Shown here: piece by piece, positions 1 to 60,477 of the stretch
How the letters are laid out: each line of letters starts with the position of its first letter
How positions within the stretch are numbered: the first letter of the stretch is position 1
Assembly (NCBI GenBank): GCA_017656145.1
Contig: JACDOI010000011.1
Coordinates: 1-60,477 of the forward strand
Length of the DNA: 60,477 nucleotides
Origin: Bacillota bacterium
GTDB lineage: Bacteria; Bacillota; Limnochordia; Limnochordales; ZCTH02-B6
Reading direction: 5' to 3'
Notes under the pieces: generated by a model
Database searches by the model: none
What the model was told of the DNA's origin: nothing
Seen by the model: the letters and a program-made list of their open reading frames with translations, nothing else
Made by a program: the position numbers and the translations under genes

Positions 1-875
1 ACTTCGGCCAGTTGCGGGACGCGTTGGAGAAGCTGCAGCTCAACGACGCGGCTCTCCAGTTTGAGGCCGAGACGTCGGGCGCTTTGGGTTTCGGGTTCCG
101 CTGCGGGTTTCTCGGCCTGTTGCACATGGAGATCGTCCAGGAGCGGCTTGAGCGCGAGTTTGGCTTAAACCTCATCACCACCGCTCCCAGCGTCGTCTAC
201 CGCGTCGCCCTCACGAACGGCCAGACGGTGGAAGTCGACAACCCGGCCCGGTTTCCCGAGCCGCAGTACATCGCGCACGTGGAGGAGCCGTACGTTCGGG
301 CCAACATCGTCTGTCCGGCAGAATACGTCGGCTCCTTGATGGAGCTGTGCCAGGAGCGGCGGGGCACCTTTACCAATATGGAATATTTGACGCCCGAGCG
401 GGTTCAGCTCGTCTATGAGCTGCCGCTCAGCGAGATCCTGCTGGACTTCTTCGATCGGCTGAAGACGCGAAGCCGCGGTTACGCCTCGTTGGATTACGAA
501 CTCATCGGGTACCGGACAAGCGATCTGGTCAAAATGGACATCCTGCTCAACGGGGAACCGGTGGACGCCCTCTCCTGCATCGTCCACCGCGACAAGGCGT
601 ATCCCCGGGGCCGCCAGCTGGTAGAGCGGCTCAAGGAGGTCATCCCGCGCCAGCTGTTCGAGGTGCCCATCCAGGCGGCCATCGGCCGCAAGGTGATCGC
701 CCGGGAGACGGTGCGGGCCTTGCGCAAGGACGTCCTGGCCAAATGTTACGGGGGAGACGTCACCCGCAAGCGGAAGCTTCTGGAGAAGCAGAAGGAAGGC
801 AAGAAGCGCATGAAGCAGGTGGGCCGGGTGGAGGTGCCGCAGGAGGCGTTCATGGCCGTTTTGCGCATCGACTAA
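1..875 (+). CDS. lepA: Elongation factor 4 (LepA), C-terminal half, partial
   Basis: LepA is a translational GTPase that binds ribosomes and back-translocates or remodels stalled complexes. Only the C-terminal part is present: the frame is already open at base 3 and runs about 290 codons to TAA, against roughly 600 residues for the whole protein, so the GTPase domain lies upstream of the window. The visible part begins at the [11 protein letters not shown] segment, continues with the [19 protein letters not shown] stretch typical of EF4, and ends in the LepA-specific basic tail ([23 protein letters not shown] split over the last 40 residues). hemW follows 31 bp downstream, as in Bacillus. Identification is secure; only the 5' end is missing. 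Confidence 0.97.
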
Positions 876-906
876 CCCGGTCCCCGGTGGCCCGGAGTGA
901 GCTAGT

Positions 907-2067
907 GTGGTAGGTCTGTACGTTCACGTCCCGTTTTGCGAGCGTCGTTGCCACTATTGCGACTTCAACACCTACCTGCTTCGGGACGGGGGCGTGGACG
1001 AGTACTTGTGGGCGCTGGAGCGAGAGGCCGAATTGTACGGGGCGGTGGTGGCGGAGCGAAAGGTCGCCTTTGACACCGTGTTCGTCGGCGGCGGCACGCC
1101 TACGGTGCTCGATGCCTGCCAGCTTGGTCGCCTTTTTGCAGCGGTGCGGTCGCACCTGCCTGTCCGCGAGGATGCAGAGGTCACGGTGGAAGCCAATCCC
1201 GGAACCTTGACCGGCGAGCGGCTTAAGGCCTTGCGGGATTGCGGCGTCAACCGGATCAGCCTAGGGGTGCAGAGTTTGAACGATGCGTTGCTTGAGCGCC
1301 TCGGGCGGATTCACAGCGCTCGGGATGCCCGGAACTGCTACGACCGGGCCAGGGCCATGGGGTTTCACAACATCAACATCGATCTCATGTTCGGCCTGCC
1401 TGGCCAAGACGCGGGCGACTGGCGGAAAACACTTGCGCAAGTGATCGAGTGGCAGCCGGAGCATGTATCCTGTTACAGCCTGATTGTTGAAGAAGGAACT
1501 CCCTTCGGGCGGCTGTACGCCCAAGGCCAGCTGCCGCTGCCGGGCGAGGACGAGGAACTGTCCATGTACAAATTGGCCATAGACCTTCTTGCTGCGGCCG
1601 GTTACCGGCATTACGAGATCTCCAACTGGTCCCGACCCGGATTTGAATCGCGCCATAACTGCATCTATTGGCTCAACGGCCAGTGGCTCGGGCTGGGCCC
1701 TGGCGCCCACTCCCAGTGGGCGGGGGAGCGGTTTGCCAACGTGCGCCTTCCCCGGGAATACTGGCGCCGGCTCGCCCGGGGCGAGCGGCCCGTCGGGTGG
1801 CGGGAGCCGGTGAGCCGAGAAGTGGAGCAGGAGGACACAGTCATCTTAGGCCTGCGGCTGCGGGACGGCGTGGACGGGCGCACATTCCAGCGCCGGTTCG
1901 GCGTGGCGCTCGAGGAGGTCTTCGGCCGGGAAGTGGGCCGGCTCCTGGAGATGGGGATGGTCGAGTGGCGGGGACATCGCCTGCGGCTGACCGAACGGGG
2001 ATTGCCCGTGGCCAACCGGGCTTTTGAGGAATTTATCCGGACCCCAGGGCAACGGACCCCGGCGTGA
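907..2067 (+). CDS. hemW: HemW-type radical SAM protein (heme chaperone, formerly 'HemN-like')
   Basis: 386-residue radical SAM protein from a GTG start. The cluster-binding cysteines are Cys11, Cys15 and Cys18 (CERRCHYC followed by DF). True oxygen-independent coproporphyrinogen oxidase HemN has a further Cys directly after this motif; it is absent here, which fits the HemW branch that carries heme rather than decarboxylating coproporphyrinogen. GGGTPT and a C-terminal HemN-type domain are also visible. It sits between lepA and hrcA as in B. subtilis. Its last 35 bp overlap the 3' end of the convergent pyrD. The ribosome site is weak, so translation may depend partly on lepA. Confidence 0.92.
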   Translation: MVGLYVHVPFCERRCHYCDFNTYLLRDGGVDEYLWALEREAELYGAVVAERKVAFDTVFVGGGTPTVLDACQLGRLFAAVRSHLPVREDAEVTVEANPGTLTGERLKALRDCGVNRISLGVQSLNDALLERLGRIHSARDARNCYDRARAMGFHNINIDLMFGLPGQDAGDWRKTLAQVIEWQPEHVSCYSLIVEEGTPFGRLYAQGQLPLPGEDEELSMYKLAIDLLAAAGYRHYEISNWSRPGFESRHNCIYWLNGQWLGLGPGAHSQWAGERFANVRLPREYWRRLARGERPVGWREPVSREVEQEDTVILGLRLRDGVDGRTFQRRFGVALEEVFGREVGRLLEMGMVEWRGHRLRLTERGLPVANRAFEEFIRTPGQRTPA

Positions 2068-3205
2068 CCGGCACGCCCGGACGTTCGTCCGGTTCGGGCC
2101 AGCGAGCGGCTTCGACCCCGACCGCGTTGGCCACCCTGTTGAATCCGTCCCTGGCCAGGCGATCCGCAAGGCCGCGGGCCAGGCGCGCGGCAAAGCCCGG
2201 GCCGCCGTACACGAAGCCCGTGTACACCTGCACAAGGGTGGCGCCCGCCTTGATCTTCGTATACGCATCGTCTGCCGACATGACGCCTCCGACGCCGATG
2301 ACGGGCAGCCGGCCCCTGGTCCGGCGGTAGATGGCGGCCCCCACCTGGTTGGACCGCTGGAACAGCGGCCCACCGCTCAAGCCGCCCGGCCGGCGCGCGG
2401 CAGGCCCATGGACGCCTGCCCGGGACACCGTCGTGTTGGTGGCGATAAGTCCCGCGACCCGCCGCTTCAGGCAAACGTCCAAGAGCGCGTCGAGGTCGGA
2501 CGCGCTCAAATCGGGCGATACTTTGACGAGCACCGGCAAAGGACCTCCGTCCCGCCCGCCGCCGGAGCGAACCGGCCGGGCCGCCCCGATGACGGCGTCG
2601 AGCACTCCCGCCAGCGCCGTGGCGTCCTGCAGCCGGCGCAATCCGGGGGTGTTGGGCGAGCTCACGTTGACCACCGCAAAATCCGCCCAGGGACCTAAGG
2701 CGCGCATCGCGGCCGCATAGTCCTCCGCGGCCCGCTCCAGCGGCGTGTTCCGGTTTTTGCCGATGTTCACGCCGACGGGAACCGGTACCAGCGTTCGGGA
2801 CCGGGCAAGCGAGCGGGCGACGGCCTCCGCGCCCTTGCTATTGAATCCCATGCGGTTGATGAGCGCCCGGTGGGCAGGAAGCCGCCAGAGCCGGGGCCGG
2901 GGGTTGCCCGGCTGGGGAAGAGGGGTGACGGTGCCGACTTCGACAAAGCCGAACCCCAGGGCGGCGAGGGCCGGGATGGCCTCCCCGTCTTTGTCCAGGC
3001 CTGCGGCCACCCCGACGCAGGACGGAAACCGTAGTCCCATGGTCTCCACGGCTACGGAGCCGGGCAATGGTTCGTACCGCCGGCGAAGCGCCGCCAGCGC
3101 CAGGGCGCTCTGGCTTGCGGCTCGCAGCAAGGCGATGCCGAGCCGGTGAGCCCGCTCGGCGTCCAGGGTTTGCAGCACGGGAAATATGGCGTCATAGATG
3201 CTCAT
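2033..3205 (-). CDS. pyrD: Dihydroorotate dehydrogenase, class 2 (quinone-linked)
   Basis: Oxidises dihydroorotate to orotate in pyrimidine synthesis, using FMN and membrane quinones. The start chosen is the ATG at 3205, giving 390 residues; the frame is open further upstream but that part runs into the hrcA promoter. Landmarks are an N-terminal amphipathic region (MSIYDAIFPVLQTLDAERAH) typical of class 2 enzymes, the VSSPNTPGLR active-site loop with its catalytic serine at about residue 182, LVKVSPDL, GLIATNTTV, and FMN-phosphate loops VIGVGGVMS and VYTGFVYGGPG. It is transcribed against its neighbours and overlaps the end of hemW by 35 bp. No ribosome site is visible. A single pyrD here, away from other pyr genes, is unusual compared with the Bacillus pyr operon. 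Confidence 0.93.
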   Translation of the reverse strand: MSIYDAIFPVLQTLDAERAHRLGIALLRAASQSALALAALRRRYEPLPGSVAVETMGLRFPSCVGVAAGLDKDGEAIPALAALGFGFVEVGTVTPLPQPGNPRPRLWRLPAHRALINRMGFNSKGAEAVARSLARSRTLVPVPVGVNIGKNRNTPLERAAEDYAAAMRALGPWADFAVVNVSSPNTPGLRRLQDATALAGVLDAVIGAARPVRSGGGRDGGPLPVLVKVSPDLSASDLDALLDVCLKRRVAGLIATNTTVSRAGVHGPAARRPGGLSGGPLFQRSNQVGAAIYRRTRGRLPVIGVGGVMSADDAYTKIKAGATLVQVYTGFVYGGPGFAARLARGLADRLARDGFNRVANAVGVEAARWPEPDERPGVPVTPGSVALGSG

Positions 3206-3212
3206 CAGATCT

Positions 3213-3241
3213 AGCTTATCGGTGCTCGGGATAGCTGTCAA
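3213..3241 (-). promoter_or_regulatory. Possible promoter for pyrD
   Basis: On the minus strand TTGACA (3241-3236) is followed after 17 bp by TAAGCT (3218-3213), a poor -10. Transcription would begin at about 3206, practically at the pyrD ATG at 3205. This would give a leaderless or nearly leaderless message, which fits the lack of a ribosome site. It lies back to back with the hrcA promoter. Confidence 0.3.
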
Positions 3242-3258
3242 ATACGGTTCGCGAAACA

Positions 3259-3288
3259 TTGACAACACTTCCTGCCCGGTGCTATCGT
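3259..3288 (+). promoter_or_regulatory. Sigma-A promoter of the hrcA-dnaK operon
   Basis: TTGACA at 3259-3264 and TATCGT at 3283-3288 with an 18 bp spacer. The predicted start falls immediately in front of the CIRCE operator, the usual arrangement for HrcA control. Confidence 0.7.
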
Positions 3289-3301
3289 GAAAAAGAAGAG
3301 G

Positions 3302-3328
3302 TTAGCACTCTTCGGGAGGGAGTGCTAA
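3302..3328 (+). promoter_or_regulatory. CIRCE operator (HrcA binding site)
   Basis: Perfect match to the consensus inverted repeat TTAGCACTC-N9-GAGTGCTAA: left arm 3302-3310, right arm 3320-3328. It lies between the promoter and the hrcA ATG at 3349, so HrcA represses its own operon here. The hrcA gene itself being the first gene behind it supports the assignment. Confidence 0.97.
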
Positions 3329-3348
3329 GAAGCGCAGGTGACAGGCGG

Positions 3349-4383
3349 ATGCTGGACGAGCGGAAGCGGCGGGTGCTGCAGGCGCTGACTGACGACTACA
3401 TCCAGACCGCCGAGCCGGTTGGCTCGCGAAATCTTGCCCGCAAGTACAATTTGGGTGTCAGCCCCGCGACGATCCGCAACGAGATGGCGGATCTGGAGGA
3501 CGAAGGGTATCTTCATCAGCCCCATACGTCCGCAGGGCGCATCCCTTCCGACAAAGGATACCGGTACTACGTGGACGAGCTGATGGCTCCTTGGAATCCG
3601 GGGCCGCCGGAGCGGTCGGCGGTTTACCGGGAAGTGCGGGCTGTCGGCCGGGCGATGGAGGAAATGATCCACGAAGCGGCCAAACTGCTGGCCCGCGCCA
3701 CCCGGTACGCCTCAGTAGTCGCCGCACCCCGGCTTGAGGCCAGCATTCTCCGGCACATCGATCTCGTTCCGTTGGACGACACGCGGATCGTGGTGGTGCT
3801 GGTGGCCGATCCCGGCTTCGTCCGTCACCGGATCGCCGAGGTTCGCCGCCCGGTGACGGAGGAAGACTGCCAGCGCATGGCGGCCGGTCTCAACCGCCGG
3901 CTCGTGGGAATGCGATGCGGCGACATCGGCCGGGACCGGTTGGCGGAGATCCGCGAAGAGGTAGGGCGCGGCGAGTTGTATGACACGGTGGCTGAGTTGC
4001 TGGCGTCGGAGCTTTCCGACCCGTCGTCGGAAAAGGTGTACCTGGAGGGCACCTTGAACATTTTGGAACAGCCCGAGTTCCGGGACGTCGAGCGGGCCCG
4101 GTCGCTTTTGGCCGTTCTGGAAACGAAGGATGCCTTGTCCCAGGTGTTGTCCGCGGCGGGCCGCAGCGAGGAGCCTACGGTCATCATCGGCCAGGAAAAT
4201 CCCTTAGAAGGCTTGCGGGAATGCAGCGTCGTTTCCTCCGCGTACCGGATCGGCAACGAAGTCATCGGTGTCATCGGGGTTTTGGGGCCGACCCGGATGG
4301 AGTACGCCAAGGCGGTGGGGATGGTCCGCTATGTCGCCGAACACCTGAGCGAGGCATTGGTCGCTTTGGTCCGCCGGCGGTAG
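3349..4383 (+). CDS. hrcA: Heat-inducible transcription repressor HrcA
   Basis: 344-residue repressor of class I heat-shock genes; it binds CIRCE and is kept active by GroEL. The ATG at 3349 is preferred because it follows the promoter and CIRCE and begins the family's MLDERKRRVLQALTDDYI segment; the longer open frame to 3259 would cover the operator. A winged-helix domain occupies the first 75 or so residues (SPATIRNEMADLEDEGYLHQPHTSAG), followed by GRIPSDKGYRYYVD and a GAF-like dimerisation region with VIIGQENPLEGL near the C-terminus. AGGTGA stands 8 bp before the start. First gene of the hrcA-grpE-dnaK-dnaJ operon. Confidence 0.97.
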   Translation: MLDERKRRVLQALTDDYIQTAEPVGSRNLARKYNLGVSPATIRNEMADLEDEGYLHQPHTSAGRIPSDKGYRYYVDELMAPWNPGPPERSAVYREVRAVGRAMEEMIHEAAKLLARATRYASVVAAPRLEASILRHIDLVPLDDTRIVVVLVADPGFVRHRIAEVRRPVTEEDCQRMAAGLNRRLVGMRCGDIGRDRLAEIREEVGRGELYDTVAELLASELSDPSSEKVYLEGTLNILEQPEFRDVERARSLLAVLETKDALSQVLSAAGRSEEPTVIIGQENPLEGLRECSVVSSAYRIGNEVIGVIGVLGPTRMEYAKAVGMVRYVAEHLSEALVALVRRR

Positions 4384-4431
4384 CAAGCTCGGCGGGGATT
4401 GATCGGTGATAGGCTGAGGCGCCGTACGCTT

Positions 4432-4461
4432 GTGGACACCGGTGCGGGCGTTCATTATAAT
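4432..4461 (+). promoter_or_regulatory. Internal promoter upstream of grpE
   Basis: A perfect TATAAT lies at 4456-4461, with TTGTGG (4432-4437, 18 bp spacer) as the best -35. It sits in the 139 bp gap between hrcA and grpE and could supply GrpE-DnaK-DnaJ independently of CIRCE, as the B. subtilis dnaK operon also uses an internal promoter. Confidence 0.5.
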
Positions 4462-4470
4462 AAGGCAAGG

Positions 4471-4506
4471 CCCTTGAGGCGTTGTGCCGCGAGGGACTTT
4501 TCTTTG
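4471..4506 (+). terminator. Terminator-like or mRNA-processing hairpin between hrcA and grpE
   Basis: CCCTTG-A-GGC (4471-4480) pairs with GCC-G-CGAGGG (4486-4495) with one mismatch and a G-T pair, loop GTTGT, followed by ACTTTTCTTTG. It begins only about 3 nt after the predicted start of the internal promoter and ends just before the grpE ribosome site AGGGG (4510-4514). It may end part of the hrcA transcripts, or act as a 5' stabiliser of the grpE-dnaK-dnaJ message. Confidence 0.5.
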
Positions 4507-4522
4507 TCCAGGGGTGTGGACG

Positions 4523-5221
4523 GTGTTGTCCAATCAAGGCGATCCGCAGGCGACGAAGTCGGGGGCGGACGGGCAATATCAAGACGAGCCAGCCCGCGGC
4601 GAGGAGATGCCGGTCAGAGGCGCACCGGAAGGCCCGGCGGAACTACCCGGTGCAACCGTGGCGGAAGACCGGCCCGGCGGAGCGGACGCCCCGGCGCCTG
4701 ACGAGGCCGGCGAGGCACTGGCGGGGGACGGCGGCGCCGCTGAGCCGGTCGACGTGGATGCCTTGCAGGCCCGGGTGACCGATCTGGAGGCCCGGGAGCG
4801 GGAACTGACCGACCGGTACGTAAAGCTCTTGGCGGAATTCGACAACTATCGTCGCCGCACCCGTCAGGAGATGGAAGCCTTGCGGGCTACCGCGGCTGAG
4901 GCGCTGCTTTCGGATTTGCTCCCGATTGTGGATAGCCTCGATCAAGCGGTGTCCGCGGCGGGCGACGATGCTGAAGGCCCCTTGGGACAAGGGGTTAAGC
5001 TGATCCGGCAGCAATTGGCGGACGTTCTGGCCCGGCACGGCGTCGAGCCCATTGAGGCGGTGGGCCGGCCGTTCGATCCCCATACGATGCAAGCGGTGGC
5101 CCAGGCCGAGCCGACAGAAGCGGTTCCGGACGGGCACGTGTTGGAAGAGTACCGGCGCGGCTATCGGCTTCAGCAGAAATTGTTGCGCCCAAGCCTGGTC
5201 AAGGTTGCCCAAGCGCCGTGA
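4523..5221 (+). CDS. grpE: Nucleotide exchange factor GrpE
   Basis: Co-chaperone that releases ADP from DnaK. GTG at 4523 gives 232 residues and has AGGGG 8 bp upstream; a TTG one codon later would work equally well. The first 90 residues are acidic, low-complexity and probably disordered. Then comes the long coiled-coil helix (LQARVTDLEARERELTDRYVK and EFDNYRRRTRQEMEALR) and the C-terminal beta wing with PIVDSLDQAV and FDPHTMQAV. The open frame reaches 4484 upstream, but that would include the hairpin. Cotranscribed with dnaK, 38 bp downstream. Confidence 0.95.
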   Translation: MLSNQGDPQATKSGADGQYQDEPARGEEMPVRGAPEGPAELPGATVAEDRPGGADAPAPDEAGEALAGDGGAAEPVDVDALQARVTDLEARERELTDRYVKLLAEFDNYRRRTRQEMEALRATAAEALLSDLLPIVDSLDQAVSAAGDDAEGPLGQGVKLIRQQLADVLARHGVEPIEAVGRPFDPHTMQAVAQAEPTEAVPDGHVLEEYRRGYRLQQKLLRPSLVKVAQAP

Positions 5222-5259
5222 CCGGTGCCGGTGGCATGTGAGACAGGAGGAATCGGGCG

Positions 5260-7101
5260 ATGAGCAAAGTGATCGGCATAGACTTGGGAACGACCAATTC
5301 CGTCGTAGCGGTGGTCGAAGGCGGCGAGCCGGTCGTCATCCCCAACAGCGAGGGGAGCCGCACCACGCCTTCGGTGGTCGCGTTTGCAAAGGACGGGGAA
5401 CGGCTGGTGGGCCACGCCGCCAAGCGGCAGGCGGTGTTGAACCCTGAACGCACCGTCATTTCCATCAAGCGGAAGATGGGCACCTCCCACAAGGTGCGCA
5501 TCGATGGCAAGGAATACACCCCGCAAGAAATCTCGGCCATGATCTTGCAGAAGCTCAAGGCCGAGGCCGAAAGCTACCTTGGAGAGCCGGTGACCAAGGC
5601 GGTCATCACCGTGCCGGCGTATTTCACCGACGCCCAGCGGCAGGCGACCAAGGATGCGGGGACCATCGCGGGCCTGGAGGTGCTCCGGATCATCAACGAG
5701 CCGACCGCCGCGTCGCTCGCGTACGGCCTCGACAAAGAAGGGGCCCAGACCATTCTCGTCTTTGACCTGGGCGGCGGAACGTTCGACGTCTCCATCCTTG
5801 AGATCGGCGACGGGGTGTTCGAAGTCAAGGCCACCAGCGGCAACAACCATCTGGGCGGCGACGACTTCGACGAGCGCATTATGCGGTGGCTCATCGAACA
5901 GTTCAAGATGGACCACGGCATTGACCTGAGCAAGGACCGCCAGGCCATGCAGAGGCTCAAGGAAGCCGCAGAGAAGGCGAAAATCGAGCTGTCGGGCGTA
6001 ACGTCCACCAACATCAACCTGCCCTTCATTGCCATGGGACCTGCGGGGCCCTTGCATATCGACGTCACGCTCACCCGGGCCAAGTTCAACGAGCTGACTC
6101 GGGACTTGGTCGAAGCCACCATGGGCCCGACCCGCCAGGCTCTCAAGGACGCGGGCCTGGAGCCGTCGCAGGTCGACAAGGTCATCCTGGTGGGCGGTTC
6201 GACCCGCATCCCGGCAGTGCAGGAGGCGATTCGGAACCTCATCGGCAAGGAGCCCCACAAGGGCATCAACCCCGACGAATGCGTCGCCGTCGGAGCGGCC
6301 ATCCAGGCGGCGGTTCTTTCCGGTGAGATGAAAGACTTGGTCCTCTTGGACGTGACGCCGCTGTCTTTGGGCATTGAGACGCTGGGCGGCGTATTCACCA
6401 AGCTCATCGAGCGCAACACGACGATTCCCACATCGGCGAAGCAGATCTTTTCCACCGCGGCCGACAACCAGACGACGGTCGAGATCCACGTCCTGCAGGG
6501 CGAGCGGCCGATGGCGGCCGACAACGTCACTTTGGGCCGGTTTCGGCTGGACGGCATTCCGCCCGCACCCCGGGGAGTGCCCCAGATCGAGGTCAGCTTC
6601 GACATCGACGCCAACGGCATCGTCAAGGTTTCCGCGAAGGACTTGGCCACCGGCCGGGCCCAGCAGGTGACATTGACGGCGTCCAGCGGCTTGACCTCCG
6701 AGGATATTCAGCGGATGGTGCAAGAGGCTGAGAAATACGCTGAGGAGGACAAGAAGCGCAAGGAGCTGGCGGAACTGCGCAACCAGGCCGACAGCCTGAT
6801 TTACACGGTGGAGCGAACCCTCAAAGACCTGGGCGACAAGGCGACAAAGGAGCAGCGGGACGCGATTGAGCAGGCCCGCGACCGTTTGCGGTCGGTCATG
6901 AACCAGGACGACCCGCAGGCCATCAAGGACGGCCTGGAGGCGTTGAGCAAGGCGCTCCACGATCTCAGTACCCGCGCGTACCAGGCGACCGGTACGCAAG
7001 CGGCCGGAGGGACGAATCCGGGCGGCTCCAACGGCGCCGGCGGCACGACCGTGGAGGGCGAATACACGGTGTCCGGAGAAGAGGAGCGGCGGGGGAATTA
7101 A
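5260..7101 (+). CDS. dnaK: Molecular chaperone DnaK (Hsp70)
   Basis: ATP-driven chaperone of 613 residues, full length, with strong AGGAGGAAT before its ATG. The nucleotide-binding domain shows [13 protein letters not shown] at the N-terminus, [26 protein letters not shown] and [11 protein letters not shown]; the linker [16 protein letters not shown] leads into the substrate-binding domain with [13 protein letters not shown] and a helical lid. The Gly-rich tail ends in [10 protein letters not shown]. Like other Gram-positive DnaK proteins it lacks the segment of about 24 residues found in the proteobacterial ATPase domain (inferred from length). The DNA opposite strand carries a 656-codon open frame, which is a shadow of the high GC3 content. 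Confidence 0.98.
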
Positions 7102-7139
7102 CCCGCCGCCCCTGTTTGGGTGCCAGGGCGGTGTAACCA

Positions 7140-8303
7140 TTGGCGAGCAAACGGGACTATTACGAGGTGCTGGGGGTGAGCCGGGACGCTTCGCCGGAAG
7201 AGATCAAGCGGGCGTACCGGAAGCTGGCGCGCCAGTACCACCCGGACGTGAATAAGGACGACCCCCAGGCCGAGGAAAAGTTTAAGGAGATCAATGAGGC
7301 GTACCGCGTGCTCAGCGATCCCCAGGCGCGGGCGAAGTACGACCAGTTCGGCCCCGCCGCCTTCGACGGCGCAGGCGGCGGGGCGGGAGGATTCGGCAGC
7401 TCCGGCGGGTTCGGCGGGGCCGGCGGATTTGATCCGTTCGGGGACATCTTTGACATCTTTGATATGTTCACCGGCGGCGGCCGGGCGCGCGCCCGGGGCC
7501 CAGCCCGGGGCCGGGACCTGGAGATGGAGATCGAGGTCGACTTTGAGGAAGCCGCCTTCGGCGCCGAGAAGACCATTGAAGTTCCCCGGGTGGAGGTGTG
7601 CCCCCGCTGCCGCGGCAACAGGGCCGAACCGGGAACACCCATCCAAACGTGTCCGGAGTGCGGCGGGCGGGGCGAGATTCGCCGGGCCCGGACTACCGCG
7701 TTCGGGCAATTCGTCAATGTGACCGTTTGCCCCCGATGCGGGGGGGAAGGCAAGATCGCCGCGGCGCCGTGCTCTGAGTGCCGCGGCGCCGGGAGGGTGC
7801 GGCGGCGGCGCCGGATCCACGTCCGGATCCCCGCCGGCATCGACACGGGTAACCGGATCCGGCTTTCCGGCGAGGGTGAGGCCGGCGAGCGGGGTGGTCA
7901 ACCGGGCGACCTTTACCTGCGGGTCCGGGTCCGGCCCCATTCGGTCTTTACCCGTGACGGCGAGGACGTCATTTGCGAGATTCCCATTTCGTTCGCTCAG
8001 GCTGCGCTGGGTGATGAGATCGATGTGCCCACGCTCGAAGGGAGCCACCGGCTGTCGATTCCCGAAGGCACCCAGCCGGGCGCCGAGTTTCGCCTGCGGG
8101 GGATGGGCATTCCGCGGGTCGGCGGCTACGGCCGGGGCGACCAAGTCGTGCGGATTCGAGTCGAGGTGCCCCGGCGCCTTTCGCCACGACAGAAAGAGCT
8201 TCTGCGGGAATTCGCCCGGGCGAGCGGGGAAGAGCCGGCGGGAAACCGCACGTTCTTCGAGCGGGTCCGGGACACGTTCGGCGGCGGCCGGCACGCACCT
8301 TAG
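7140..8303 (+). CDS. dnaJ: Chaperone protein DnaJ (Hsp40)
   Basis: Type I J-protein of 387 residues from a TTG start, stimulating DnaK's ATPase. The J domain ([18 protein letters not shown]) contains the HPD motif in [10 protein letters not shown] Gly/Phe-rich stretch follows, then four zinc-finger repeats: [32 protein letters not shown]. The first and last depart slightly from CxxCxGxG, losing the final Gly or having Arg for Gly, but all eight cysteines are present. Two beta-sandwich substrate domains and a dimerisation tail complete it. Last gene of the heat-shock set; prmA follows after 12 bp. Confidence 0.97.
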
Positions 8304-8315
8304 GAGGCCTGTTCC

Positions 8316-9188
8316 GTGCGGTGGCTTGCACTTCGGGTTGAAGCCGGCGCTGAGTGTGAGGACGCGGTGGCCCAGATGTTGCTGGAGGCGGGAGCCCACG
8401 GTGTCGCGGTGGAAGACTTGGGCCACCGGCGGGCCGTGAGCGCGTATTTGCCCGGTGATTCGCCCGTCGATGTCGACGGCATCCGGGAGCGGGTGGAGAA
8501 GTTGGCCCGCTACGGCCTGCACCCCGGTCCGGTCCAGGTGACGGCGGGCTGGATCCGGGATGAGGATTGGGCGGAAAGCTGGAAGCGCCACTACCGCCCG
8601 CTGGTCGTAGGCCGGCGGCTGCTCGTCAAGCCGGCCTGGCTGGATGTGGAGCCGGCCGGGCGGGAAGTGATCGAGCTCGATCCGGGCATGGCGTTCGGCA
8701 CCGGTCACCATCCTACGACCCAATTGTGCCTGGAAGCTTTGGACGAATTGGTGAGGCGCGGCGACCCCGTGGCCGACGTGGGGACGGGCTCCGGCATCCT
8801 GGCCATTGCCGCGGCGCGCCTTGGGGCCGAGCCGGTCGTCGCCGTCGACGTCGATCCGGTGGCGGTACAGGTGGCCATCGACAACTGCCGCCGCAACGGG
8901 GTCGAGCGCCGGGTCCGGGTCGCCCGGGGAAGCGCTGCGACGGCGAAGAATCTTTTGCCCGGCGGACAAGCCCGCACGGTGGTGGTCAACATCCTGGCGA
9001 AGGTCATTGAGGAAATGGCCGGCGAGCTCGTCGCCTTGCTCGCTCCCGGCGGGCGTCTGGTGGCTGGCGGCATCGTCGCTCCGGCCGCGGCTGGGGTGGG
9101 GGCCGGCCTGGAGCGGGCCGGGCGGCGGGTAGACGAGGAACGGGCTCGCGACGAGTGGCGCTGCCTCATCGGGACGAGGGCCGGGTGA
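8316..9188 (+). CDS. prmA: Ribosomal protein L11 methyltransferase PrmA
   Basis: SAM-dependent enzyme that trimethylates L11. 290 residues from a GTG with AGGAGG 9 bp upstream. N-terminal ferredoxin-like targeting domain, then a Rossmann methyltransferase domain with motif I VADVGTGSGILAIAAARLGA, acidic VAVDVDPVAV and VVVNILAKVI, the family's substrate-side NxLA-type motif. It follows dnaJ as in B. subtilis and its TGA overlaps the ATG of rsmE by one base, so the two are translationally coupled. Confidence 0.95.
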   Translation: MRWLALRVEAGAECEDAVAQMLLEAGAHGVAVEDLGHRRAVSAYLPGDSPVDVDGIRERVEKLARYGLHPGPVQVTAGWIRDEDWAESWKRHYRPLVVGRRLLVKPAWLDVEPAGREVIELDPGMAFGTGHHPTTQLCLEALDELVRRGDPVADVGTGSGILAIAAARLGAEPVVAVDVDPVAVQVAIDNCRRNGVERRVRVARGSAATAKNLLPGGQARTVVVNILAKVIEEMAGELVALLAPGGRLVAGGIVAPAAAGVGAGLERAGRRVDEERARDEWRCLIGTRAG

Positions 9189-9955
9189 TGCACCGGTTTT
9201 TCTTGCCGCGCCTGGAGGCAACGCCCGGGCGACCGATCCGGCCCGATACGGAAGTGCTCTTGGAAGACCCTGACGCGAGGCACATCACCCGGGTCTTGCG
9301 ATTGCGGCCCGGAGACCGCATCGTGTTGTGCGACGGGCGGGGATTCGACTACGACGCGGTTGTCGTGCGGACCGGGGCCAGCTCGGTTATCGCCCGGGTC
9401 GGAGCGCACCGGCCTTCGCCCGGCGAGGCGCCGCTGTTTGTCACGCTGGTCCAGGGCGTTCCCAAAGCGGACAAGATGGACCTCATCGTGCAAAAGGCTG
9501 TTGAGGTCGGCGTCGGCCGGATCATCCCGGCCTTTACCGAGCGTACCGTTGTGCGCTGGGACGCCGGCAAGGCCGATGCCCGCCGCCGCCGGTGGCAACG
9601 CATTGCGGCCGAGGCGGCCAAGCAATCCGGCCGAGGTCGGGTGCCCGAAGTGGCCGCAGCCGTGCCGCTTCGCGAAATTTGGCGGCGTCCCGACTTGGGG
9701 ACAGTCATCGTTCCGTGGGAGGAGGCCCGGGGCGCCGGGCTGCGCCGGGCGCTGGCCGGCGTGCCGCGGGGCCCGGTGACGCTCGTCATCGGGCCCGAAG
9801 GGGGCTTGAGCCGGCAGGAGGTCGACGACGCCGTTGGGCGCGGCGCCTTTCCCGTCACGCTGGGTCCCCGGGTGCTGCGGACCGAGACGGCCGGGCTTGT
9901 GGCGGCCGCTATCGTGTTGTATGAATGGGGGGACCTGGGGGGCGATACGCCCTAG
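9188..9955 (+). CDS. rsmE: 16S rRNA m3U1498 methyltransferase RsmE
   Basis: SPOUT-fold methyltransferase acting on 16S rRNA U1498. The ATG at 9188, overlapping the prmA stop as TGATG, gives MHRFFLPR as expected; 255 residues. A PUA-like N-terminal domain is followed by FVTLVQGVPKADKMDLIVQK, RWQRIAAEAAKQSGRG and the knot with VIGPEGGLSRQEVD and LGPRVLRTETA, the SAM-binding loop. Equivalent of B. subtilis yqeU. It is the last + strand gene of the heat-shock block and converges on the inhibitor gene. Confidence 0.95.
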   Translation: MHRFFLPRLEATPGRPIRPDTEVLLEDPDARHITRVLRLRPGDRIVLCDGRGFDYDAVVVRTGASSVIARVGAHRPSPGEAPLFVTLVQGVPKADKMDLIVQKAVEVGVGRIIPAFTERTVVRWDAGKADARRRRWQRIAAEAAKQSGRGRVPEVAAAVPLREIWRRPDLGTVIVPWEEARGAGLRRALAGVPRGPVTLVIGPEGGLSRQEVDDAVGRGAFPVTLGPRVLRTETAGLVAAAIVLYEWGDLGGDTP

Positions 9956-9959
9956 GCGC

Positions 9960-9979
9960 CGTCCGCACTCTTGCGGGCG
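9960..9979. terminator. Hairpin between convergent rsmE and the BsuPI gene
   Basis: CGTCCGCA (9960-9967) and TGCGGGCG (9972-9979) form an 8 bp stem with loop CTCT, one G-T pair. No T run on either side. Its position in the 24 bp between two convergent genes suggests a shared terminator, but the signal is weak. Confidence 0.4.
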
Positions 9980-10507
9980 TCAGTCGAGGTCGAGTCGTAC
10001 AGGCCCGCTTTTGATCGGGGGATCGGTCGTCAGAACGGCGTACACGTCCACCGGCCCGCGCACCGGATTCCCGAACTCGTCTTGCCCGTTCCAAACCTCG
10101 ACGAACAGAAGCATCTCCCCGGGACGGAACGATCGCTGCTGAACCGCCTGGTGGAAGGCCCGCCTCCGGGACCATCGCCAGATTTCCCGGCCGTCCTGCA
10201 TGATGATGAAGTCGTAGGTCTGGCCGTCGGGGAACGTGACCCCGATTTCTTGTTCCCCGGTAGCCATTGCAGTCAGGACGAGGACGTATGCTCTCTCGCC
10301 GCCCAAGGTGACGGGTCGGACAGAAACCGCGTGGGTAAGGGGCGGCGGGACGCTCGGGCCGGGCTTGGGATCGGTGGCGTGCGTTCCCGCGATGATCAGC
10401 AAAACGCCAATACCTCCCACCAGCCAGGGCCAGCGCCAACAGGGGCGCCCGGGGCTCGAGCCGGCCGGGCTCCGGACGGTGTGTTCGCTGGTCGTGGGGC
10501 TGTTCAA
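9980..10507 (-). CDS. Membrane-anchored BsuPI-like proteinase inhibitor domain protein
   Basis: 175 residues from a TTG start at 10507, chosen because AGGAGG lies 8 bp before it; an upstream ATG at 10543 overlaps the protease gene stop but has no ribosome site in front. After a short Ser/Pro-rich N-terminus there is one membrane segment (about residues 27-41, PWLVGGIGVLLIIAG), then an exported domain with FPDGQTYDFIIMQDGREIWRWS, FHQAV and FRPGEMLLF. These match the BsuPI family (intracellular proteinase inhibitor of B. subtilis). Here the domain is membrane-tethered and outside the cell, directly behind a secreted subtilase gene. A role in restraining that protease is an inference from adjacency; the fold assignment comes from the motif. 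Confidence 0.75.
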   Translation of the reverse strand: MNSPTTSEHTVRSPAGSSPGRPCWRWPWLVGGIGVLLIIAGTHATDPKPGPSVPPPLTHAVSVRPVTLGGERAYVLVLTAMATGEQEIGVTFPDGQTYDFIIMQDGREIWRWSRRRAFHQAVQQRSFRPGEMLLFVEVWNGQDEFGNPVRGPVDVYAVLTTDPPIKSGPVRLDLD

Positions 10508-10539
10508 AACAATCGCCTCCTGTCCGCAGCGCCGGGCCG

Positions 10540-12636
10540 TCATCGGCCGGTTGCCGTTGAAAGAAGCTCGCGGTCTTGAACCGGCAAGGCGTCCCAGATC
10601 GCAAGCGATAGCTGGACGGAAACAGTTCCGTTCTCCGGAACGTCCACCTCGCCGATCGCGGCCAGATCGCCTTCACCCAACAGCCCGTCGCCGGTCGCGT
10701 CGATCCAGGCGAAGGCGGATTGGCGGCCGGCCGCAACGTTTTCAACCCTAGCCACGGGCCGGAGCGGGTCGCCCTGCGGTGATGTCGGGCCCCACACCTG
10801 GCCGCCCGAAGAAACGACTCCCACTCGGGCGTTCATTGGCTCGGCCTGGGTTACCGCCGCGTAGGCGTTGATGAGCCCGTAGCCGTATTGCGAGTCCGGA
10901 CCCGGGGGCCCCAGGTCCTCCGCGGTGTTCCGCAACAGGGTCCGGATTCGATCCGGATCGGTGATGCCGGTGCTGTACATCAGGGCGACGACCCCGGCGA
11001 CGTGGGGCGCCGAGAAGGACGTGCCCTGTTGATACGAGTAGCCGAGACTGCCTTGGACCACGTCGGTGCTCAACACCCCCTCTTGCGATCTAGTCCGGGT
11101 GTCGCCGCCGGGGGCAACCAGCTCCAGCTCCGGCCCGTAGTTGGAGTACCAGGCGAGCTGCTTGTAGCGGTCCACCGCGCCCACCGCGATGACGGCGGGG
11201 TGGCTGGCGGGCATCGTCACCCGGCTTCGGTCATTGCCCACACCGGCCACCATGATGACGCCGCGGCTGGCCGCGTACTCGATCTGCTGGTTGACGAAGT
11301 TGTCGTTGTAGCTGGCGTCCCAGGCGAGGCTCATGTTGATCACGTGGGCACCGTTGTCCACCGCCCAGCGGATTCCCTCGCCCACGGCCGCCACCGTCCC
11401 GCCGGACAGCGAGCTCAACACCCGGACGGGCATGATGGACACCGACCAGTTGATCCCGGCTACGCCCCGGCCGTTGCCGGTCATCGCACCGATGATGCCG
11501 GCCACCATCGTACCGTGGCTCATATCCCGCGCATCGTCGGTGTAGTCGGTCGCGGGCTTGTCATCGGCGAAGTTGCGCCCGGACACGATGGCCGTTGAGT
11601 CAAGGTCGGGATGGTCGGGCCGGATTCCGGTGTCCAGAACAGCCACCACCACCTCGCGGCTGCCCGTCGTCACCCGCCACGCGTCGGGGACGCTGATGAG
11701 CGGCAAGCTCCACTGCCGCGCGTAGTAAGGGTCACCGGGATCGTATGTCAACGCCACCGGGTAAACCCGCTGGTTGGGCTCGACCGCCACGACTCCGGGC
11801 AGCGCAGCCAGCCGGGCTTCCACCGACGGCGACGGGTCCTGCGCCCGGGACTCGACCAGGTAAAAGTTGTCCGCGAGTCGCCGGACCACCTGCACACCGG
11901 CGCCGGACCACATGTCGTTGATCGTTTGAACGGGATACTCATCGGTCAGTTGGACGATCCACTGCCCGGGAATCGGTTCCGGCGACAGACCCGCCGGGGA
12001 GGACCGGCGGGTCGCGACAGGCGACACCCGATCGGAGGGGGCGGAGGCCGGCTTGAGGACCGGCGCCTGGGCGGCGGGCGTATTGACGAGGCGGATTTCC
12101 ACCTCAACGACCGCGTCGCCGTCAGGCAATTCGGGGCTCGGGTCGCCGCCACCGTTTCCGCTTCCATCGCCGGATCCGCCGTTTTCGCCGTTGTTCTCAT
12201 CCCCGTTGCCATTGCCGCCGCCGGGCTCGCCGGGCGACGGTTCGGCCCGGGTCAGAACGACAATGACGGTCGCCAACTGGCCGGGTTCGGCCGCGATACC
12301 CACAGAGCGACTGAGATAGCCGGGAGCCCCCGCGGTCAGCTCAAGGTCGCCCGTTCCTACAGGGAGGTCGCGAAACGCAAACGTACCATCAGGACCGGTT
12401 AAGGCTTCTCGCTGCGCGACCCGCACGGTGGCGCCGGCGATGGGAGCACCTTCGGGGCTTTCTCCGACCACCGTGCCTTGCAGGTCAAACGTGGCGGCGC
12501 TGCTGCCGGGCCACCCGCCGCCGGATCCCGAGCCGAAACAGCCTGTCAGGGCGAGGGCCAAGATCAGCAGTACCGGCACGTGTCGGGTCCAGCCCCGGTC
12601 TGACCCGAAGAAGCGAACGGTCGAACTTATCATCAC
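10540..12636 (-). CDS. Subtilisin-like serine protease, lipoprotein (peptidase S8)
   Basis: About 698 residues. GTG 12636 or ATG 12633 is the likely start, 12-15 bp after AGGAGG. A lipoprotein signal ends in LALALTG-Cys33. Then come a carboxypeptidase-regulatory-like beta domain (about 50-130, IAGATVRVAQREALTGPDGTF), a Gly/Asn linker (about 137-165), a fervidolysin-like propeptide (about 222-293, VQLTDEYPVQTINDM, LPGVVAVEPNQRVYP) and the S8 domain with catalytic Asp335 (AVLDTGIRPDHPD), His374 (MSHGTMVAGI), oxyanion Asn468 and Ser540 (GTSFSAPHVAG). A C-terminal beta domain contains DATGDGLLGEGD, resembling a calcium loop. It should be an active, surface-tethered protease. Followed directly by the inhibitor-like gene; divergent from the Arg-rich pair. 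Confidence 0.92.
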   Translation of the reverse strand: MMISSTVRFFGSDRGWTRHVPVLLILALALTGCFGSGSGGGWPGSSAATFDLQGTVVGESPEGAPIAGATVRVAQREALTGPDGTFAFRDLPVGTGDLELTAGAPGYLSRSVGIAAEPGQLATVIVVLTRAEPSPGEPGGGNGNGDENNGENGGSGDGSGNGGGDPSPELPDGDAVVEVEIRLVNTPAAQAPVLKPASAPSDRVSPVATRRSSPAGLSPEPIPGQWIVQLTDEYPVQTINDMWSGAGVQVVRRLADNFYLVESRAQDPSPSVEARLAALPGVVAVEPNQRVYPVALTYDPGDPYYARQWSLPLISVPDAWRVTTGSREVVVAVLDTGIRPDHPDLDSTAIVSGRNFADDKPATDYTDDARDMSHGTMVAGIIGAMTGNGRGVAGINWSVSIMPVRVLSSLSGGTVAAVGEGIRWAVDNGAHVINMSLAWDASYNDNFVNQQIEYAASRGVIMVAGVGNDRSRVTMPASHPAVIAVGAVDRYKQLAWYSNYGPELELVAPGGDTRTRSQEGVLSTDVVQGSLGYSYQQGTSFSAPHVAGVVALMYSTGITDPDRIRTLLRNTAEDLGPPGPDSQYGYGLINAYAAVTQAEPMNARVGVVSSGGQVWGPTSPQGDPLRPVARVENVAAGRQSAFAWIDATGDGLLGEGDLAAIGEVDVPENGTVSVQLSLAIWDALPVQDRELLSTATGR

Positions 12637-12844
12637 AGGCGGCAGCGTCCTCCTTCGATGCCAATTGCTATCTGCGATGATGAACCATTCGGCTGGGTTG
12701 CGCCCGAACCCCTGCCAGGACGGGATGGGAATGGCTGGGCAGCCCGTGCCGCACCAGGGCTGGGTCCGGGAATACACTGGTGCAAGCCGGACGCCGGTTT
12801 GGGCTGGCGCCGGCCGCCATCTTTGAGGAAACGGGGTGACGCCA
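12637..12844. other. Divergent intergenic region, protease gene / Arg-rich pair
   Basis: 208 bp between the S8 protease start (minus strand) and the Sm-like gene start (plus strand). It carries the AGGAGG of the protease gene (complement of CCTCCT near 12650) and GGGGTGA in front of the + gene. I see no convincing sigma-A promoter in either direction, which leaves room for sporulation or other alternative sigma factors. Confidence 0.4.
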
Positions 12845-13360
12845 ATGCGACGCCGGGTGCGACAGGCGATCAGGCCGGGGCGGGCTTCAGGCGGGCGGGC
12901 GCGAAGGCTGGGGATGAACAGGAGGAAGATCCGCCGGCGGTCGCTCGCGCGCCGGCGGGTCGCCGCCGGGAGCATGATGGTGGCCGGCGGAACAGGAGGC
13001 AGGCGGCCGCCGAAGGTCCCCGAAGTCTCGCTGGAAGACCCGCTGGTCAAGGCGACCCGGGCCGAACTCCGCCGTTGGGTCGGCCAGCGGGTGCAGCTGA
13101 TCGTTCCGGCGCACACCATGCCCGACGTCGGCCCGTGGGACACCGACGGGGTGCTTGTGGACGTGCGACACAGCCTGGTCGTCTTGCGCCCGCTTCACGG
13201 GCCCAACGCGGGGCTGGAGATTCGATACCCCATCAGCACGGTGCAAGGGTTTGCACCGCTGGAGCGCATTGATCCATCGATTAACCGGTGGGAGTGGGCG
13301 GACAGCGCGGGGCGTCCGGGGACAGAGCATCCGGGGAGCGAAACGGGGATTGAGCCGTAA
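12845..13360 (+). CDS. Arg-rich protein with possible Sm-like domain, unknown function
   Basis: 171 residues from ATG 12845 (GGGGTGA 5 bp upstream); a GTG at 12836 is an alternative. I do not recognise it as a named family. The first 55 residues are strongly basic (MRRRVRQAIR, MNRRKIRRRSLARRRV) and probably disordered. Residues of about 70-145 look like a small beta barrel: LRRWVGQRVQLIVP, then DGVLVDVRHSLVVLRPL and an ILE-type strand, which resembles the Sm1/Sm2 pattern of bacterial Sm-like and DUF2642-type proteins found in spore formers. The C-terminus is polar. It stands 111 bp before another basic protein in the same direction, so they may act together, for instance in nucleic-acid or spore-coat binding; that is inference. 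Confidence 0.6.
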   Translation: MRRRVRQAIRPGRASGGRARRLGMNRRKIRRRSLARRRVAAGSMMVAGGTGGRRPPKVPEVSLEDPLVKATRAELRRWVGQRVQLIVPAHTMPDVGPWDTDGVLVDVRHSLVVLRPLHGPNAGLEIRYPISTVQGFAPLERIDPSINRWEWADSAGRPGTEHPGSETGIEP

Positions 13361-13428
13361 CCCGCCGGGCGCCTGGGGCTGGAGCGGGCAAGAGGAACGG
13401 GCTCCTATGGCGGCCAGTTCAAGGGCCA

Positions 13429-13437
13429 CATACCGTA
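13429..13437 (+). promoter_or_regulatory. Possible sigma-K type -10 element
   Basis: CATACCGTA matches the sigma-K -10 form CATAnnnTA about 35 bp before the start of the pentad-repeat gene. No clear AC-type -35 is visible 16 bp upstream, so this could be chance. sigK is present in the window. Confidence 0.2.
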
Positions 13438-13471
13438 ACACCGACGCCAAGATGGAAGGGGGGTGTGGAAT

Positions 13472-13888
13472 ATGGGTTCCATGAAAACCGTGGCGGTGCG
13501 TACGGTAGCCTTGCGGCCCATCGCGGTCAGGTCCGTCGCGGTGCGCCCCATCGCCCTGAGGACGGTGTCGGCTTGCCCGGTGCGGACCGTGGCGGCTCGA
13601 CCTGCATTCGTGCGAACCGTGATGGTACGCCCCACATTCGTGCGGACGATCGCAGTTCGACCCACATTCCTGCGGACCGTGGCGGTTCGACCCGCATTCG
13701 TGCGGACCATCGCAGTTCGACCCACATTCGTGCGAACCGTGTCGGTTCGCCCCATCTCCGTAAGAACCGTGGCCGTCCGCACCGCGTTCGTGCGGCCGAC
13801 TGCGGTGCGGACCATCTTCGTCCGAGCGCCCGTTCGTGTCATTTCCCTGAACAACGGCGTTCGGACCATCGCCACGAGGTTGTGCTGA
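13472..13888 (+). CDS. Val/Arg pentad-repeat protein, unknown function
   Basis: 138 residues made almost entirely of five-residue units, R-[TPS]-x-x-[VL], mostly alternating as RTVAV and RPTFV. There are no Asp or Glu residues at all and Arg recurs nearly every fifth position, so the protein is very basic and at the same time rich in Val, Ile and Phe. Two Cys are visible, one near residue 30 and one as the last residue. The frame was chosen from several open ones because AAGGGGGG stands 8 bp before ATG 13472. I do not recognise the family. Five-residue periodicity could build a beta solenoid or a cationic coat or nucleic-acid-binding fibre. Its neighbour upstream is also Arg-rich. Confidence 0.55.
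   Translation: MGSMKTVAVRTVALRPIAVRSVAVRPIALRTVSACPVRTVAARPAFVRTVMVRPTFVRTIAVRPTFLRTVAVRPAFVRTIAVRPTFVRTVSVRPISVRTVAVRTAFVRPTAVRTIFVRAPVRVISLNNGVRTIATRLC
13580..13819 (+). repeat. Tandem repeat, eight 30-bp units
   Basis: Eight consecutive 30 bp units of the form GTGCGGACCGTGGCGGTTCG-ACCCACATTC, beginning at 13580, 13610, 13640, 13670, 13700, 13730, 13760 and 13790; the central ones are nearly identical and the outer ones decayed. Looser 15 bp units extend upstream to about 13481. The unit encodes RTVAV-RPTFV in the frame of the repeat protein. No spacers separate the copies. Confidence 0.9.
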
Positions 13889-13949
13889 CGAGCTCGGGCC
13901 GGGGGACGTCGCGCCCCTGGCCCGTCGCTTCGTCCCGGACCGGTCCAAG

Positions 13950-13985
13950 GCGCCCTGCCCGTTGCACGGCGGGGCGCTCGTCTTT
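13950..13985 (+). terminator. Terminator after the repeat gene
   Basis: GCGCCC (13950-13955) pairs with GGGCGC (13972-13977), extended inward by TGCC/GGCG with a T-G pair; the tail TCGTCTTT follows. The T-rich tail overlaps the -35 element of the tatA promoter. Confidence 0.5.
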
Positions 13986-14011
13986 ACCGGGGAGCACGCG
14001 TACGGTATACT
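13983..14011 (+). promoter_or_regulatory. Sigma-A promoter of tatA
   Basis: TTTACC (13983-13988), 17 bp, TATACT (14006-14011). The start would be near 14018, leaving a 40 nt leader with GGGAGGAG before tatA. Confidence 0.65.
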
Positions 14012-14056
14012 GGGACCAGGGTTCGGACAATCGGCAGGCGGGAGGAGTGGGGCGGC

Positions 14057-14281
14057 ATGTTCGGCATCGGTGCGACGGAGCTAGTCATCATCCTGGTGCT
14101 GGCGCTCATCATCTTTGGGCCGGGTAAGCTCCCCGAAGTGGGGAAGGCCATCGGCAAGGGCATCCGGGAGTTCAAGCGAGCTACGAGTGCCGCCGCGGAC
14201 GATGAGGAGACCAAACCGGCCTCGGCCGCGGCCGGCGGCGACCGGGCCGTTGTGCGGAAGGACGACGTGCCGACCACTTGA
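14057..14281 (+). CDS. tatA: Sec-independent translocase component TatA
   Basis: 74-residue membrane protein that forms the protein-conducting part of the twin-arginine export pathway. It has the typical TatA/E layout: a short outside N-terminus MFGIGATE, one membrane helix ([14 protein letters not shown]), the FGPGKLPE hinge, an amphipathic helix ([17 protein letters not shown]) and a charged tail. GGAGGAG precedes the ATG. No tatC lies in the window, so the partner must be encoded elsewhere. It has its own promoter and is followed by a hairpin. Confidence 0.93.
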
Positions 14282-14287
14282 TCCAGT

Positions 14288-14306
14288 GCCGCCCGGACCG
14301 GGCGGC
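14288..14306 (+). terminator. Strong GC hairpin after tatA
   Basis: GCCGCCCG (14288-14295) and CGGGCGGC (14299-14306) pair perfectly around a GAC loop, 6 bp after the tatA stop. No T tract follows, so it may protect the tatA mRNA end or slow polymerase rather than terminate fully. Confidence 0.45.
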
Positions 14307-14409
14307 ATCACTGGGCTGCCTCCGGAGCCGGGCGCCCCGGCGGCGGGGGCTATCCGCCCCACGATCTTCCGGGCCCAATTCCCGGGAGACGCCACGGAGG
14401 CGCGCGGCC

Positions 14410-15117
14410 TTGAAGATTTTCGCTATCGGAGACTTGCACTTGCCCGGCGGACAGGACAAGCCGATGGACGTCTTCGGCGCCGGGTGGGTCGATCATCCCG
14501 TCAAGATCCGGCGTGCGTGGCTTGAGGTCGTCGGCGAGGACGATGTCGTCCTTGTTCCGGGGGATCTCTCTTGGGCCATGGCCCTCGACCAGGCGCGGGA
14601 GGATCTGCAATACCTCGCCGGATTGCCCGGCCGCATCGTGCTCATTCGCGGGAACCACGACTACTGGTGGAGCGCCATCGGCAAGGTGCGACGGGCGCTG
14701 CCGCCCAATGTCTGCGCGATTCAAAACGACCACATTCTTCTGAAGGGCGGTTGGGCGATCTGTGGCACCCGGGGCTGGAAAGTGCCGGGGGCAGCCGGTT
14801 TCGTCGCGGAGGAAGACACGAAGATCTACGTTCGGGAGCAGCACAGGCTGAAGCTGTCGCTTGAAAGCGCCTTGGAGGCCGGAGCCGGCCGCATCATTGC
14901 GATGTTGCACTATCCCCCGACCAATGAGCGCCACGAACCGTCGGCGTTCACCCGGATCCTCGAATCGTTCCCCGTCGTTCATTGCGTTTACGGCCATCTG
15001 CACGGGGCTGCCCGCCGTCACGGGCTTGTGGGCCGGATGGGAGACGTTCATTATCATTTGGTTTCCTGCGACGCCGTCGGGTTTCGTCCGGTTCTCATCG
15101 AGACGATAGACGATTGA
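14410..15117 (+). CDS. Calcineurin-like metallophosphoesterase
   Basis: 235 residues from TTG 14410, which has GGAGG 9 bp upstream and begins at the first metal-binding strand LKIFAIGDLHL; the longer frame upstream is junk covering the tatA hairpin. All metallophosphoesterase motifs are visible: GDLHL, PGDLSWAM, IRGNHDYWW, MLHYPP and VYGHLHGAA, giving the Asp/His/Asn set for two metal ions. Of the family seen in many Bacillota as a 230-residue 'phosphohydrolase'; the substrate is unknown. Upstream is tatA and downstream a separately promoted TetR gene. Confidence 0.85.
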   Translation: MKIFAIGDLHLPGGQDKPMDVFGAGWVDHPVKIRRAWLEVVGEDDVVLVPGDLSWAMALDQAREDLQYLAGLPGRIVLIRGNHDYWWSAIGKVRRALPPNVCAIQNDHILLKGGWAICGTRGWKVPGAAGFVAEEDTKIYVREQHRLKLSLESALEAGAGRIIAMLHYPPTNERHEPSAFTRILESFPVVHCVYGHLHGAARRHGLVGRMGDVHYHLVSCDAVGFRPVLIETIDD

Positions 15118-15159
15118 AGCCCCGTATGCCGGTGTTTGGCCCCGGCGCCCGCCCGCGGA

Positions 15160-15188
15160 TTGACAGGGTCCACGTTCACGTGTACGAT
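15160..15188 (+). promoter_or_regulatory. Sigma-A promoter of the TetR / acyl-CoA dehydrogenase unit
   Basis: TTGACA (15160-15165), 17 bp, TACGAT (15183-15188), near consensus. Confidence 0.75.
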
Positions 15189-15200
15189 GGCTCGTAGATC

Positions 15201-15216
15201 AATCAAACGTTTGATT
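15201..15216 (+). promoter_or_regulatory. Probable TetR operator
   Basis: AATCAAACGTTTGATT is a perfect 16 bp palindrome just downstream of the predicted transcription start and 23 bp before the TetR GTG. A bound repressor would block initial transcription, so autoregulation is likely. The AT-rich palindrome stands out from the surrounding GC-rich DNA. Confidence 0.7.
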
Positions 15217-15238
15217 TGCAAAAGGGGGGTGGATCCTC

Positions 15239-15838
15239 GTGACCACCGCTGCGGTGCGGGAAGGGGAAATTCTGGCTGCCGCGGCCCGCCTGTTTCGGGA
15301 AAAAGGCTATCACGCCACGTCCATGCAGGACCTGGCCGAGGCCATGGGAATGAACCGGGGCAGCTTCTACTACTACATCCGGACCAAGGAGGATTTGTTG
15401 TTCCGGCTCATGCGGCAAGCCATCCAGGCGTTCATCGAGGCGGTGACGCCCATCGTCGAGCAACCCCTCGACCCCCGTGAGAAGCTGCGCCGTGCCATCG
15501 CCACGCACCTGCGGGTGCTGACGGGGATGATGGATGCGGTGGCCGTGTTTCTGCATGAGCTGAAATCGTTGAGTCCCGCGCGGCAGCGGGAAATCGTCGC
15601 CTTGCGGGACCGTTATGAAGCGTGCATCCGGGCTATCCTGGCCGAAGGCGCCCAGGCCGGCGTCTTCCGGATCGAGTCGCCGAAGCTTGCGGGATTTGTG
15701 GTGCTGGCAGTGATGAACTGGCCGTATCACTGGTATTCCCCCGACGGGGAGCTCGCGCCGGAGGAGCTTGCCGGCGCGTTCGCGCATATGTTGCTCCGGG
15801 GCTTTGAACGCCGGGACGGTGAGGAGGAGGGGCAATGA
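15239..15838 (+). CDS. TetR-family transcriptional regulator
   Basis: 199 residues from GTG 15239, preceded by AAAGGGGGG. The N-terminal helix-turn-helix is clear: ILAAAARLFREKGYHATSMQDLAEAMGMNRGSFYYYIRTKEDLLF. The C-terminal ligand-binding part (IEAVTPIVEQPLDPREKLRRAI) resembles regulators of fatty-acid or acyl-CoA metabolism such as the TetR-type FadR group. It overlaps the downstream acyl-CoA dehydrogenase by ATGA, so both are expressed together and an acyl-CoA or related ligand is plausible. A perfect palindrome lies in its leader. Confidence 0.88.
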   Translation: MTTAAVREGEILAAAARLFREKGYHATSMQDLAEAMGMNRGSFYYYIRTKEDLLFRLMRQAIQAFIEAVTPIVEQPLDPREKLRRAIATHLRVLTGMMDAVAVFLHELKSLSPARQREIVALRDRYEACIRAILAEGAQAGVFRIESPKLAGFVVLAVMNWPYHWYSPDGELAPEELAGAFAHMLLRGFERRDGEEEGQ

Positions 15839-16986
15839 CCGATCTGTCGGCGGAACAGCGGCAAATCCAGGACGTAGCCCGCGAGTTCGCCGCTCGAGAA
15901 TTGGCGCCCCTTGTGCCCGAATACCAACGGCGCCGGTCGCTGCCGCCCGGGATCATGGCGCGCCTGGGGGAGTTTGGCCTCATCGGCATCATGTTTCCCG
16001 AGGAATACGGCGGCGCCGGTGGCGACGTCTTGTCCCAGGCTTTGGCCATCCAGGAAATTTCCAAAGTCGACGCGGGCGTCGGCGTCGCCCTCCTCGTACA
16101 GGTGTTGGCCTTATTTCCGATATGGACAACAGGAACCGAAGACCAGCGCAGGCGGTATTTGCCCAAGGGGCTCGCGGGCGAAATCATCGGCGCCATCGCC
16201 ATGACCGAGCCCGACGCGGGGTCGGATTTTGCCGCCATCCGGACGGTGGCCCGCCGGGACGGCGGCGAGTACGTCATCAATGGGCGCAAGACGTTCATCA
16301 CCAACGGTCCGGTGGCCGACTTCGTCGTTGTGGCCGCCAAGACCAATCCCGGGTCCGGTCGCCGGGGCATGTCGCTTTTTTTGGTCGATAAAGGAACGCC
16401 CGGCTTCCAAGTGGCCCGGAAACTCGACAAAATGGGCTGGCACACGTCGGAGACCGCGGAGCTGGTCTTCGACGAATGCCGCGTGGCCGCACAGCAGCTC
16501 CTTGGAGAAGAGAACGCCGGGTTTTATTACGTCATGGAAGACTTTAATTTAGAACGGATCCTGTTGGCGGCCCAGTGCGTTGGTCTGGCCGAGGCCGCCT
16601 ACGGCGCGGCTCGGAATTACGCCCTGTCCCGCCGGCAGTTCGGCCAGGCCATCGCCGGATTCCAGGCGGTTCGCCACCAGCTGGTGGAAATGTACGCCCA
16701 ATTGCAGCAGGCGCGCCTTTTGCTTCACCAGGCTTGCCGCGCCTACAATGGCGAAGATCGGGTTCTGTGGGCGTCCCTGGCCAAATGGATCAGCTCCGAA
16801 ATCGTCAACCGGGTGACGGCTCAGGCCGTTCAGATCCACGGCGGATACGGATACATCGCCGATTATCCCGTGGAGCGGTATTACCGGGACGCTCGGGTGT
16901 TCACCATCGGCGGGGGAACGAGCGAAATTCAAAAAGAAATCATCGCCCGGCGGCTGGGCCTGACCCAGCCCGGGTCCCGTGCCTAA
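15835..16986 (+). CDS. Acyl-CoA dehydrogenase (IVD/LCAD-like active site)
   Basis: 383-residue FAD enzyme, full length, oxidising an acyl-CoA at the alpha-beta bond. Visible: MFPEEYGGAGGD, AMTEPDAGSDFAAI (FAD/substrate binding), FITNGPVADF, the RRQFGQAIAGFQ segment and QIHGGYGY. The position of the catalytic Glu of medium-chain enzymes (YEGT) reads GGGT here (Gly360), but NLERILLA carries Glu240 at the place used by isovaleryl- and long-chain acyl-CoA dehydrogenases, so activity is expected with a relocated base. No ETF, enoyl-CoA hydratase or thiolase gene lies nearby. Coupled to the TetR gene by a 4 bp overlap. Confidence 0.92.
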   Translation: MTDLSAEQRQIQDVAREFAARELAPLVPEYQRRRSLPPGIMARLGEFGLIGIMFPEEYGGAGGDVLSQALAIQEISKVDAGVGVALLVQVLALFPIWTTGTEDQRRRYLPKGLAGEIIGAIAMTEPDAGSDFAAIRTVARRDGGEYVINGRKTFITNGPVADFVVVAAKTNPGSGRRGMSLFLVDKGTPGFQVARKLDKMGWHTSETAELVFDECRVAAQQLLGEENAGFYYVMEDFNLERILLAAQCVGLAEAAYGAARNYALSRRQFGQAIAGFQAVRHQLVEMYAQLQQARLLLHQACRAYNGEDRVLWASLAKWISSEIVNRVTAQAVQIHGGYGYIADYPVERYYRDARVFTIGGGTSEIQKEIIARRLGLTQPGSRA

Positions 16987-17054
16987 GCGGGGAGGAAGGC
17001 GCGAGCGTGTGTCGAAATCGACAGACGGGACCTGCGGAAGGGGGTGGAGCGCGG

Positions 17055-17399
17055 GTGAGCGAAGACTGCGTGTTTTGCCGCATCGTGAAAGGCGAACTGC
17101 CCAGTGAGACCGTCTACGAAGATGATGACGTCCTTGCGTTTCGCGACATCAACCCCCAAGCGCCGGTCCACGTGCTGATCATCCCGAAACGCCATATTCC
17201 GTCCCTGGCCGACGTGGGTCCGGACGATACCGAGCTTTTGGGCCGCATGCTGCAGGTGGCCAAAACGCTTGCTGAAAAGCTGGACATCGCTGCGTCCGGA
17301 TATCGGGTGGTCGTGAACTGTGGCCGGGACGGGGGACAAGTCGTGTTTCACCTGCACGTTCACCTCCTGGGCGGCCAGCTCCTGGGGCGGCTTGCTTGA
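17055..17399 (+). CDS. HIT-family hydrolase (HinT-like)
   Basis: 114 residues from GTG 17055 (GGTGGAG upstream), starting [18 protein letters not shown] as Hint proteins do. The histidine triad reads HLHVHLLGG near the C-terminus. Hint proteins hydrolyse nucleoside phosphoramidates and aminoacyl-adenylates. In Bacillus relatives a hit gene often lies near rpsU, as here (rpsU starts 44 bp later). The upstream open frame (from 16575) is a shadow of the dehydrogenase gene and not part of the protein. Confidence 0.9.
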
Positions 17400-17443
17400 G
17401 CGGCTGGGCCGCGAACTTGTGCCGGAGGGGGGGAGTCCAAGCC

Positions 17444-17617
17444 ATGGCCGAGGTGCGAGTCGGGAAGAATGAAAGCTTGGATCGGGCCCTGCGCCGGTTT
17501 AAGAAGCTGAGCCGCCGGGAGGGCATCCAGTCCGAACTGCGCAAGCGGGAGCATTATGACAAGCCTAGCGTCCGTCGAAAGAAGAAGTCCGCCGCTGCCC
17601 GCAAGCGGCGCCGCTGA
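17444..17617 (+). CDS. rpsU: Small ribosomal subunit protein bS21
   Basis: 57 residues from ATG 17444, with GGAGGGGGGG upstream. [21 protein letters not shown] is the standard bS21 start and the basic tail ends [15 protein letters not shown]. It helps initiate translation by contacting the 16S 3' end. Followed by a strong intrinsic terminator, so it probably forms the end of a transcription unit. Confidence 0.96.
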
Positions 17618-17665
17618 CGGAGAGGACGGTACCCGACCGGCCGACTGCCGGCAGGGACCTCGGGC

Positions 17666-17692
17666 GGGGAGGCGGCTACGGCCTCCCCTTTT
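17666..17692 (+). terminator. Intrinsic terminator after rpsU
   Basis: GGGGAGGC (17666-17673) and GCCTCCCC (17681-17688) pair perfectly around GGCTACG and run into TTTTCGTT. Confidence 0.85.
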
Positions 17693-17744
17693 CGTTAGAC
17701 CATGGTGCTCCCCTGGCGCGCGAACCCGGGAGGCGGGACGTGGA

Positions 17745-19061
17745 ATGGTCGACCGCAAGGCGGTCCTTTCCGCTTTGCTGCTGGTGGCGCTGGCGACGGG
17801 ATCCCTGGCATTCGGCGCTCCCGGCCTCGCCCAAGCGCCGGCCGAGCTCGTCGTCGCGATTCCTATCGTTGGAACCATTGACGAGGGGTTGGCCGCGTTC
17901 GTCGAGCGGTCGGTGAGCGAGGCCGTGGAAGAGGGAGCGACCGGCATCCTCATCGAAATCAATACGTTTGGCGGGAGGGTGGATTCGGCCACCGCCATCC
18001 GGGACGCCCTGCTTTCCGCCGGCATACCCGTGATCGCGTTTGTCCGGGAGCGGGCGTGGTCGGCGGGGGCGCTCATCGCCCTTGCAGGCGACACGCTGGC
18101 GATGGCTCCGGGCGCAAGCATCGGGGCCGCCGAGCCTCGGCCGGCGGATGAAAAGACCATTTCCGCCCTACGGGCGGAGTTTGAGGCCACTGCGGAGCGC
18201 CACGGGCGCGATCCCCTCGTCGCCGCGGCCATGGTTGACCAGCGGGTGGAGATCGAAGGGATTGTGGATTCCGGCGAACTGTTGACGCTGTCGGCGGCTA
18301 AGGCGGTGGAGATCGGATTTGCCGATTTTCTCGGCGCCAGCCGGGCCGAGGTGCTCGACCGAGCCGGCTTCGGCGATGCCCAAGTACAGGAGGCCGCGCC
18401 CAACTGGGCTGAACGGGTAGCCCGCTTTTTGACCGACCCGACGGTGAGCTCCATCTTGCTGACGGCGGGCATGTTGGGGCTCATCGCCGAAATAACGAGC
18501 CCCGGATGGGGTTTTCCCGGTACGGCGGGACTTGCGGCGCTGACGCTGTTTTTCGGCGCCCGGCTGATCACCGGGTTGGCGGGGCTCGAGGTCGTACTGT
18601 TGTTTGTGCTGGGCCTTGGACTGTTGCTTCTGGAGTTTCTGTTCGTGCCCGGGTTCGGACTGGCCGGGGCCGGTGGACTGGCGGCCGTGTTCGCCAGCTT
18701 GTACTTATCGTTTCCCGACGCGGCCACCGCGTTGACAGCCATCAGTGCGTCGATCGTAGCCACCATCGTTTTGGGCATCCTGCTCATCAGGCGCATGCCC
18801 GGCACCGGCCTCTGGCGCCGGATTTCCTTGGAAACACGCCTGGACGATCCCGGGTTGCCGGAGGGCGGGCCGGAAGGTGCGGCCATTGAACCGGGGACGT
18901 TGGGCCGGGCGCTGACGCCGCTGAGGCCCGCCGGCACAGTGGATATCGGCGGGCGACGGGTCGACGCGGTGTCCGAAGGCGGATTCATTCCCAAAGGGGC
19001 AGCCGTTCAGGTAGTGCGGGCATCGGGTGGCCGGGTTACAGTGAGAGAGTACGAGGAGTAG
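17745..19061 (+). CDS. NfeD-family membrane serine protease (long form)
   Basis: 438 residues from ATG 17745, GGGAGG upstream. An N-terminal signal or membrane segment (SALLLVALATGSLAFGAPG) leads to a ClpP-like protease domain with FGGRVDSATAI, WSAGALIALAGD (the SAG serine) and GASIGAAEP, then four membrane helices (about 240-370) and a C-terminal OB-fold NfeD domain (GRALTPLRPAGTVDIGGRRVDAVSEGGFIPKGAAVQVV). Matches B. subtilis YqeZ/NfeD1b. It pairs with the flotillin-like gene floA directly downstream, and such pairs act in membrane microdomain organisation. Confidence 0.92.
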   Translation: MVDRKAVLSALLLVALATGSLAFGAPGLAQAPAELVVAIPIVGTIDEGLAAFVERSVSEAVEEGATGILIEINTFGGRVDSATAIRDALLSAGIPVIAFVRERAWSAGALIALAGDTLAMAPGASIGAAEPRPADEKTISALRAEFEATAERHGRDPLVAAAMVDQRVEIEGIVDSGELLTLSAAKAVEIGFADFLGASRAEVLDRAGFGDAQVQEAAPNWAERVARFLTDPTVSSILLTAGMLGLIAEITSPGWGFPGTAGLAALTLFFGARLITGLAGLEVVLLFVLGLGLLLLEFLFVPGFGLAGAGGLAAVFASLYLSFPDAATALTAISASIVATIVLGILLIRRMPGTGLWRRISLETRLDDPGLPEGGPEGAAIEPGTLGRALTPLRPAGTVDIGGRRVDAVSEGGFIPKGAAVQVVRASGGRVTVREYEE

Positions 19062-19120
19062 GCAAGCGCGAAACGACGCGCAAGATCGCGTGACGCGCTC
19101 CGGAGGGTGGTGAGGATCGG

Positions 19121-20128
19121 ATGGCGACGTTGAGCGGGTTGCTTCTTCTGGTGCTCGTAGTTGCTGCCGTCTTCCTGTTCTTCAGCTTCATCCCGATCGG
19201 ATTATGGGTGTCCGCGTGGGCGGCCGGGGTCCGGATCGGGATTTTGACGCTGGTCGGCATGCGGCTGCGCCGGGTACCGCCGGCCAAAATCGTGCTGCCC
19301 CTGATCAAGGCGGTCAAGGCCGGCTTGGATGTGGCCATCGATAAGCTCGAAGCCCACTACCTGGCAGGAGGCAACGTCGATCGGGTGGTAGACGCCCTGA
19401 TCGCGGCCCACCGGGCGCAGATCGAGCTGAGCTTCGAGCGGGCTGCCGCCATTGACCTTGCGGGCCGCAACGTGTTGGAGGCGGTGCAGGTCAGTGTCAA
19501 TCCACGGGTCATTGAGACACCGGTCGTCGCCGCGGTGGCCAAGAACGGCATCGAGCTCAAGGTGAAGGCCCGGGTCACGGTGCGGGCAAACATCGAGCGG
19601 CTCGTGGGCGGCGCGGGCGAGGAAACCATCGTCGCCCGGGTCGGCGAGGGCATCGTAACAACCGTCGGTTCGGCCGAGAGCCACAAAGAAGTGCTCGAGA
19701 ACCCAGACCGCATCTCCGCGACGGTGCTCTCCAAAGGATTGGACGCGGGCACTGCTTATGAGATCCTTTCCATTGACATCGCCGATGTGGACGTTGGGCG
19801 CAACATCGGCGCGCAGTTGCAGATCGACCAAGCGGAAGCCGACAAGAACATCGCGCAGGCCAAGGCCGCGGAACGCCGGTTCGCGGCCCTAGCCCGAGAA
19901 CAAGAGATGCGGGCCATGGTCGAAGAGATGCGGGCCCGGGTTGTCGAGGCCGAAGCCGAGGTGCCCCGGGCGCTAGCCGCCGCGTTGAAGGAAGGGCGAC
20001 TGGGTGTGATGGACTACTACGCGATGCGCAATCTCATCGCCGACACCGAAATGCGCCAATCCATCAGCCAAGGAGGCGAGTCGCCCAAGCCCAAGGAGGG
20101 CGGCAGCCCGTCGGAGGAGCGCAAGTGA
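19121..20128 (+). CDS. floA: Flotillin-like protein FloA
   Basis: 335 residues. An N-terminal hairpin of membrane segments ([30 protein letters not shown]) precedes an SPFH-like domain ([45 protein letters not shown]) and a coiled-coil region rich in Ala and Glu with EA repeats ([46 protein letters not shown]). Scaffold of functional membrane microdomains in Bacillota (YqfA). GGAGGGTGGTGAGG precedes the ATG; cotranscribed with nfeD. Confidence 0.96.
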
Positions 20129-20180
20129 TCGTCAGGGCCGAGATTGGAACGGCTCTTTCGGGAATGAAAGGTGAGCAGCC

Positions 20181-20768
20181 GTGTCATTAGACGAGCTGTT
20201 TGCCCTGCTGCTGTTTCTCTACACGGTCGGGGCGGTGGCGACGGGATTGTTGCGCCGCCAGGGCCGGCGATCCGGGACCGGATCTGAGGAGGACAACGGC
20301 CTGGACCCGGTTCCCGATATGGACGAACTGGAGCGGCGGCTGCGGCGGGCTTGGCAGGAGGCGCTGGGCGCGCCCGGATCCCCCGGCGGAGGCGAAGACG
20401 CCATGCCCGCCGAATTCCCCGAGCCCCGGCAACTGCCGGAACCCGCGGCCGAATCGCTGCCGGGTGGCGCGGCTGAGCCGGTCGCCACCCACTGGCCGAC
20501 CGACGATGGCGCCTGGTGGTCTGCCGACGGCGGGGAAGACCGCGGTCTTGAATGGGAAGATCCGGTGCTCGCAGGTTCGCCCGGCGGCTTGCCGCCCGAG
20601 GCGGCGACGGCCCGCAGCGCGACGTCTGAGCCCGCCGGGCGACCGGTCCCGGAAGCTCTTGCCGCCTTCGTTGCCGAACGGGGTCTGTGGCCCGCGGCCG
20701 TCGTCCTCAAAGAGATCTTGGATCCGCCCAGAGCGCTGCGGCCGTACCGGTGGCCACCCCGGGTCTAG
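20181..20768 (+). CDS. Single-pass membrane protein of unknown function
   Basis: 195 residues from a GTG start. Not recognised as a named family. A short N-terminal membrane helix (LFALLLFLYTVGAVATGLL) is followed by an acidic, Pro/Gly-rich and probably disordered stretch of about 130 residues, and a conserved-looking C-terminal patch FVAERGLWPAAVVLKEILDPPRALRPYRW. A short membrane anchor, a variable linker and a terminal '...EIL-PPRA...' patch are seen in small hypothetical proteins of other spore formers. Lies between floA and yqfC, where B. subtilis has the unrelated small yqfB. Confidence 0.65.
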   Translation: MSLDELFALLLFLYTVGAVATGLLRRQGRRSGTGSEEDNGLDPVPDMDELERRLRRAWQEALGAPGSPGGGEDAMPAEFPEPRQLPEPAAESLPGGAAEPVATHWPTDDGAWWSADGGEDRGLEWEDPVLAGSPGGLPPEAATARSATSEPAGRPVPEALAAFVAERGLWPAAVVLKEILDPPRALRPYRWPPRV

Positions 20769-20809
20769 TTGCCGGCCCGGGGGCATAGGCTGTCGCAGGA
20801 GGGACAGCC

Positions 20810-21088
20810 GTGGAGCGGATACGCGAGAGTCTAGCCGAGCGGCTGGCAAGCGCCCTGGATTTACCCCAAGACGTTGTGGGCGATTTGCCGAAGACAACCC
20901 TCATCGGTGACAGCCGGGTCTTGGTGGAAAACCACCGGGGTCTCATTCGGTACAGTCCTCGCGAGATTCGCATCCGGACCGCCCGGGGCGAGCTGGTGGT
21001 GACCGGCACCCGGTTGCATATCGGCAGCATTCTCCGTCAGGAACTGGTTGTGGGCGGGCGCATCCTCCACATCGAGCTCCGTCGGTAG
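20810..21088 (+). CDS. yqfC: Sporulation protein YqfC
   Basis: 92 residues from GTG, with GGAGGGAC upstream. Has the YabP/YqfC beta-rich domain: LPKTTLIGDSRVLVENHRGLIRY, EIRIRTARGELVVTGTRLHI, LVVGGRILHIEL. Conserved among endospore formers and usually expressed under sigma-E in the mother cell. Always next to yqfD, as here with 12 bp between the genes. Confidence 0.9.
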   Translation: MERIRESLAERLASALDLPQDVVGDLPKTTLIGDSRVLVENHRGLIRYSPREIRIRTARGELVVTGTRLHIGSILRQELVVGGRILHIELRR

Positions 21089-21100
21089 GGAGGATCGGCC

Positions 21101-22315
21101 TTGCGCCTGCGCTCCGTGTGGCCCGTCATCGGGGGGTATGTTATAATCAGGGCGAAAGGCGGCCGGTTGGAGGCGTTCATCAACCGCGCCGTCGCGGCCG
21201 GCGTGCACCTGTGGCGCCTGGAGCGGATCGCCCCCCACCTGCTGGTGGCCCGGGCGGCCGCGGGGGACTTTCCCCGCCTGGCCCGCGCAGCCCGGCTCCA
21301 CGGGGTTCAATTGCGCATCGTGCAAAAGGCGGGCCTGCCGTTTTTCCTGGCCAGGGCCCGGCGCCGGCACGGTTTCATTGTGGGCGGCGCGCTGTGCGCG
21401 GCGTTGCTGTACGGGCTCAGCCAGTTCATCTGGTTCGTCCGGGTTGAAGGAAACGAGCGGCTCAGCGCCGAGGAAGTGCTGGCCGTCGCAGCGGGGGCGG
21501 GTTTGCGGCCTGGAGTGCTTCGGGATGAGGTCCGGCGGGACATCGTCGAGCGACGCCTTCACTTGGAGTTGCCCCAGATCGCCTGGACCGCTGTGAACGT
21601 GCGGGGAGCGGTGGCCACCGTTCGCGTCGTCGAACGCACCGGACTCGACGTCGATGCGAGAGGGCCGGGGCATATCGTCTCGGCCGGTGACGGCGTCGTG
21701 GAGCGGGTGACCGTGATCAGAGGCGAAGCGCTGGTCGCACCGGGAGACACGGTGCGGCAAGGGCAGCCTTTGATCAGCGGCTTGTTGTCTTCCGGTTCGG
21801 AAAGCTACGACGACAAGTTGGCCCGGGGCGAGCTTCCGTACGTCCGAGCCGAGGGATCGGTCCGGGGGAGGGTATGGTACCGGGGGTATGGCGAGGCGCC
21901 CTTGTTCCGCACGATCGATGAGGATACGGGGCGGGTGCACCGGTTGCTGACGGTGCGGATCGGGGAGCGGGAGTGGACGTTCGGTTCTCCGGAGCCTCCG
22001 TTTGCCGACGTTCGGTGGGAACGGCGAGAAGGCGCGTGGAAGCGGCCCTGGGATGTGGGATGGACCTTGCATGTAGCCCATGAGGTTCGCCGATTGCGCG
22101 AGCCCGTGGCCGAGGCTTTGGCCCGGGAGGCGGCGATGGCCGCGGCGCTGGCCCAAGCGCGGCAGCAGATGCCTGTGGGGGCGACCGTCGTGCAAGAAGA
22201 CGTTCAGGTGACGATCGACAAGGAGGCCGGCGTCGTGCGGGCCAGCGCGACAGTGGAAGCGGTGCAGGAGCTGGGGCGATTTTCGCCCGTGGCCATCGGC
22301 CAAGAGGAGGGGTAG
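21101..22315 (+). CDS. yqfD: Sporulation protein YqfD
   Basis: 404 residues from TTG with GGGAGGAT upstream. N-terminal domain with GYVIIRAKGGRLEAFINRAVAAGVHLWRL, a membrane helix (FIVGGALCAALLYGLSQFIWFVRVEGN), then a large domain outside the membrane that begins VRVEGNERLSAEEVL and contains PGHIVSAGDGVVERVTVIRGEALVAPGDTVRQGQPLISG, a lipoyl-like beta hairpin. Matches SpoIV-associated YqfD. Ends 8 bp before phoH. Confidence 0.92.
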   Translation: MRLRSVWPVIGGYVIIRAKGGRLEAFINRAVAAGVHLWRLERIAPHLLVARAAAGDFPRLARAARLHGVQLRIVQKAGLPFFLARARRRHGFIVGGALCAALLYGLSQFIWFVRVEGNERLSAEEVLAVAAGAGLRPGVLRDEVRRDIVERRLHLELPQIAWTAVNVRGAVATVRVVERTGLDVDARGPGHIVSAGDGVVERVTVIRGEALVAPGDTVRQGQPLISGLLSSGSESYDDKLARGELPYVRAEGSVRGRVWYRGYGEAPLFRTIDEDTGRVHRLLTVRIGEREWTFGSPEPPFADVRWERREGAWKRPWDVGWTLHVAHEVRRLREPVAEALAREAAMAAALAQARQQMPVGATVVQEDVQVTIDKEAGVVRASATVEAVQELGRFSPVAIGQEEG

Positions 22316-22323
22316 GCAAAGGT

Positions 22324-23343
22324 TTGGGCGAAGCGTTGACGCAAGCCCGGTTTGTAGTGACCGACAACGGTGCGGCGCTGGGGGTCTTCGGCCAGCGGGA
22401 CGAGCATCTGCGCATCATCGAGCGGGCGCTCGATGTGACCATCGTCCCGCGCGGCAACACCCTGGGCATCAGCGGCCACCCGGGTGCGGTGGAGAAGGCC
22501 ATTCGGGTGCTGGAAGACTTGACGCAATTGGCGGAGCGCCGCCCCTACCTCACCGCCCAGGAAGTGCGGACCGCACTCCGGCTGGTTTCAGAAGGCGGCA
22601 GCCCGCTGGCGGCTATGGAGCTCGACGTCATTGTGGTCAACGCCCGGGGGCGGCCCGTCACCCCCCGCAGCGTGGGGCAGCAGCAGTTTGTGGATGCCGT
22701 TCGCAACAACAGCCTCGTCTTCGGTATCGGCCCCGCAGGGACCGGCAAGACGTATCTCGCGGTGGCAACGGCTGTGCGGGCGCTCAAAGATAGGGCCGTC
22801 AGCCGTCTTGTGCTGACCCGCCCGGCTGTCGAGGCCGGAGAGAAGCTGGGCTTTCTCCCGGGCGACCTGCAGGAGAAGGTCGATCCGTATCTCCGGCCCT
22901 TGTACGACGCTCTGCACGACATCCTGGGGTTTGAGAAGGTCCAGCGCTATCTGGAGCGAGGGGTCATCGAAGTCGCCCCGCTGGCTTACATGCGGGGTCG
23001 GACGCTGGAAGACGCGTTCATCATTCTCGACGAGGCCCAGAACACCACACCAGAGCAGATGAAGATGTTTCTGACCCGGATGGGGCTCCGGTCCAAAATG
23101 GTGGTGACAGGAGACCTTACCCAGGTAGACTTGCCCCCGGACCGCCCGTCGGGGTTGGCCGACGCGCGCCGGGTGCTGGAAGGAACCGGGATCCCGTTCG
23201 TCTACCTGACCGGCGCGGACGTGGTGCGCCACGAGCTGGTGGAAGTCGTCCTGCGCGCCTACGAGCGGGACGAGCACCGCCGCTCGCAGGCCCGGGCAGA
23301 CGGCGCGGCGTGCGGGCCGGAGGCGGGCGGCCATGGACAGTAG
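22324..23343 (+). CDS. phoH: PhoH-like ATPase
   Basis: 339 residues from TTG. The N-terminal third is a KH-like module. The ATPase domain has Walker A GPAGTGKT (136-143), then LVLTRPAVEAGEKLGFLPGDLQEKVDPYLRPLYDAL, Walker B AFIILDEAQNTTPEQMKMFLTRMG and KMVVTGDLTQVDLP. PhoH proteins are RNA-associated NTPases; the ybeY neighbour two genes downstream is a usual companion in rRNA maturation. Its last 11 bp overlap the next gene. Confidence 0.95.
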   Translation: MGEALTQARFVVTDNGAALGVFGQRDEHLRIIERALDVTIVPRGNTLGISGHPGAVEKAIRVLEDLTQLAERRPYLTAQEVRTALRLVSEGGSPLAAMELDVIVVNARGRPVTPRSVGQQQFVDAVRNNSLVFGIGPAGTGKTYLAVATAVRALKDRAVSRLVLTRPAVEAGEKLGFLPGDLQEKVDPYLRPLYDALHDILGFEKVQRYLERGVIEVAPLAYMRGRTLEDAFIILDEAQNTTPEQMKMFLTRMGLRSKMVVTGDLTQVDLPPDRPSGLADARRVLEGTGIPFVYLTGADVVRHELVEVVLRAYERDEHRRSQARADGAACGPEAGGHGQ

Positions 23344-25654
23344 ACCGAACGGCAGCGGCAACCAGGCGCCCGGCCGCCGGGGCGCCGCACGGGCGCTTGC
23401 GTCTGTCCGGGAGGCCGTGTGGGAGCCGGCCATCCGGTTTTTCAGTCGTCCCAGCGGTGCCCGCCGGGCCGTTCTTGTGGCGGGTTTGTACGTGATCATG
23501 TTCGTCCTGATGACCGCGAGCCCCGCGCCCGACAGCGTCGACTGGCAAGTGGGCGACGTTGCCACCCGGGATGTCGCCGCGCCGCGGGACGTCGTCAACC
23601 GGTTCCGTACGCAGCAGCTGCGGGAACAGGCTGCCCGGGAAGCTGTGCGGGAAGCCGAGCTCGATCCCGTCAACTGGGAGATCAATCCCGCCGAAGCCCT
23701 TCGTGCCGAAGAGCGGGTCAAGGCCGCCTTCGAGGTAGTCCGCGCGGCGCAGTCGCCGGCCGAGTCCGCCGCACCAGGGCCCGAGGATGCCGGCTTGACC
23801 GATGCGGCCCAGGCGGGTGAGGCCGATGCGGACGCTTCTGGGCCTAAGGCCGGTGTTGCGGGCCTTGATTCCGCTCCTACGGCGCCGTCCGAAGAACTTT
23901 TGGCCGAGGTCGAATCAGAGCTTGCGAGCCGCGACGTGACGCTGAGCCGGGAATGGATCGTTTCGGCGCTGCAGTCGGACGGCGCGGTTTTGTCTGCCTT
24001 GGAGCGGCAAGCCTTGGCGCTCGTCACGGAGATCATGGGCCAGCGCCGTATCGGGGCCGAGGACGTGGAACAGGAGCGGGAGGCGGTCTCCGAACATCCC
24101 AGCATCGCGGACCGCCCGGCCGATGAACGGCGGCTTGTCGCGGAAGTTGTCCAGGCCGCCATCCGCCCGAACCTCATCCCCAGTCCGGAGCGGATGGAGC
24201 GGGCCCGCCAGGAAGCGATTCGCTCCGTTGAAGAGGTCACCATTCGCCAGGGACAGATCATCATCCGGCGGGGCGACCCGGTGGAACCGGAACACATCAT
24301 GATCTTGCAGGACTTGGGCCTGTTGGACGGCCGCCGGAACTATCGGGCTCTGGCCGGTGTAGGCATCTTGCTGTTGCTGCTGTTTGCGGGCACCGGCGTT
24401 TATCTTTACCAACACCGGCGCGACATCGCGGCCAGCGAGCGCCAGCTGGCTTTGTTGGGCCTCATCGCTTTGACCGTCACCGGGCTCGCGAAAGTGGGCA
24501 GCGTTCTCGACTGGCCGGGAACCGGGTTCCTGGTCCCGGTGGGGCTTGCGGGGTTGCTGGTCACCTTGCTGCTTGACTCTCGTTTGGCGCTTGTGGTCGT
24601 TGTGACGCTCGCGGCCGCCGTCGCGGCCCTTTATGGCCTGGACGGGCGGTATTTCGTCGTCGCCCTGGCGGGCGGCATGGCGGGCGTCTACAGCGTTTCC
24701 CGGGTGAGCCAGCGATCCGATCTGACCCGGGCCGGCTTGGTCGTCGGCGGCGCCGGATTTTTGGCCATGGTGTCCCTGGGGCTCCTGGCGGACGACTTGT
24801 TCCTCATCCAATTTTCGTTTCTGGCGCTTTTGAACGGGATCGTGTCCGCAGTGGGCACCATCGGCTTGTTGCCCTACCTGGAGACGTTGTTCGGCATCAC
24901 CTCGTCCATCCGGCTCTTGGAGCTGTCCAACCCCAACCATCCGCTGTTGCGAAAGCTTTTGATGGAAGCGCCCGGGACATACCATCACAGCATCCTTGTG
25001 GGCAATCTGGCCGAGGCGGCCGCGGAAGCCATCGGCGCCGACCAGCTCTTGGTCCGGGTCGGCGCCCAGTACCACGACATCGGCAAGACGAAGCGTCCGT
25101 ACTTTTTCGTGGAAAACCAGTTCGGCGGCGAGAATCCCCATGACAAGATCTCCCCGACTTTGAGCACCTTGATCGTCGTGTCGCACGTCCGGGACGGTGT
25201 GGAATTGGCCCGGGAATACCAGCTGCCTCAGGTCATCGTCGACTTCATCCGGGAGCATCACGGCACCGACCTTGTGAAGTACTTTTACTCCCGGGCGGTG
25301 GAAAACGCCCGGGGCGAGCCGGTGGACGAGCGGGATTTCCGCTATCCCGGTCCCCGGCCCCAGTCGAAGGAGACCGCCATCGTCATGCTGGCCGACGCGG
25401 TGGAGGCTGCCGTGCGGTCGCTGGGACGGCCGACGCCGGGGCGCATTGAGGGGCTGGTCCGGCGAATCATCAAGGAGCGGTTGGAAGCGGGCGAGCTCGA
25501 TGAGAGCGACCTGACGCTGCGGGACCTGGACAAGATCGCAGAGGCGTTCGTTCGGGTGCTGATGGGGATTTACCACAAGCGGGTGGAGTACCCCGAGATC
25601 GGGAAGGAACCGGAGGCGAACAAGCCCCGGGAACCGGAGACCAGGAGGGCTTAA
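23333..25654 (+). CDS. pgpH: 7TM-HD cyclic-di-AMP phosphodiesterase (PgpH/YqfF)
   Basis: 773 residues. One N-terminal membrane helix (ARRAVLVAGLYVIMFVLMT), a large extracellular domain (about 65-330, VATRDVAAPRDVVN, VTIRQGQIIIRRGDPV), seven membrane helices and a cytoplasmic HDIG domain with YHHSILVGNLAEAAAE, HDIGKTKRP, REHHGT and MLADAVEAAVRSL. Family members hydrolyse c-di-AMP. The extracellular domain carries an Ala/Gly/Asp-rich insertion at about residues 140-185 that is probably disordered. Overlaps phoH by 11 bp and precedes ybeY by 4 bp, the B. subtilis arrangement. Confidence 0.93.
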   Translation: MDSRPNGSGNQAPGRRGAARALASVREAVWEPAIRFFSRPSGARRAVLVAGLYVIMFVLMTASPAPDSVDWQVGDVATRDVAAPRDVVNRFRTQQLREQAAREAVREAELDPVNWEINPAEALRAEERVKAAFEVVRAAQSPAESAAPGPEDAGLTDAAQAGEADADASGPKAGVAGLDSAPTAPSEELLAEVESELASRDVTLSREWIVSALQSDGAVLSALERQALALVTEIMGQRRIGAEDVEQEREAVSEHPSIADRPADERRLVAEVVQAAIRPNLIPSPERMERARQEAIRSVEEVTIRQGQIIIRRGDPVEPEHIMILQDLGLLDGRRNYRALAGVGILLLLLFAGTGVYLYQHRRDIAASERQLALLGLIALTVTGLAKVGSVLDWPGTGFLVPVGLAGLLVTLLLDSRLALVVVVTLAAAVAALYGLDGRYFVVALAGGMAGVYSVSRVSQRSDLTRAGLVVGGAGFLAMVSLGLLADDLFLIQFSFLALLNGIVSAVGTIGLLPYLETLFGITSSIRLLELSNPNHPLLRKLLMEAPGTYHHSILVGNLAEAAAEAIGADQLLVRVGAQYHDIGKTKRPYFFVENQFGGENPHDKISPTLSTLIVVSHVRDGVELAREYQLPQVIVDFIREHHGTDLVKYFYSRAVENARGEPVDERDFRYPGPRPQSKETAIVMLADAVEAAVRSLGRPTPGRIEGLVRRIIKERLEAGELDESDLTLRDLDKIAEAFVRVLMGIYHKRVEYPEIGKEPEANKPREPETRRA

Positions 25655-25658
25655 ACAA

Positions 25659-26180
25659 GTGGCCGTGATCTTGAGCAACCGTTCAACGGCGTCCTTGCCC
25701 CGGGGGCTTGCCGCAGGCGTCCGGGACGTTGCCCGCAAGGCGCTCGCGGCCGAGGGCATGCCCTCATGGGCGGAAGTTTCGGTGACGTTCGTAGATGACA
25801 GCGCGATCCGGGAGCTGAACCGCGACTACCGGGGCAAAGACGCCGCGACCGACGTCCTGTCGTTTCCCTTGTGGGAGCCGGACGACATCCGGCTTATCCG
25901 GGAGGACCCCCGCCGCTTCCCGGAGCGACCGCTGCCCCTTGGGGACGTGGTCATCTCCCTTGAAACCGCGGCCCGGCAAGCCGAGGAATACGGCCACAGC
26001 CTGGGACGGGAGGTCGCGTTTTTGTGCGTCCACGGCGTGTTGCACCTGTTGGGCTACGACCACGAGGACGATGCGGGCCGGCATCTGATGCGGGCCCGGG
26101 AGGAGTCAATTTTGTCCGCGGCCGGCTGGCCGCGCGAGGGGCAGGATTCGTGCAGTGAAAGCCCGGACGCTGGCGGATAG
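25659..26180 (+). CDS. ybeY: Endoribonuclease YbeY (rRNA maturation factor)
   Basis: 173 residues from GTG. Zinc-dependent RNase involved in 16S rRNA 3' end processing and ribosome quality control. Metal site CVHGVLHLLGYDHEDDA has three His in the HGxLHLxGYDH pattern; NRDYRGKDAATDVLSFP is the other family block. Cotranscribed with phoH and the HD protein. Its last 26 bp overlap the dgkA-cdd gene. Confidence 0.96.
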   Translation: MAVILSNRSTASLPRGLAAGVRDVARKALAAEGMPSWAEVSVTFVDDSAIRELNRDYRGKDAATDVLSFPLWEPDDIRLIREDPRRFPERPLPLGDVVISLETAARQAEEYGHSLGREVAFLCVHGVLHLLGYDHEDDAGRHLMRAREESILSAAGWPREGQDSCSESPDAGG

Positions 26181-27039
26181 CTTCCGGTTCGCCGTAGCGG
26201 GTGTGGCCTACACGTGGCGGACGCAGCGGAACTTCCGCATCCACACGGCGGCCGGCGCCGCGGTGGCCGCGGCCGCCCGGGCGCTGGGTGTTGGCGGCCC
26301 CGAGCTTGGATTGCTGATTCTTTGCATCGGCGGGGTTATGGCTGCGGAGCTTTTGAACACGGCGGTGGAAGCCGCTGTCGACCTGTGTACCGGGGACCAC
26401 CACCCCCTCGCAGCCGCTGCCAAAAACGCGGCGGCCGGAGCGGTTCTTCTTTCGGCCGCGGCGTCGGCGGCCGTCGGGTACGTGGTGTTTGCTCCTCATC
26501 TGCCAGCGGCGCTGGCGGCCCTTTCGGGAGGAACGCTGGGCGCTTTGGCGCTGCTCGTTCCCCGGGGGCCGAAAGCCGCAAGGGAGGGTACCGGGATGGG
26601 TGAGGGATCCGGGCAACAAGCCGTCACGAACGGGCTCATCGACGTCGATGCGCTCATCAAAGCGGCCCGGCAGGCCCGCAAGCAGGCGTACGCGCCCTAT
26701 TCCCGCTTCCCAGTGGGAGCGGCGATCCTGACGAAGGGTGGCCGGATCGTGACCGGGTGCAACATCGAAAATGCGTCCTATCCGGTAACCCTCTGCGCTG
26801 AGCGGGTGGCCCTGGGCGCCGCGGTGGCCAGCGGGGAGCGGGAGTTTTTGGCCATCGCGGTGGTGGCCGATACCGACGAGCCCGTCACCCCGTGCGGGAT
26901 GTGCCGGCAAAGCTTGGCCGAATTCGCACCGGACCTTGTGGTCATCCTCGCCAACGGGAAGGGCCAGCGGCGCATCACGACATTGGCGGAACTTTTGCCC
27001 GGAGGGTTTCGCTTGCCTGAGGGGCGGTCGGAGGCGTGA
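26155..27039 (+). CDS. Diacylglycerol/undecaprenol kinase fused to cytidine deaminase (DgkA-Cdd)
   Basis: One 294-residue frame holds two enzymes. Residues 1 to about 140 are a DgkA-type lipid kinase: RNFRIHTAAGAAVA, AELLNTAVEAAVDL with the catalytic Glu, and three membrane helices. Residues 155 to 294 are a cytidine deaminase: CNIENASY, CAERVAL, PCGMCRQSL. In most Bacillota these are two adjacent genes, dgkA then cdd, before era. An internal ATG at 26596 with AGGGAGGG about 8 bp upstream could also give free Cdd. The kinase motif that normally reads AKD reads AKN (residues 89-91), and the Asp matters for activity in E. coli DgkA. The GTG at 26155 overlaps ybeY. Confidence 0.85.
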   Translation: MKARTLADSFRFAVAGVAYTWRTQRNFRIHTAAGAAVAAAARALGVGGPELGLLILCIGGVMAAELLNTAVEAAVDLCTGDHHPLAAAAKNAAAGAVLLSAAASAAVGYVVFAPHLPAALAALSGGTLGALALLVPRGPKAAREGTGMGEGSGQQAVTNGLIDVDALIKAARQARKQAYAPYSRFPVGAAILTKGGRIVTGCNIENASYPVTLCAERVALGAAVASGEREFLAIAVVADTDEPVTPCGMCRQSLAEFAPDLVVILANGKGQRRITTLAELLPGGFRLPEGRSEA

Positions 27040-27042
27040 GCG

Positions 27043-27933
27043 TTGGGCGAGGCTGAAGTCCGCTCGGGGTTTGCCGCCCTTATCGGGCGCCCGAATGTGG
27101 GAAAGTCGACCCTTCTCAACCGGCTGGTGGGGGAGAAAGTGGCCATCGTGTCGGACAAGCCCCAGACGACCCGCCACCGGATCCAGGCGGTACTGACCCG
27201 GCCGGACGCCCAGGTGGTGTTCATCGATACACCGGGGCTGCACAAGCCCAGGCACCGGTTGGGAGAGTACATGATCCAGGCCGCCCGCGGCACCTTGTCC
27301 GAAGTGGATGTGGTGCTGTTTGTTGTGGACGGGGCGGCCGGCGTCGCCGGCGGCGACCGGCGAATCGCTGAGGAGCTTTCGGGCATCGATACGCCCGTGC
27401 TCCTTGTGATCAACAAAATGGATCTGGTCAAGGATCCGGAGGCCGCAGCTAAGCGGTTCGCATCCTTGGGCGGGTTTGCCGGTGCGGTGCCGGTGTCCGC
27501 GCTCACCGGCGAAGGCTCCGAGTCGCTCGTCGATGAGATCGTCCGGCGCCTTCCGCCGGGTCCGAAATACTTCCCCGAGGACTGGGTCACGGACAGGCCC
27601 GAGGAGTTCCTGGTCGCGGAGCTCATTCGGGAGCAGGTGTTCCACCATACCGAACAGGAGGTGCCCCATTCGGCCGCGGTGGTGGTGGAGGAGATGCGGC
27701 GACGGCCCGGGCGGGAACTGGTGGATGTGCGGGCCACCATCGTCGTGGACCGGGAAAGCCAGAAGGGCATCATCATCGGACAAGGCGGCCATCGGCTCAA
27801 GCGCATCGGCCAGCTGGCCCGGCTCGAGATTGAGCGGCTTTTGGGCAGCCCCATCAACTTGCAGCTGTGGGTGAAGGCGAAGCCGGGGTGGCGCGATCGC
27901 CCCGGAGCGTTGCAGGAATTGGGCTATCGCTAA
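27043..27933 (+). CDS. era: GTPase Era
   Basis: 296 residues from TTG with GGAGG 8 bp upstream. Era binds the 16S 3' end and helps 30S assembly. GTPase motifs: G1 GRPNVGKSTLLNRLVG, G2 TTRHRI, G3 DTPGLHK, G4 NKMD, G5 SALTGEG. The C-terminal KH domain has GIIIGQGGHRLKRIGQLARLEIERLLG. With ybeY upstream it completes an rRNA maturation set. Ends the yqfC-era block. Confidence 0.97.
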   Translation: MGEAEVRSGFAALIGRPNVGKSTLLNRLVGEKVAIVSDKPQTTRHRIQAVLTRPDAQVVFIDTPGLHKPRHRLGEYMIQAARGTLSEVDVVLFVVDGAAGVAGGDRRIAEELSGIDTPVLLVINKMDLVKDPEAAAKRFASLGGFAGAVPVSALTGEGSESLVDEIVRRLPPGPKYFPEDWVTDRPEEFLVAELIREQVFHHTEQEVPHSAAVVVEEMRRRPGRELVDVRATIVVDRESQKGIIIGQGGHRLKRIGQLARLEIERLLGSPINLQLWVKAKPGWRDRPGALQELGYR

Positions 27934-27945
27934 AGGAGGATCCCG

Positions 27946-30176
<2,231 letters not shown>

Positions 30177-30219
30177 GCAATGCTTGCCAATTTGCGCTCG
30201 CGCAAGGAGTGAGACGGGG

Positions 30220-30516
30220 ATGGTCTTTCTGCAGGCGGAGACGGCAACAGGGGCAGGGCTGCTGGGGGCGCTCTTGCCGTTTTTGCTCATGTTTGCTATC
30301 CTTTATTTCCTCCTCATCCGGCCGCAACAGCAACAGCAGCGCAAGCGCCGGGAGATGCTGGACAACTTGAAGAAGGGCGACAAAGTTGTTACCGTCGGCG
30401 GCATCCACGGCGAGATCACAGCCATCAAGGACGACGAAATCAACCTGCGCATCGCAGACAAAGTCGAGATTCGCCTGAGCCGGCAAGGGGTCGGCTACGT
30501 AAAGGGCCGCGAGTGA
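30220..30516 (+). CDS. yajC: Sec translocon accessory protein YajC
   Basis: 98 residues from ATG 30220, AAGGAGTGA upstream. One membrane helix (LLGALLPFLLMFAILYFLLIRP) followed by QQQQQRKRREMLDNLKKGDKVVTVGGIHGEI, the YajC signature. Associates with SecDF. Two genes of other function lie between it and secD here; in most genomes yajC is next to secD. Confidence 0.95.
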   Translation: MVFLQAETATGAGLLGALLPFLLMFAILYFLLIRPQQQQQRKRREMLDNLKKGDKVVTVGGIHGEITAIKDDEINLRIADKVEIRLSRQGVGYVKGRE

Positions 30517-30540
30517 CGGGAACCGAAGGTGACGACGGGC

Positions 30541-32262
30541 GTGGGAACCCATGAGGACCTGCGGGCCGCCCTGCGCCGCATCGACGGCCGGGGATACAAA
30601 GCATACCAGGACTTGCGGGGGACGTACCGTTTTCCGGGCGGTTGGGAGCTTTCCATCGACCACGTCCAAGGGGACCCGTTCGCAGCTCCCTCCCGGATTC
30701 GGGCCCGGGTGCCCGCGGGCCAGGCCGGTTTTCCGCCTGAGCTGTGGCAGACGAGAACGCGCAGGGTGGCCTTGTGCGATTATGTGGCCCGGACGGCAGC
30801 CCGGGTCATTCGGCAGATGGCCCGGGGCCGGCGGGGCTCGGGTTCGAGCGGCCGCATCGCCGTCGATGAGCCCGGCCAGCAAGTGCTTGAACGGACGGCG
30901 GTGGTCATCGGTCCCGAGTGCGCCGAACTGCGGCTGTCGGTAGGCCTGCCGGCCCAAGGCCGGCGGGTGCTCGGCCGGGCGGCCGAAGAAATGTTGCTCG
31001 AGGAGCTGCCCCGGATCGCCGCGGCGGCGCTCTATTATCGCGCCCTCGATCCGCATCGGGTGCGGGCCCACGTCGAGCTGGCCGAAGATCAGGAGTTCAT
31101 CCGGGGGCAATTGCGGGCCCGGGGCCTTGTGGCCTTTGTGGGCGACGGCGCCATTCTCCCGCGGGAAAGCGGCGTCAGCGATCGACCGATGGATGCGCAG
31201 CGCGCGGTGCCCTTTGAAACGCCCCCCGAACTCGCGGTGGAATTTGCCGTTCCCCATCGGGGTGTTGTGCGGGGGATGGGAATTCCCGCGGGCGTCACCT
31301 TGATCGCCGGCGGCGGTTACCACGGCAAGACTACCCTTTTGCGGGCGCTGGCGTTCGGGGTGTACAACCATGTGGCCGGCGACGGGCGAGAGTGGGTCAT
31401 CACCGATGCCGACGCGGTGAAAATACGGGCAGAGGACGGCCGCCGGGTGGAAGGCGTCGACATCAGCCCCTTTATCAACCGCCTGCCCATGGGACGGGAT
31501 ACCCGCCGATTCTCATCCGACGATGCCAGCGGCAGCACGTCGCAGGCGGCCAACATTGTGGAGGCGCTGGAGATGGGCTGCCGGGTGCTGCTCATCGACG
31601 AGGATACCTCGGCGACCAACTTCATGATCCGCGACGCCCGCATGCAGGCGCTGGTGGCTCGGGAAAAGGAGCCCATCACGCCGTTCATCGACCGGGTGCG
31701 GCAGTTGTACGTGGAGCACGGCGTAAGCAGCGTGCTGGTGGTGGGCGGCGCCGGCGATTATCTGGACGTGGCCGATACGGTCATCATCATGGACGAGTAC
31801 CGGCCCCGGGATGCGACCGCGGTCGCACGCCGCATCGCGAGAGAATACCCATCGGGCCGGCAACCGGAAGCCGCGGGCCCCTTCGGCCCTGTGCGCTCCC
31901 GGGTGCCGCTGCCCCAAACGGTTGATCCGAGAAGGAGCGGAAAGCCCCGGGCCCGGCACCGCGGGGTGGACGAAATCGCGTTCGGGTACGAAGACATCGA
32001 CCTGCGGCATATCGAGCAGATCGTCCATCCAAGCCAGACCGCGGCCATTGCCGCCGCGCTGGTGTACTTGGCCGAGCGAGTCCTGGACGGCAAAATCAGT
32101 ATCCGGGAAGCCGTGAAACGGGTCATGGCCGCCATCGACGAAAACGGCCTTGACGTCATCTCGCCCTTTCAGGGGCATCCCGGCGACTACGCCCGGCCTC
32201 GGCCCCACGAGGTAGCCGCGGCGTTGAATCGGCTTCGCACCCTCAAGGTCCGGGGAGGATGA
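30541..32262 (+). CDS. ABC-class ATPase of unknown function (COG3044 type)
   Basis: 573 residues from GTG 30541; AAGGTGA lies 9 bp upstream and itself contains the alternative GTG 30529. An N-terminal domain of about 230 residues (GRGYKAYQDLRGTYRF, DPFAAPSRIRAR) precedes an ABC-like ATPase core: Walker A GGGYHGKTTLLRAL, a signature-like SSDDASGSTSQAANIVEALE and Walker B RVLLIDEDTSATNFMIRD. A C-terminal domain has VDEIAFGYEDIDLRHIEQIV. No membrane segment. Belongs to the 'predicted ATPase of the ABC class' group, which has no settled role. Inserted between yajC and secDF and 4 bp before an HD hydrolase. Confidence 0.85.
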   Translation: MGTHEDLRAALRRIDGRGYKAYQDLRGTYRFPGGWELSIDHVQGDPFAAPSRIRARVPAGQAGFPPELWQTRTRRVALCDYVARTAARVIRQMARGRRGSGSSGRIAVDEPGQQVLERTAVVIGPECAELRLSVGLPAQGRRVLGRAAEEMLLEELPRIAAAALYYRALDPHRVRAHVELAEDQEFIRGQLRARGLVAFVGDGAILPRESGVSDRPMDAQRAVPFETPPELAVEFAVPHRGVVRGMGIPAGVTLIAGGGYHGKTTLLRALAFGVYNHVAGDGREWVITDADAVKIRAEDGRRVEGVDISPFINRLPMGRDTRRFSSDDASGSTSQAANIVEALEMGCRVLLIDEDTSATNFMIRDARMQALVAREKEPITPFIDRVRQLYVEHGVSSVLVVGGAGDYLDVADTVIIMDEYRPRDATAVARRIAREYPSGRQPEAAGPFGPVRSRVPLPQTVDPRRSGKPRARHRGVDEIAFGYEDIDLRHIEQIVHPSQTAAIAAALVYLAERVLDGKISIREAVKRVMAAIDENGLDVISPFQGHPGDYARPRPHEVAAALNRLRTLKVRGG

Positions 32263-32266
32263 GCCA

Positions 32267-32962
32267 GTGGGACGGCGAAAGGGGCCGGGTCCGCCGAGCC
32301 GGTTGGTTACCGTCGACACGGTTCGCCATCACCCGAAAGTGGCAGCGTTCGTTGAGGCGGCCGACCGTCATCTGGCCGCCATCGGCTACACGGAGCACGG
32401 TCAACGGCATTCGACCCTCGTGTCCCGCATCGCGTTCAACGTCATGACCCGGCTGGGGTTTGCACAGCGAGAAGCGGAACTCGCGGCCGTCGCCGGGTTC
32501 ACCCACGACATCGGAAACGTGGTAGGCCGGGAAGGGCATGCGCTGGTGGGTGCGGTGTTGATGGCGCCCATCCTGGACGAGCTGGGGATGCCGCCTGAGG
32601 AGACCGCCGAGGTGCTGGGCGCCATCGGCAACCACGAAGAAACCCACGGCCATCCGGTCAACCCGGTGTCCGCGGCCCTCATCCTGGCCGACAAAACCGA
32701 CGTCCACCGAAGCCGGGTGCGCAACCGGGATCCGGCCACATTCGACATCCACGACCGGGTGAACTATGCCGTCGTCCGCTCGTTCCTGAACGTCGATGGG
32801 CCATCCCGGACCATCACCCTTGACTTGACCATCGAGCTCGAGGTCACCCCGGTGTTGGATTATTTTGAGATCTTTCTTCAGCGGATGATCATGTGCCGCC
32901 GAGCCGCGGAGTTTCTCGACTGCCGGTTTCACATCGTGATCAACGGCGCGCGGCTTCTCTGA
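32267..32962 (+). CDS. HD-domain phosphohydrolase, unknown substrate
   Basis: 231 residues from GTG (GGGGAGGATGAG upstream). The HD site is visible as H(49)S in GQRHSTLVSRIA, THDIGNVVG, GNHEETHGHP and ALILADKTDVHR, an arrangement like that of small nucleotide or lipid phosphohydrolases. The last 70 residues include a predicted beta domain (RTITLDLTIELEVTPVLDYFEIFLQRMIMCRRAAEFLDCRFHIVIN, given in parts here) not typical of the bare HD fold. Cotranscribed with the ABC-class ATPase. A substrate cannot be named from sequence. Confidence 0.75.
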   Translation: MGRRKGPGPPSRLVTVDTVRHHPKVAAFVEAADRHLAAIGYTEHGQRHSTLVSRIAFNVMTRLGFAQREAELAAVAGFTHDIGNVVGREGHALVGAVLMAPILDELGMPPEETAEVLGAIGNHEETHGHPVNPVSAALILADKTDVHRSRVRNRDPATFDIHDRVNYAVVRSFLNVDGPSRTITLDLTIELEVTPVLDYFEIFLQRMIMCRRAAEFLDCRFHIVINGARLL

Positions 32963-33004
32963 GGCAGATCCCGGTGACGACCGCCCGGGCGGGGGCTCGC
33001 ACCC

Positions 33005-33027
33005 TGACAAGTTGTCAAAATTGACAA
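33005..33027 (+). promoter_or_regulatory. Overlapping inverted repeats on the secD -35 region
   Basis: TGACAA (33005-33010), TTGTCAA (33012-33018) and TTGACAA (33021-33027) form two overlapping inverted repeats, TGACAA-G-TTGTCA and TTGTCAA-AA-TTGACAA; the last arm is the -35 element itself. Likely an operator for an unknown regulator. Confidence 0.5.
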
Positions 33028-33049
33028 GCCCCGGGGTCGGGATTATAAT
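33021..33049 (+). promoter_or_regulatory. Consensus sigma-A promoter of secDF
   Basis: TTGACA (33021-33026), exactly 17 bp, TATAAT (33044-33049): a full consensus match, rare in natural promoters. GGGGTC (33034-33039) and GACCCC (33050-33055) flank the -10 as an additional inverted repeat. Confidence 0.9.
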
Positions 33050-33101
33050 GACCCCGTGTGCGCAAGCAGCGGCAAAGCGGCACAGTGGGGAGGAACCGAG
33101 T

Positions 33102-34310
33102 TTGCTCCGGGGGAACGCAGTGCGGATTTTGACCATCCTGCTGATCCTCGCGGTCACCGGTGTGGTCTTGTACCGGTATCCGATGAATCTAGGCCTTGAC
33201 CTGCAGGGCGGCGTCCACATCGTGCTGGAGGCCCGGGAATCGCCCGGCGCAGCGGTCACCGACGACGCGCTGGAGCGGGCCATCGCCGTCATCGATCGCC
33301 GGGTCAACGGGCTTGGCGTGGCTGAGCCCGTTATTCAGCGCCAGGGCGAGCGGCGCATCGTCGTGGAGCTGCCCGGGGTGAGCGACCATCAGCAAGCGGT
33401 AGAAGTCATCGGCCGGACCGCGGTGCTGGAGATCCAGGACCCGATGGGCCGGACGGTGCTGACCGGGGCCGATTTGCGGGAAGCCCGCCTGGGGCTGGAC
33501 CAGTACGGCCGCCCGGCGGTGGACGTGGTCTTCACGTCTGAAGGCGCGGCCCGGTTGGCCCAGTTGACGACGTTGTACGTCGGGCAGCCCATTCCGCACC
33601 TTTTGGACGGGGAACTGCTTGTGGCCCCGGTGGTGCAGGGCCCTATTACATCCGGCGAGGCGCAGATCACCGGCAACTTCACCCACGAGGAAGCCCGCAA
33701 TCTGGCGATCTTGCTTCAGGCGGGCTCTTTGCCGGTCCCGCTCGATGTGGTGGAGATGCGCAACGTGGGCCCAAGCCTCGGGCAGGAGTCCATCGAACGG
33801 AGCCTGAGGGCCGGGATCGCGGGTGCGCTTCTTGTGTTGCTGTACATGGCGATGTACTATCGATTGCCGGGGATTTTGGCCGACGTCGCGCTGGGCGTGT
33901 ATGTGATGCTGATGCTGGCGCTGTTGTCCGGCCTTGGGGCTACCTTGACCTTGCCGGGGATCGCGGGTTTGATTTTGTCGGCGGGGATGGCGGTGGATGC
34001 CAACGTCATCATTTTTGAGCGCATCCGGGACGAGCTTCGGGCAGGCAAGGCGCTTCGGGCCGCGGTTCGCTCGGGGTTTGGCAACGCGTTCCGGGCTATC
34101 CTCGACGCGAACATCACGACCCTCATTACCGCCGGCGTTTTGTTCTATCTAGGGACAGGGCCGGTCCGGGGATTCGCGGTGACGCTGGGGCTTGGGGTGC
34201 TGGCCAGCATGTTCACCGCCATCATCGTAACCCGGTGGCTTTTGGCCGCGGCCGTCGATGCCAATCCGCAAGGAGCGGCCCGTTACTTTGGTGTTGGGGA
34301 GGCAGCCTGA
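33102..34310 (+). CDS. secD: Protein translocase subunit SecD
   Basis: 402 residues from TTG 33102, which has GGGGAGGA 7 bp upstream; the open frame from 33012 begins upstream of the promoter start and cannot be used. N-terminal helix VRILTILLILAVTGVVLY, then NLGLDLQGGVHIVLEAR, P1-type periplasmic region with VNGLGVAEPVIQRQGERRIVVELPGV, and a cluster of membrane helices with YRLPGILADVALGVY and GMAVDANVIIFERIRDELR, the family motif. SecDF uses the proton gradient to pull exported proteins. Separate secD and secF here, in contrast to the fused B. subtilis gene. Confidence 0.95.
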   Translation: MLRGNAVRILTILLILAVTGVVLYRYPMNLGLDLQGGVHIVLEARESPGAAVTDDALERAIAVIDRRVNGLGVAEPVIQRQGERRIVVELPGVSDHQQAVEVIGRTAVLEIQDPMGRTVLTGADLREARLGLDQYGRPAVDVVFTSEGAARLAQLTTLYVGQPIPHLLDGELLVAPVVQGPITSGEAQITGNFTHEEARNLAILLQAGSLPVPLDVVEMRNVGPSLGQESIERSLRAGIAGALLVLLYMAMYYRLPGILADVALGVYVMLMLALLSGLGATLTLPGIAGLILSAGMAVDANVIIFERIRDELRAGKALRAAVRSGFGNAFRAILDANITTLITAGVLFYLGTGPVRGFAVTLGLGVLASMFTAIIVTRWLLAAAVDANPQGAARYFGVGEAA

Positions 34311-34317
34311 GGCCATC

Positions 34318-35232
34318 ATGCCGCGGAGAACTTTCCATTTTGTACGATACGGGCGGCTGGCCGTCGGCCTGTCGGGACTGCTTTTGGCCGTCAGCCTGGC
34401 AAGCTTTGTGATCAACGGATTCAATTTGGGCATCGACTTTGCCGGCGGCACGCTGCTGGAGCGGCGTTTCGCCCAGCCGGTCACCGCCCAGCAAGTGCGG
34501 GAGGCGCTGGCCTCTGAAATGACCGGCGACGTCGACCTGGGCGGCTTGGTGATTCAGCCGTTGGACGATCCTATGGAAGTGCTCATCCGCACCCGGCCCC
34601 TGGATCGAGAGGAGTTGCAGGCGGTGGATCAGCGGCTGGCCGCCGCATTCGGAGACGTGGAAGCGGTTCGGACGGAGCTTGTGGGGCCGGTCGTCGGCGC
34701 GGAGCTGGTCCGCCGGGCCTTGTGGGCTGTCGTGCTGGCCGCGGTTGGCGTACTGGGCTACGTCTGGTTCCGCTTTGAGCTGAAGTTCGCTGTGAGCGCC
34801 ATCGCCGCGGTGATGCACGACGCGGTGGTGGCGGTAGGGGTCGTATCCCTCCTGGGGATCGAGGTCAACAGCCCGCTCATCGCGGCCGTCCTTACCGTCG
34901 TCGGATACTCCATCAACAATACCATCGTCATCTTCGACCGGGTCCGGGAGAACCTCCGGACGAGAAAAAACGAGGACTTGGCAGCCCTCGTCAACCGCAG
35001 TCTCAATGAGACGCTGGCCCGGACCATCAACACGAGCCTGACGACTTTGCTGGTGATCATGACGTTGCTTGTGTTCGGCGGCGTGACGTTGCGGGACTTT
35101 GTGCTCGTGCTCCTGGTCGGCGTGGTCGTCGGAACGTATTCGTCCATCTTTTTGGCCAGCTCCCTTTGGCTCAGGTGGAAGGAACGGGAGGAACGGCTGC
35201 GGGCAAGCGCGGGCATTGTTCCCGGTCGCTAG
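34318..35232 (+). CDS. secF: Protein translocase subunit SecF
   Basis: 304 residues from ATG 34318, 7 bp after secD. First helix LAVGLSGLLLAVSLASFVINGF, then NLGIDFAGGTLLERRF (SecF signature), a short outside domain, five more helices with SAIAAVMHDAVVAVGVVSLLGIEVNSPLIAAVLTVVGYSINNTIVIFDRVREN (in parts) and NTSLTTLLVIMTLLVFGG. Functions with SecD and YajC. Cotranscribed with secD. Confidence 0.95.
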   Translation: MPRRTFHFVRYGRLAVGLSGLLLAVSLASFVINGFNLGIDFAGGTLLERRFAQPVTAQQVREALASEMTGDVDLGGLVIQPLDDPMEVLIRTRPLDREELQAVDQRLAAAFGDVEAVRTELVGPVVGAELVRRALWAVVLAAVGVLGYVWFRFELKFAVSAIAAVMHDAVVAVGVVSLLGIEVNSPLIAAVLTVVGYSINNTIVIFDRVRENLRTRKNEDLAALVNRSLNETLARTINTSLTTLLVIMTLLVFGGVTLRDFVLVLLVGVVVGTYSSIFLASSLWLRWKEREERLRASAGIVPGR

Positions 35233-35245
35233 GTGGTGACCGCTG

Positions 35246-36916
35246 TTGCCCTTCGGTTTCGTCCCCCGGCGTTACCGGCACCTGCGGCGCTACCGCCAGA
35301 TCGCTGAAGTGCTCCTCCGGCACGGGTTTGGGTACGCGGTCGAGCAGCTCGACCTGCATCACCTGGTTCCGTTCCGGCGCCGGCTGGTGCCGCCGCCGGA
35401 CTCGGGCCGGACCCGGGGCGCGCGCTTGCGGGCGGCTGTGGAGGAGCTTGGGACCACGTTCATTAAATTGGGACAGCTGCTCAGCACCAGGCCCGACGTG
35501 GTCCCCCAGGACATCCGGCAGGAACTGGCCCGCTTGCAGGACCGCGTTCCGCCGGTGCCTACAGAACGGGTCGTTGCCCAGCTGGAACAGGAGCTGGGCC
35601 GGCCCGTGGGAGAAGTGTTCGCGTCGTTTGATCCGGAGCCTTTGGCCGCAGCATCCATCGGTCAGGTGCACCGGGCCCTGTTGCCCGGCGGATCCCAGGT
35701 GGCCGTCAAGGTGCGCCGGCCTGAGATCGAGGGCATGGTGGAAACCGATTTGGAGATACTTGAAGGCCTGGCCGCGCTGGCCGAGGAACGATTTGGGCGG
35801 GAGCGGTTCAGCCCAAAAGAACTTGTGGACGAGTTCGCGCGGGCGCTTCGGCGGGAGATGGACTTTCGCCTTGAGGCCGCGAACATCGAGCGGTTTCGCC
35901 GCATCTTCGCCGATGAGCCGAGGGTCCGCCTGCCCAAGGTCTATTGGGAATGGACGACGTCTGGGGTGCTGGTGTCCGAATTCTTCGATGGGGTCAAGAT
36001 CACCGACCGGGAGGGGCTTGAGCGTATCGGCGCGGATCCTAAGAACCTGGCCCGGCTGGGTGCGGAGGTGTTCCTGCGGCAAGTCCTCATAGAGGGCGTG
36101 TTCCACGGCGATCCCCATCCGGGCAATTTTTTCGTCCTGCCGGACGGCCGCTTGGGCGTTGTCGATTTCGGCATCGTCGGGCGCCTCGAAGAGGACGACA
36201 TGAACGCCATCGCGGACATGATGATCGGCGTCACCCGCCGAGACCCCAATCGGGTCGTCAACGGCCTGATCCGGCTGGGGGCGGTGGCCCGAGGCGCCGA
36301 CTGGCGGGATTTGCGGCGGGATTTGGCCGACTTGATCGACCGGCATTACGGCCAGCCTCTCGGCCGGATGGAGCTGGGTTCCATCGTCCATGAGGTTTTG
36401 CAAGTGACCCACCGGCATCGCATCCGCATGCCCTCCGACTTGTTCCTGCTCGGCAAAGCCCTGGTGGCCATTGAGGGGTTGGGACGGCAGCTGGATCCCG
36501 AATTCAACGCGGTGGAGCTGGCGGAACCGTTCGTGCGGGACCTGATTCGCCGCCGGCTCGATCCCGCGTCGATGGCCCGCCGCGCGGCCAAGGAGGCTTC
36601 TTCGTACTTGGAAATGCTGGCCCGCCTGCCGGAGAAAGCGGATGAGACGCTGACCCGCCTGCTCGAAGGGAATGTGCACATCCACTTCATTCACGAGGGA
36701 TTGGAGCGAACCGTTCGCCGGCTGGAGCTCATGGGTAACCGCATGGCGGCCGCGGTGGTGCTGGGGGCGCTCATCCTGGGCTCTGCGATCGTGTTGCAGG
36801 CCGACGCGGGCCCGCGCCTGTTCGGCGTGCCCGCCCTGGGGCTTGTCGGGTTTGTCTTGGCCGGCGTGGTGGGTCTTGGCCTCATCATCGGGATTTTGCG
36901 GTCCGGCCGCTTTTAG
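35246..36916 (+). CDS. ABC1/AarF/UbiB-family atypical kinase
   Basis: 556 residues from TTG. Family blocks: TFIKLGQLLSTRPDVVPQDI (KxGQ motif), AAASIGQVHRALL (the Ala-rich loop), VAVKVRRPEIEGMVETDLEIL, HGDPHPGNFFVLPDG and LGVVDFGIVG, corresponding to the kinase catalytic and metal sites. Two membrane helices close the protein (VVLGALILGSAIVLQ, LGLVGFVLAGVVGLGLIIGIL). In proteobacteria such proteins support ubiquinone synthesis; in Bacillota the role is unknown, possibly isoprenoid-lipid handling. Follows secF by 13 bp. Confidence 0.9.
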   Translation: MPFGFVPRRYRHLRRYRQIAEVLLRHGFGYAVEQLDLHHLVPFRRRLVPPPDSGRTRGARLRAAVEELGTTFIKLGQLLSTRPDVVPQDIRQELARLQDRVPPVPTERVVAQLEQELGRPVGEVFASFDPEPLAAASIGQVHRALLPGGSQVAVKVRRPEIEGMVETDLEILEGLAALAEERFGRERFSPKELVDEFARALRREMDFRLEAANIERFRRIFADEPRVRLPKVYWEWTTSGVLVSEFFDGVKITDREGLERIGADPKNLARLGAEVFLRQVLIEGVFHGDPHPGNFFVLPDGRLGVVDFGIVGRLEEDDMNAIADMMIGVTRRDPNRVVNGLIRLGAVARGADWRDLRRDLADLIDRHYGQPLGRMELGSIVHEVLQVTHRHRIRMPSDLFLLGKALVAIEGLGRQLDPEFNAVELAEPFVRDLIRRRLDPASMARRAAKEASSYLEMLARLPEKADETLTRLLEGNVHIHFIHEGLERTVRRLELMGNRMAAAVVLGALILGSAIVLQADAGPRLFGVPALGLVGFVLAGVVGLGLIIGILRSGRF

Positions 36917-36986
36917 CGGGCAGGGAAGGCGGTCCGGGCGGGCGAAGTGCCAATCGATGCCTGCCCTGGGCAAGGGGGCCTGACCG

Positions 36987-37316
36987 GTGCAGTTTTTGTT
37001 CGTCCTCGCGTTGCTGTTCGCGCTGGCGGTGGCGGTGTTTGCCGTTCAAAACGCCGAGCCGATCACCGTAAACCTCATCCGGTGGCAACTGGAAACGTCG
37101 CTGGTCGTGGTGGTGCTGGGCTCCGCTGCTACCGGGGCGATGGTCGCGGGGCTGGTGGGCCTGGTTCGCCAGCTACGGGCCAGCTGGCGCATTCGCCAGC
37201 TGCAGTCCCAGGTCCACCGCTTGGAGGAACGTCTGCGGGCGCTGACTGAAAGCGCGGGTCCTCCGTCCAAAGGCGAAGCCCCGCATCGGGACGGACCGCC
37301 TGCCTCTACCGACTGA
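36987..37316 (+). CDS. LapA/YciS-like small membrane protein (DUF1049)
   Basis: 109 residues from GTG. Two membrane helices (FLFVLALLFALAVAVFAVQNAE and SLVVVVLGSAATGAMVAGLVGLV) with NAEPITVNLIRWQ between them, the family pattern, then a coiled coil (RIRQLQSQVHRLEERLRAL) and a polar tail. In E. coli the homologue LapA helps control lipopolysaccharide synthesis; its role in Gram-positive-like cells is unclear. Lies just before recJ. Confidence 0.75.
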   Translation: MQFLFVLALLFALAVAVFAVQNAEPITVNLIRWQLETSLVVVVLGSAATGAMVAGLVGLVRQLRASWRIRQLQSQVHRLEERLRALTESAGPPSKGEAPHRDGPPASTD

Positions 37317-37334
37317 TCAATCTGGTGATCCGCA

Positions 37335-39992
37335 ATGCACCTTCACTCTGTCTGGACGTTTACACCGGCGCCGCAACCCGCGTCCGTCGAGCGCCTCGTC
37401 CGAGATCTCGGCGTCTCCCAGGTCATGGCTCAGTTGTTGGCTGCGCGGGGGCTCTCAGACCCGCAAGCGGCCTGGGAGTTCCTGCAAGCGGGCGCGGACC
37501 GGCTGCACGATCCGAGCGCATTGCCCGACATGGACCGGGCTGCGGACCGGCTGGCCCGGGCGGTGGCCGGCGGTGAACTTGTGACCGTGTACGGCGACTA
37601 CGACGCGGACGGGCAAACCAGCGTCGCCTTGCTCGTCCGAGGGCTATCGGCGCTCGGGTGCGCGCCCAGGTGGTACATCCCCGACCGGGCCGCGGAAGGG
37701 TATGGCGTTCACCGGGAGGCGGTGGAGCGGCTGGCGGCGGAGGGGACCCGCCTTCTGGTGACGGTCGACTGCGGCATCCAATCGTTGGATGAAGTTCGCC
37801 GGGCCCGGGAGCTGGGAATGGACGTCATCGTCACGGACCACCACGAGCCGGGCCCCGTCTTGCCCCCCGCTTTGGCCGTGGTCAATCCGAAGCGGGCGGA
37901 TTCAACGTACCCGTTTCGGGAGCTTGCCGGCGTCGGCGTTGCGTACAAGCTCCTCAAGGCGACAGGAGCCCTCCTTGGCCAGCCGGAATTGGCCGACGGC
38001 TTGCTTGACCTTGTGGCCCTCGGCACCGTCGCGGACGTCTGCCCCCTTGTGGGAGAAAACCGGATATTGGTCCGGGCAGGCCTTGAACAGCTGAACTGCG
38101 AACCGTCGCCTGGGCTTGCCGCCCTGCTGCGGGTCGCCGGACTTGTTCCGGGGCAGGTTGGGGCTTCGCATGTGGCCTTTGGCCTCGCGCCCCGGCTCAA
38201 TGCAGCCGGCCGGGTAAGCCACGCGCGGCTGGGCGTGCAGCTGCTCTTGTCAGACGATCCCAGCGCCGCGGAGGCCATGGCCCTCCGGCTCAACGAGGAA
38301 AACCGAGCCCGCCAGGAGCTGGAGGGGCGAATGTTGGCCGAAGCCCTGGAACTGGTCGAACGCGGCGATCTCTTGACCGACTGGGTGCTGGTCGTCGCGG
38401 GAGATGGATGGCATCCGGGGGTGATCGGCATCGTCGCCTCGCGCCTTTTGGAACGGTTTGCCCGCCCCGCGGTGGTCATCGGGCTTGAGGGCGAGGAAGG
38501 AAAGGGATCCGCCCGCAGCATCCCCGGGTTCGACCTGTTTTCCGCGCTGAGCGGTTGCCGGGACCTGTTGATCCGGTTCGGCGGCCACGCGCTGGCCGCG
38601 GGCTTCACCGTACACCGCTCCCGCATCGAAGAGCTGCGCCGCCGGTTGAACGACATGGCCGCGTCCATCCTTGGGCCCGCGGACTTGCTTCCCCGGGTGC
38701 GGGTGGACGCGGAAGTGGGCCTTGACCGCGTGACGCCCCAGCTCGCGGCGGAGCTGGCGAGGCTGGCGCCGTTTGGCGTCGGCAATCCCGCGCCCGTCCT
38801 GGCTGTCCGCCGGGTGCGGGTGGTCGGCGTCCGGTCCGTGGGGCATGACGGCAGCCATCTGAGGCTTTCCTTGCAATGCCCGCGGACAAAGGCGGTGCGG
38901 GAAGCGGTCGGGTTCGGCGCGGGCCACCTGGCGGATCCGAACTTGGCCGGGAGTGAGGTGGACGTCGCCTTCGCGCTGCAGTTGGGCGAGTGGCAGGGAC
39001 GGCCCCGGGCGGAAATGATTCTCAGAGCGTTGCGGCCCCCGGACGCGGGGGCGGAGGCCGCGGCCGCCCTTGACGGCTCAGGGCGGCACGAAGTCGACGC
39101 CCCGGGCGTCGGCCGGGGACGTACCATCCCGGTGGCCGACCGGCGGGACCGGGCGCCCAGGCATCCGTTGGCCCGCGTCGCCTACCTGGCCGTCCTGGGA
39201 TTGTCCGGCGCCCGGGTGCTGGCGGTGGCCGGGCCCGGCGAAGACCCGGACGCACTGTCGCGGGCGGCAGGGAGCACGCTGCAAATTCAGGCGCCGGTCA
39301 TCCGGAGGATCAAGGACGCACCGGCCGGCAAGCTCGTCGTTGCGGCCGGCGAGGAGTTGGAAGTCGGCGACGACGGCCTCGATGCCTGGCCGGGCCGGGG
39401 CCATTTGGTCTTCTTCGGCCTGCCGCTCAATCCGGCCGCGTTCTGGCGGCTCCTGCGGGCGGCGGCCGTTTCACCCGGCTGGTCGGTACATCTGGTTTAC
39501 GGCGAGGCCGGAATTCAGGAGAGCGCGTCGTGGCTTGAGCGGCGGTATCCCGGCGACGAAGGATTGCGCTGGATCTTCCGGGCGCTCAAACGCCTTTCGG
39601 GCCCGGGCGGGCGCCTGCCGCCGCCGGGGCTTGTGGTCGAGTGGGTGCAGCACCGCTGGACCGGCATGGTGGACCCCGCCGGGGTGCGGCACGCGATCGA
39701 GGTCTTTGCCGAGCTGGGGCTTGTGGTGCGGGAGGACAGCGGGTGGCGCCTGGCGGCGCCGGTTCCCGCCAAGGTGGACGTTGCCACATCGGTGCGGTAT
39801 AATGACGGTGTAAAGACAAAACACGAGTTTGCCTCGTTTAGCCGGATGGCCCTTGTGGCCAGTCCGGCCCGTTTGATCGCGGCGGCTGCCGAAAGGAGCG
39901 GGCCCGATGGATTTGCGGTCGCTCATCCGGGAGATCCCGGATTTTCCCCGACCGGGCGTAAACTTCAAAGACATCACCACATTGTTGACTAA
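37335..39992 (+). CDS. recJ: Single-strand DNA exonuclease RecJ
   Basis: 885 residues. 5'-3' ssDNA exonuclease for repair and recombination. DHH motifs: VTVYGDYDADGQTS, VTVDCGIQSLDEV, VTDHHEPG, and FGLAPRLNAAGR; DHHA1 domain with GWHPGVIGIVASRL and IRFGGHALAAGFT; OB domain GVGNPAPVLAVRR. A long C-terminal extension of about 250 residues, as in Bacillus RecJ, ends at YNDGVKTKHEFASFSRMAL; the frame then runs 86 bp into apt without a stop. That overlap is long and the last 28 residues may be non-conserved. Confidence 0.95.
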   Translation: MHLHSVWTFTPAPQPASVERLVRDLGVSQVMAQLLAARGLSDPQAAWEFLQAGADRLHDPSALPDMDRAADRLARAVAGGELVTVYGDYDADGQTSVALLVRGLSALGCAPRWYIPDRAAEGYGVHREAVERLAAEGTRLLVTVDCGIQSLDEVRRARELGMDVIVTDHHEPGPVLPPALAVVNPKRADSTYPFRELAGVGVAYKLLKATGALLGQPELADGLLDLVALGTVADVCPLVGENRILVRAGLEQLNCEPSPGLAALLRVAGLVPGQVGASHVAFGLAPRLNAAGRVSHARLGVQLLLSDDPSAAEAMALRLNEENRARQELEGRMLAEALELVERGDLLTDWVLVVAGDGWHPGVIGIVASRLLERFARPAVVIGLEGEEGKGSARSIPGFDLFSALSGCRDLLIRFGGHALAAGFTVHRSRIEELRRRLNDMAASILGPADLLPRVRVDAEVGLDRVTPQLAAELARLAPFGVGNPAPVLAVRRVRVVGVRSVGHDGSHLRLSLQCPRTKAVREAVGFGAGHLADPNLAGSEVDVAFALQLGEWQGRPRAEMILRALRPPDAGAEAAAALDGSGRHEVDAPGVGRGRTIPVADRRDRAPRHPLARVAYLAVLGLSGARVLAVAGPGEDPDALSRAAGSTLQIQAPVIRRIKDAPAGKLVVAAGEELEVGDDGLDAWPGRGHLVFFGLPLNPAAFWRLLRAAAVSPGWSVHLVYGEAGIQESASWLERRYPGDEGLRWIFRALKRLSGPGGRLPPPGLVVEWVQHRWTGMVDPAGVRHAIEVFAELGLVVREDSGWRLAAPVPAKVDVATSVRYNDGVKTKHEFASFSRMALVASPARLIAAAAERSGPDGFAVAHPGDPGFSPTGRKLQRHHHIVD
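39775..39803 (+). promoter_or_regulatory. Internal promoter upstream of apt
   Basis: TGGACG (39775-39780), 17 bp, TATAAT (39798-39803) inside the 3' part of recJ, about 100 bp before the apt ATG. Confidence 0.5.
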
Positions 39993-40425
39993 TGGAGAAG
40001 CCTTGCGCGAAGTTGTGGAGCGAATGGCCGCGCATTTTCGCGATCGGAAACCGGAACGCATCGTCGGCGTCGAATCTCGGGGCTTTTTGCTGGGGGCTCC
40101 CCTTGCGTACGAGCTGGGCGTCGGGTTCGTCCTGGTGCGGAAACCCGGCAAGCTGCCGGCGGAAAAGATCCGGGTCGAGTACGAGCTTGAGTACGGCCGG
40201 GACGCGCTGGAAATTCATGTCGACGCGATCGAGCCGGGACAGCGGGTTCTCATCGTCGACGACCTTTTGGCCACCGGCGGCACCATGGAGGCCGCGGCGC
40301 GGCTTGTGACGCAGCTTAAAGGGCGCATCATCGGGTTCGCGTTCCTGATAGAGCTGGCGTTTCTCGGCGGCCGCCGCAAGCTGGGAGATTACGAGGTGCT
40401 CTCGCTGGTGACCTACGACGAGTAG
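39907..40425 (+). CDS. apt: Adenine phosphoribosyltransferase
   Basis: 172 residues from ATG with AAAGGAG upstream. Salvages adenine to AMP. MDLRSLIREIPDFPRPGVNFKDITTLL is the family start; VGVESRGFLLGAPLA, RKPGKLPAEKI and the PRPP loop VLIVDDLLATGGTM follow. The recJ-apt-rel order is conserved in Bacillota and couples purine salvage to (p)ppGpp metabolism. The start overlaps the recJ frame by 86 bp. Confidence 0.97.
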   Translation: MDLRSLIREIPDFPRPGVNFKDITTLLTNGEALREVVERMAAHFRDRKPERIVGVESRGFLLGAPLAYELGVGFVLVRKPGKLPAEKIRVEYELEYGRDALEIHVDAIEPGQRVLIVDDLLATGGTMEAAARLVTQLKGRIIGFAFLIELAFLGGRRKLGDYEVLSLVTYDE

Positions 40426-40435
40426 CGAGAGTGCC

Positions 40436-42604
40436 GTGGTGCTGGTGACGACGGGCAAGCGAGACGTCCTAATCGAAAAAGTCCTCGCCTACTATCCCGA
40501 AGCGGACGCGGCGAAGCTTGCGCGCGCCGTGGAGCGGGCCCGCGCAGCCCATGCCGGGCAGTATCGGGAATCAGGCGAGGACTTTTTTCAGCATCCCTAC
40601 GAGGTGGCCTGCATCCTGGCCGACCTCGAGATGGACGTCACGACTATCGTCGCCGGGCTTTTGCACGACGTTCTGGAGGACACCGAGGTCACCCGGGAGG
40701 AACTGGAGGCGGAATTCGGCGCCGATGTGGTTCGCCTCGTCGAGGGCGTCACCAAGCTGAAGAAGTTGACGTTCCAGTCCCGGGAAGAGCAACAGGCCCA
40801 ATCGCTGCGCAAGATGTTCCTGGCTATGGCCGAGGACCTGCGGGTAATCGTGATCAAGCTGGCCGACCGGCTGCACAACATGCGCACGTTGCGCCACCTG
40901 CCGGTCGAGCGGCAACGGCGGGTGGCCACCGAGACGCTTGAGATTTACGCGCCCTTGGCCCACCGGCTTGGGATGTGGTCGATGAAATGGGAGATGGAGG
41001 ACCTTGCCTTCCGGGCCCTCTACCCCGAGGAGTACGCGGACCTCGTGCGGCGCATCGCGCGCCGGCGGGAAGAACGGGAAACCGAGCTCAAGCAAGTCAT
41101 CGCCACTTTGGAGGAGCGCCTCCGGGAGCTCGGCATCCGGGGGACGATGCAGGGGCGGCCGAAGCATCTGTACAGCATCTTTCAGAAGATCCGGCGGCAA
41201 GGCAAGGACCTGAGCGAGATCTACGATCTCATGGCCGTCCGGGTCATTGTGGGGACCGTGAAGGACTGCTATGGGGTTTTGGGGCTCGTCCATTCGCTTT
41301 GGAAGCCGATTCCCGGGCGGTTTAAAGATTACATTGCGATGCCCAAGTCCAACATGTACCAGTCGCTGCACACGACCGTCATCGGTCCCCGGGGCGAGCC
41401 ACTTGAGATTCAAATCCGGACCCACGACATGCACCGCATCGCGGAAATGGGCATCGCGGCCCACTGGCTGTACAAAGAAGGCAGAACGACAAGCGAGTTT
41501 GAGGAAAAGGTCGCATGGCTCCGCCAGGTCATGGAATGGCTGCGGGAGATGAAAGATCCGCAGGAATTCATGGAGACGCTGAAAATCGACCTGTTTGAGG
41601 ATGAGGTGTTCGTCTTCACGCCCAAGGGCGACGTGAAGAGCCTGCCGGCCGGAAGCACGCCGGTGGACTTCGCGTTCGCGGTGCACACCGACATCGGGAT
41701 GCACTGCGTCGGGGCTCGGGTCAACGGCAAGATGGTCTCGCTGGATTACCGCCTGCACAACGGCGACTTCGTCGAGATCTTGACGTCCAAGAACGCGAGC
41801 CCCTCGCGGGACTGGCTGAACCTGGTCAAGACGTCCAAAGCCCGCAGCAAGATCCGCAGCTGGCTCAAGGAAACCCGGCGGGAAGAAGGCGTCGCCCGGG
41901 GTCGGGACATGCTGGAGCGGGAAGCCCGCCGGCTGGGGCTCGATTCCGCCGAGCTGTTCCGGTCCGATCGGATGCAGGATCTGGCCCGCAAATACGGTTT
42001 GGCGGATCCAGAGGATGTTTTCGCCGGAGTCGGTTTCGGGCAGGTCACCGCCGGGCAAGTGCTGGCCCGGCTTTTGGGCCGCCAGGAGCTGGACGCCCGC
42101 CGCCAAAAGCTGCGGGAACGGCGCCGCTCCCACGGTTCGGGACAAGCCGCGGGCGTATCCCAAGGCGTGCGGGTCCGGGGGGTCGACAACGTCCTCATCC
42201 GGTTCTCCCGTTGCTGCAACCCGGTGCCGGGCGATCCGATCGTGGGCTACATCACCCGCGGGCGGGGCGTTTCGGTGCACCGGCGCGATTGCCCGAACCT
42301 CATGGCCATGAAGGACGAGGGCCGGCAGCTGGAGGTTGACTGGAACACGTCGGAGGCAGCCACCTACCCGGTTGACATCGAAGTGGAGGCCGTGGACCGG
42401 GTAAATCTTCTAGCGAACATCATGGCCAGCGTTTCCGACGGCCGGACCAACATCGGCGCCGTTCAGGCGCGCACCAACCGGCACAAGCTGGCCACTATCC
42501 ATCTCACGGTGGACATCCACGACGTGGATCATATGCAGTCGGTGATCAACCGGATCAAGCAGGTCGACGGCGTGCTCACCGTCCACCGGGCCGGCGCCAA
42601 CTGA
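40436..42604 (+). CDS. rel: Bifunctional (p)ppGpp synthetase/hydrolase Rel
   Basis: 722 residues from GTG. Controls the stringent response. Hydrolase domain: QHPYEVACILADL (His53) and LLHDVLEDT (His77-Asp78), intact. Synthetase domain: GRPKHLYSIFQKI, DLMAVRVIV and GRFKDYIAMPKSNMYQSLHT; RFKD rather than EXDD is the bifunctional Rel type. Then a TGS domain (EDEVFVFTPKGDVKSLPAGSTPVDFAFAVHTDIG, in parts), a zinc-finger-like part with RCCNPVPGDPIVGYITRGRGVSVHRRDCPN and a C-terminal ACT domain. Both activities should be present. Confidence 0.97.
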   Translation: MVLVTTGKRDVLIEKVLAYYPEADAAKLARAVERARAAHAGQYRESGEDFFQHPYEVACILADLEMDVTTIVAGLLHDVLEDTEVTREELEAEFGADVVRLVEGVTKLKKLTFQSREEQQAQSLRKMFLAMAEDLRVIVIKLADRLHNMRTLRHLPVERQRRVATETLEIYAPLAHRLGMWSMKWEMEDLAFRALYPEEYADLVRRIARRREERETELKQVIATLEERLRELGIRGTMQGRPKHLYSIFQKIRRQGKDLSEIYDLMAVRVIVGTVKDCYGVLGLVHSLWKPIPGRFKDYIAMPKSNMYQSLHTTVIGPRGEPLEIQIRTHDMHRIAEMGIAAHWLYKEGRTTSEFEEKVAWLRQVMEWLREMKDPQEFMETLKIDLFEDEVFVFTPKGDVKSLPAGSTPVDFAFAVHTDIGMHCVGARVNGKMVSLDYRLHNGDFVEILTSKNASPSRDWLNLVKTSKARSKIRSWLKETRREEGVARGRDMLEREARRLGLDSAELFRSDRMQDLARKYGLADPEDVFAGVGFGQVTAGQVLARLLGRQELDARRQKLRERRRSHGSGQAAGVSQGVRVRGVDNVLIRFSRCCNPVPGDPIVGYITRGRGVSVHRRDCPNLMAMKDEGRQLEVDWNTSEAATYPVDIEVEAVDRVNLLANIMASVSDGRTNIGAVQARTNRHKLATIHLTVDIHDVDHMQSVINRIKQVDGVLTVHRAGAN

Positions 42605-42644
42605 AACCGGGATCGAGGACAAAACAAGAAGCGGGGGATGGACG

Positions 42645-43103
42645 ATGCGCGCCGTCGTGCAACGGGTGCGGTGGGCCCAGGTCACCGTCGACGGGCAAGT
42701 GGTGGGCCGGATCGGCCCGGGGCTTTTGGTCCTTTTGGGCGTTGGGCGGCACGACAGTCCCGAAACAGCCGAAGGGCTTGCGGACAAGCTCGCCCGCCTG
42801 CGGGTGTTTGACGACGAGCACGGCAAGATGAATCGCGCGCCGGATGAAGCGGGGGCCGAGTTCCTTGTGGTTTCCCAGTTCACGTTGTACGGCGACGTGC
42901 GAAAAGGGCGGCGGCCGAGCTTCACCGACGCCGCGCCGGCCGATATGGCCCAAACTTTATATGAGCGGTTCCAGGATGCCTTGCGTCGAAGGGGGTTCCG
43001 GGTCGAATCAGGCCGCTTCGGGGCCCGCATGCAGGTGCGGCTTGAGAACGACGGCCCGGTGACGCTTTGGTTTGACACGTCCGATGGCTTACAGTACAAT
43101 TAG
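42645..43103 (+). CDS. dtd: D-aminoacyl-tRNA deacylase Dtd
   Basis: 152 residues from ATG. Removes D-amino acids and glycine mischarged on tRNA. MRAVVQRVRWAQVTVDG, VSQFTLYGDVRKGRRPSF and the C-terminal NDGPVTLWFDT (cross-subunit Gly-Pro motif) are present. Follows rel as in Bacillus. The promoter of the next gene lies within its last 35 bp. Confidence 0.97.
   Translation: MRAVVQRVRWAQVTVDGQVVGRIGPGLLVLLGVGRHDSPETAEGLADKLARLRVFDDEHGKMNRAPDEAGAEFLVVSQFTLYGDVRKGRRPSFTDAAPADMAQTLYERFQDALRRRGFRVESGRFGARMQVRLENDGPVTLWFDTSDGLQYN
43072..43100 (+). promoter_or_regulatory. Sigma-A promoter of the foldase gene
   Basis: TTGACA (43072-43077), 17 bp, TACAAT (43095-43100), overlapping the end of dtd. The start would be near 43107, 27 nt before the ATG. 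Confidence 0.75.
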
Positions 43104-43133
43104 CGGAGCCAATCCGCCCAAGGAGGCCGCCCA

Positions 43134-44630
43134 ATGTTCTTTGCGACGTTGCGCAAGCATATGCGCTGGCTCATCATCGTAGTGGTGGCGGCGTTCGTCG
43201 CAGGTTCGTTGTATGTCGGATTCAACTTCGGCCAAACCGCGGGCGAAGCGGCATCGCCGGTGGCCGAGGTCAATGGTCGCGCCATTTCCTCTGCCGAGCT
43301 CCAGCAAGTGTATCTGAACAACGTCCGCGTGTACAACCAGTTGTTCGGTACGGTCCCGGGCCCGATGGCCGAGGAGCTCAGGTACTTATCGCTCAATAGC
43401 CTCATCGATAGCTACTTGACGTTGGAAGCCGCAAGAAGCGCCGACCTGCCGGTAGACCCGCAGGAGATCGACCAAGTCCTTGAGGACATCAAGGCCGGAT
43501 TTTCGGATGACGCCGCCTACCGGGAAGCGCTGGCGGCCGGCGGTTTGACCGAAAGCCGGCTCCGGGATTTGATCCGGGACGATCTTCTTGTGCAGAAGTT
43601 CCAGGAGCACATCCGCGCACAGGCGCAAATTACCGATGACGACGTTCGCCGGGCCATGCGGGAAGTGCGGGTCCGTCACATCTTGATCGAGCCTGAGCGG
43701 GCCGATGACGGTGCGACGGACGAAGCCGCTTGGGAGGCGGCCTTGGCCCGGGCCCAGGCGGTGCGGGAGGAGATCGCATCGGGCAAGCCGTTCGAAGAAG
43801 CGGCTGCCGAGTACTCGGCGGACGCCGCGACCGCGGGAACCGGGGGCGATCTGGGCTGGGTCGGTCAGGACTCCGGCCTTGAGCCGGACTTTATCGATGC
43901 CGCCTTGGCCCTGGTTCCCGGCCAGGTGAGCGAACCGGTGCGCACGGCGTACGGTTATCACTTGATCGAGGTGACCGAGCGGCGGGAGCCTACGGACGAA
44001 GAATTCGCCGAAAAGCGCGAGGAAGTGATGGCCCAGCTGCAGGCGGCTGCCGGTCAGGAGCGATGGCTGTCTTGGATGGCCCAGCAAAGGCAGCGGGCCG
44101 ACATCGTCATCCACGATCCGCAGCTTAGGGCCCGCCAGCTGGTGGAATCGGGACAACTGGAAGAGGCTGTGGGCTATTATCAACAAGCCATCCAGCAAGA
44201 TCCGTACAATCCGTACCTCCATGTGTCGCTGGCCCAAGTGTACCGGCAACTGGGGCGCTTGGACGAAGCCATCGTCGAGTACGAGGCCGCCGCCGAGCAA
44301 GCGGATCGTGACCCGGATTTGTGGGTGGAGCTGGCCCAGGCCTACCGGGAAGCGGCCCGGGATGATGACGCCGTTGAAGCGCTGCGGCGGGCCGGCGAGC
44401 TCAACCCGTGGGACGCGGGGCTTCAGCTGACGCTCTGGCAGCTGTTCACGGAAATGGACCGGCCGGAAGACGCAGCCAAAGCCAGCGAGCGTCTGGCGGC
44501 CATCCAGGAGGCATTGCAGCAGCAGGCGGAAGACCCCGCGGGCGAGGTGCCCGGGGCGGAACCGGACGCCGCGGACAGCGGGGAGTCCCCGGCTGCGAGC
44601 GACGGACAAGCCGCGGGCGGCGATAACTAG
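43134..44630 (+). CDS. Membrane-anchored peptidyl-prolyl isomerase (PpiC/SurA-like) with TPR domain
   Basis: 498 residues, AAGGAGG upstream. An uncleaved membrane helix (MRWLIIVVVAAFVAGSLYVGF), a SurA-like N-terminal chaperone part (VNGRAISSAELQQVYLNN), a parvulin domain with VRHILIEPE, FEEAAAEYSADAATAGTGGDLGWVGQD and VSEPVRTAYGYHLIEV, then three or so TPR repeats (ARQLVESGQLEEAVGYYQQAIQQDPYNPYLHVSLAQVYRQLGRLDEA, in parts) and an acidic tail. Probable folding factor for exported proteins. PrsA lipoproteins lack the TPR part and have a lipobox; this one has neither lipobox nor signal cleavage. Confidence 0.88.
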   Translation: MFFATLRKHMRWLIIVVVAAFVAGSLYVGFNFGQTAGEAASPVAEVNGRAISSAELQQVYLNNVRVYNQLFGTVPGPMAEELRYLSLNSLIDSYLTLEAARSADLPVDPQEIDQVLEDIKAGFSDDAAYREALAAGGLTESRLRDLIRDDLLVQKFQEHIRAQAQITDDDVRRAMREVRVRHILIEPERADDGATDEAAWEAALARAQAVREEIASGKPFEEAAAEYSADAATAGTGGDLGWVGQDSGLEPDFIDAALALVPGQVSEPVRTAYGYHLIEVTERREPTDEEFAEKREEVMAQLQAAAGQERWLSWMAQQRQRADIVIHDPQLRARQLVESGQLEEAVGYYQQAIQQDPYNPYLHVSLAQVYRQLGRLDEAIVEYEAAAEQADRDPDLWVELAQAYREAARDDDAVEALRRAGELNPWDAGLQLTLWQLFTEMDRPEDAAKASERLAAIQEALQQQAEDPAGEVPGAEPDAADSGESPAASDGQAAGGDN

Positions 44631-44666
44631 AAGACGAGCAATGCGTTTTTGACGGATGGACGGCGT

Positions 44667-44691
44667 GGCGGAATCCTGGCGGGATTCCGCC
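44667..44691 (+). terminator. Perfect hairpin between the foldase gene and hisS
   Basis: GGCGGAATCC (44667-44676) and GGATTCCGCC (44682-44691) pair perfectly around TGGCG, ending 6 bp before the chosen hisS ATG. No T tract follows. It may be a weak terminator or a leader hairpin that influences hisS translation. Confidence 0.5.
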
Positions 44692-44697
44692 TTGCGC

Positions 44698-45981
44698 ATG
44701 AAAGGCGGGGTGATCGGGCTGGCGAGGCTTTCCGCACCACGGGGCACAGCTGATATCATGCCCCAGGAGGCCCGTCGGTGGCAGGAGTTGGAACGGGTTG
44801 CCCGGCAAGTGTTCGAGGCGTACGGCTACGGTGAAGTCCGCACGCCCATCTTCGAATACACCGAGCTGTTTCAGCGGGGCATCGGCGAGGCTACCGACGT
44901 CGTGGACAAGGAGATGTACACGTTCCGGGATCGGGCGGATCGGAGCTTGACACTGCGCCCGGAAGGAACGGCCGGGGTCGTCCGGGCTTACCTGGAACAT
45001 CGCCTGGACGGCGCTGCCCAGCCGGCGAAACTGTACTATCTGGGCCCTATGTTTCGGTACGAGCGGCCCCAAGCGGGACGGGCCCGCCAGTTCCATCAGC
45101 TGGGGGCGGAGTGCATTGGGACGTCCGATCCGGCGGCCGATGTGGAAATGATCGGGATGTTGGCCGGATTATTGCGGAGGCTGGGCCTGGACGGGTTTGA
45201 GGTTCGCTTGAACAGCATCGGCTGTCCCCGTTGCCGGCCGGCCTACGTGGCCCGATTGCGGGAGGCGGTGGCGAGCGTCGTCGAGCAACTTTGCCCAAGC
45301 TGCCGGGAGCGCTACCATCGGAGTCCCTTGCGCCTCTTGGACTGCAAGCGGGAGTCGTGCCAGCGCCTGACCGCGGGCGTGCCGGTGCTGCTCGATGCGC
45401 TGTGCGACGAGTGCCACGGGCACTTCCGGCAGGTGCGGCAACATTTGGACGACCTTGAGATCGAGTACCGGTTATGGCCGCGGCTTGTGCGGGGCCTGGA
45501 TTACTATACGAAAACGGTCTTTGAGCTGATCTCGCCCGATCTCGGCGCTCAAGACGCGCTGGGCGGCGGAGGCCGCTACGACGGTCTGGTCGAAACGCTG
45601 GGCGGCCCGCCCACGCCGGGCGTCGGATTCGCGGCCGGCATGGAACGCATCCTCCTCGCGCTGGCCAAGTCCAGGCCTCAGGAGACCGCATCGGGAATCG
45701 ACGCCTTCGTCGCCCACCACGGGGCCGAAGGGCGGCGGGCTGCGGTGCGGATTGCGGCCCGGCTGCGGGACGCTGGCCTTCGAGTCGAGATCGATTACCT
45801 GAACCGGAGTCTCCGGGCGCAGATGAAGCAAGCCGACCGGCAGCGCGCGCGGGCGGTCGTCATCGTCGGAGAAGATGAAGCGGCCCGGGAAGCGGCTCGG
45901 GTTCGGGATATGGAGACCGGCCGGGAGCAGGAGGTCCCGGAATCCAATCTGTTGCACGTTTTGGCACAAGGAGGCAATTGA
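44698..45981 (+). CDS. hisS: Histidyl-tRNA synthetase
   Basis: 427 residues if started at ATG 44698. The frame is open to 44656, but that would place the start before the hairpin; GTG 44710 after AAAGG is another option. Class II motifs: SAPRGTADIMP, RPEGTAGVVRAYLEH (motif 2 region), FRYERPQAGRARQFHQLGAE, the His-specific LVRGLDYYTKTVFEL, and GGGGRYDGLVE with GVGFAAGMERI (motif 3). A C-terminal anticodon-binding domain closes it. The hisS-aspS pair is typical of Bacillota. Confidence 0.95.
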   Translation: MKGGVIGLARLSAPRGTADIMPQEARRWQELERVARQVFEAYGYGEVRTPIFEYTELFQRGIGEATDVVDKEMYTFRDRADRSLTLRPEGTAGVVRAYLEHRLDGAAQPAKLYYLGPMFRYERPQAGRARQFHQLGAECIGTSDPAADVEMIGMLAGLLRRLGLDGFEVRLNSIGCPRCRPAYVARLREAVASVVEQLCPSCRERYHRSPLRLLDCKRESCQRLTAGVPVLLDALCDECHGHFRQVRQHLDDLEIEYRLWPRLVRGLDYYTKTVFELISPDLGAQDALGGGGRYDGLVETLGGPPTPGVGFAAGMERILLALAKSRPQETASGIDAFVAHHGAEGRRAAVRIAARLRDAGLRVEIDYLNRSLRAQMKQADRQRARAVVIVGEDEAAREAARVRDMETGREQEVPESNLLHVLAQGGN

Positions 45982-45984
45982 CGG

Positions 45985-47760
45985 ATGGAGACGGGGCGAC
46001 GGCGCTGGCAGCGAACCCACGGATGCGGCGAGCTGCGGCTTGGGCACGTCGGGCAGGACGTCGTCCTGAACGGCTGGGTTCACCGCCGCCGGGACCACGG
46101 CGGCCTGATCTTCATCGACCTGCGGGACCGCAGCGGCATCGTGCAGGTGGTCTTCAACCCGCAGGTGGACGCGGCGGCGTATGAGGCCGCGGACGGGTTG
46201 CGCAACGAGTACGTCGTTTCGATCCGCGGCCGGGTGCGGCGCCGGGTGCCCGGTGCTGAGAATCCCCAGCTTCCCACCGGGGAAATCGAAGTCGATGGAA
46301 TGGCAGTGGCGGTGTTGAGCCGGGCCAAGCCGCTGCCTTTTTCCCTGGACGGTCGGGCGGAAGTGGATGAGGCGGTCCGGTTGCGCTACCGGCCGTTGGA
46401 TCTGCGGCGCCCGGCCATGCAGCGAATCGCGATCCTGCGCCACCGGGTGGCTATGGCTGTCCGGACGTTTCTGGACAGGGAAGGATTTTTGGAGATCGAG
46501 ACGCCGATTCTAACCCGCAGCACCCCCGAAGGGGCTCGGGACTATCTCGTCCCGAGCCGGGTCCATCCGGGCAAGTTTTTCGCCCTGCCCCAGTCGCCCC
46601 AGCTCTTTAAGCAACTGTTGATGGTGGCGGGGATGGAGCGCTACTTCCAGATCGCGCGCTGCTTCCGGGACGAGGACTTGCGGGCCGATCGCCAGCCCGA
46701 GTTCACCCAAATCGACGCGGAAATGTCCTTTGTCGACGTTGACGACGTTCTTGACGTGATGGAGCGGCTGATCGTGCACGTCTTCCGGGAGGCCGCGGGC
46801 ATCGAGCTTCCGACGCCCTTCCCGCGCCTTTCCTACGACGAAGCTATCGACCGGTACGGCAGCGACAAGCCGGACCTCCGGTTTGGCATGGAACTGGCCG
46901 ACGTGTCGTCCGCGGTGGCAGGCAGCGGATTCCAAGTGTTCGATCGAGCCCTTTCGGCCGGGGGGCGGGTGAAGGCGTTGACCGTCCCCGGCGGCGCGGC
47001 CATGAGCCGCCGGGAAATCGATCAGCTGGTGGAGCTCGCGATCCAATGGGGAGCCAAGGGTCTTGCATGGATCGCGGTGCACGAAGACGGGGTGCGCTCG
47101 CCCATCGCCAAGTTCTTCGAACCGCAAGCGATGGACGGGCTTCTTCGGGCCGCGGGCGCTGGGAAAGGGGATCTGGTGCTGCTTGCCGCCGACCGCCGGG
47201 AGACGGCTGCTGAGATTCTCGGGCGGTTCCGGTTGCGCTTGGGCCGGGAGCTGTTCCGGCCTGATCCGATGCAGTTTGCTTGCGCGTGGATCGTGGACTG
47301 GCCGCTTCTGCAGCGGAATGCCGAGACGGGGCGCCTTGAGCCGGCCAACCACCCGTTTACCGCGCCGGTCGATGAGGACATCCCGCTGCTTTCCACCGAT
47401 CCGGAGCGAGTTCGGGCGAAGGCCTACGACCTTGTCGTCAACGGCTATGAGCTGGGCGGCGGCAGCATCCGCATTCACCGCCGGGATTTGCAGGAGACGG
47501 TGTTCCGGACCATCGGGTTGTCCGGCGAGGAGGCGGCGGACAAGTTCGGGTTTTTGCTTGAGGCCTTCGAGTACGGCGCGCCGCCCCACGGCGGCATCGC
47601 CTTCGGCCTGGACCGGCTGGTGATGCTGCTTGCAGGGACCGACAACATCCGGGACGTCATCGCCTTCCCCAAGACGCAGAACGCCAGTTGCCTGCTGACG
47701 GGGGCCCCGTCGGCCGTGAGCGAAGAGCAGTTGCGCGAGCTGCACATCCGGGTCCGATGA
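45985..47760 (+). CDS. aspS: Aspartyl-tRNA synthetase (bacterial type, perhaps non-discriminating)
   Basis: 591 residues with AAGGAGG 10 bp before the ATG. N-terminal OB fold with VHRRRDHGGLIFIDLRDRSGIVQVVF, catalytic core with TPEGARDYLVPSR, FALPQSPQLFKQLLM, RCFRDEDLRADRQPEFTQID and the bacterial GAD insertion, ending GGIAFGLDRLVMLL. The OB loop reads RRDHGG; E. coli, which charges tRNA-Asp only, has RRDLGS, and the His form occurs in enzymes that also charge tRNA-Asn. A tRNA-dependent route to Asn-tRNA is therefore possible. Confidence 0.96.
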   Translation: METGRRRWQRTHGCGELRLGHVGQDVVLNGWVHRRRDHGGLIFIDLRDRSGIVQVVFNPQVDAAAYEAADGLRNEYVVSIRGRVRRRVPGAENPQLPTGEIEVDGMAVAVLSRAKPLPFSLDGRAEVDEAVRLRYRPLDLRRPAMQRIAILRHRVAMAVRTFLDREGFLEIETPILTRSTPEGARDYLVPSRVHPGKFFALPQSPQLFKQLLMVAGMERYFQIARCFRDEDLRADRQPEFTQIDAEMSFVDVDDVLDVMERLIVHVFREAAGIELPTPFPRLSYDEAIDRYGSDKPDLRFGMELADVSSAVAGSGFQVFDRALSAGGRVKALTVPGGAAMSRREIDQLVELAIQWGAKGLAWIAVHEDGVRSPIAKFFEPQAMDGLLRAAGAGKGDLVLLAADRRETAAEILGRFRLRLGRELFRPDPMQFACAWIVDWPLLQRNAETGRLEPANHPFTAPVDEDIPLLSTDPERVRAKAYDLVVNGYELGGGSIRIHRRDLQETVFRTIGLSGEEAADKFGFLLEAFEYGAPPHGGIAFGLDRLVMLLAGTDNIRDVIAFPKTQNASCLLTGAPSAVSEEQLRELHIRVR

Positions 47761-47805
47761 TCGCCCGCCTGGCGACGACCGGCCGGGCTGGGAAACACCG
47801 ACCGG

Positions 47806-47835
47806 TTGCCCCCGCTCGCGGGCGTGTGGTATGAT
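47806..47835 (+). promoter_or_regulatory. Promoter of the aspS-rarA intergenic RNA
   Basis: TTGCCC (47806-47811), 18 bp, TATGAT (47830-47835). The start would be about 47842. Confidence 0.6.
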
Positions 47836-47841
47836 CCTAGT

Positions 47842-48080
47842 GGCAGGATAACGTTGCCTGCCGTGTACGCGACGGGTCCGGTCTTGTTATGAGCCAACAC
47901 CTTTTGATGAGGGAGTTCGGCTCTGGGCGTGGCGTGCACGCCCCGGGGTTCCGGGGAAGCCCACAAGCGTCCAGGAGGACACCCACCTGCGGGAGCGCAG
48001 GTTCATCAACGGCCGGACTTGGCGGCATGGCGGGATTTTTCCGTGGGCGGGAGGGTGCGCCATCCTCCCGTTTTTCTGTT
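47842..48080 (+). ncRNA. ssrS: Structured RNA, candidate 6S RNA (SsrS/BsrA-like)
   Basis: The 395 bp between aspS and rarA hold no convincing gene but a promoter, a foldable RNA and a terminator. In B. subtilis 6S-1 RNA (bsrA) sits directly downstream of aspS. Pairings visible: closing stem GTCCGGTC (47876-47883) with GGCCGGAC (48011-48018); TTGATGA (47904-47910) with TCATCAA (48003-48009); an open stretch around 47911-47920 opposite a small hairpin ACCTGCG (47985-47991)/CGCAGGT (47996-48002); inner stem CTC-TGGGCGT (47921-47930) with GCGTCCA-G-GAG (47967-47977); apical hairpin CCCCGG-GGTT-CCGGGG (47941-47956). A rod with a central bubble and a hairpin in the 3' strand is how 6S RNA mimics an open promoter and binds RNA polymerase. 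Position and fold agree; no conserved primary sequence was checked. Confidence 0.55.
48048..48080 (+). terminator. Intrinsic terminator of the 6S candidate
   Basis: CGGGAGG (48048-48054) and CCTCCCG (48064-48070) pair, followed by TTTTTCTGTTT. Confidence 0.85.
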
Positions 48081-48156
48081 TCACGGAGCGGAATCTCCTT
48101 GGCCCTCGGACGGGAGGGCGGTGCCGGAAGCGGTCCCGGAGGAGGTGGCGTACGTA

Positions 48157-49479
48157 ATGGATTTGTTTGCCGGCGTGGAAGAGGAAGCCCGGAAGGTTCA
48201 CGCGCCGCTGGCTGCCCGCATGCGGCCCCGGGACCTGGATGAAGTCGTCGGGCAGGAGGCGCTGATCGGCCCGGGACGGCCGCTTCGGGTCGCGGCGGAG
48301 ACGGGCCGGCTCACCTCCATGATCCTGTACGGGCCGCCCGGGTCGGGCAAGACGACCATTGCGCAATTGCTTGCGAGCCAATCGGGGGCGGCTTTCGTCC
48401 GGCTGAACGCGGTCGAGGCCGGCGTCGCAGACGTGCGACGGGTGCTGGAGGAGGCCCAGGCGCGCCTGCGCTACCACGGGCAGCGAACGGTGCTGTTTCT
48501 TGACGAGATTCACCGTTTCAACCGGGGACAGCAAGACGCCTTGCTGCCGGCGGTGGAAGACGGGACGGTGGTGCTCATCGGGGCGACCACCCAAAATCCG
48601 TACTTCTCGGTCAACGGCCCGCTTTTGTCCCGGGCACCGGTTTTCCGGCTCGAACCGCTCTCCGACGGGGACATCGCGCAGCTCATCCGGCGGGCCCTTG
48701 CGGATCCTGAAAGGGGGCTTGGGCAGCAGGCTGTGAAGCTTGAGCCCGGGGCTGAGGCGATGTTGCTTCGGGCCGCCAACGGCGACGCCCGCGCGGCCTT
48801 GAATGCCCTCGAATTGGCGGTTCAGGCCAAAAGCGCCCGCACGCCCCAGGAGCCGTTGACCCTTACGGCGGAAGACGTTGCCCAAGCCGCCCAGGTACGG
48901 GCCGTGGCGTACGACGGGGCGGGCGACGAGCATTATGATACGCTGTCGGCGTTCATCAAGAGCATGCGGGGCTCCGACCCGGACGCGGCGGTCTATTGGT
49001 TGGCCCGGCTCTTGGAGGCGGGCGAGGATCCCCGGGCCATCGCCCGGCGGCTCATCATCCACGCCGCGGAGGACGTGGGCAACGCGGATCCCCAGGCACT
49101 GGTGCTGGCGGTGGCCGCGGCCCAGGCGGTGGAACACGTGGGCCTTCCCGAGGCCCGCATCCCGCTGGCACAGGCGGCTTTGTACATCGCCACCGCGCCG
49201 AAGAGCAACTCGGCCTACAAGGCCATCAGCGCGGCGCTGGAGGCGGTGCGGACTGAACGCTGGGAGCCGGTGCCCGTTCACCTAAGGGACGCGTCGTATC
49301 CGGGGGCTCGCCGGCTGGGGCACGGGGATGGATACTTGTATCCCCACGATTTTCCCGGCCACTACGTCCGCCAGTCGTACTTGCCCGGAAATGTGGCAGG
49401 CCGCCGGTTTTACGAGCCCTCCGATCAGGGTTTTGAGGTTGACGTGCAGGAACGGCTCAAGCGGTGGCGGGACGGTTGA
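48157..49479 (+). CDS. rarA: Replication-associated recombination protein A (RarA/MgsA, AAA+ ATPase)
   Basis: 440 residues from ATG 48157, the MDLFAGVEEEARKVHAPLAARMRPRDLDEVVGQ start; GGAGGAGG is 11 bp upstream. The open frame to 47929 covers the RNA above and is not coding. Walker A GPPGSGKTTIAQLLA, Walker B VLFLDEIHRFNRGQQDALL, sensor 1 IGATTQNPYFSVN, then tetramerisation part YDTLSAFIKSMRGSDPDAAVYWLARLLEAGEDP (in parts) and YPHDFPGHYVRQSYLP. Acts at stalled forks. Confidence 0.95.
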   Translation: MDLFAGVEEEARKVHAPLAARMRPRDLDEVVGQEALIGPGRPLRVAAETGRLTSMILYGPPGSGKTTIAQLLASQSGAAFVRLNAVEAGVADVRRVLEEAQARLRYHGQRTVLFLDEIHRFNRGQQDALLPAVEDGTVVLIGATTQNPYFSVNGPLLSRAPVFRLEPLSDGDIAQLIRRALADPERGLGQQAVKLEPGAEAMLLRAANGDARAALNALELAVQAKSARTPQEPLTLTAEDVAQAAQVRAVAYDGAGDEHYDTLSAFIKSMRGSDPDAAVYWLARLLEAGEDPRAIARRLIIHAAEDVGNADPQALVLAVAAAQAVEHVGLPEARIPLAQAALYIATAPKSNSAYKAISAALEAVRTERWEPVPVHLRDASYPGARRLGHGDGYLYPHDFPGHYVRQSYLPGNVAGRRFYEPSDQGFEVDVQERLKRWRDG

Positions 49480-49504
49480 CGCCCCCAAAGCCCCATGCTA
49501 TCAT
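49476..49504 (+). promoter_or_regulatory. Sigma-A promoter of the Rrf2-iscS-mnmA unit
   Basis: TTGACG (49476-49481), 17 bp, TATCAT (49499-49504). The -35 overlaps the rarA stop codon. Confidence 0.65.
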
Positions 49505-49578
49505 GACCTGGGCAAAGACAGGCAAACAGGTCGGGATTTGCGGGTGCCGCGTGGGCGCCCGCAGGGAGGCGGGAAGCG

Positions 49579-50031
49579 GTGCGCATATCGACGCGGGGCG
49601 AGTACGGATTGCGGGCCATGCTGGATCTGGCCATCCATGGGGGCGAAGAGCCCGTTCCGCTCAAACAGATCGCTGTGCGCCAGGGCATTTCCGAACATTA
49701 CCTGGAGCAGCTTATGGGAGGCCTTCGCAAGGCGGGTCTTGTCACTAGCGTCCGGGGCGCCCAGGGCGGATACCGGCTGGCGGCCGATGCCCGGGAGATG
49801 ACGGCGGGTCAGATCTTGCGGGTCCTGGAAGGATCCGGGAACGTGCCGTTTGGGGAACCGGCTTCCGCGGCGCCGAGTCCTGATCCCCTCACTCGCTGCG
49901 CGACCCGTCACCTCTGGCAGCAACTGGCCGGCCGGATCAATGAGCTTCTGGATTCGGTTTCGCTGGCGGACCTTTTGGCCGCGGCCGAGGAAGCCCGGGC
50001 CCGGGAAGGCGCGTACATGTACCACATTTGA
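49579..50031 (+). CDS. Rrf2-family regulator (CymR-like)
   Basis: 150 residues from GTG with GGGAGG upstream. Winged helix MRISTRGEYGLRAMLDLAIHGGEEPVPLKQIAVRQGISEHYLEQLMGGLRKAGLVTSVRGAQGGYRLA (in parts). Only one Cys is present (RCATRHLW), so it cannot bind an Fe-S cluster as IscR does with three; this is the CymR pattern, where the regulator of cysteine metabolism works with CysK. B. subtilis cymR lies in the same place, before iscS and mnmA. It may sense cysteine or sulfur supply for the sulfurtransferase genes downstream. Confidence 0.85.
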   Translation: MRISTRGEYGLRAMLDLAIHGGEEPVPLKQIAVRQGISEHYLEQLMGGLRKAGLVTSVRGAQGGYRLAADAREMTAGQILRVLEGSGNVPFGEPASAAPSPDPLTRCATRHLWQQLAGRINELLDSVSLADLLAAAEEARAREGAYMYHI

Positions 50032-50072
50032 CGGGGCCGCCCGTTCGGCCCTGACGGGGCAGGTGGCGGGTA

Positions 50073-51278
50073 TTGATTTATCTCGACTACGCGGCCACCA
50101 CGCCGCTGGACGCGCGGGTTCAGGCCGCGATGGAGCCTTGGCTGGCCGGCGATTACGGCAATCCGTCGTCGCTGCACGCGCCGGCGCGCCGGGCCCGCGC
50201 CGCCATTGACGAGGCCCGGGAACGGGTGGCGGCGGCCATCGGCGCCCGCCCCTCGGAGATCTACTTCACGTCCGGGGGCAGCGAAGGGGACAACTGGGCG
50301 ATCAAGGGAACGGCTTGGGCGTCGCAAGAGAGGGGCCGCCACGTGGTCGTATCGGCCATCGAACATCAAGCGGTTCTGGCGCCGGCCCGGTTTTTGGCCC
50401 GGCAAGGCTGGGAAGTGACGATTGCGCCGGTGGACGGCGAGGGGCTCGTCGATCCCGATCGCCTGGAGAAGCTGTTGCGCCCCGACACGGTGCTGGTGGC
50501 CGTCATGCACGGCAACAACGAAATGGGGGCCATCCAGCCGATAGAGGAGATCGCCCGGCGTACGGCCCGGCGGCGAATCCCTCTCCTGGTTGACGCGGTG
50601 CAGACCGCAGGCTTGCTGCCGTTGGACGTCAACGAGCTTGGGTGCGACCTGCTGGTGATGTCGGCCCACAAGTTCTACGGGCCGAAGGGTGTCGGCGCGC
50701 TCTACATCCGCCGCGGAACGCCGGTCGAGCCCCTCATTCACGGCGGCGGCCAGGAGCGAGGACTCCGGGCTGGGACGGAACACGTGGCTGGCATCGTCGG
50801 GTTGGCCCGGGCGCTGGAGCTCGCCCGTGAGGAGATGGATCAAGAGGTGCCGCGGCTTTCGGCCTTGCGGGACCGGTTGTGGGACGGGTTGCAGGCGAAG
50901 GTGCCCGGAGTGCGGTTGAACGGCCCGAGAATCGAGCGGCTGCCCAACAATGTCAACGTCACGATTCCGGGCATCGACGGCGAGTCGCTGTTGATGAACC
51001 TGGATCTGTTGGGCGTGGCGGTTTCCAGCGGTTCCGCGTGCACGTCGGGTTCGCTGGAACCGTCCCACGTCCTGTTGGCTATGGGGCTCGCGCCGGACGA
51101 AGCCCGGGCATCCTTGCGGCTGACGGTGGGCCGGCAAACGACGGAGGAGGAAGTCGACGCCGCGGTGGACATCGTCGCCCGCGCGGCCGCGCGCCTCCGG
51201 GAGAAAGCGCCGGGCTTTGACCGGACCTCCGTTGCCTCGGGTACGCCGGCTCGCCCCACCGAAAAAGGGAGCGGGTGA
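50073..51278 (+). CDS. iscS: Cysteine desulfurase (IscS/NifS-type)
   Basis: 401 residues from TTG. PLP enzyme that moves sulfur from cysteine to an enzyme persulfide. MIYLDYAATTPLDARV, the PLP lysine Lys200 in SAHKFYGPKG, HGNNEMGAIQPI, GGGQERGLRAGTEHV and the persulfide Cys323 in SSGSACTSGSLEPSHVL are present. Directly followed by mnmA, whose thiouridine synthesis it feeds; the genes overlap by 4 bp. Confidence 0.96.
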   Translation: MIYLDYAATTPLDARVQAAMEPWLAGDYGNPSSLHAPARRARAAIDEARERVAAAIGARPSEIYFTSGGSEGDNWAIKGTAWASQERGRHVVVSAIEHQAVLAPARFLARQGWEVTIAPVDGEGLVDPDRLEKLLRPDTVLVAVMHGNNEMGAIQPIEEIARRTARRRIPLLVDAVQTAGLLPLDVNELGCDLLVMSAHKFYGPKGVGALYIRRGTPVEPLIHGGGQERGLRAGTEHVAGIVGLARALELAREEMDQEVPRLSALRDRLWDGLQAKVPGVRLNGPRIERLPNNVNVTIPGIDGESLLMNLDLLGVAVSSGSACTSGSLEPSHVLLAMGLAPDEARASLRLTVGRQTTEEEVDAAVDIVARAAARLREKAPGFDRTSVASGTPARPTEKGSG

Positions 51279-52489
51279 GTGTTGTGAACCGAATTCAGCT
51301 GCCGCCGGGCTGGCCGCTGCCGCCGGATGCGCCGCCCAAAAGCCGCATCCGGGTCGTAGTGGCCATGAGCGGCGGCGTGGACAGCTCGGTAGCGGCCGCC
51401 TTGCTCGTGCGGGAGGGCTTCGACGTCATCGGCATCACCATGCAGCTTTGGCCATCGGACCTGCCGCTGGGCGAGCGATCGGAGAGCGGCTGTTGCAGCC
51501 TGACGGCAGTGGAGGACGCCCGCCGGGTGGCCCACCGGCTCGGCATTCCCTACTACGTTGTCAATTTCCAAGAGCCGTTTGAAGAAGCGGTCATCGAGCG
51601 GTTTGCCGAGGAATACTTGCGGGGCCTGACGCCGAACCCGTGCCTTGTCTGTAATCAGGCGGTAAAGTTCGGCGCGCTGCTGCACAAGGCGCAGGAGCTG
51701 GATGCGGATTACGTAGCCACGGGCCACTACGCGCGGATCGGATTCGATCCGGGCCTCGGCCGCTACGTGGTCCGCAAGTCGGCCGACCCCCGCAAGGACC
51801 AGACGTACACCTTTTACGGCCAGACCCAGGAACAGCTGCGCCACACGTTGACGCCGTGCGGGGAGTACACCAAGGACGAGATCCGGCGATTGGCCCGAGA
51901 GATGGGGCTCGGCGTGGCGGCCAAACCGGACTCGCAAGAGATTTGCTTCATCCCGGACAACGACTACCGCCGGTTTCTCCGGGAGTACCGGCCTGAGGCC
52001 CAACGCCCGGGGCCCATCCTGGACATCGAAGGCCGGGTGATCGGCCAACACCGGGGTATCGCCTTCTACACTGTGGGCCAGCGGAAAGGCCTTGGCATCG
52101 CCACCGGCGAGCCCATGTACGTGGTCCGCATCGATCCCGAGCAAAACGCCTTGATCGTGGGGCGGGAATCGGACGTTTTCGGAGCTGCGCTTACGGTCCG
52201 GGACGTCAACTGGGTAAGCATCCCCGGTTTGGACGGGCCCCGCCGGGTGACTGCCAAGATCCGGTACAACGGGGTCGAAACGGGGGCCGTGATCGAACCC
52301 GTTGACGACTCCCGGGTTCTCTTGCGCTTCGACGAACCCCAGCGAGCCATCAGCCCCGGGCAGGCTGCGGTCTTTTACGACGGTGATCTGCTCTTGGGCG
52401 GCGGCATTATCGAAACCGCCCTCCGCCCGGACGGGTGGCCGGTGGGAACGACCGCGGGGCATACTAGCCTAGAGCGGATGTCCACATGA
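51275..52489 (+). CDS. mnmA: tRNA-specific 2-thiouridylase MnmA
   Basis: 404 residues from GTG 51275 overlapping the iscS stop; TTG/GTG at 51281-51284 are alternatives. Makes s2U34 in tRNA-Lys/Glu/Gln. ATP-pyrophosphatase loop MSGGVDSSVAAALL, first Cys in NPCLVCNQAVKFG, second Cys in SQEICFIPDNDYRRF, GHYAR, RKDQTYTFYG and YTVGQRKGLGI. Sulfur probably comes from the upstream desulfurase. Confidence 0.96.
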   Translation: MSVVNRIQLPPGWPLPPDAPPKSRIRVVVAMSGGVDSSVAAALLVREGFDVIGITMQLWPSDLPLGERSESGCCSLTAVEDARRVAHRLGIPYYVVNFQEPFEEAVIERFAEEYLRGLTPNPCLVCNQAVKFGALLHKAQELDADYVATGHYARIGFDPGLGRYVVRKSADPRKDQTYTFYGQTQEQLRHTLTPCGEYTKDEIRRLAREMGLGVAAKPDSQEICFIPDNDYRRFLREYRPEAQRPGPILDIEGRVIGQHRGIAFYTVGQRKGLGIATGEPMYVVRIDPEQNALIVGRESDVFGAALTVRDVNWVSIPGLDGPRRVTAKIRYNGVETGAVIEPVDDSRVLLRFDEPQRAISPGQAAVFYDGDLLLGGGIIETALRPDGWPVGTTAGHTSLERMST

Positions 52490-52512
52490 GGAGAAGGAGC
52501 TGACGGCGCACG

Positions 52513-52710
52513 ATGCGGGGATGGACATGGGGGTTCTTGGGCTTTGCCCTTGGGGCGTACATGATGGCCAGAAGCGACTATCGCACGCGGCGGATGTGGA
52601 TGCGCCGGGCCCGTCATATGGGACGCCGGCTGGAGAAAGCCGCTCGGGCCGTGCGCTCGCCCGGCATGAAGTGGATCGGCAACGCGGTCGAGTCCTTGGC
52701 CGCTCGGTAA
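52513..52710 (+). CDS. Small basic membrane-associated protein, unknown
   Basis: 65 residues from ATG with AAGGAG 13 bp upstream. Begins with one short membrane helix (WTWGFLGFALGAYMMARS) and continues as a very basic amphipathic segment (RTRRMWMRRARHMGRRLEKAARAVRS). Not recognised. It lies alone between mnmA and alaS and is followed by two strong hairpins. The composition fits a YtxH-like or DUF-type membrane peptide; no function can be given. Confidence 0.6.
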   Translation: MRGWTWGFLGFALGAYMMARSDYRTRRMWMRRARHMGRRLEKAARAVRSPGMKWIGNAVESLAAR

Positions 52711-52718
52711 AACGGCAC

Positions 52719-52738
52719 GCCCGCCGCGCGCGGCGGGC
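52719..52738. repeat. Perfect 20-bp GC palindrome
   Basis: GCCCGCCGCG followed by its exact reverse complement, 9 bp after the 65-residue gene. With the terminator 13 bp further on it makes a double hairpin. Confidence 0.8.
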
Positions 52739-52750
52739 TCGGGTTGGCCC

Positions 52751-52791
52751 GGGCGAGCGGCTCCACCAGCCGGCTCGCCCGCTTTCTGTTT
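52751..52791 (+). terminator. Intrinsic terminator before alaS
   Basis: GGGCGAGC-GGCT (52751-52762) pairs with AGCC-G-GCTCGCCC (52768-52780), loop CCACC, one bulged G, tail GCTTTCTGTTT. Confidence 0.8.
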
Positions 52792-52793
52792 GC

Positions 52794-52822
52794 TTGACAC
52801 GGTCTGGACGAGTTGCTACGAT
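52794..52822 (+). promoter_or_regulatory. Sigma-A promoter of alaS
   Basis: TTGACA (52794-52799), 17 bp, TACGAT (52817-52822), starting 2 bp after the terminator tail. The leader is about 50 nt, too short for a T-box. Confidence 0.8.
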
Positions 52823-52880
52823 TAAGTAACGATTTGTACGCCTTCTTTCTCGCAAGCCCGGACAAGGGAGGCCATCTCCT

Positions 52881-55541
52881 ATGGAGCGGTGGAGCGCGGA
52901 TCGGTTGCGCGAGGAGTTCTTGCGTTTTTTTGAGGAGAAAGGGCACAAGCGGCTGCCCAGCGCGTCGTTGGTGCCCCACGGCGACCCGACCCTGTTGCTC
53001 ACCGCGGCCGGCATGGTCCCGTTCAAGCCGTACTTTCTGGGCAAAGCGGTTCCGGAATATCCCCGGGTGACCACGTGCCAGCGATGCGTGCGCACGCCCG
53101 ACATCGACCAGGTGGGTCTCACCGACCGGCACAACACGTTCTTTGAGATGCTCGGCAACTTCTCGTTCGGCGACTACTTCAAGCGGGATGCCATCGTTTG
53201 GGCGTGGGAGTTTGTCGTTGAGCGGATGGGCATTCCCCGGGAGCGGGTGTGGGTCAGCGTCTATCACGAAGACGATGAGGCTGCAAAGATCTGGCAAGAC
53301 GAAGTCGGCATCCCGCAAGAGCGCATCGTGCGGATGGGGAAAGCGGACAACTTCTGGGAAATCGGGGTCGGACCGTGCGGCCCGTGCTCCGAAATTCACA
53401 TCGATCGGGGACTTGAGCGGGGATGCGGCCACGACGACTGCCGGCCGGGATGCCCGCGGTGCGAGCGGTTTGTGGAGATTTGGAATCTGGTCTTCATCCA
53501 GTTTTTCAAGGATGAGGAAGGCCGGTACCATCCGCTGGAGCGCAAGGGCATCGACACGGGCATGGGCCTTGAGCGGGCCGCGGCATTGCTGCAAGGCGTC
53601 GACAGCAATTTCGAAATCGACCTGGTGCGGCCGGTGCTGGACGAAGTGGCCAAAAGGGCCGGCGTCGCGTATAAGCAAAATTCGAAAGCCGATGTGTCCT
53701 TGCGGGTAATCACCGATCACATGCGGGCGGTTACGTTCCTCGTCTTTGACGGGGTTATGCCCGGCAACGAAGGGCGCGGGTACGTCTTGCGGCGGCTGCT
53801 GCGCCGGGCGGTGCGCCACGCCCGCCTTTTGGGAGTGGAAGGGCCGTTTCTGGGCGAGATCGTCGGCACGGTCGTCCGCCAGATGAAGGCCGGCTATCCG
53901 GAGCTGATCGAGCGGGAAGAGTACATCCGGAAGGTCGTCGACCTGGAAGAGCAGCGGTTCCATCAGACGCTGGACCAAGGTCTTGCTATTTTGGAACAGA
54001 TCATCCGGGATGTGGAGCGCCGGGGCGAGCGGGTGCTGGCTGGCAGCGACCTGTTTCGCCTGTACGACACGTACGGCTTTCCGCTGGAGCTGAGCCGCGA
54101 GATCGCCGCAGAGCGCGGGCTTGAGGTGGACGAGGCCGGGTTCGCGGAGGCGATGGCCGGCCAGCGGGAGCGGGCCCGCGCAGCCCGGGATGAGGACGGG
54201 TACTTGGGCCGGGACCAGAAAATGACTTCCGGGCTTGAGCACTTGCCCGGCACCGACTTTGTCGGTTATGAGCAACTGGAGACCGCCGCCCGGGTGCTGG
54301 CCATCTTGTCGGGCGGCTCACCGGTGTCCGAAGTCGGCCGGGGCCAGGACGTGGAAGTCGTCCTCGACCGTACGCCCTTCTACCCGGAAGGCGGGGGACA
54401 AGTGCCCGACACCGGCACGATCACCGGAGCCGACGGGCAACTGGAAGTCAAGGACGTGCAGCGCACCGGCGGCGGCTTGGTCATTCACCGGGGACGGATG
54501 CTCAGCGGGCGGCTGGCGGTAGGCGATGCGGTGCTGGCGTCGGTCGACGCCGAAGCGCGCCTGGCCACCCAGCGGCACCACACGGCCACGCACCTTTTGC
54601 ACGCCGCCCTGCAAGAAATTCTCGGAAGCCACGCCAACCAGGCCGGTTCGCTGGTGGCCCCAAGCCGCCTGCGCTTTGACTTCACCCACTTCGCGCCCGT
54701 GGAGCCCGAGCAGCTTGCGGCCTTGGAGCGGCGGGTCAACCAGACGATCATGGCCGACTTGCCGGTTAGCTGGACGGAGATGCCCCTCGAAGAGGCGCGG
54801 CGAATGGGCGCCAAGGCGCTGTTTGGCGAAAAGTACGGCGATGTCGTCCGCGTCGTTCGGATCGGCGACTACAGCCTGGAACTTTGCGGGGGCACCCACG
54901 TCCGGCGCAGCGGGGAGCTGGGGATGTTCAAGATCGTGGCCGAGACCGGCGTGGCGGCTGGCGTGCGGCGCATTGAGGCGGTCGCCGGCGAGCCCGCGTG
55001 GGAGTATGTGGCCGCTCAAGACCGGCTCGTGCGGGAGATGGCCGGGCGGCTGCGTACCGTCCCCCAGGAGATGCCGAAGCATTTGGACGGCGTGCTCGCC
55101 GACGTGCGACGGCTTGAGAAGGAGCGGGAATCGCTCAGGACACAGCTTTTGGCGGTTCGGGCCGAGTCGCTGGCGGCCCGGGCTGAGACGGTGGGCGGGG
55201 CCCGGGTGGTGGTGACCCGGGTGGACAACGTCGGCCCGGACGATCTGCCGGTTCTCGGCGATCAGCTGCGGGATCGATTGGGGAGCGGTGTCGTCGTCTT
55301 GGCCGCGATCGTCCAAGGGAAGGTCAACCTCTTGGCCATGGCGACCAAGGACCTGGTGGCTGAGGGCGTGCACGCCGGGCGCATCGTCCGGGAGGCGGCC
55401 GAAGCGGTCGGCGGCGGCGGCGGCGGGCAGCCTCACCTGGCCCGGGCTGGCGGCCGGAGTCCCGAGGGGCTGCCGGAGGCGCTGGAACGGGCCCGGCACG
55501 TCATCGGGGAACAACTGGCCGCAACCCGCAAAAGCGGGTAG
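52881..55541 (+). CDS. alaS: Alanyl-tRNA synthetase
   Basis: 886 residues with AAGGGAGG upstream. Catalytic domain: FLRFFEEKGHKRLPSASLVP, TTCQRCVRTPDIDQVG, FEMLGNFSFGDYFK, ERVWVSVYHEDDEA and GPCGPCSEIHID. Editing domain has HHTATHLLHAALQEILG and LCGGTHVRRSGELGMFKI with the zinc His and Cys. A C-terminal coiled coil and Gly-rich linker (VGGGGGGQPHLARAGG) lead to the C-Ala domain. Own promoter, then ireB downstream as in Bacillus. Confidence 0.97.
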   Translation: MERWSADRLREEFLRFFEEKGHKRLPSASLVPHGDPTLLLTAAGMVPFKPYFLGKAVPEYPRVTTCQRCVRTPDIDQVGLTDRHNTFFEMLGNFSFGDYFKRDAIVWAWEFVVERMGIPRERVWVSVYHEDDEAAKIWQDEVGIPQERIVRMGKADNFWEIGVGPCGPCSEIHIDRGLERGCGHDDCRPGCPRCERFVEIWNLVFIQFFKDEEGRYHPLERKGIDTGMGLERAAALLQGVDSNFEIDLVRPVLDEVAKRAGVAYKQNSKADVSLRVITDHMRAVTFLVFDGVMPGNEGRGYVLRRLLRRAVRHARLLGVEGPFLGEIVGTVVRQMKAGYPELIEREEYIRKVVDLEEQRFHQTLDQGLAILEQIIRDVERRGERVLAGSDLFRLYDTYGFPLELSREIAAERGLEVDEAGFAEAMAGQRERARAARDEDGYLGRDQKMTSGLEHLPGTDFVGYEQLETAARVLAILSGGSPVSEVGRGQDVEVVLDRTPFYPEGGGQVPDTGTITGADGQLEVKDVQRTGGGLVIHRGRMLSGRLAVGDAVLASVDAEARLATQRHHTATHLLHAALQEILGSHANQAGSLVAPSRLRFDFTHFAPVEPEQLAALERRVNQTIMADLPVSWTEMPLEEARRMGAKALFGEKYGDVVRVVRIGDYSLELCGGTHVRRSGELGMFKIVAETGVAAGVRRIEAVAGEPAWEYVAAQDRLVREMAGRLRTVPQEMPKHLDGVLADVRRLEKERESLRTQLLAVRAESLAARAETVGGARVVVTRVDNVGPDDLPVLGDQLRDRLGSGVVVLAAIVQGKVNLLAMATKDLVAEGVHAGRIVREAAEAVGGGGGGQPHLARAGGRSPEGLPEALERARHVIGEQLAATRKSG

Positions 55542-55634
55542 CTGTCGCCCGGGCCGTCCACCGCCGCGTGGAGGAATCTGGGCTCTGCCACCGAAACAAG
55601 GCGTGAGCATCCGTCGGGGAGGCTGAGGCCGTCC

Positions 55635-55901
55635 ATGGGTGAAGACATGGATCGCACCATGTTATTTCGGTTCGATCCCGACCGTCTCCCGCGCGCCGGC
55701 CGCATCCTCCGGGAAGTCTACGCGGCTTTGGAGGAAAAAGGATACGACCCGGTCAGCCAGATCGTCGGCTATCTTTTGTCCGGCGACCCCACCTACATCA
55801 CCAGCCATCGACAAGCCCGGCAGCTGGTGCGCAGCGTCGAGCGCTCCGAGCTCCTGGAGGAATTGGTGAAGGCGTATTTGTTCGAACACCGGTCGGCCTG
55901 A
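55635..55901 (+). CDS. ireB: IreB-family regulatory phosphoprotein (DUF965, YrzL)
   Basis: 88 residues. Matches the family by [43 protein letters not shown] and [22 protein letters not shown]. In Enterococcus IreB is phosphorylated by the PASTA kinase IreK on N-terminal threonines; one Thr (Thr8, in DRTMLF) is in the matching place. The alaS-ireB-yqgF order is conserved. ATG 55647 is an alternative start. Confidence 0.93.
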
Positions 55902-56024
55902 ACGTTGGGCTGGTGCCCCAGACGGCGGGACACGTCGGAAGCATTATTCGGAATGTTTGGAATATACGCGCTGGCGAGTCGGGGGCACCAACCGCGGGCC
56001 GGTGGGAAATTTGACGGAGAAGGG

Positions 56025-56138
56025 ATGAACGTGGACGCTGTTGCGGAAGTGTATCTGATAGCGGGGGCCAACGGCGATGACGGCCTTATGCCGCGGCTTA
56101 GGGCGCCGGTGAGCTCGCCGGCGGTGACTTTGCCGTGA
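56025..56138 (+). CDS. Possible 37-residue leader peptide before yqgF
   Basis: ATG 56025 with GGAG 5 bp upstream opens a 37-codon frame (MNVDAVAEVYLIAGANGDDG and on) whose TGA overlaps the yqgF GTG as GTGA. It could be a small protein or serve translational coupling. No homologue is recognised and it could be chance. The remaining 120 bp after ireB show nothing clear. Confidence 0.25.
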   Translation: MNVDAVAEVYLIAGANGDDGLMPRLRAPVSSPAVTLP

Positions 56139-56566
56139 GGGGTCGCACGCTGGGGATCGACGTGGGCCGCCGGCGCATCGGGGTCGCGCTCACCGATGAG
56201 CTGGGCGTGACGGCTCAAGGCTTGTCGGTCCTTGCCCGCCAGGGGACAGACGCAGATGTGCAGGCGGTAGCGGATCTCGCTCGGCGGCACGGGTGCAGTT
56301 CCATTGTCGTCGGTCTTCCTCGGCGGACCGACGGCCGGCTTGGGCCCGAAGCCCAACAGGTGCAAGCCTTCGGTGCCCGCTTGGCCGAAGTCACCGGCAT
56401 GCCGGTGATATATTGGGACGAGCGGTTTTCGACGGCGGCGGCTGAGAAAGCGCTCATTGAGGCCGGGATGAGACGGGCTCGCCGGCGGGGCGTGGTGGAT
56501 CAGGTGGCAGCCAGTTTGATTTTGCAATCGTACCTGGACCGCCAGCGCGGCCCAGAAGCCCATTAG
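56135..56566 (+). CDS. yqgF: Putative pre-16S rRNA nuclease / Holliday junction resolvase-like YqgF (RuvX)
   Basis: 143 residues from GTG. RNase H-like fold with LGIDVGRRRIGVALTDELG, IVVGLPRRTDGRLG, YWDERFSTAAAEKAL and the final acidic VVDQVAASLILQSYLD. In E. coli it matures the 16S 5' end. In the conserved ireB-yqgF-DUF1292-mltG string. Confidence 0.93.
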   Translation: MRGRTLGIDVGRRRIGVALTDELGVTAQGLSVLARQGTDADVQAVADLARRHGCSSIVVGLPRRTDGRLGPEAQQVQAFGARLAEVTGMPVIYWDERFSTAAAEKALIEAGMRRARRRGVVDQVAASLILQSYLDRQRGPEAH

Positions 56567-56577
56567 GAGGGGAATCC

Positions 56578-56841
56578 GTGACAGACGACTTGCAGCGCAT
56601 CACCTTGCTCGATGAGGACGGCCAGCCCCACGAGTTTTCGGTATGGGACGCGATCGAGGTGGACGGTGAGCAATACTTGCTGCTTGTGCCCGTCGAGTCC
56701 GGAGACGACGGGGAGCAGGAGGAAGCGTACGTGTTCCGGGTTCAGGCAGCCGGTGAAGAGGGCGAGCAAGTGCTCATTCCGGTGGAGGACGACGAGGAGC
56801 TGGCCCGAGTGGCGCGGGCCCTCGAGGCGGCGGAGGACTGA
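56578..56841 (+). CDS. DUF1292 protein (YrzB-like)
   Basis: 87 residues from GTG, AGGAGGGG upstream. Very acidic: ITLLDEDGQPHEFSVWDAIEVDGEQYLLLVPVE and AYVFRVQAAGE, a small beta protein of the DUF1292 family, conserved between yqgF and mltG in Bacillota. Function unknown. Confidence 0.9.
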   Translation: MTDDLQRITLLDEDGQPHEFSVWDAIEVDGEQYLLLVPVESGDDGEQEEAYVFRVQAAGEEGEQVLIPVEDDEELARVARALEAAED

Positions 56842-56871
56842 CGCCTCGGAGGAAACGGGCCGGCCTGCGAT

Positions 56872-56901
56872 TTGCCATGTCCCGGGGAATGCCTGTATAA
56901 T
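56872..56901 (+). promoter_or_regulatory. Sigma-A promoter of mltG
   Basis: TTGCCA (56872-56877), 18 bp, TATAAT (56896-56901). Confidence 0.7.
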
Positions 56902-56930
56902 GGGGCACGAGCCTGTATAACGGGGCACGG
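56891..56930 (+). repeat. 20-bp tandem duplication containing the -10 element
   Basis: GCCTGTATAATGGGGCACGA (56891-56910) is followed at once by GCCTGTATAACGGGGCACGG (56911-56930), 18 of 20 bases identical. The second copy has TATAAC. It lies 12 bp before the mltG ATG. Confidence 0.9.
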
Positions 56931-56942
56931 GGTGGAAACGCC

Positions 56943-58034
56943 ATGCAGCAGCCGCAAGTGCCGGGAGCGCAGCCGGTTGGGCCGTTTTTCGGCCTCCCGC
57001 CGGCTCGGGGCTCGTCGGTAGCGGCGTTCGTGTGCCGCCTGGTCGCCTACGGCATCGGCGTGGCCGGACTGTTGACACTGGTCGGAGGCGTAGTGATCGG
57101 AACGATTCTCATTCCGGTCGCACCGTCCGGGGGTGCGGAGGCCGTCATCTTCACCGTCCCGGCGGGCAGCACCGCTGAGGAGATCGGCATGCGGTTGGAG
57201 GAGGCCGGCCTCATCCGGAGCGCGCGCCACTTTCAGCTCGCCAATCGGGTGCTCGGCCTTGACGAGCGGCTGCAGGCGGGCGAGTATTTGCTCAGTCCCG
57301 AGATGGATCTGTTGACCATCATCCGGCGCCTGGAGCAGGGCCAGGTCCGCACGGTCCGGGTCGTCATTCCCGAGGGCGTCAATCTCCGCCAAATCGCAGA
57401 CATTTTGGACCGCCACGGGCTGGTCAACCGGGAACGGTTCCTGGAGCTGGCCCTTGACGATTCCAAGGTGTACGGCGCCAACCGTCCCATCCGCAAGCCG
57501 GTCCCTTCCCTGGAAGGTTACCTGTTTCCCGACACGTACATCCTGACGCCGTCGATGACCGAGGAACAGATCATCCGCCGGATGGTCTCCCGGTTTCTGG
57601 AAGTGGCCGCGCCGGTCATCCGCGAGCATCCCGCGCCCTTGGGATTGGACCTTCATCAAGTGGTGACGCTGGCCTCCATCGTGGAAGCGGAGGCCCTCTA
57701 CGCGCGGGAACACCCGATCATCGCGTCCGTGTTTCTCAACCGGCTGCGGAGCGGAATGCCTCTCCAGGCCGATCCGACGGTCCAATACGTTCTGGAGGAG
57801 CGGCGCAGCCGGCTGCTTTATGCGGACCTTGAGGTCGATTCCCCGTACAATACGTACCGCTATTCGGGACTGCCGCCGGGCCCCATCTCAAGCCCGGGTC
57901 TGAGCGCGATCCGCGGGGTGCTGTCCCCGGCGGAGACGGACTATTACTTCTTCGTCGCTCGGGGGGACGGGACCCACGTCTTCACCCGCACGTTCAACGA
58001 ACACGTGCGGGCCCGCCGACAAGTCGGCCGCTGA
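56943..58034 (+). CDS. mltG: Endolytic murein transglycosylase MltG
   Basis: 363 residues. A cytoplasmic Pro-rich N-terminus, one membrane helix (LVAYGIGVAGLLTLVGGVVIGTILI), a LysM-like part (FTVPAGSTAEEIGMRLEEAGLI, VVIPEGVNLRQIADIL) and the YceG catalytic domain with LEGYLFPDTYI, LASIVEAEALYAREHPIIASVFLNRL (catalytic Glu in the EAE stretch), MPLQADPTVQYVL and YNTYRYSGLPPGPISSPG. Cuts nascent glycan strands during cell-wall growth. Confidence 0.95.
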   Translation: MQQPQVPGAQPVGPFFGLPPARGSSVAAFVCRLVAYGIGVAGLLTLVGGVVIGTILIPVAPSGGAEAVIFTVPAGSTAEEIGMRLEEAGLIRSARHFQLANRVLGLDERLQAGEYLLSPEMDLLTIIRRLEQGQVRTVRVVIPEGVNLRQIADILDRHGLVNRERFLELALDDSKVYGANRPIRKPVPSLEGYLFPDTYILTPSMTEEQIIRRMVSRFLEVAAPVIREHPAPLGLDLHQVVTLASIVEAEALYAREHPIIASVFLNRLRSGMPLQADPTVQYVLEERRSRLLYADLEVDSPYNTYRYSGLPPGPISSPGLSAIRGVLSPAETDYYFFVARGDGTHVFTRTFNEHVRARRQVGR

Positions 58035-58075
58035 ATTGCGCCCAAAAGGTACTGGCACGCCTTTCTCCGCTGCCT

Positions 58076-58083
58076 CATACACT
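58076..58083 (+). promoter_or_regulatory. Sigma-E-like -10 element before sigK
   Basis: CATACACT matches the sigma-E -10 form CATACAnT. A convincing -35 about 14 bp upstream is not seen. sigK is normally transcribed by sigma-E with SpoIIID, so the match fits expectation. Confidence 0.4.
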
Positions 58084-58084
58084 T

Positions 58085-58117
58085 CCTGAGAACGGCACAT
58101 GGCCGTATCTTCTCAGG
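58085..58117 (+). promoter_or_regulatory. Inverted repeat / hairpin over the sigK ribosome site
   Basis: CCTGAGAA (58085-58092) pairs with TTCTCAGG (58110-58117), inner CGGC (58093-58096) with GCCG (58102-58105), loop ACATG, bulge TATC. The right arm contains the AGG that begins AGGAGGTG of sigK, so as RNA it would hide part of the ribosome site; as DNA it could be an operator. Confidence 0.6.
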
Positions 58118-58130
58118 AGGTGCGTGTCCG

Positions 58131-58841
58131 TTGCTTCCCGCCCTCATGGCAGCCGTGGCGTCGGTCGTGGCGTCGCTGGCCGACGGAATGTTGTTCGTCG
58201 CGTCGTATGTCAGCAACAGCGTCTTTCCCCATCCCCTGCCGGCTCATGAGGAGGCGCGCCTTCTTGAGCAGATGGCCCAGGGCAACCGGGATGCCCGCAA
58301 CATTTTGGTCGAACGCAACTTGCGGCTTGTGGCCCACATCGTCAAAAAGTTCGACAACACCGGCGAAGACATGGACGACTTGATCTCGATCGGGACCATC
58401 GGGCTCATCAAAGCCATCAACACTTTCGATCCCAGCAAGAACACCCGCCTGGCGACGTACGCGGCCCGCTGCATCGAAAACGAGATCTTGATGCACTTGC
58501 GTTCCAGCAAAAAGACCCGCAGCGAGGTGCTCTTGCACGATCCCATCGGGTCGGATAAGGAAGGCAACGAAATCACGCTCCTGGACATCTTGGGCACCGA
58601 GCCCGACGCGGTGCTCGAACGGGTCGAGTTGCAGATCGATCAGGCGAAGCTGCGAAAAACGTTGAGCCGCCTTTCAAAGCGGGAAAAGCGCATTTTGGAG
58701 CTCCGCTACGGGCTACTGGACGGTGTGCGGCAAACGCAGCGGGAGATCTCTCGCGCTCTTGGCATCTCGCGGTCTTACGTTTCCCGCATCGAGAAGCGGG
58801 CGATCGCCAAGCTGCAACAAGAGATGTTGGCCGACGGATGA
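58131..58841 (+). CDS. sigK: RNA polymerase sporulation sigma factor sigma-K
   Basis: 236 residues from TTG 58131, 8-10 bp after AGGAGGTG. The N-terminus includes a hydrophobic pro-sequence (VASVVASLADGMLFVASYVSNSVFPHPL) as in pro-sigma-K, which is cleaved by SpoIVFB. Region 2: EEARLLEQMAQGNRDARNILVERNLRLVAHIVKKF, DLISIGTIGLIKAINTFD, TRLATYAARCIENEILMHLR. Region 4 ends in the helix-turn-helix QREISRALGISRSYVSRIEKRAIAKLQ. The gene is intact with no skin-type insertion. Marks the organism as an endospore former. Confidence 0.93.
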   Translation: MLPALMAAVASVVASLADGMLFVASYVSNSVFPHPLPAHEEARLLEQMAQGNRDARNILVERNLRLVAHIVKKFDNTGEDMDDLISIGTIGLIKAINTFDPSKNTRLATYAARCIENEILMHLRSSKKTRSEVLLHDPIGSDKEGNEITLLDILGTEPDAVLERVELQIDQAKLRKTLSRLSKREKRILELRYGLLDGVRQTQREISRALGISRSYVSRIEKRAIAKLQQEMLADG

Positions 58842-58843
58842 TG

Positions 58844-58852
58844 TGGTATAAT
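58844..58852 (+). promoter_or_regulatory. Extended -10 promoter of yqeG
   Basis: TGG-TATAAT (58844-58852) forms a perfect extended -10; no good -35. Directly after the sigK stop. Confidence 0.55.
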
Positions 58853-58890
58853 AGGGCGCAGCGTCGTCTGCCGGGGATGGAGGCACGGCC

Positions 58891-59439
58891 GTGCTGCGCC
58901 TGCTCAAACCGGATGCCTGCTACCCGTCCTTGTACGAGGTTGATCTGGATGGGCTTTCCCGCAAGGGCATCCGAGGCCTGATTCTGGATCTGGACAACAC
59001 GATCGTCGAGTACGCCAACGCGAGCGTTCCCGACCGGGCGGTGGCATGGGTTCGGGAGGCGCTGGACCGGGGATTTCGCGTCTGTATTACGTCCAACGCC
59101 GTAACCGGTCGCGTAGCGGCGTTCTCCGAAGCCCTTGGGGTGCCGGGAATCGCCAACGCGGTGAAACCTGCCAGCTGGCCGTTCCGGCGCGCCTTGAAGC
59201 TGCTCGGCACCGCACCGAGGGAGACAGCGGTCATCGGCGACCAGGTGTTCACCGACGTCCTCGGGGGAAACCGGCTGGGGATGTTCACGGTACTCGTCAA
59301 TCCGCTCAGCACCGCGGAGATGGTGACGACCCGGCTCGTGCGGCTCCTGGAGCGGCGAGCGCTGGCCTATTTGCGCCGCAAGGGGCTGTTGAGCGATGCC
59401 GACTGGCGGACGCGGGAAGGGCGGCGAGCCCATGGGTAA
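58891..59439 (+). CDS. yqeG: YqeG-family HAD IIIA phosphatase
   Basis: 182 residues from GTG. HAD motifs: I LILDLDNTIVEY, II CITSNAV, III with VKPASWPFRRALK and IV VIGDQVFTDVLGGNRLGM. In Bacillus yqeG precedes yqeH in the same order, as here; the two overlap by 8 bp. The substrate is unknown. Confidence 0.93.
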   Translation: MLRLLKPDACYPSLYEVDLDGLSRKGIRGLILDLDNTIVEYANASVPDRAVAWVREALDRGFRVCITSNAVTGRVAAFSEALGVPGIANAVKPASWPFRRALKLLGTAPRETAVIGDQVFTDVLGGNRLGMFTVLVNPLSTAEMVTTRLVRLLERRALAYLRRKGLLSDADWRTREGRRAHG

Positions 59440-60477
59440 GCCGATGACGTGTCCGGGCTGCGGTGCTGAGCTCCAGACTCGCGACCCCGCGGGCTGGGGC
59501 TACGTTCCGGCTGAAATTTTGTCCCGGCAAGGCGCTTCCCAGATTTGCCGCCGTTGTTTCCGGCTTGTCCATTACGCGGACCCATCGGGCCCCGGGCCGG
59601 TGCCCGCCGCGGTCTGGACGGCGATCCGGCGGGCCGTGAACCAGGCCGATCGGGTACTGCTGTTGGCCGACATCATCGACTTTGAACCCAGCCTGTGGGA
59701 ACCGCTGGTCGAGGCGGCCGGCAAGTCCCCTGTCCTGGTGGTCAACAAGATCGATCTGCTGCCGCCCCAAAGCAGCGATGCGGAACTGGCCCAGTGGGTT
59801 CGGGACCGGTGCGCTCCGCGGGGCTTGTCGCCCGCCGGCGTCCATGTTATCAGCGCACGCCGGGGATGGGGAACGCGGGCTTTGTGGACCCGGCTCGCAG
59901 AGGACGCCCGCGAAGGGACTGTAGCCATCCTCGGCGTCACGAATGCGGGGAAGTCCGCGCTGCTTGCCCGATGGCACCGGGCAGCGCAAGAACCCGGGAG
60001 TCCACCGACCGTTTCGCCGATTCCCGGCACCACCATCGGCATCGTCAGGCTGCGAGGGCCCGGCGGCCTCGCGGTGCTGGATACACCGGGCGTTCCGCCT
60101 CCTGGGCGGCTCGGCGATCGGCTGTGCCCGGCCTGCGCTCGGCAAATTGTGCCGGACCGCCGCCTGAACGGAAAGCTGCTGACGTTCCGCAGCGGGCAGG
60201 CGCTGCTCTTTGGGGGACTGGCGGCCGTGGCGGCGGGCGCGCCGGTGCCTGACAAGACGTTGCTGATCGCGTACGCCGCCGGGGGACTCGCCTTGCACAG
60301 AACCCGAGCGGAACGGGTGGAAGAACTCTTGCGCTCGGTGCCCCCCCCTTTGGGCCCGGTGCCGTGCCGCGCTTGTCGGGCGCGGCTGTTTTTATGCCGG
60401 GGGGGAGTTGGGGGCGGGCCCCGCCCCCCAGCCCCCCCCCGCGCCCATAACCGCCGGGGGGGGGGTTCCCTCCCGGG
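59432..60477 (+). CDS. yqeH: Ribosome-biogenesis GTPase YqeH, 3' end missing
   Basis: Frame open from ATG 59432 to the window end, 348 codons, against about 365 in B. subtilis. An N-terminal zinc finger (CPGCGAEL, CRRCFRLVHY) is followed by a circularly permuted GTPase: G4 VVNKIDLLP, G5 ISARRGWG, G1 GVTNAGKSALL, G2 PGTTIG, G3 LDTPGVPP. Helps assemble the 30S subunit. After about 60340 the translation no longer resembles YqeH and the DNA is full of G and C runs, so a frameshift or poor sequence is likely there. Confidence 0.88.
   Translation, partial: MGKPMTCPGCGAELQTRDPAGWGYVPAEILSRQGASQICRRCFRLVHYADPSGPGPVPAAVWTAIRRAVNQADRVLLLADIIDFEPSLWEPLVEAAGKSPVLVVNKIDLLPPQSSDAELAQWVRDRCAPRGLSPAGVHVISARRGWGTRALWTRLAEDAREGTVAILGVTNAGKSALLARWHRAAQEPGSPPTVSPIPGTTIGIVRLRGPGGLAVLDTPGVPPPGRLGDRLCPACARQIVPDRRLNGKLLTFRSGQALLFGGLAAVAAGAPVPDKTLLIAYAAGGLALHRTRAERVEELLRSVPPPLGPVPCRACRARLFLCRGGVGGGPRPPAPPRAHNRRGGGSLP
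60340..60477. other. Homopolymer-rich window end, probably low-quality sequence
   Basis: Contains many runs of seven or more G or C in about 130 bases, far above the rest of the window. Likely a contig end with sequencing error rather than biological sequence; the end of yqeH should be read with care. Confidence 0.6.

What the first reader, a model, noticed from the sequence alone, without database searches (positions are those of the whole stretch)
9980..12636. Surface subtilisin lipoprotein encoded next to a membrane-tethered BsuPI-like inhibitor
The S8 protease is a lipoprotein with an intact triad (Asp335, His374, Ser540), an internal propeptide and an added carboxypeptidase-regulatory-like domain. 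The next gene, same strand, encodes a BsuPI-type domain behind a membrane helix. BsuPI is known as an inhibitor of an intracellular B. subtilis serine protease; here both partners would face outside. A protease-inhibitor module on the cell surface, or in the forespore/mother cell space, would be a new arrangement.
Basis: partly seen in the sequence, partly recalled or inferred. Interest (0 to 1): 0.6.

Follow-up and report, generated by a model that had tools for sequence, protein, structure and literature searches.

The report
Surface protease with tethered inhibitor-like neighbour
Two neighbouring bacterial genes encode a membrane-anchored protein-cutting enzyme and a partner from a protein family suspected of blocking such enzymes; the same pair recurs in seven bacterial families, which makes an old doubt about that family testable.

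Summary
On the minus strand, 12636..10540 encodes a lipoprotein subtilase (lipobox LTGC; CarboxypepD_reg domain; Asp335/His374/Ser540). The next gene, 10507..9980, encodes a BsuPI-domain protein behind one hydrophobic segment; Pfam and a predicted fold (best PDB match 3isy, B. subtilis IPI) confirm it.

Exported BsuPI proteins were already known, but the one paper found on the family states that no complete genome had one next to a subtilisin. Here all four related genomes with a readable neighbour have the pair. In a phylum sample plus close relatives, 20 of 159 BsuPI domains lie 0.4-0.9 kb downstream of a subtilase: always same strand and order, seven families, about 0.7 expected by chance. 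All 20 subtilases are lipoproteins with intact catalytic residues; their partners carry export signals. In this genome each gene is the only one of its family.

Most likely the partner restrains the protease at the cell surface (about 50%); adaptor and substrate roles remain open. Inhibition is not shown; 21 genomes have BsuPI but no detected subtilase; a fused-pair structure prediction gave no confident docking. The forespore idea has no support.

The parts
10540..12636 (-). Subtilase lipoprotein gene (698 aa from GTG 12636; 697 aa from ATG 12633)
   Evidence: AAGGAGGA ribosome site 11 nt before the GTG
12538..12549 (-). Lipobox LTGC, lipidated Cys33 (predicted)
   Evidence: by pattern
12250..12483 (-). 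CarboxypepD_reg domain, residues 52-129
   Evidence: PF13620 49.2 bits, cut-off 32.3
11746..11973 (-). Probable propeptide, about residues 222-297
   Evidence: position, and Fervidolysin_NPro-like hits in paired relatives; no own Pfam hit
10876..11658 (-). S8 catalytic domain, residues 327-587; triad codons Asp335 11632-11634, His374 11515-11517, Ser540 11017-11019
   Evidence: PF00082 190.6 bits; genome scan; residues
10567..10839 (-). C-terminal beta domain with W-x-D-(x)-G-D motif, about residues 600-690
   Evidence: strands in the model of the G004 homologue; alignment with relatives
10516..10521 (-). Ribosome-binding site AGGAGG of the BsuPI gene
   Evidence: sequence, 8 nt before TTG 10507
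9980..10507 (-). BsuPI-domain protein gene, 175 aa (alternative start ATG 10543, 187 aa)
10385..10426 (-). Hydrophobic segment, residues 28-41: membrane anchor or signal peptide
   Evidence: hydropathy scan
10073..10288 (-). BsuPI domain as matched by Pfam (modelled fold spans residues 57-174 of 175)
   Evidence: PF12690 62.9 bits; fold
10145..10156 (-). FHQA, aligned with the wedge loop of IPI that Rigden et al. docked into the subtilisin cleft (IPI 65-68, FTQA)
   Evidence: alignments; functional role is inference from PMC3901451

Best explanation
A two-gene surface module. The first gene makes a subtilase held on the outer face of the membrane by a lipid. The second, translated directly after it, makes a BsuPI (Ig-like) domain held on the same face by a hydrophobic segment (in relatives by a lipid, or exported by a signal peptide). 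The likeliest role of the BsuPI protein is to bind the catalytic cleft of the neighbouring subtilase reversibly through its wedge loop, so that active protease close to the membrane is restrained from cutting the cell's own surface proteins. Shown by sequence: gene pair, domains, conserved order, export signals, intact catalytic residues. Inferred: topology, cotranscription, binding, inhibition, purpose.
For: Adjacency far above chance with one strand and one order in 20 of 20 cases and seven families. All 20 subtilases have a lipobox and intact catalytic motifs; the partners of all have lipobox, hydrophobic segment or signal peptide. The window's genome has one detected S8 gene and one BsuPI gene, and they are these two, so no intracellular subtilisin is available as a target. 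BsuPI fold equals that of IPI, an inhibitor of subtilisins in vitro with Ki of order 1e-9 M according to PMC3901451. FxQA of the wedge loop is kept in all four f1 proteins. Co-encoded exported inhibitors are known for other surface proteases (PMC3462683).
Against: No binding or inhibition data for this pair. 21 of 116 BsuPI genomes tested have no detected S8 gene, two of them single-contig assemblies, so the domain has other roles too. The wedge Phe is Ala or Ser in ten of eleven f64 partners. A pseudo-fusion model of the G004 pair gave no confident docking (pTM 0.65). The subtilase already has a probable propeptide to keep it inactive at first. PMC3901451 itself leaves open whether IPI is an inhibitor or a competing substrate.
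Confidence: 0.5

Rival explanations
1. Adaptor or scaffold: the BsuPI protein binds the subtilase away from the active site, or binds its substrates, and so places, stabilises or feeds the enzyme rather than inhibiting it.
For: BsuPI is Ig-like and occurs in genomes without S8 genes and in multi-domain surface proteins (PMC3901451; Cu_amine_oxidN1 fusions among the pairs). The wedge Phe is not kept in f64. The conserved pairing needs an interaction, not necessarily inhibition.
Against: The founder of the family inhibits subtilisins in vitro (PMC3901451).
Confidence: 0.25
2. Substrate: the BsuPI protein is a surface protein processed or released by the neighbouring subtilase.
For: Casein competes with the inhibition by IPI, and the family was removed from MEROPS because members might be competing substrates (PMC3901451). 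Long Pro/Ala-rich linkers precede the domain.
Against: The domain itself is a compact predicted fold; substrates are seldom tied so regularly in one order behind their protease.
Confidence: 0.13
3. Neighbours without a direct relation: two exported proteins that share an operon and regulation but do not touch each other.
For: Both families are common in this phylum; in family f2 of the same order the BsuPI gene and the lipoprotein subtilase lie on different contigs.
Against: 20 pairs against about 0.7 expected, one order and strand only, seven families; the paired subtilase domains do not form one clade (AU p 6e-7), so the pairing was gained, or kept while others lost it, more than once.
Confidence: 0.12

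Closest known systems
B. subtilis IPI (BsuPI, PF12690, former MEROPS I22; PDB 3isy)
   Same: Domain family above cut-off and best fold match; wedge loop F-x-Q-A
   Different: Hydrophobic N-terminal segment and long linker; encoded directly behind a lipoprotein subtilase instead of apart from it
Thermitase / AK.1-type subtilases (S8)
   Same: Catalytic domain: AK.1 protease 162 bits by sequence; thermitase is the top fold match for the G004 homologue
   Different: Lipid anchor, N-terminal CarboxypepD_reg domain and C-terminal beta domain are additional
Bacteroides C10 protease/staphostatin-like inhibitor operons (btp/bti, bfp/bfi; PMC3462683)
   Same: Layout: lipoprotein protease with propeptide, inhibitor-like exported or lipoprotein partner encoded a few bases away on the same strand
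   Different: Cysteine protease and staphostatin-like partner, unrelated to S8 and BsuPI; cotranscription was shown there and not here
Staphopain/staphostatin (Staphylococcus) and SpeB/Spi (Streptococcus)
   Same: Protease and inhibitor genes contiguous (stated in PMC3462683)
   Different: Cysteine proteases; inhibitors act in the cytoplasm

Membership tests
Peptidase S8 (subtilase) | PF00082 above cut-off with Asp/His/Ser triad and oxyanion Asn | tested here: met
   190.6 bits against 21.8; Asp335, His374, Asn468, Ser540
Peptidase S8 (subtilase) | Proteolytic activity | not testable with these tools
   needs the protein
Bacterial lipoprotein | Signal peptide with lipobox L-x-[GA]-C | tested here: met
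   LILALALTGC, Cys33; lipidation itself not testable
BsuPI / IPI (PF12690, former I22) | Domain above cut-off | tested here: met
   62.9 bits against 22.9
BsuPI / IPI (PF12690, former I22) | IPI fold (3isy) | tested here: met
   Foldseek top match, E 5.9e-8, TM 0.72 by target
BsuPI / IPI (PF12690, former I22) | Inhibition of a subtilisin | not testable with these tools
   needs a protease assay; disputed for the founder too (PMC3901451)
BsuPI / IPI (PF12690, former I22) | Intracellular location, as in the family's name | tested here: not met
   predicted exported; PMC3901451 shows this feature does not define the family
Type VII secretion mycosin (TIGR03921) | NCBIfam equivalog cut-off | tested here: not met
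   199.3 bits against 278.75
Co-encoded protease-inhibitor modules (staphopain/staphostatin, Btp/Bti) | Adjacent same-strand genes, conserved as a pair | tested here: met
   20 pairs in seven families
Co-encoded protease-inhibitor modules (staphopain/staphostatin, Btp/Bti) | Cotranscription | not testable with these tools
   32 bp gap with its own ribosome site suggests it
Co-encoded protease-inhibitor modules (staphopain/staphostatin, Btp/Bti) | Partner binds and inhibits the cognate protease | tested here: inconclusive
   fused-pair model pTM 0.65, no confident placement

The most novel reading that the evidence does not exclude
A recurrent class of surface protease-antiprotease operons, so far reported as absent, in which BsuPI is a genuine subtilase inhibitor that works outside the membrane, and the 'intracellular' label of the founding protein is misleading.
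Probability: 0.3. Interest if true: 0.65.

Novelty: new variant of a known kind. Interest (0 to 1): 0.5.

Why it matters
The one paper found that treats the BsuPI family left open whether its members are inhibitors at all, and stated that none lies beside a subtilisin gene in a complete genome. A recurrent operon gives natural cognate pairs, so the question can be answered with two purified proteins. If inhibition holds, it adds an S8 counterpart to the Bacteroides C10/staphostatin-like pairs: a way for bacteria to keep an anchored surface protease in check.

Tried and rejected
Type VII mycosin: rejected, below the NCBIfam cut-off. BsuPI acting on an intracellular subtilisin here: rejected for this genome, the only S8 gene found is the neighbouring lipoprotein. 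Forespore/mother-cell setting: the genome has spoIIR, so sporulation is possible, but no sigma-70-like promoter was found and sporulation promoters were not scanned. Single origin of the pair: rejected for the subtilase domain (AU p 6e-7; f1 plus f64 p 0.0045), only weakly for BsuPI (p 0.032; 0.109 without f122); gain and loss cannot be told apart. Downstream genes of 22 unpaired or cut-off relatives: no second inhibitor-like family recognised by eye. A genome-contig scan with the subtilase gave only four distant relatives and no named carrier of the pair. Pseudo-complex folding through the in-frame stop of the G004 pair gave no docking.

Full report
What is there. The minus strand carries two adjacent genes. 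The first (12636 or 12633 to 10540) encodes a 697-698 residue subtilase with a lipoprotein signal (LILALALTGC, Cys33), a CarboxypepD_reg domain at 52-129, a Gly/Asp/Ser-rich linker, a probable propeptide, the S8 domain at 327-587 and a small C-terminal domain. The second gene starts best at TTG 10507, eight bases after AGGAGG and 32 bases after the subtilase stop, and ends at 9980; an alternative ATG at 10543 overlaps the stop as ATGA. It encodes 175 residues: a basic N-terminus, one hydrophobic segment, a Pro-rich linker and a BsuPI domain (PF12690, 62.9 bits against a cut-off of 22.9). It converges on rsmE of a dnaK-dnaJ-prmA-rsmE cluster, 24 bases away, so the pair is not part of that operon (those four gene names are my reading of the translations).

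Fold. AlphaFold2 with 42 sequences models the BsuPI domain at pLDDT about 97, and the best match among solved structures is 3isy, B. subtilis IPI (E 5.9e-8, TM 0.72 by target length). The catalytic domain of the close homologue from genome G004 matches thermitase and other subtilisins.

Is the pairing real. In the window's family, five genomes are held. Four have BsuPI, and in all four it directly follows the subtilase. In the fifth (G001) the contig ends 303 bases after the subtilase stop, but the downstream frame starts with the same kind of basic-plus-hydrophobic N-terminus. In a sample of 398 genomes of the phylum, 125 have BsuPI. Pooling the listed hits with those of the class search gives 159 BsuPI domains in 132 genomes; S8 genes were mapped in the same genomes. 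Twenty BsuPI domains lie 421-885 bases downstream of an S8 domain, all on the same strand and all in the order subtilase then BsuPI; the next nearest case is 5.6 kb apart. Random placement would give about 0.7 neighbours within 2 kb in any order or strand. The 20 come from seven families (f1 four genomes, f64 eleven, f77, f97, f109, f117, f122 one each). Related genomes are not independent, so the number of families is the better guide.

What the pairs share. All 20 subtilases have a lipobox (in G373 with Tyr at -3: YTGC) and intact D, H and S motifs (the Ser motif of G218, missed by the pattern, is GTSLASAH). The partners differ in how they leave the cell: lipobox in f64, hydrophobic segment in f1, signal peptide in the others, with Cu_amine_oxidN1 clearly present in f122 and f97 and at best a trace in f77. 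In the catalytic-domain tree all paired subtilases fall in one larger group (SH-aLRT 97) together with unpaired, mostly lipoprotein-type relatives, but they do not form one clade (AU p 6e-7). The BsuPI tree also needs at least four changes of the label; a single paired clade is weakly rejected (p 0.032), and not rejected once f122 is left out (p 0.109). The groupings f117 with f109 and f77 with f97 occur in both trees, as expected if each pair travelled together. Gain and loss cannot be separated.

What is known. One paper with the Pfam number was found: Rigden et al. 2013, PMC3901451. It reports the IPI structure, notes many BsuPI proteins with signal peptides, one predicted type II membrane protein and SLH-domain architectures, suggests that IPI itself may have an exported form, docks the wedge loop (residues 62-68) into the subtilisin cleft, and leaves open whether IPI is an inhibitor or a competing substrate. 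It also states that in no completely sequenced genome is the BsuPI gene close to a subtilisin gene. The present data do not fit that statement for a larger and later genome set; one of the pairs (G218) lies on a single-contig genome. Protease-inhibitor operons as such are known: staphopain/staphostatin, SpeB/Spi and, closest in layout, the Bacteroides lipoprotein C10 proteases with exported, partly lipoprotein, inhibitor-like partners (PMC3462683).

Mechanism. Inhibition of the neighbouring surface subtilase is the likeliest role because this genome has exactly one detected S8 gene and one BsuPI gene, they are adjacent, they are predicted to be in one compartment, and the founder of the family inhibits subtilisins in vitro. 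The FxQA part of the wedge is kept in this family. Against it: 21 of 116 BsuPI genomes tested have no detected S8 gene, two of them single-contig assemblies (one search repeats this with the window subtilase, where an empty answer is weak on its own); the wedge Phe is Ala or Ser in ten of eleven f64 partners; and a read-through pseudo-fusion of the G004 pair gave well-folded domains but no confident mutual placement (pLDDT 77.8, pTM 0.65). Adaptor and substrate roles therefore stay open.

Verdict. What is new is the recurrent operon. The forespore idea rests on nothing but the presence of spoIIR.

Noticed in passing
window 13463-13888 (repeat array 13512-13795): Degenerate tandem repeat with 15/30/60/90-base periods, reading VRTVAVRP[AT]F-like on the plus frame; no Pfam family above cut-off. 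Long odd frames lie at the same place beside the pair in L019 and L021.
   Followed up: partly
phylum sample: 21 of 116 genomes with a BsuPI domain have no detected S8 subtilase, including two single-contig assemblies, so BsuPI domains must have roles other than subtilase control.
   Followed up: partly
L022, L023, L024 (family f2) and L067-L069: In f2 of the same order the BsuPI protein, related to the paired ones of f64 and f1, lies beside other genes while the lipoprotein-type subtilase is on another contig: a natural unpaired comparison.
   Followed up: partly
L067-L083, L104-L116 (unpaired relatives): A broader group of lipoprotein-type subtilases shares a C-terminal domain with a W-x-D-x-N-x-x-G-x-x-D-x-G-D-Y motif that has no clear Pfam name.
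   Followed up: no
L079, L080 (genome G402, family f113): One genome (G402) carries seven BsuPI hits, three of them in one 410-residue frame: a multi-BsuPI protein.
   Followed up: no
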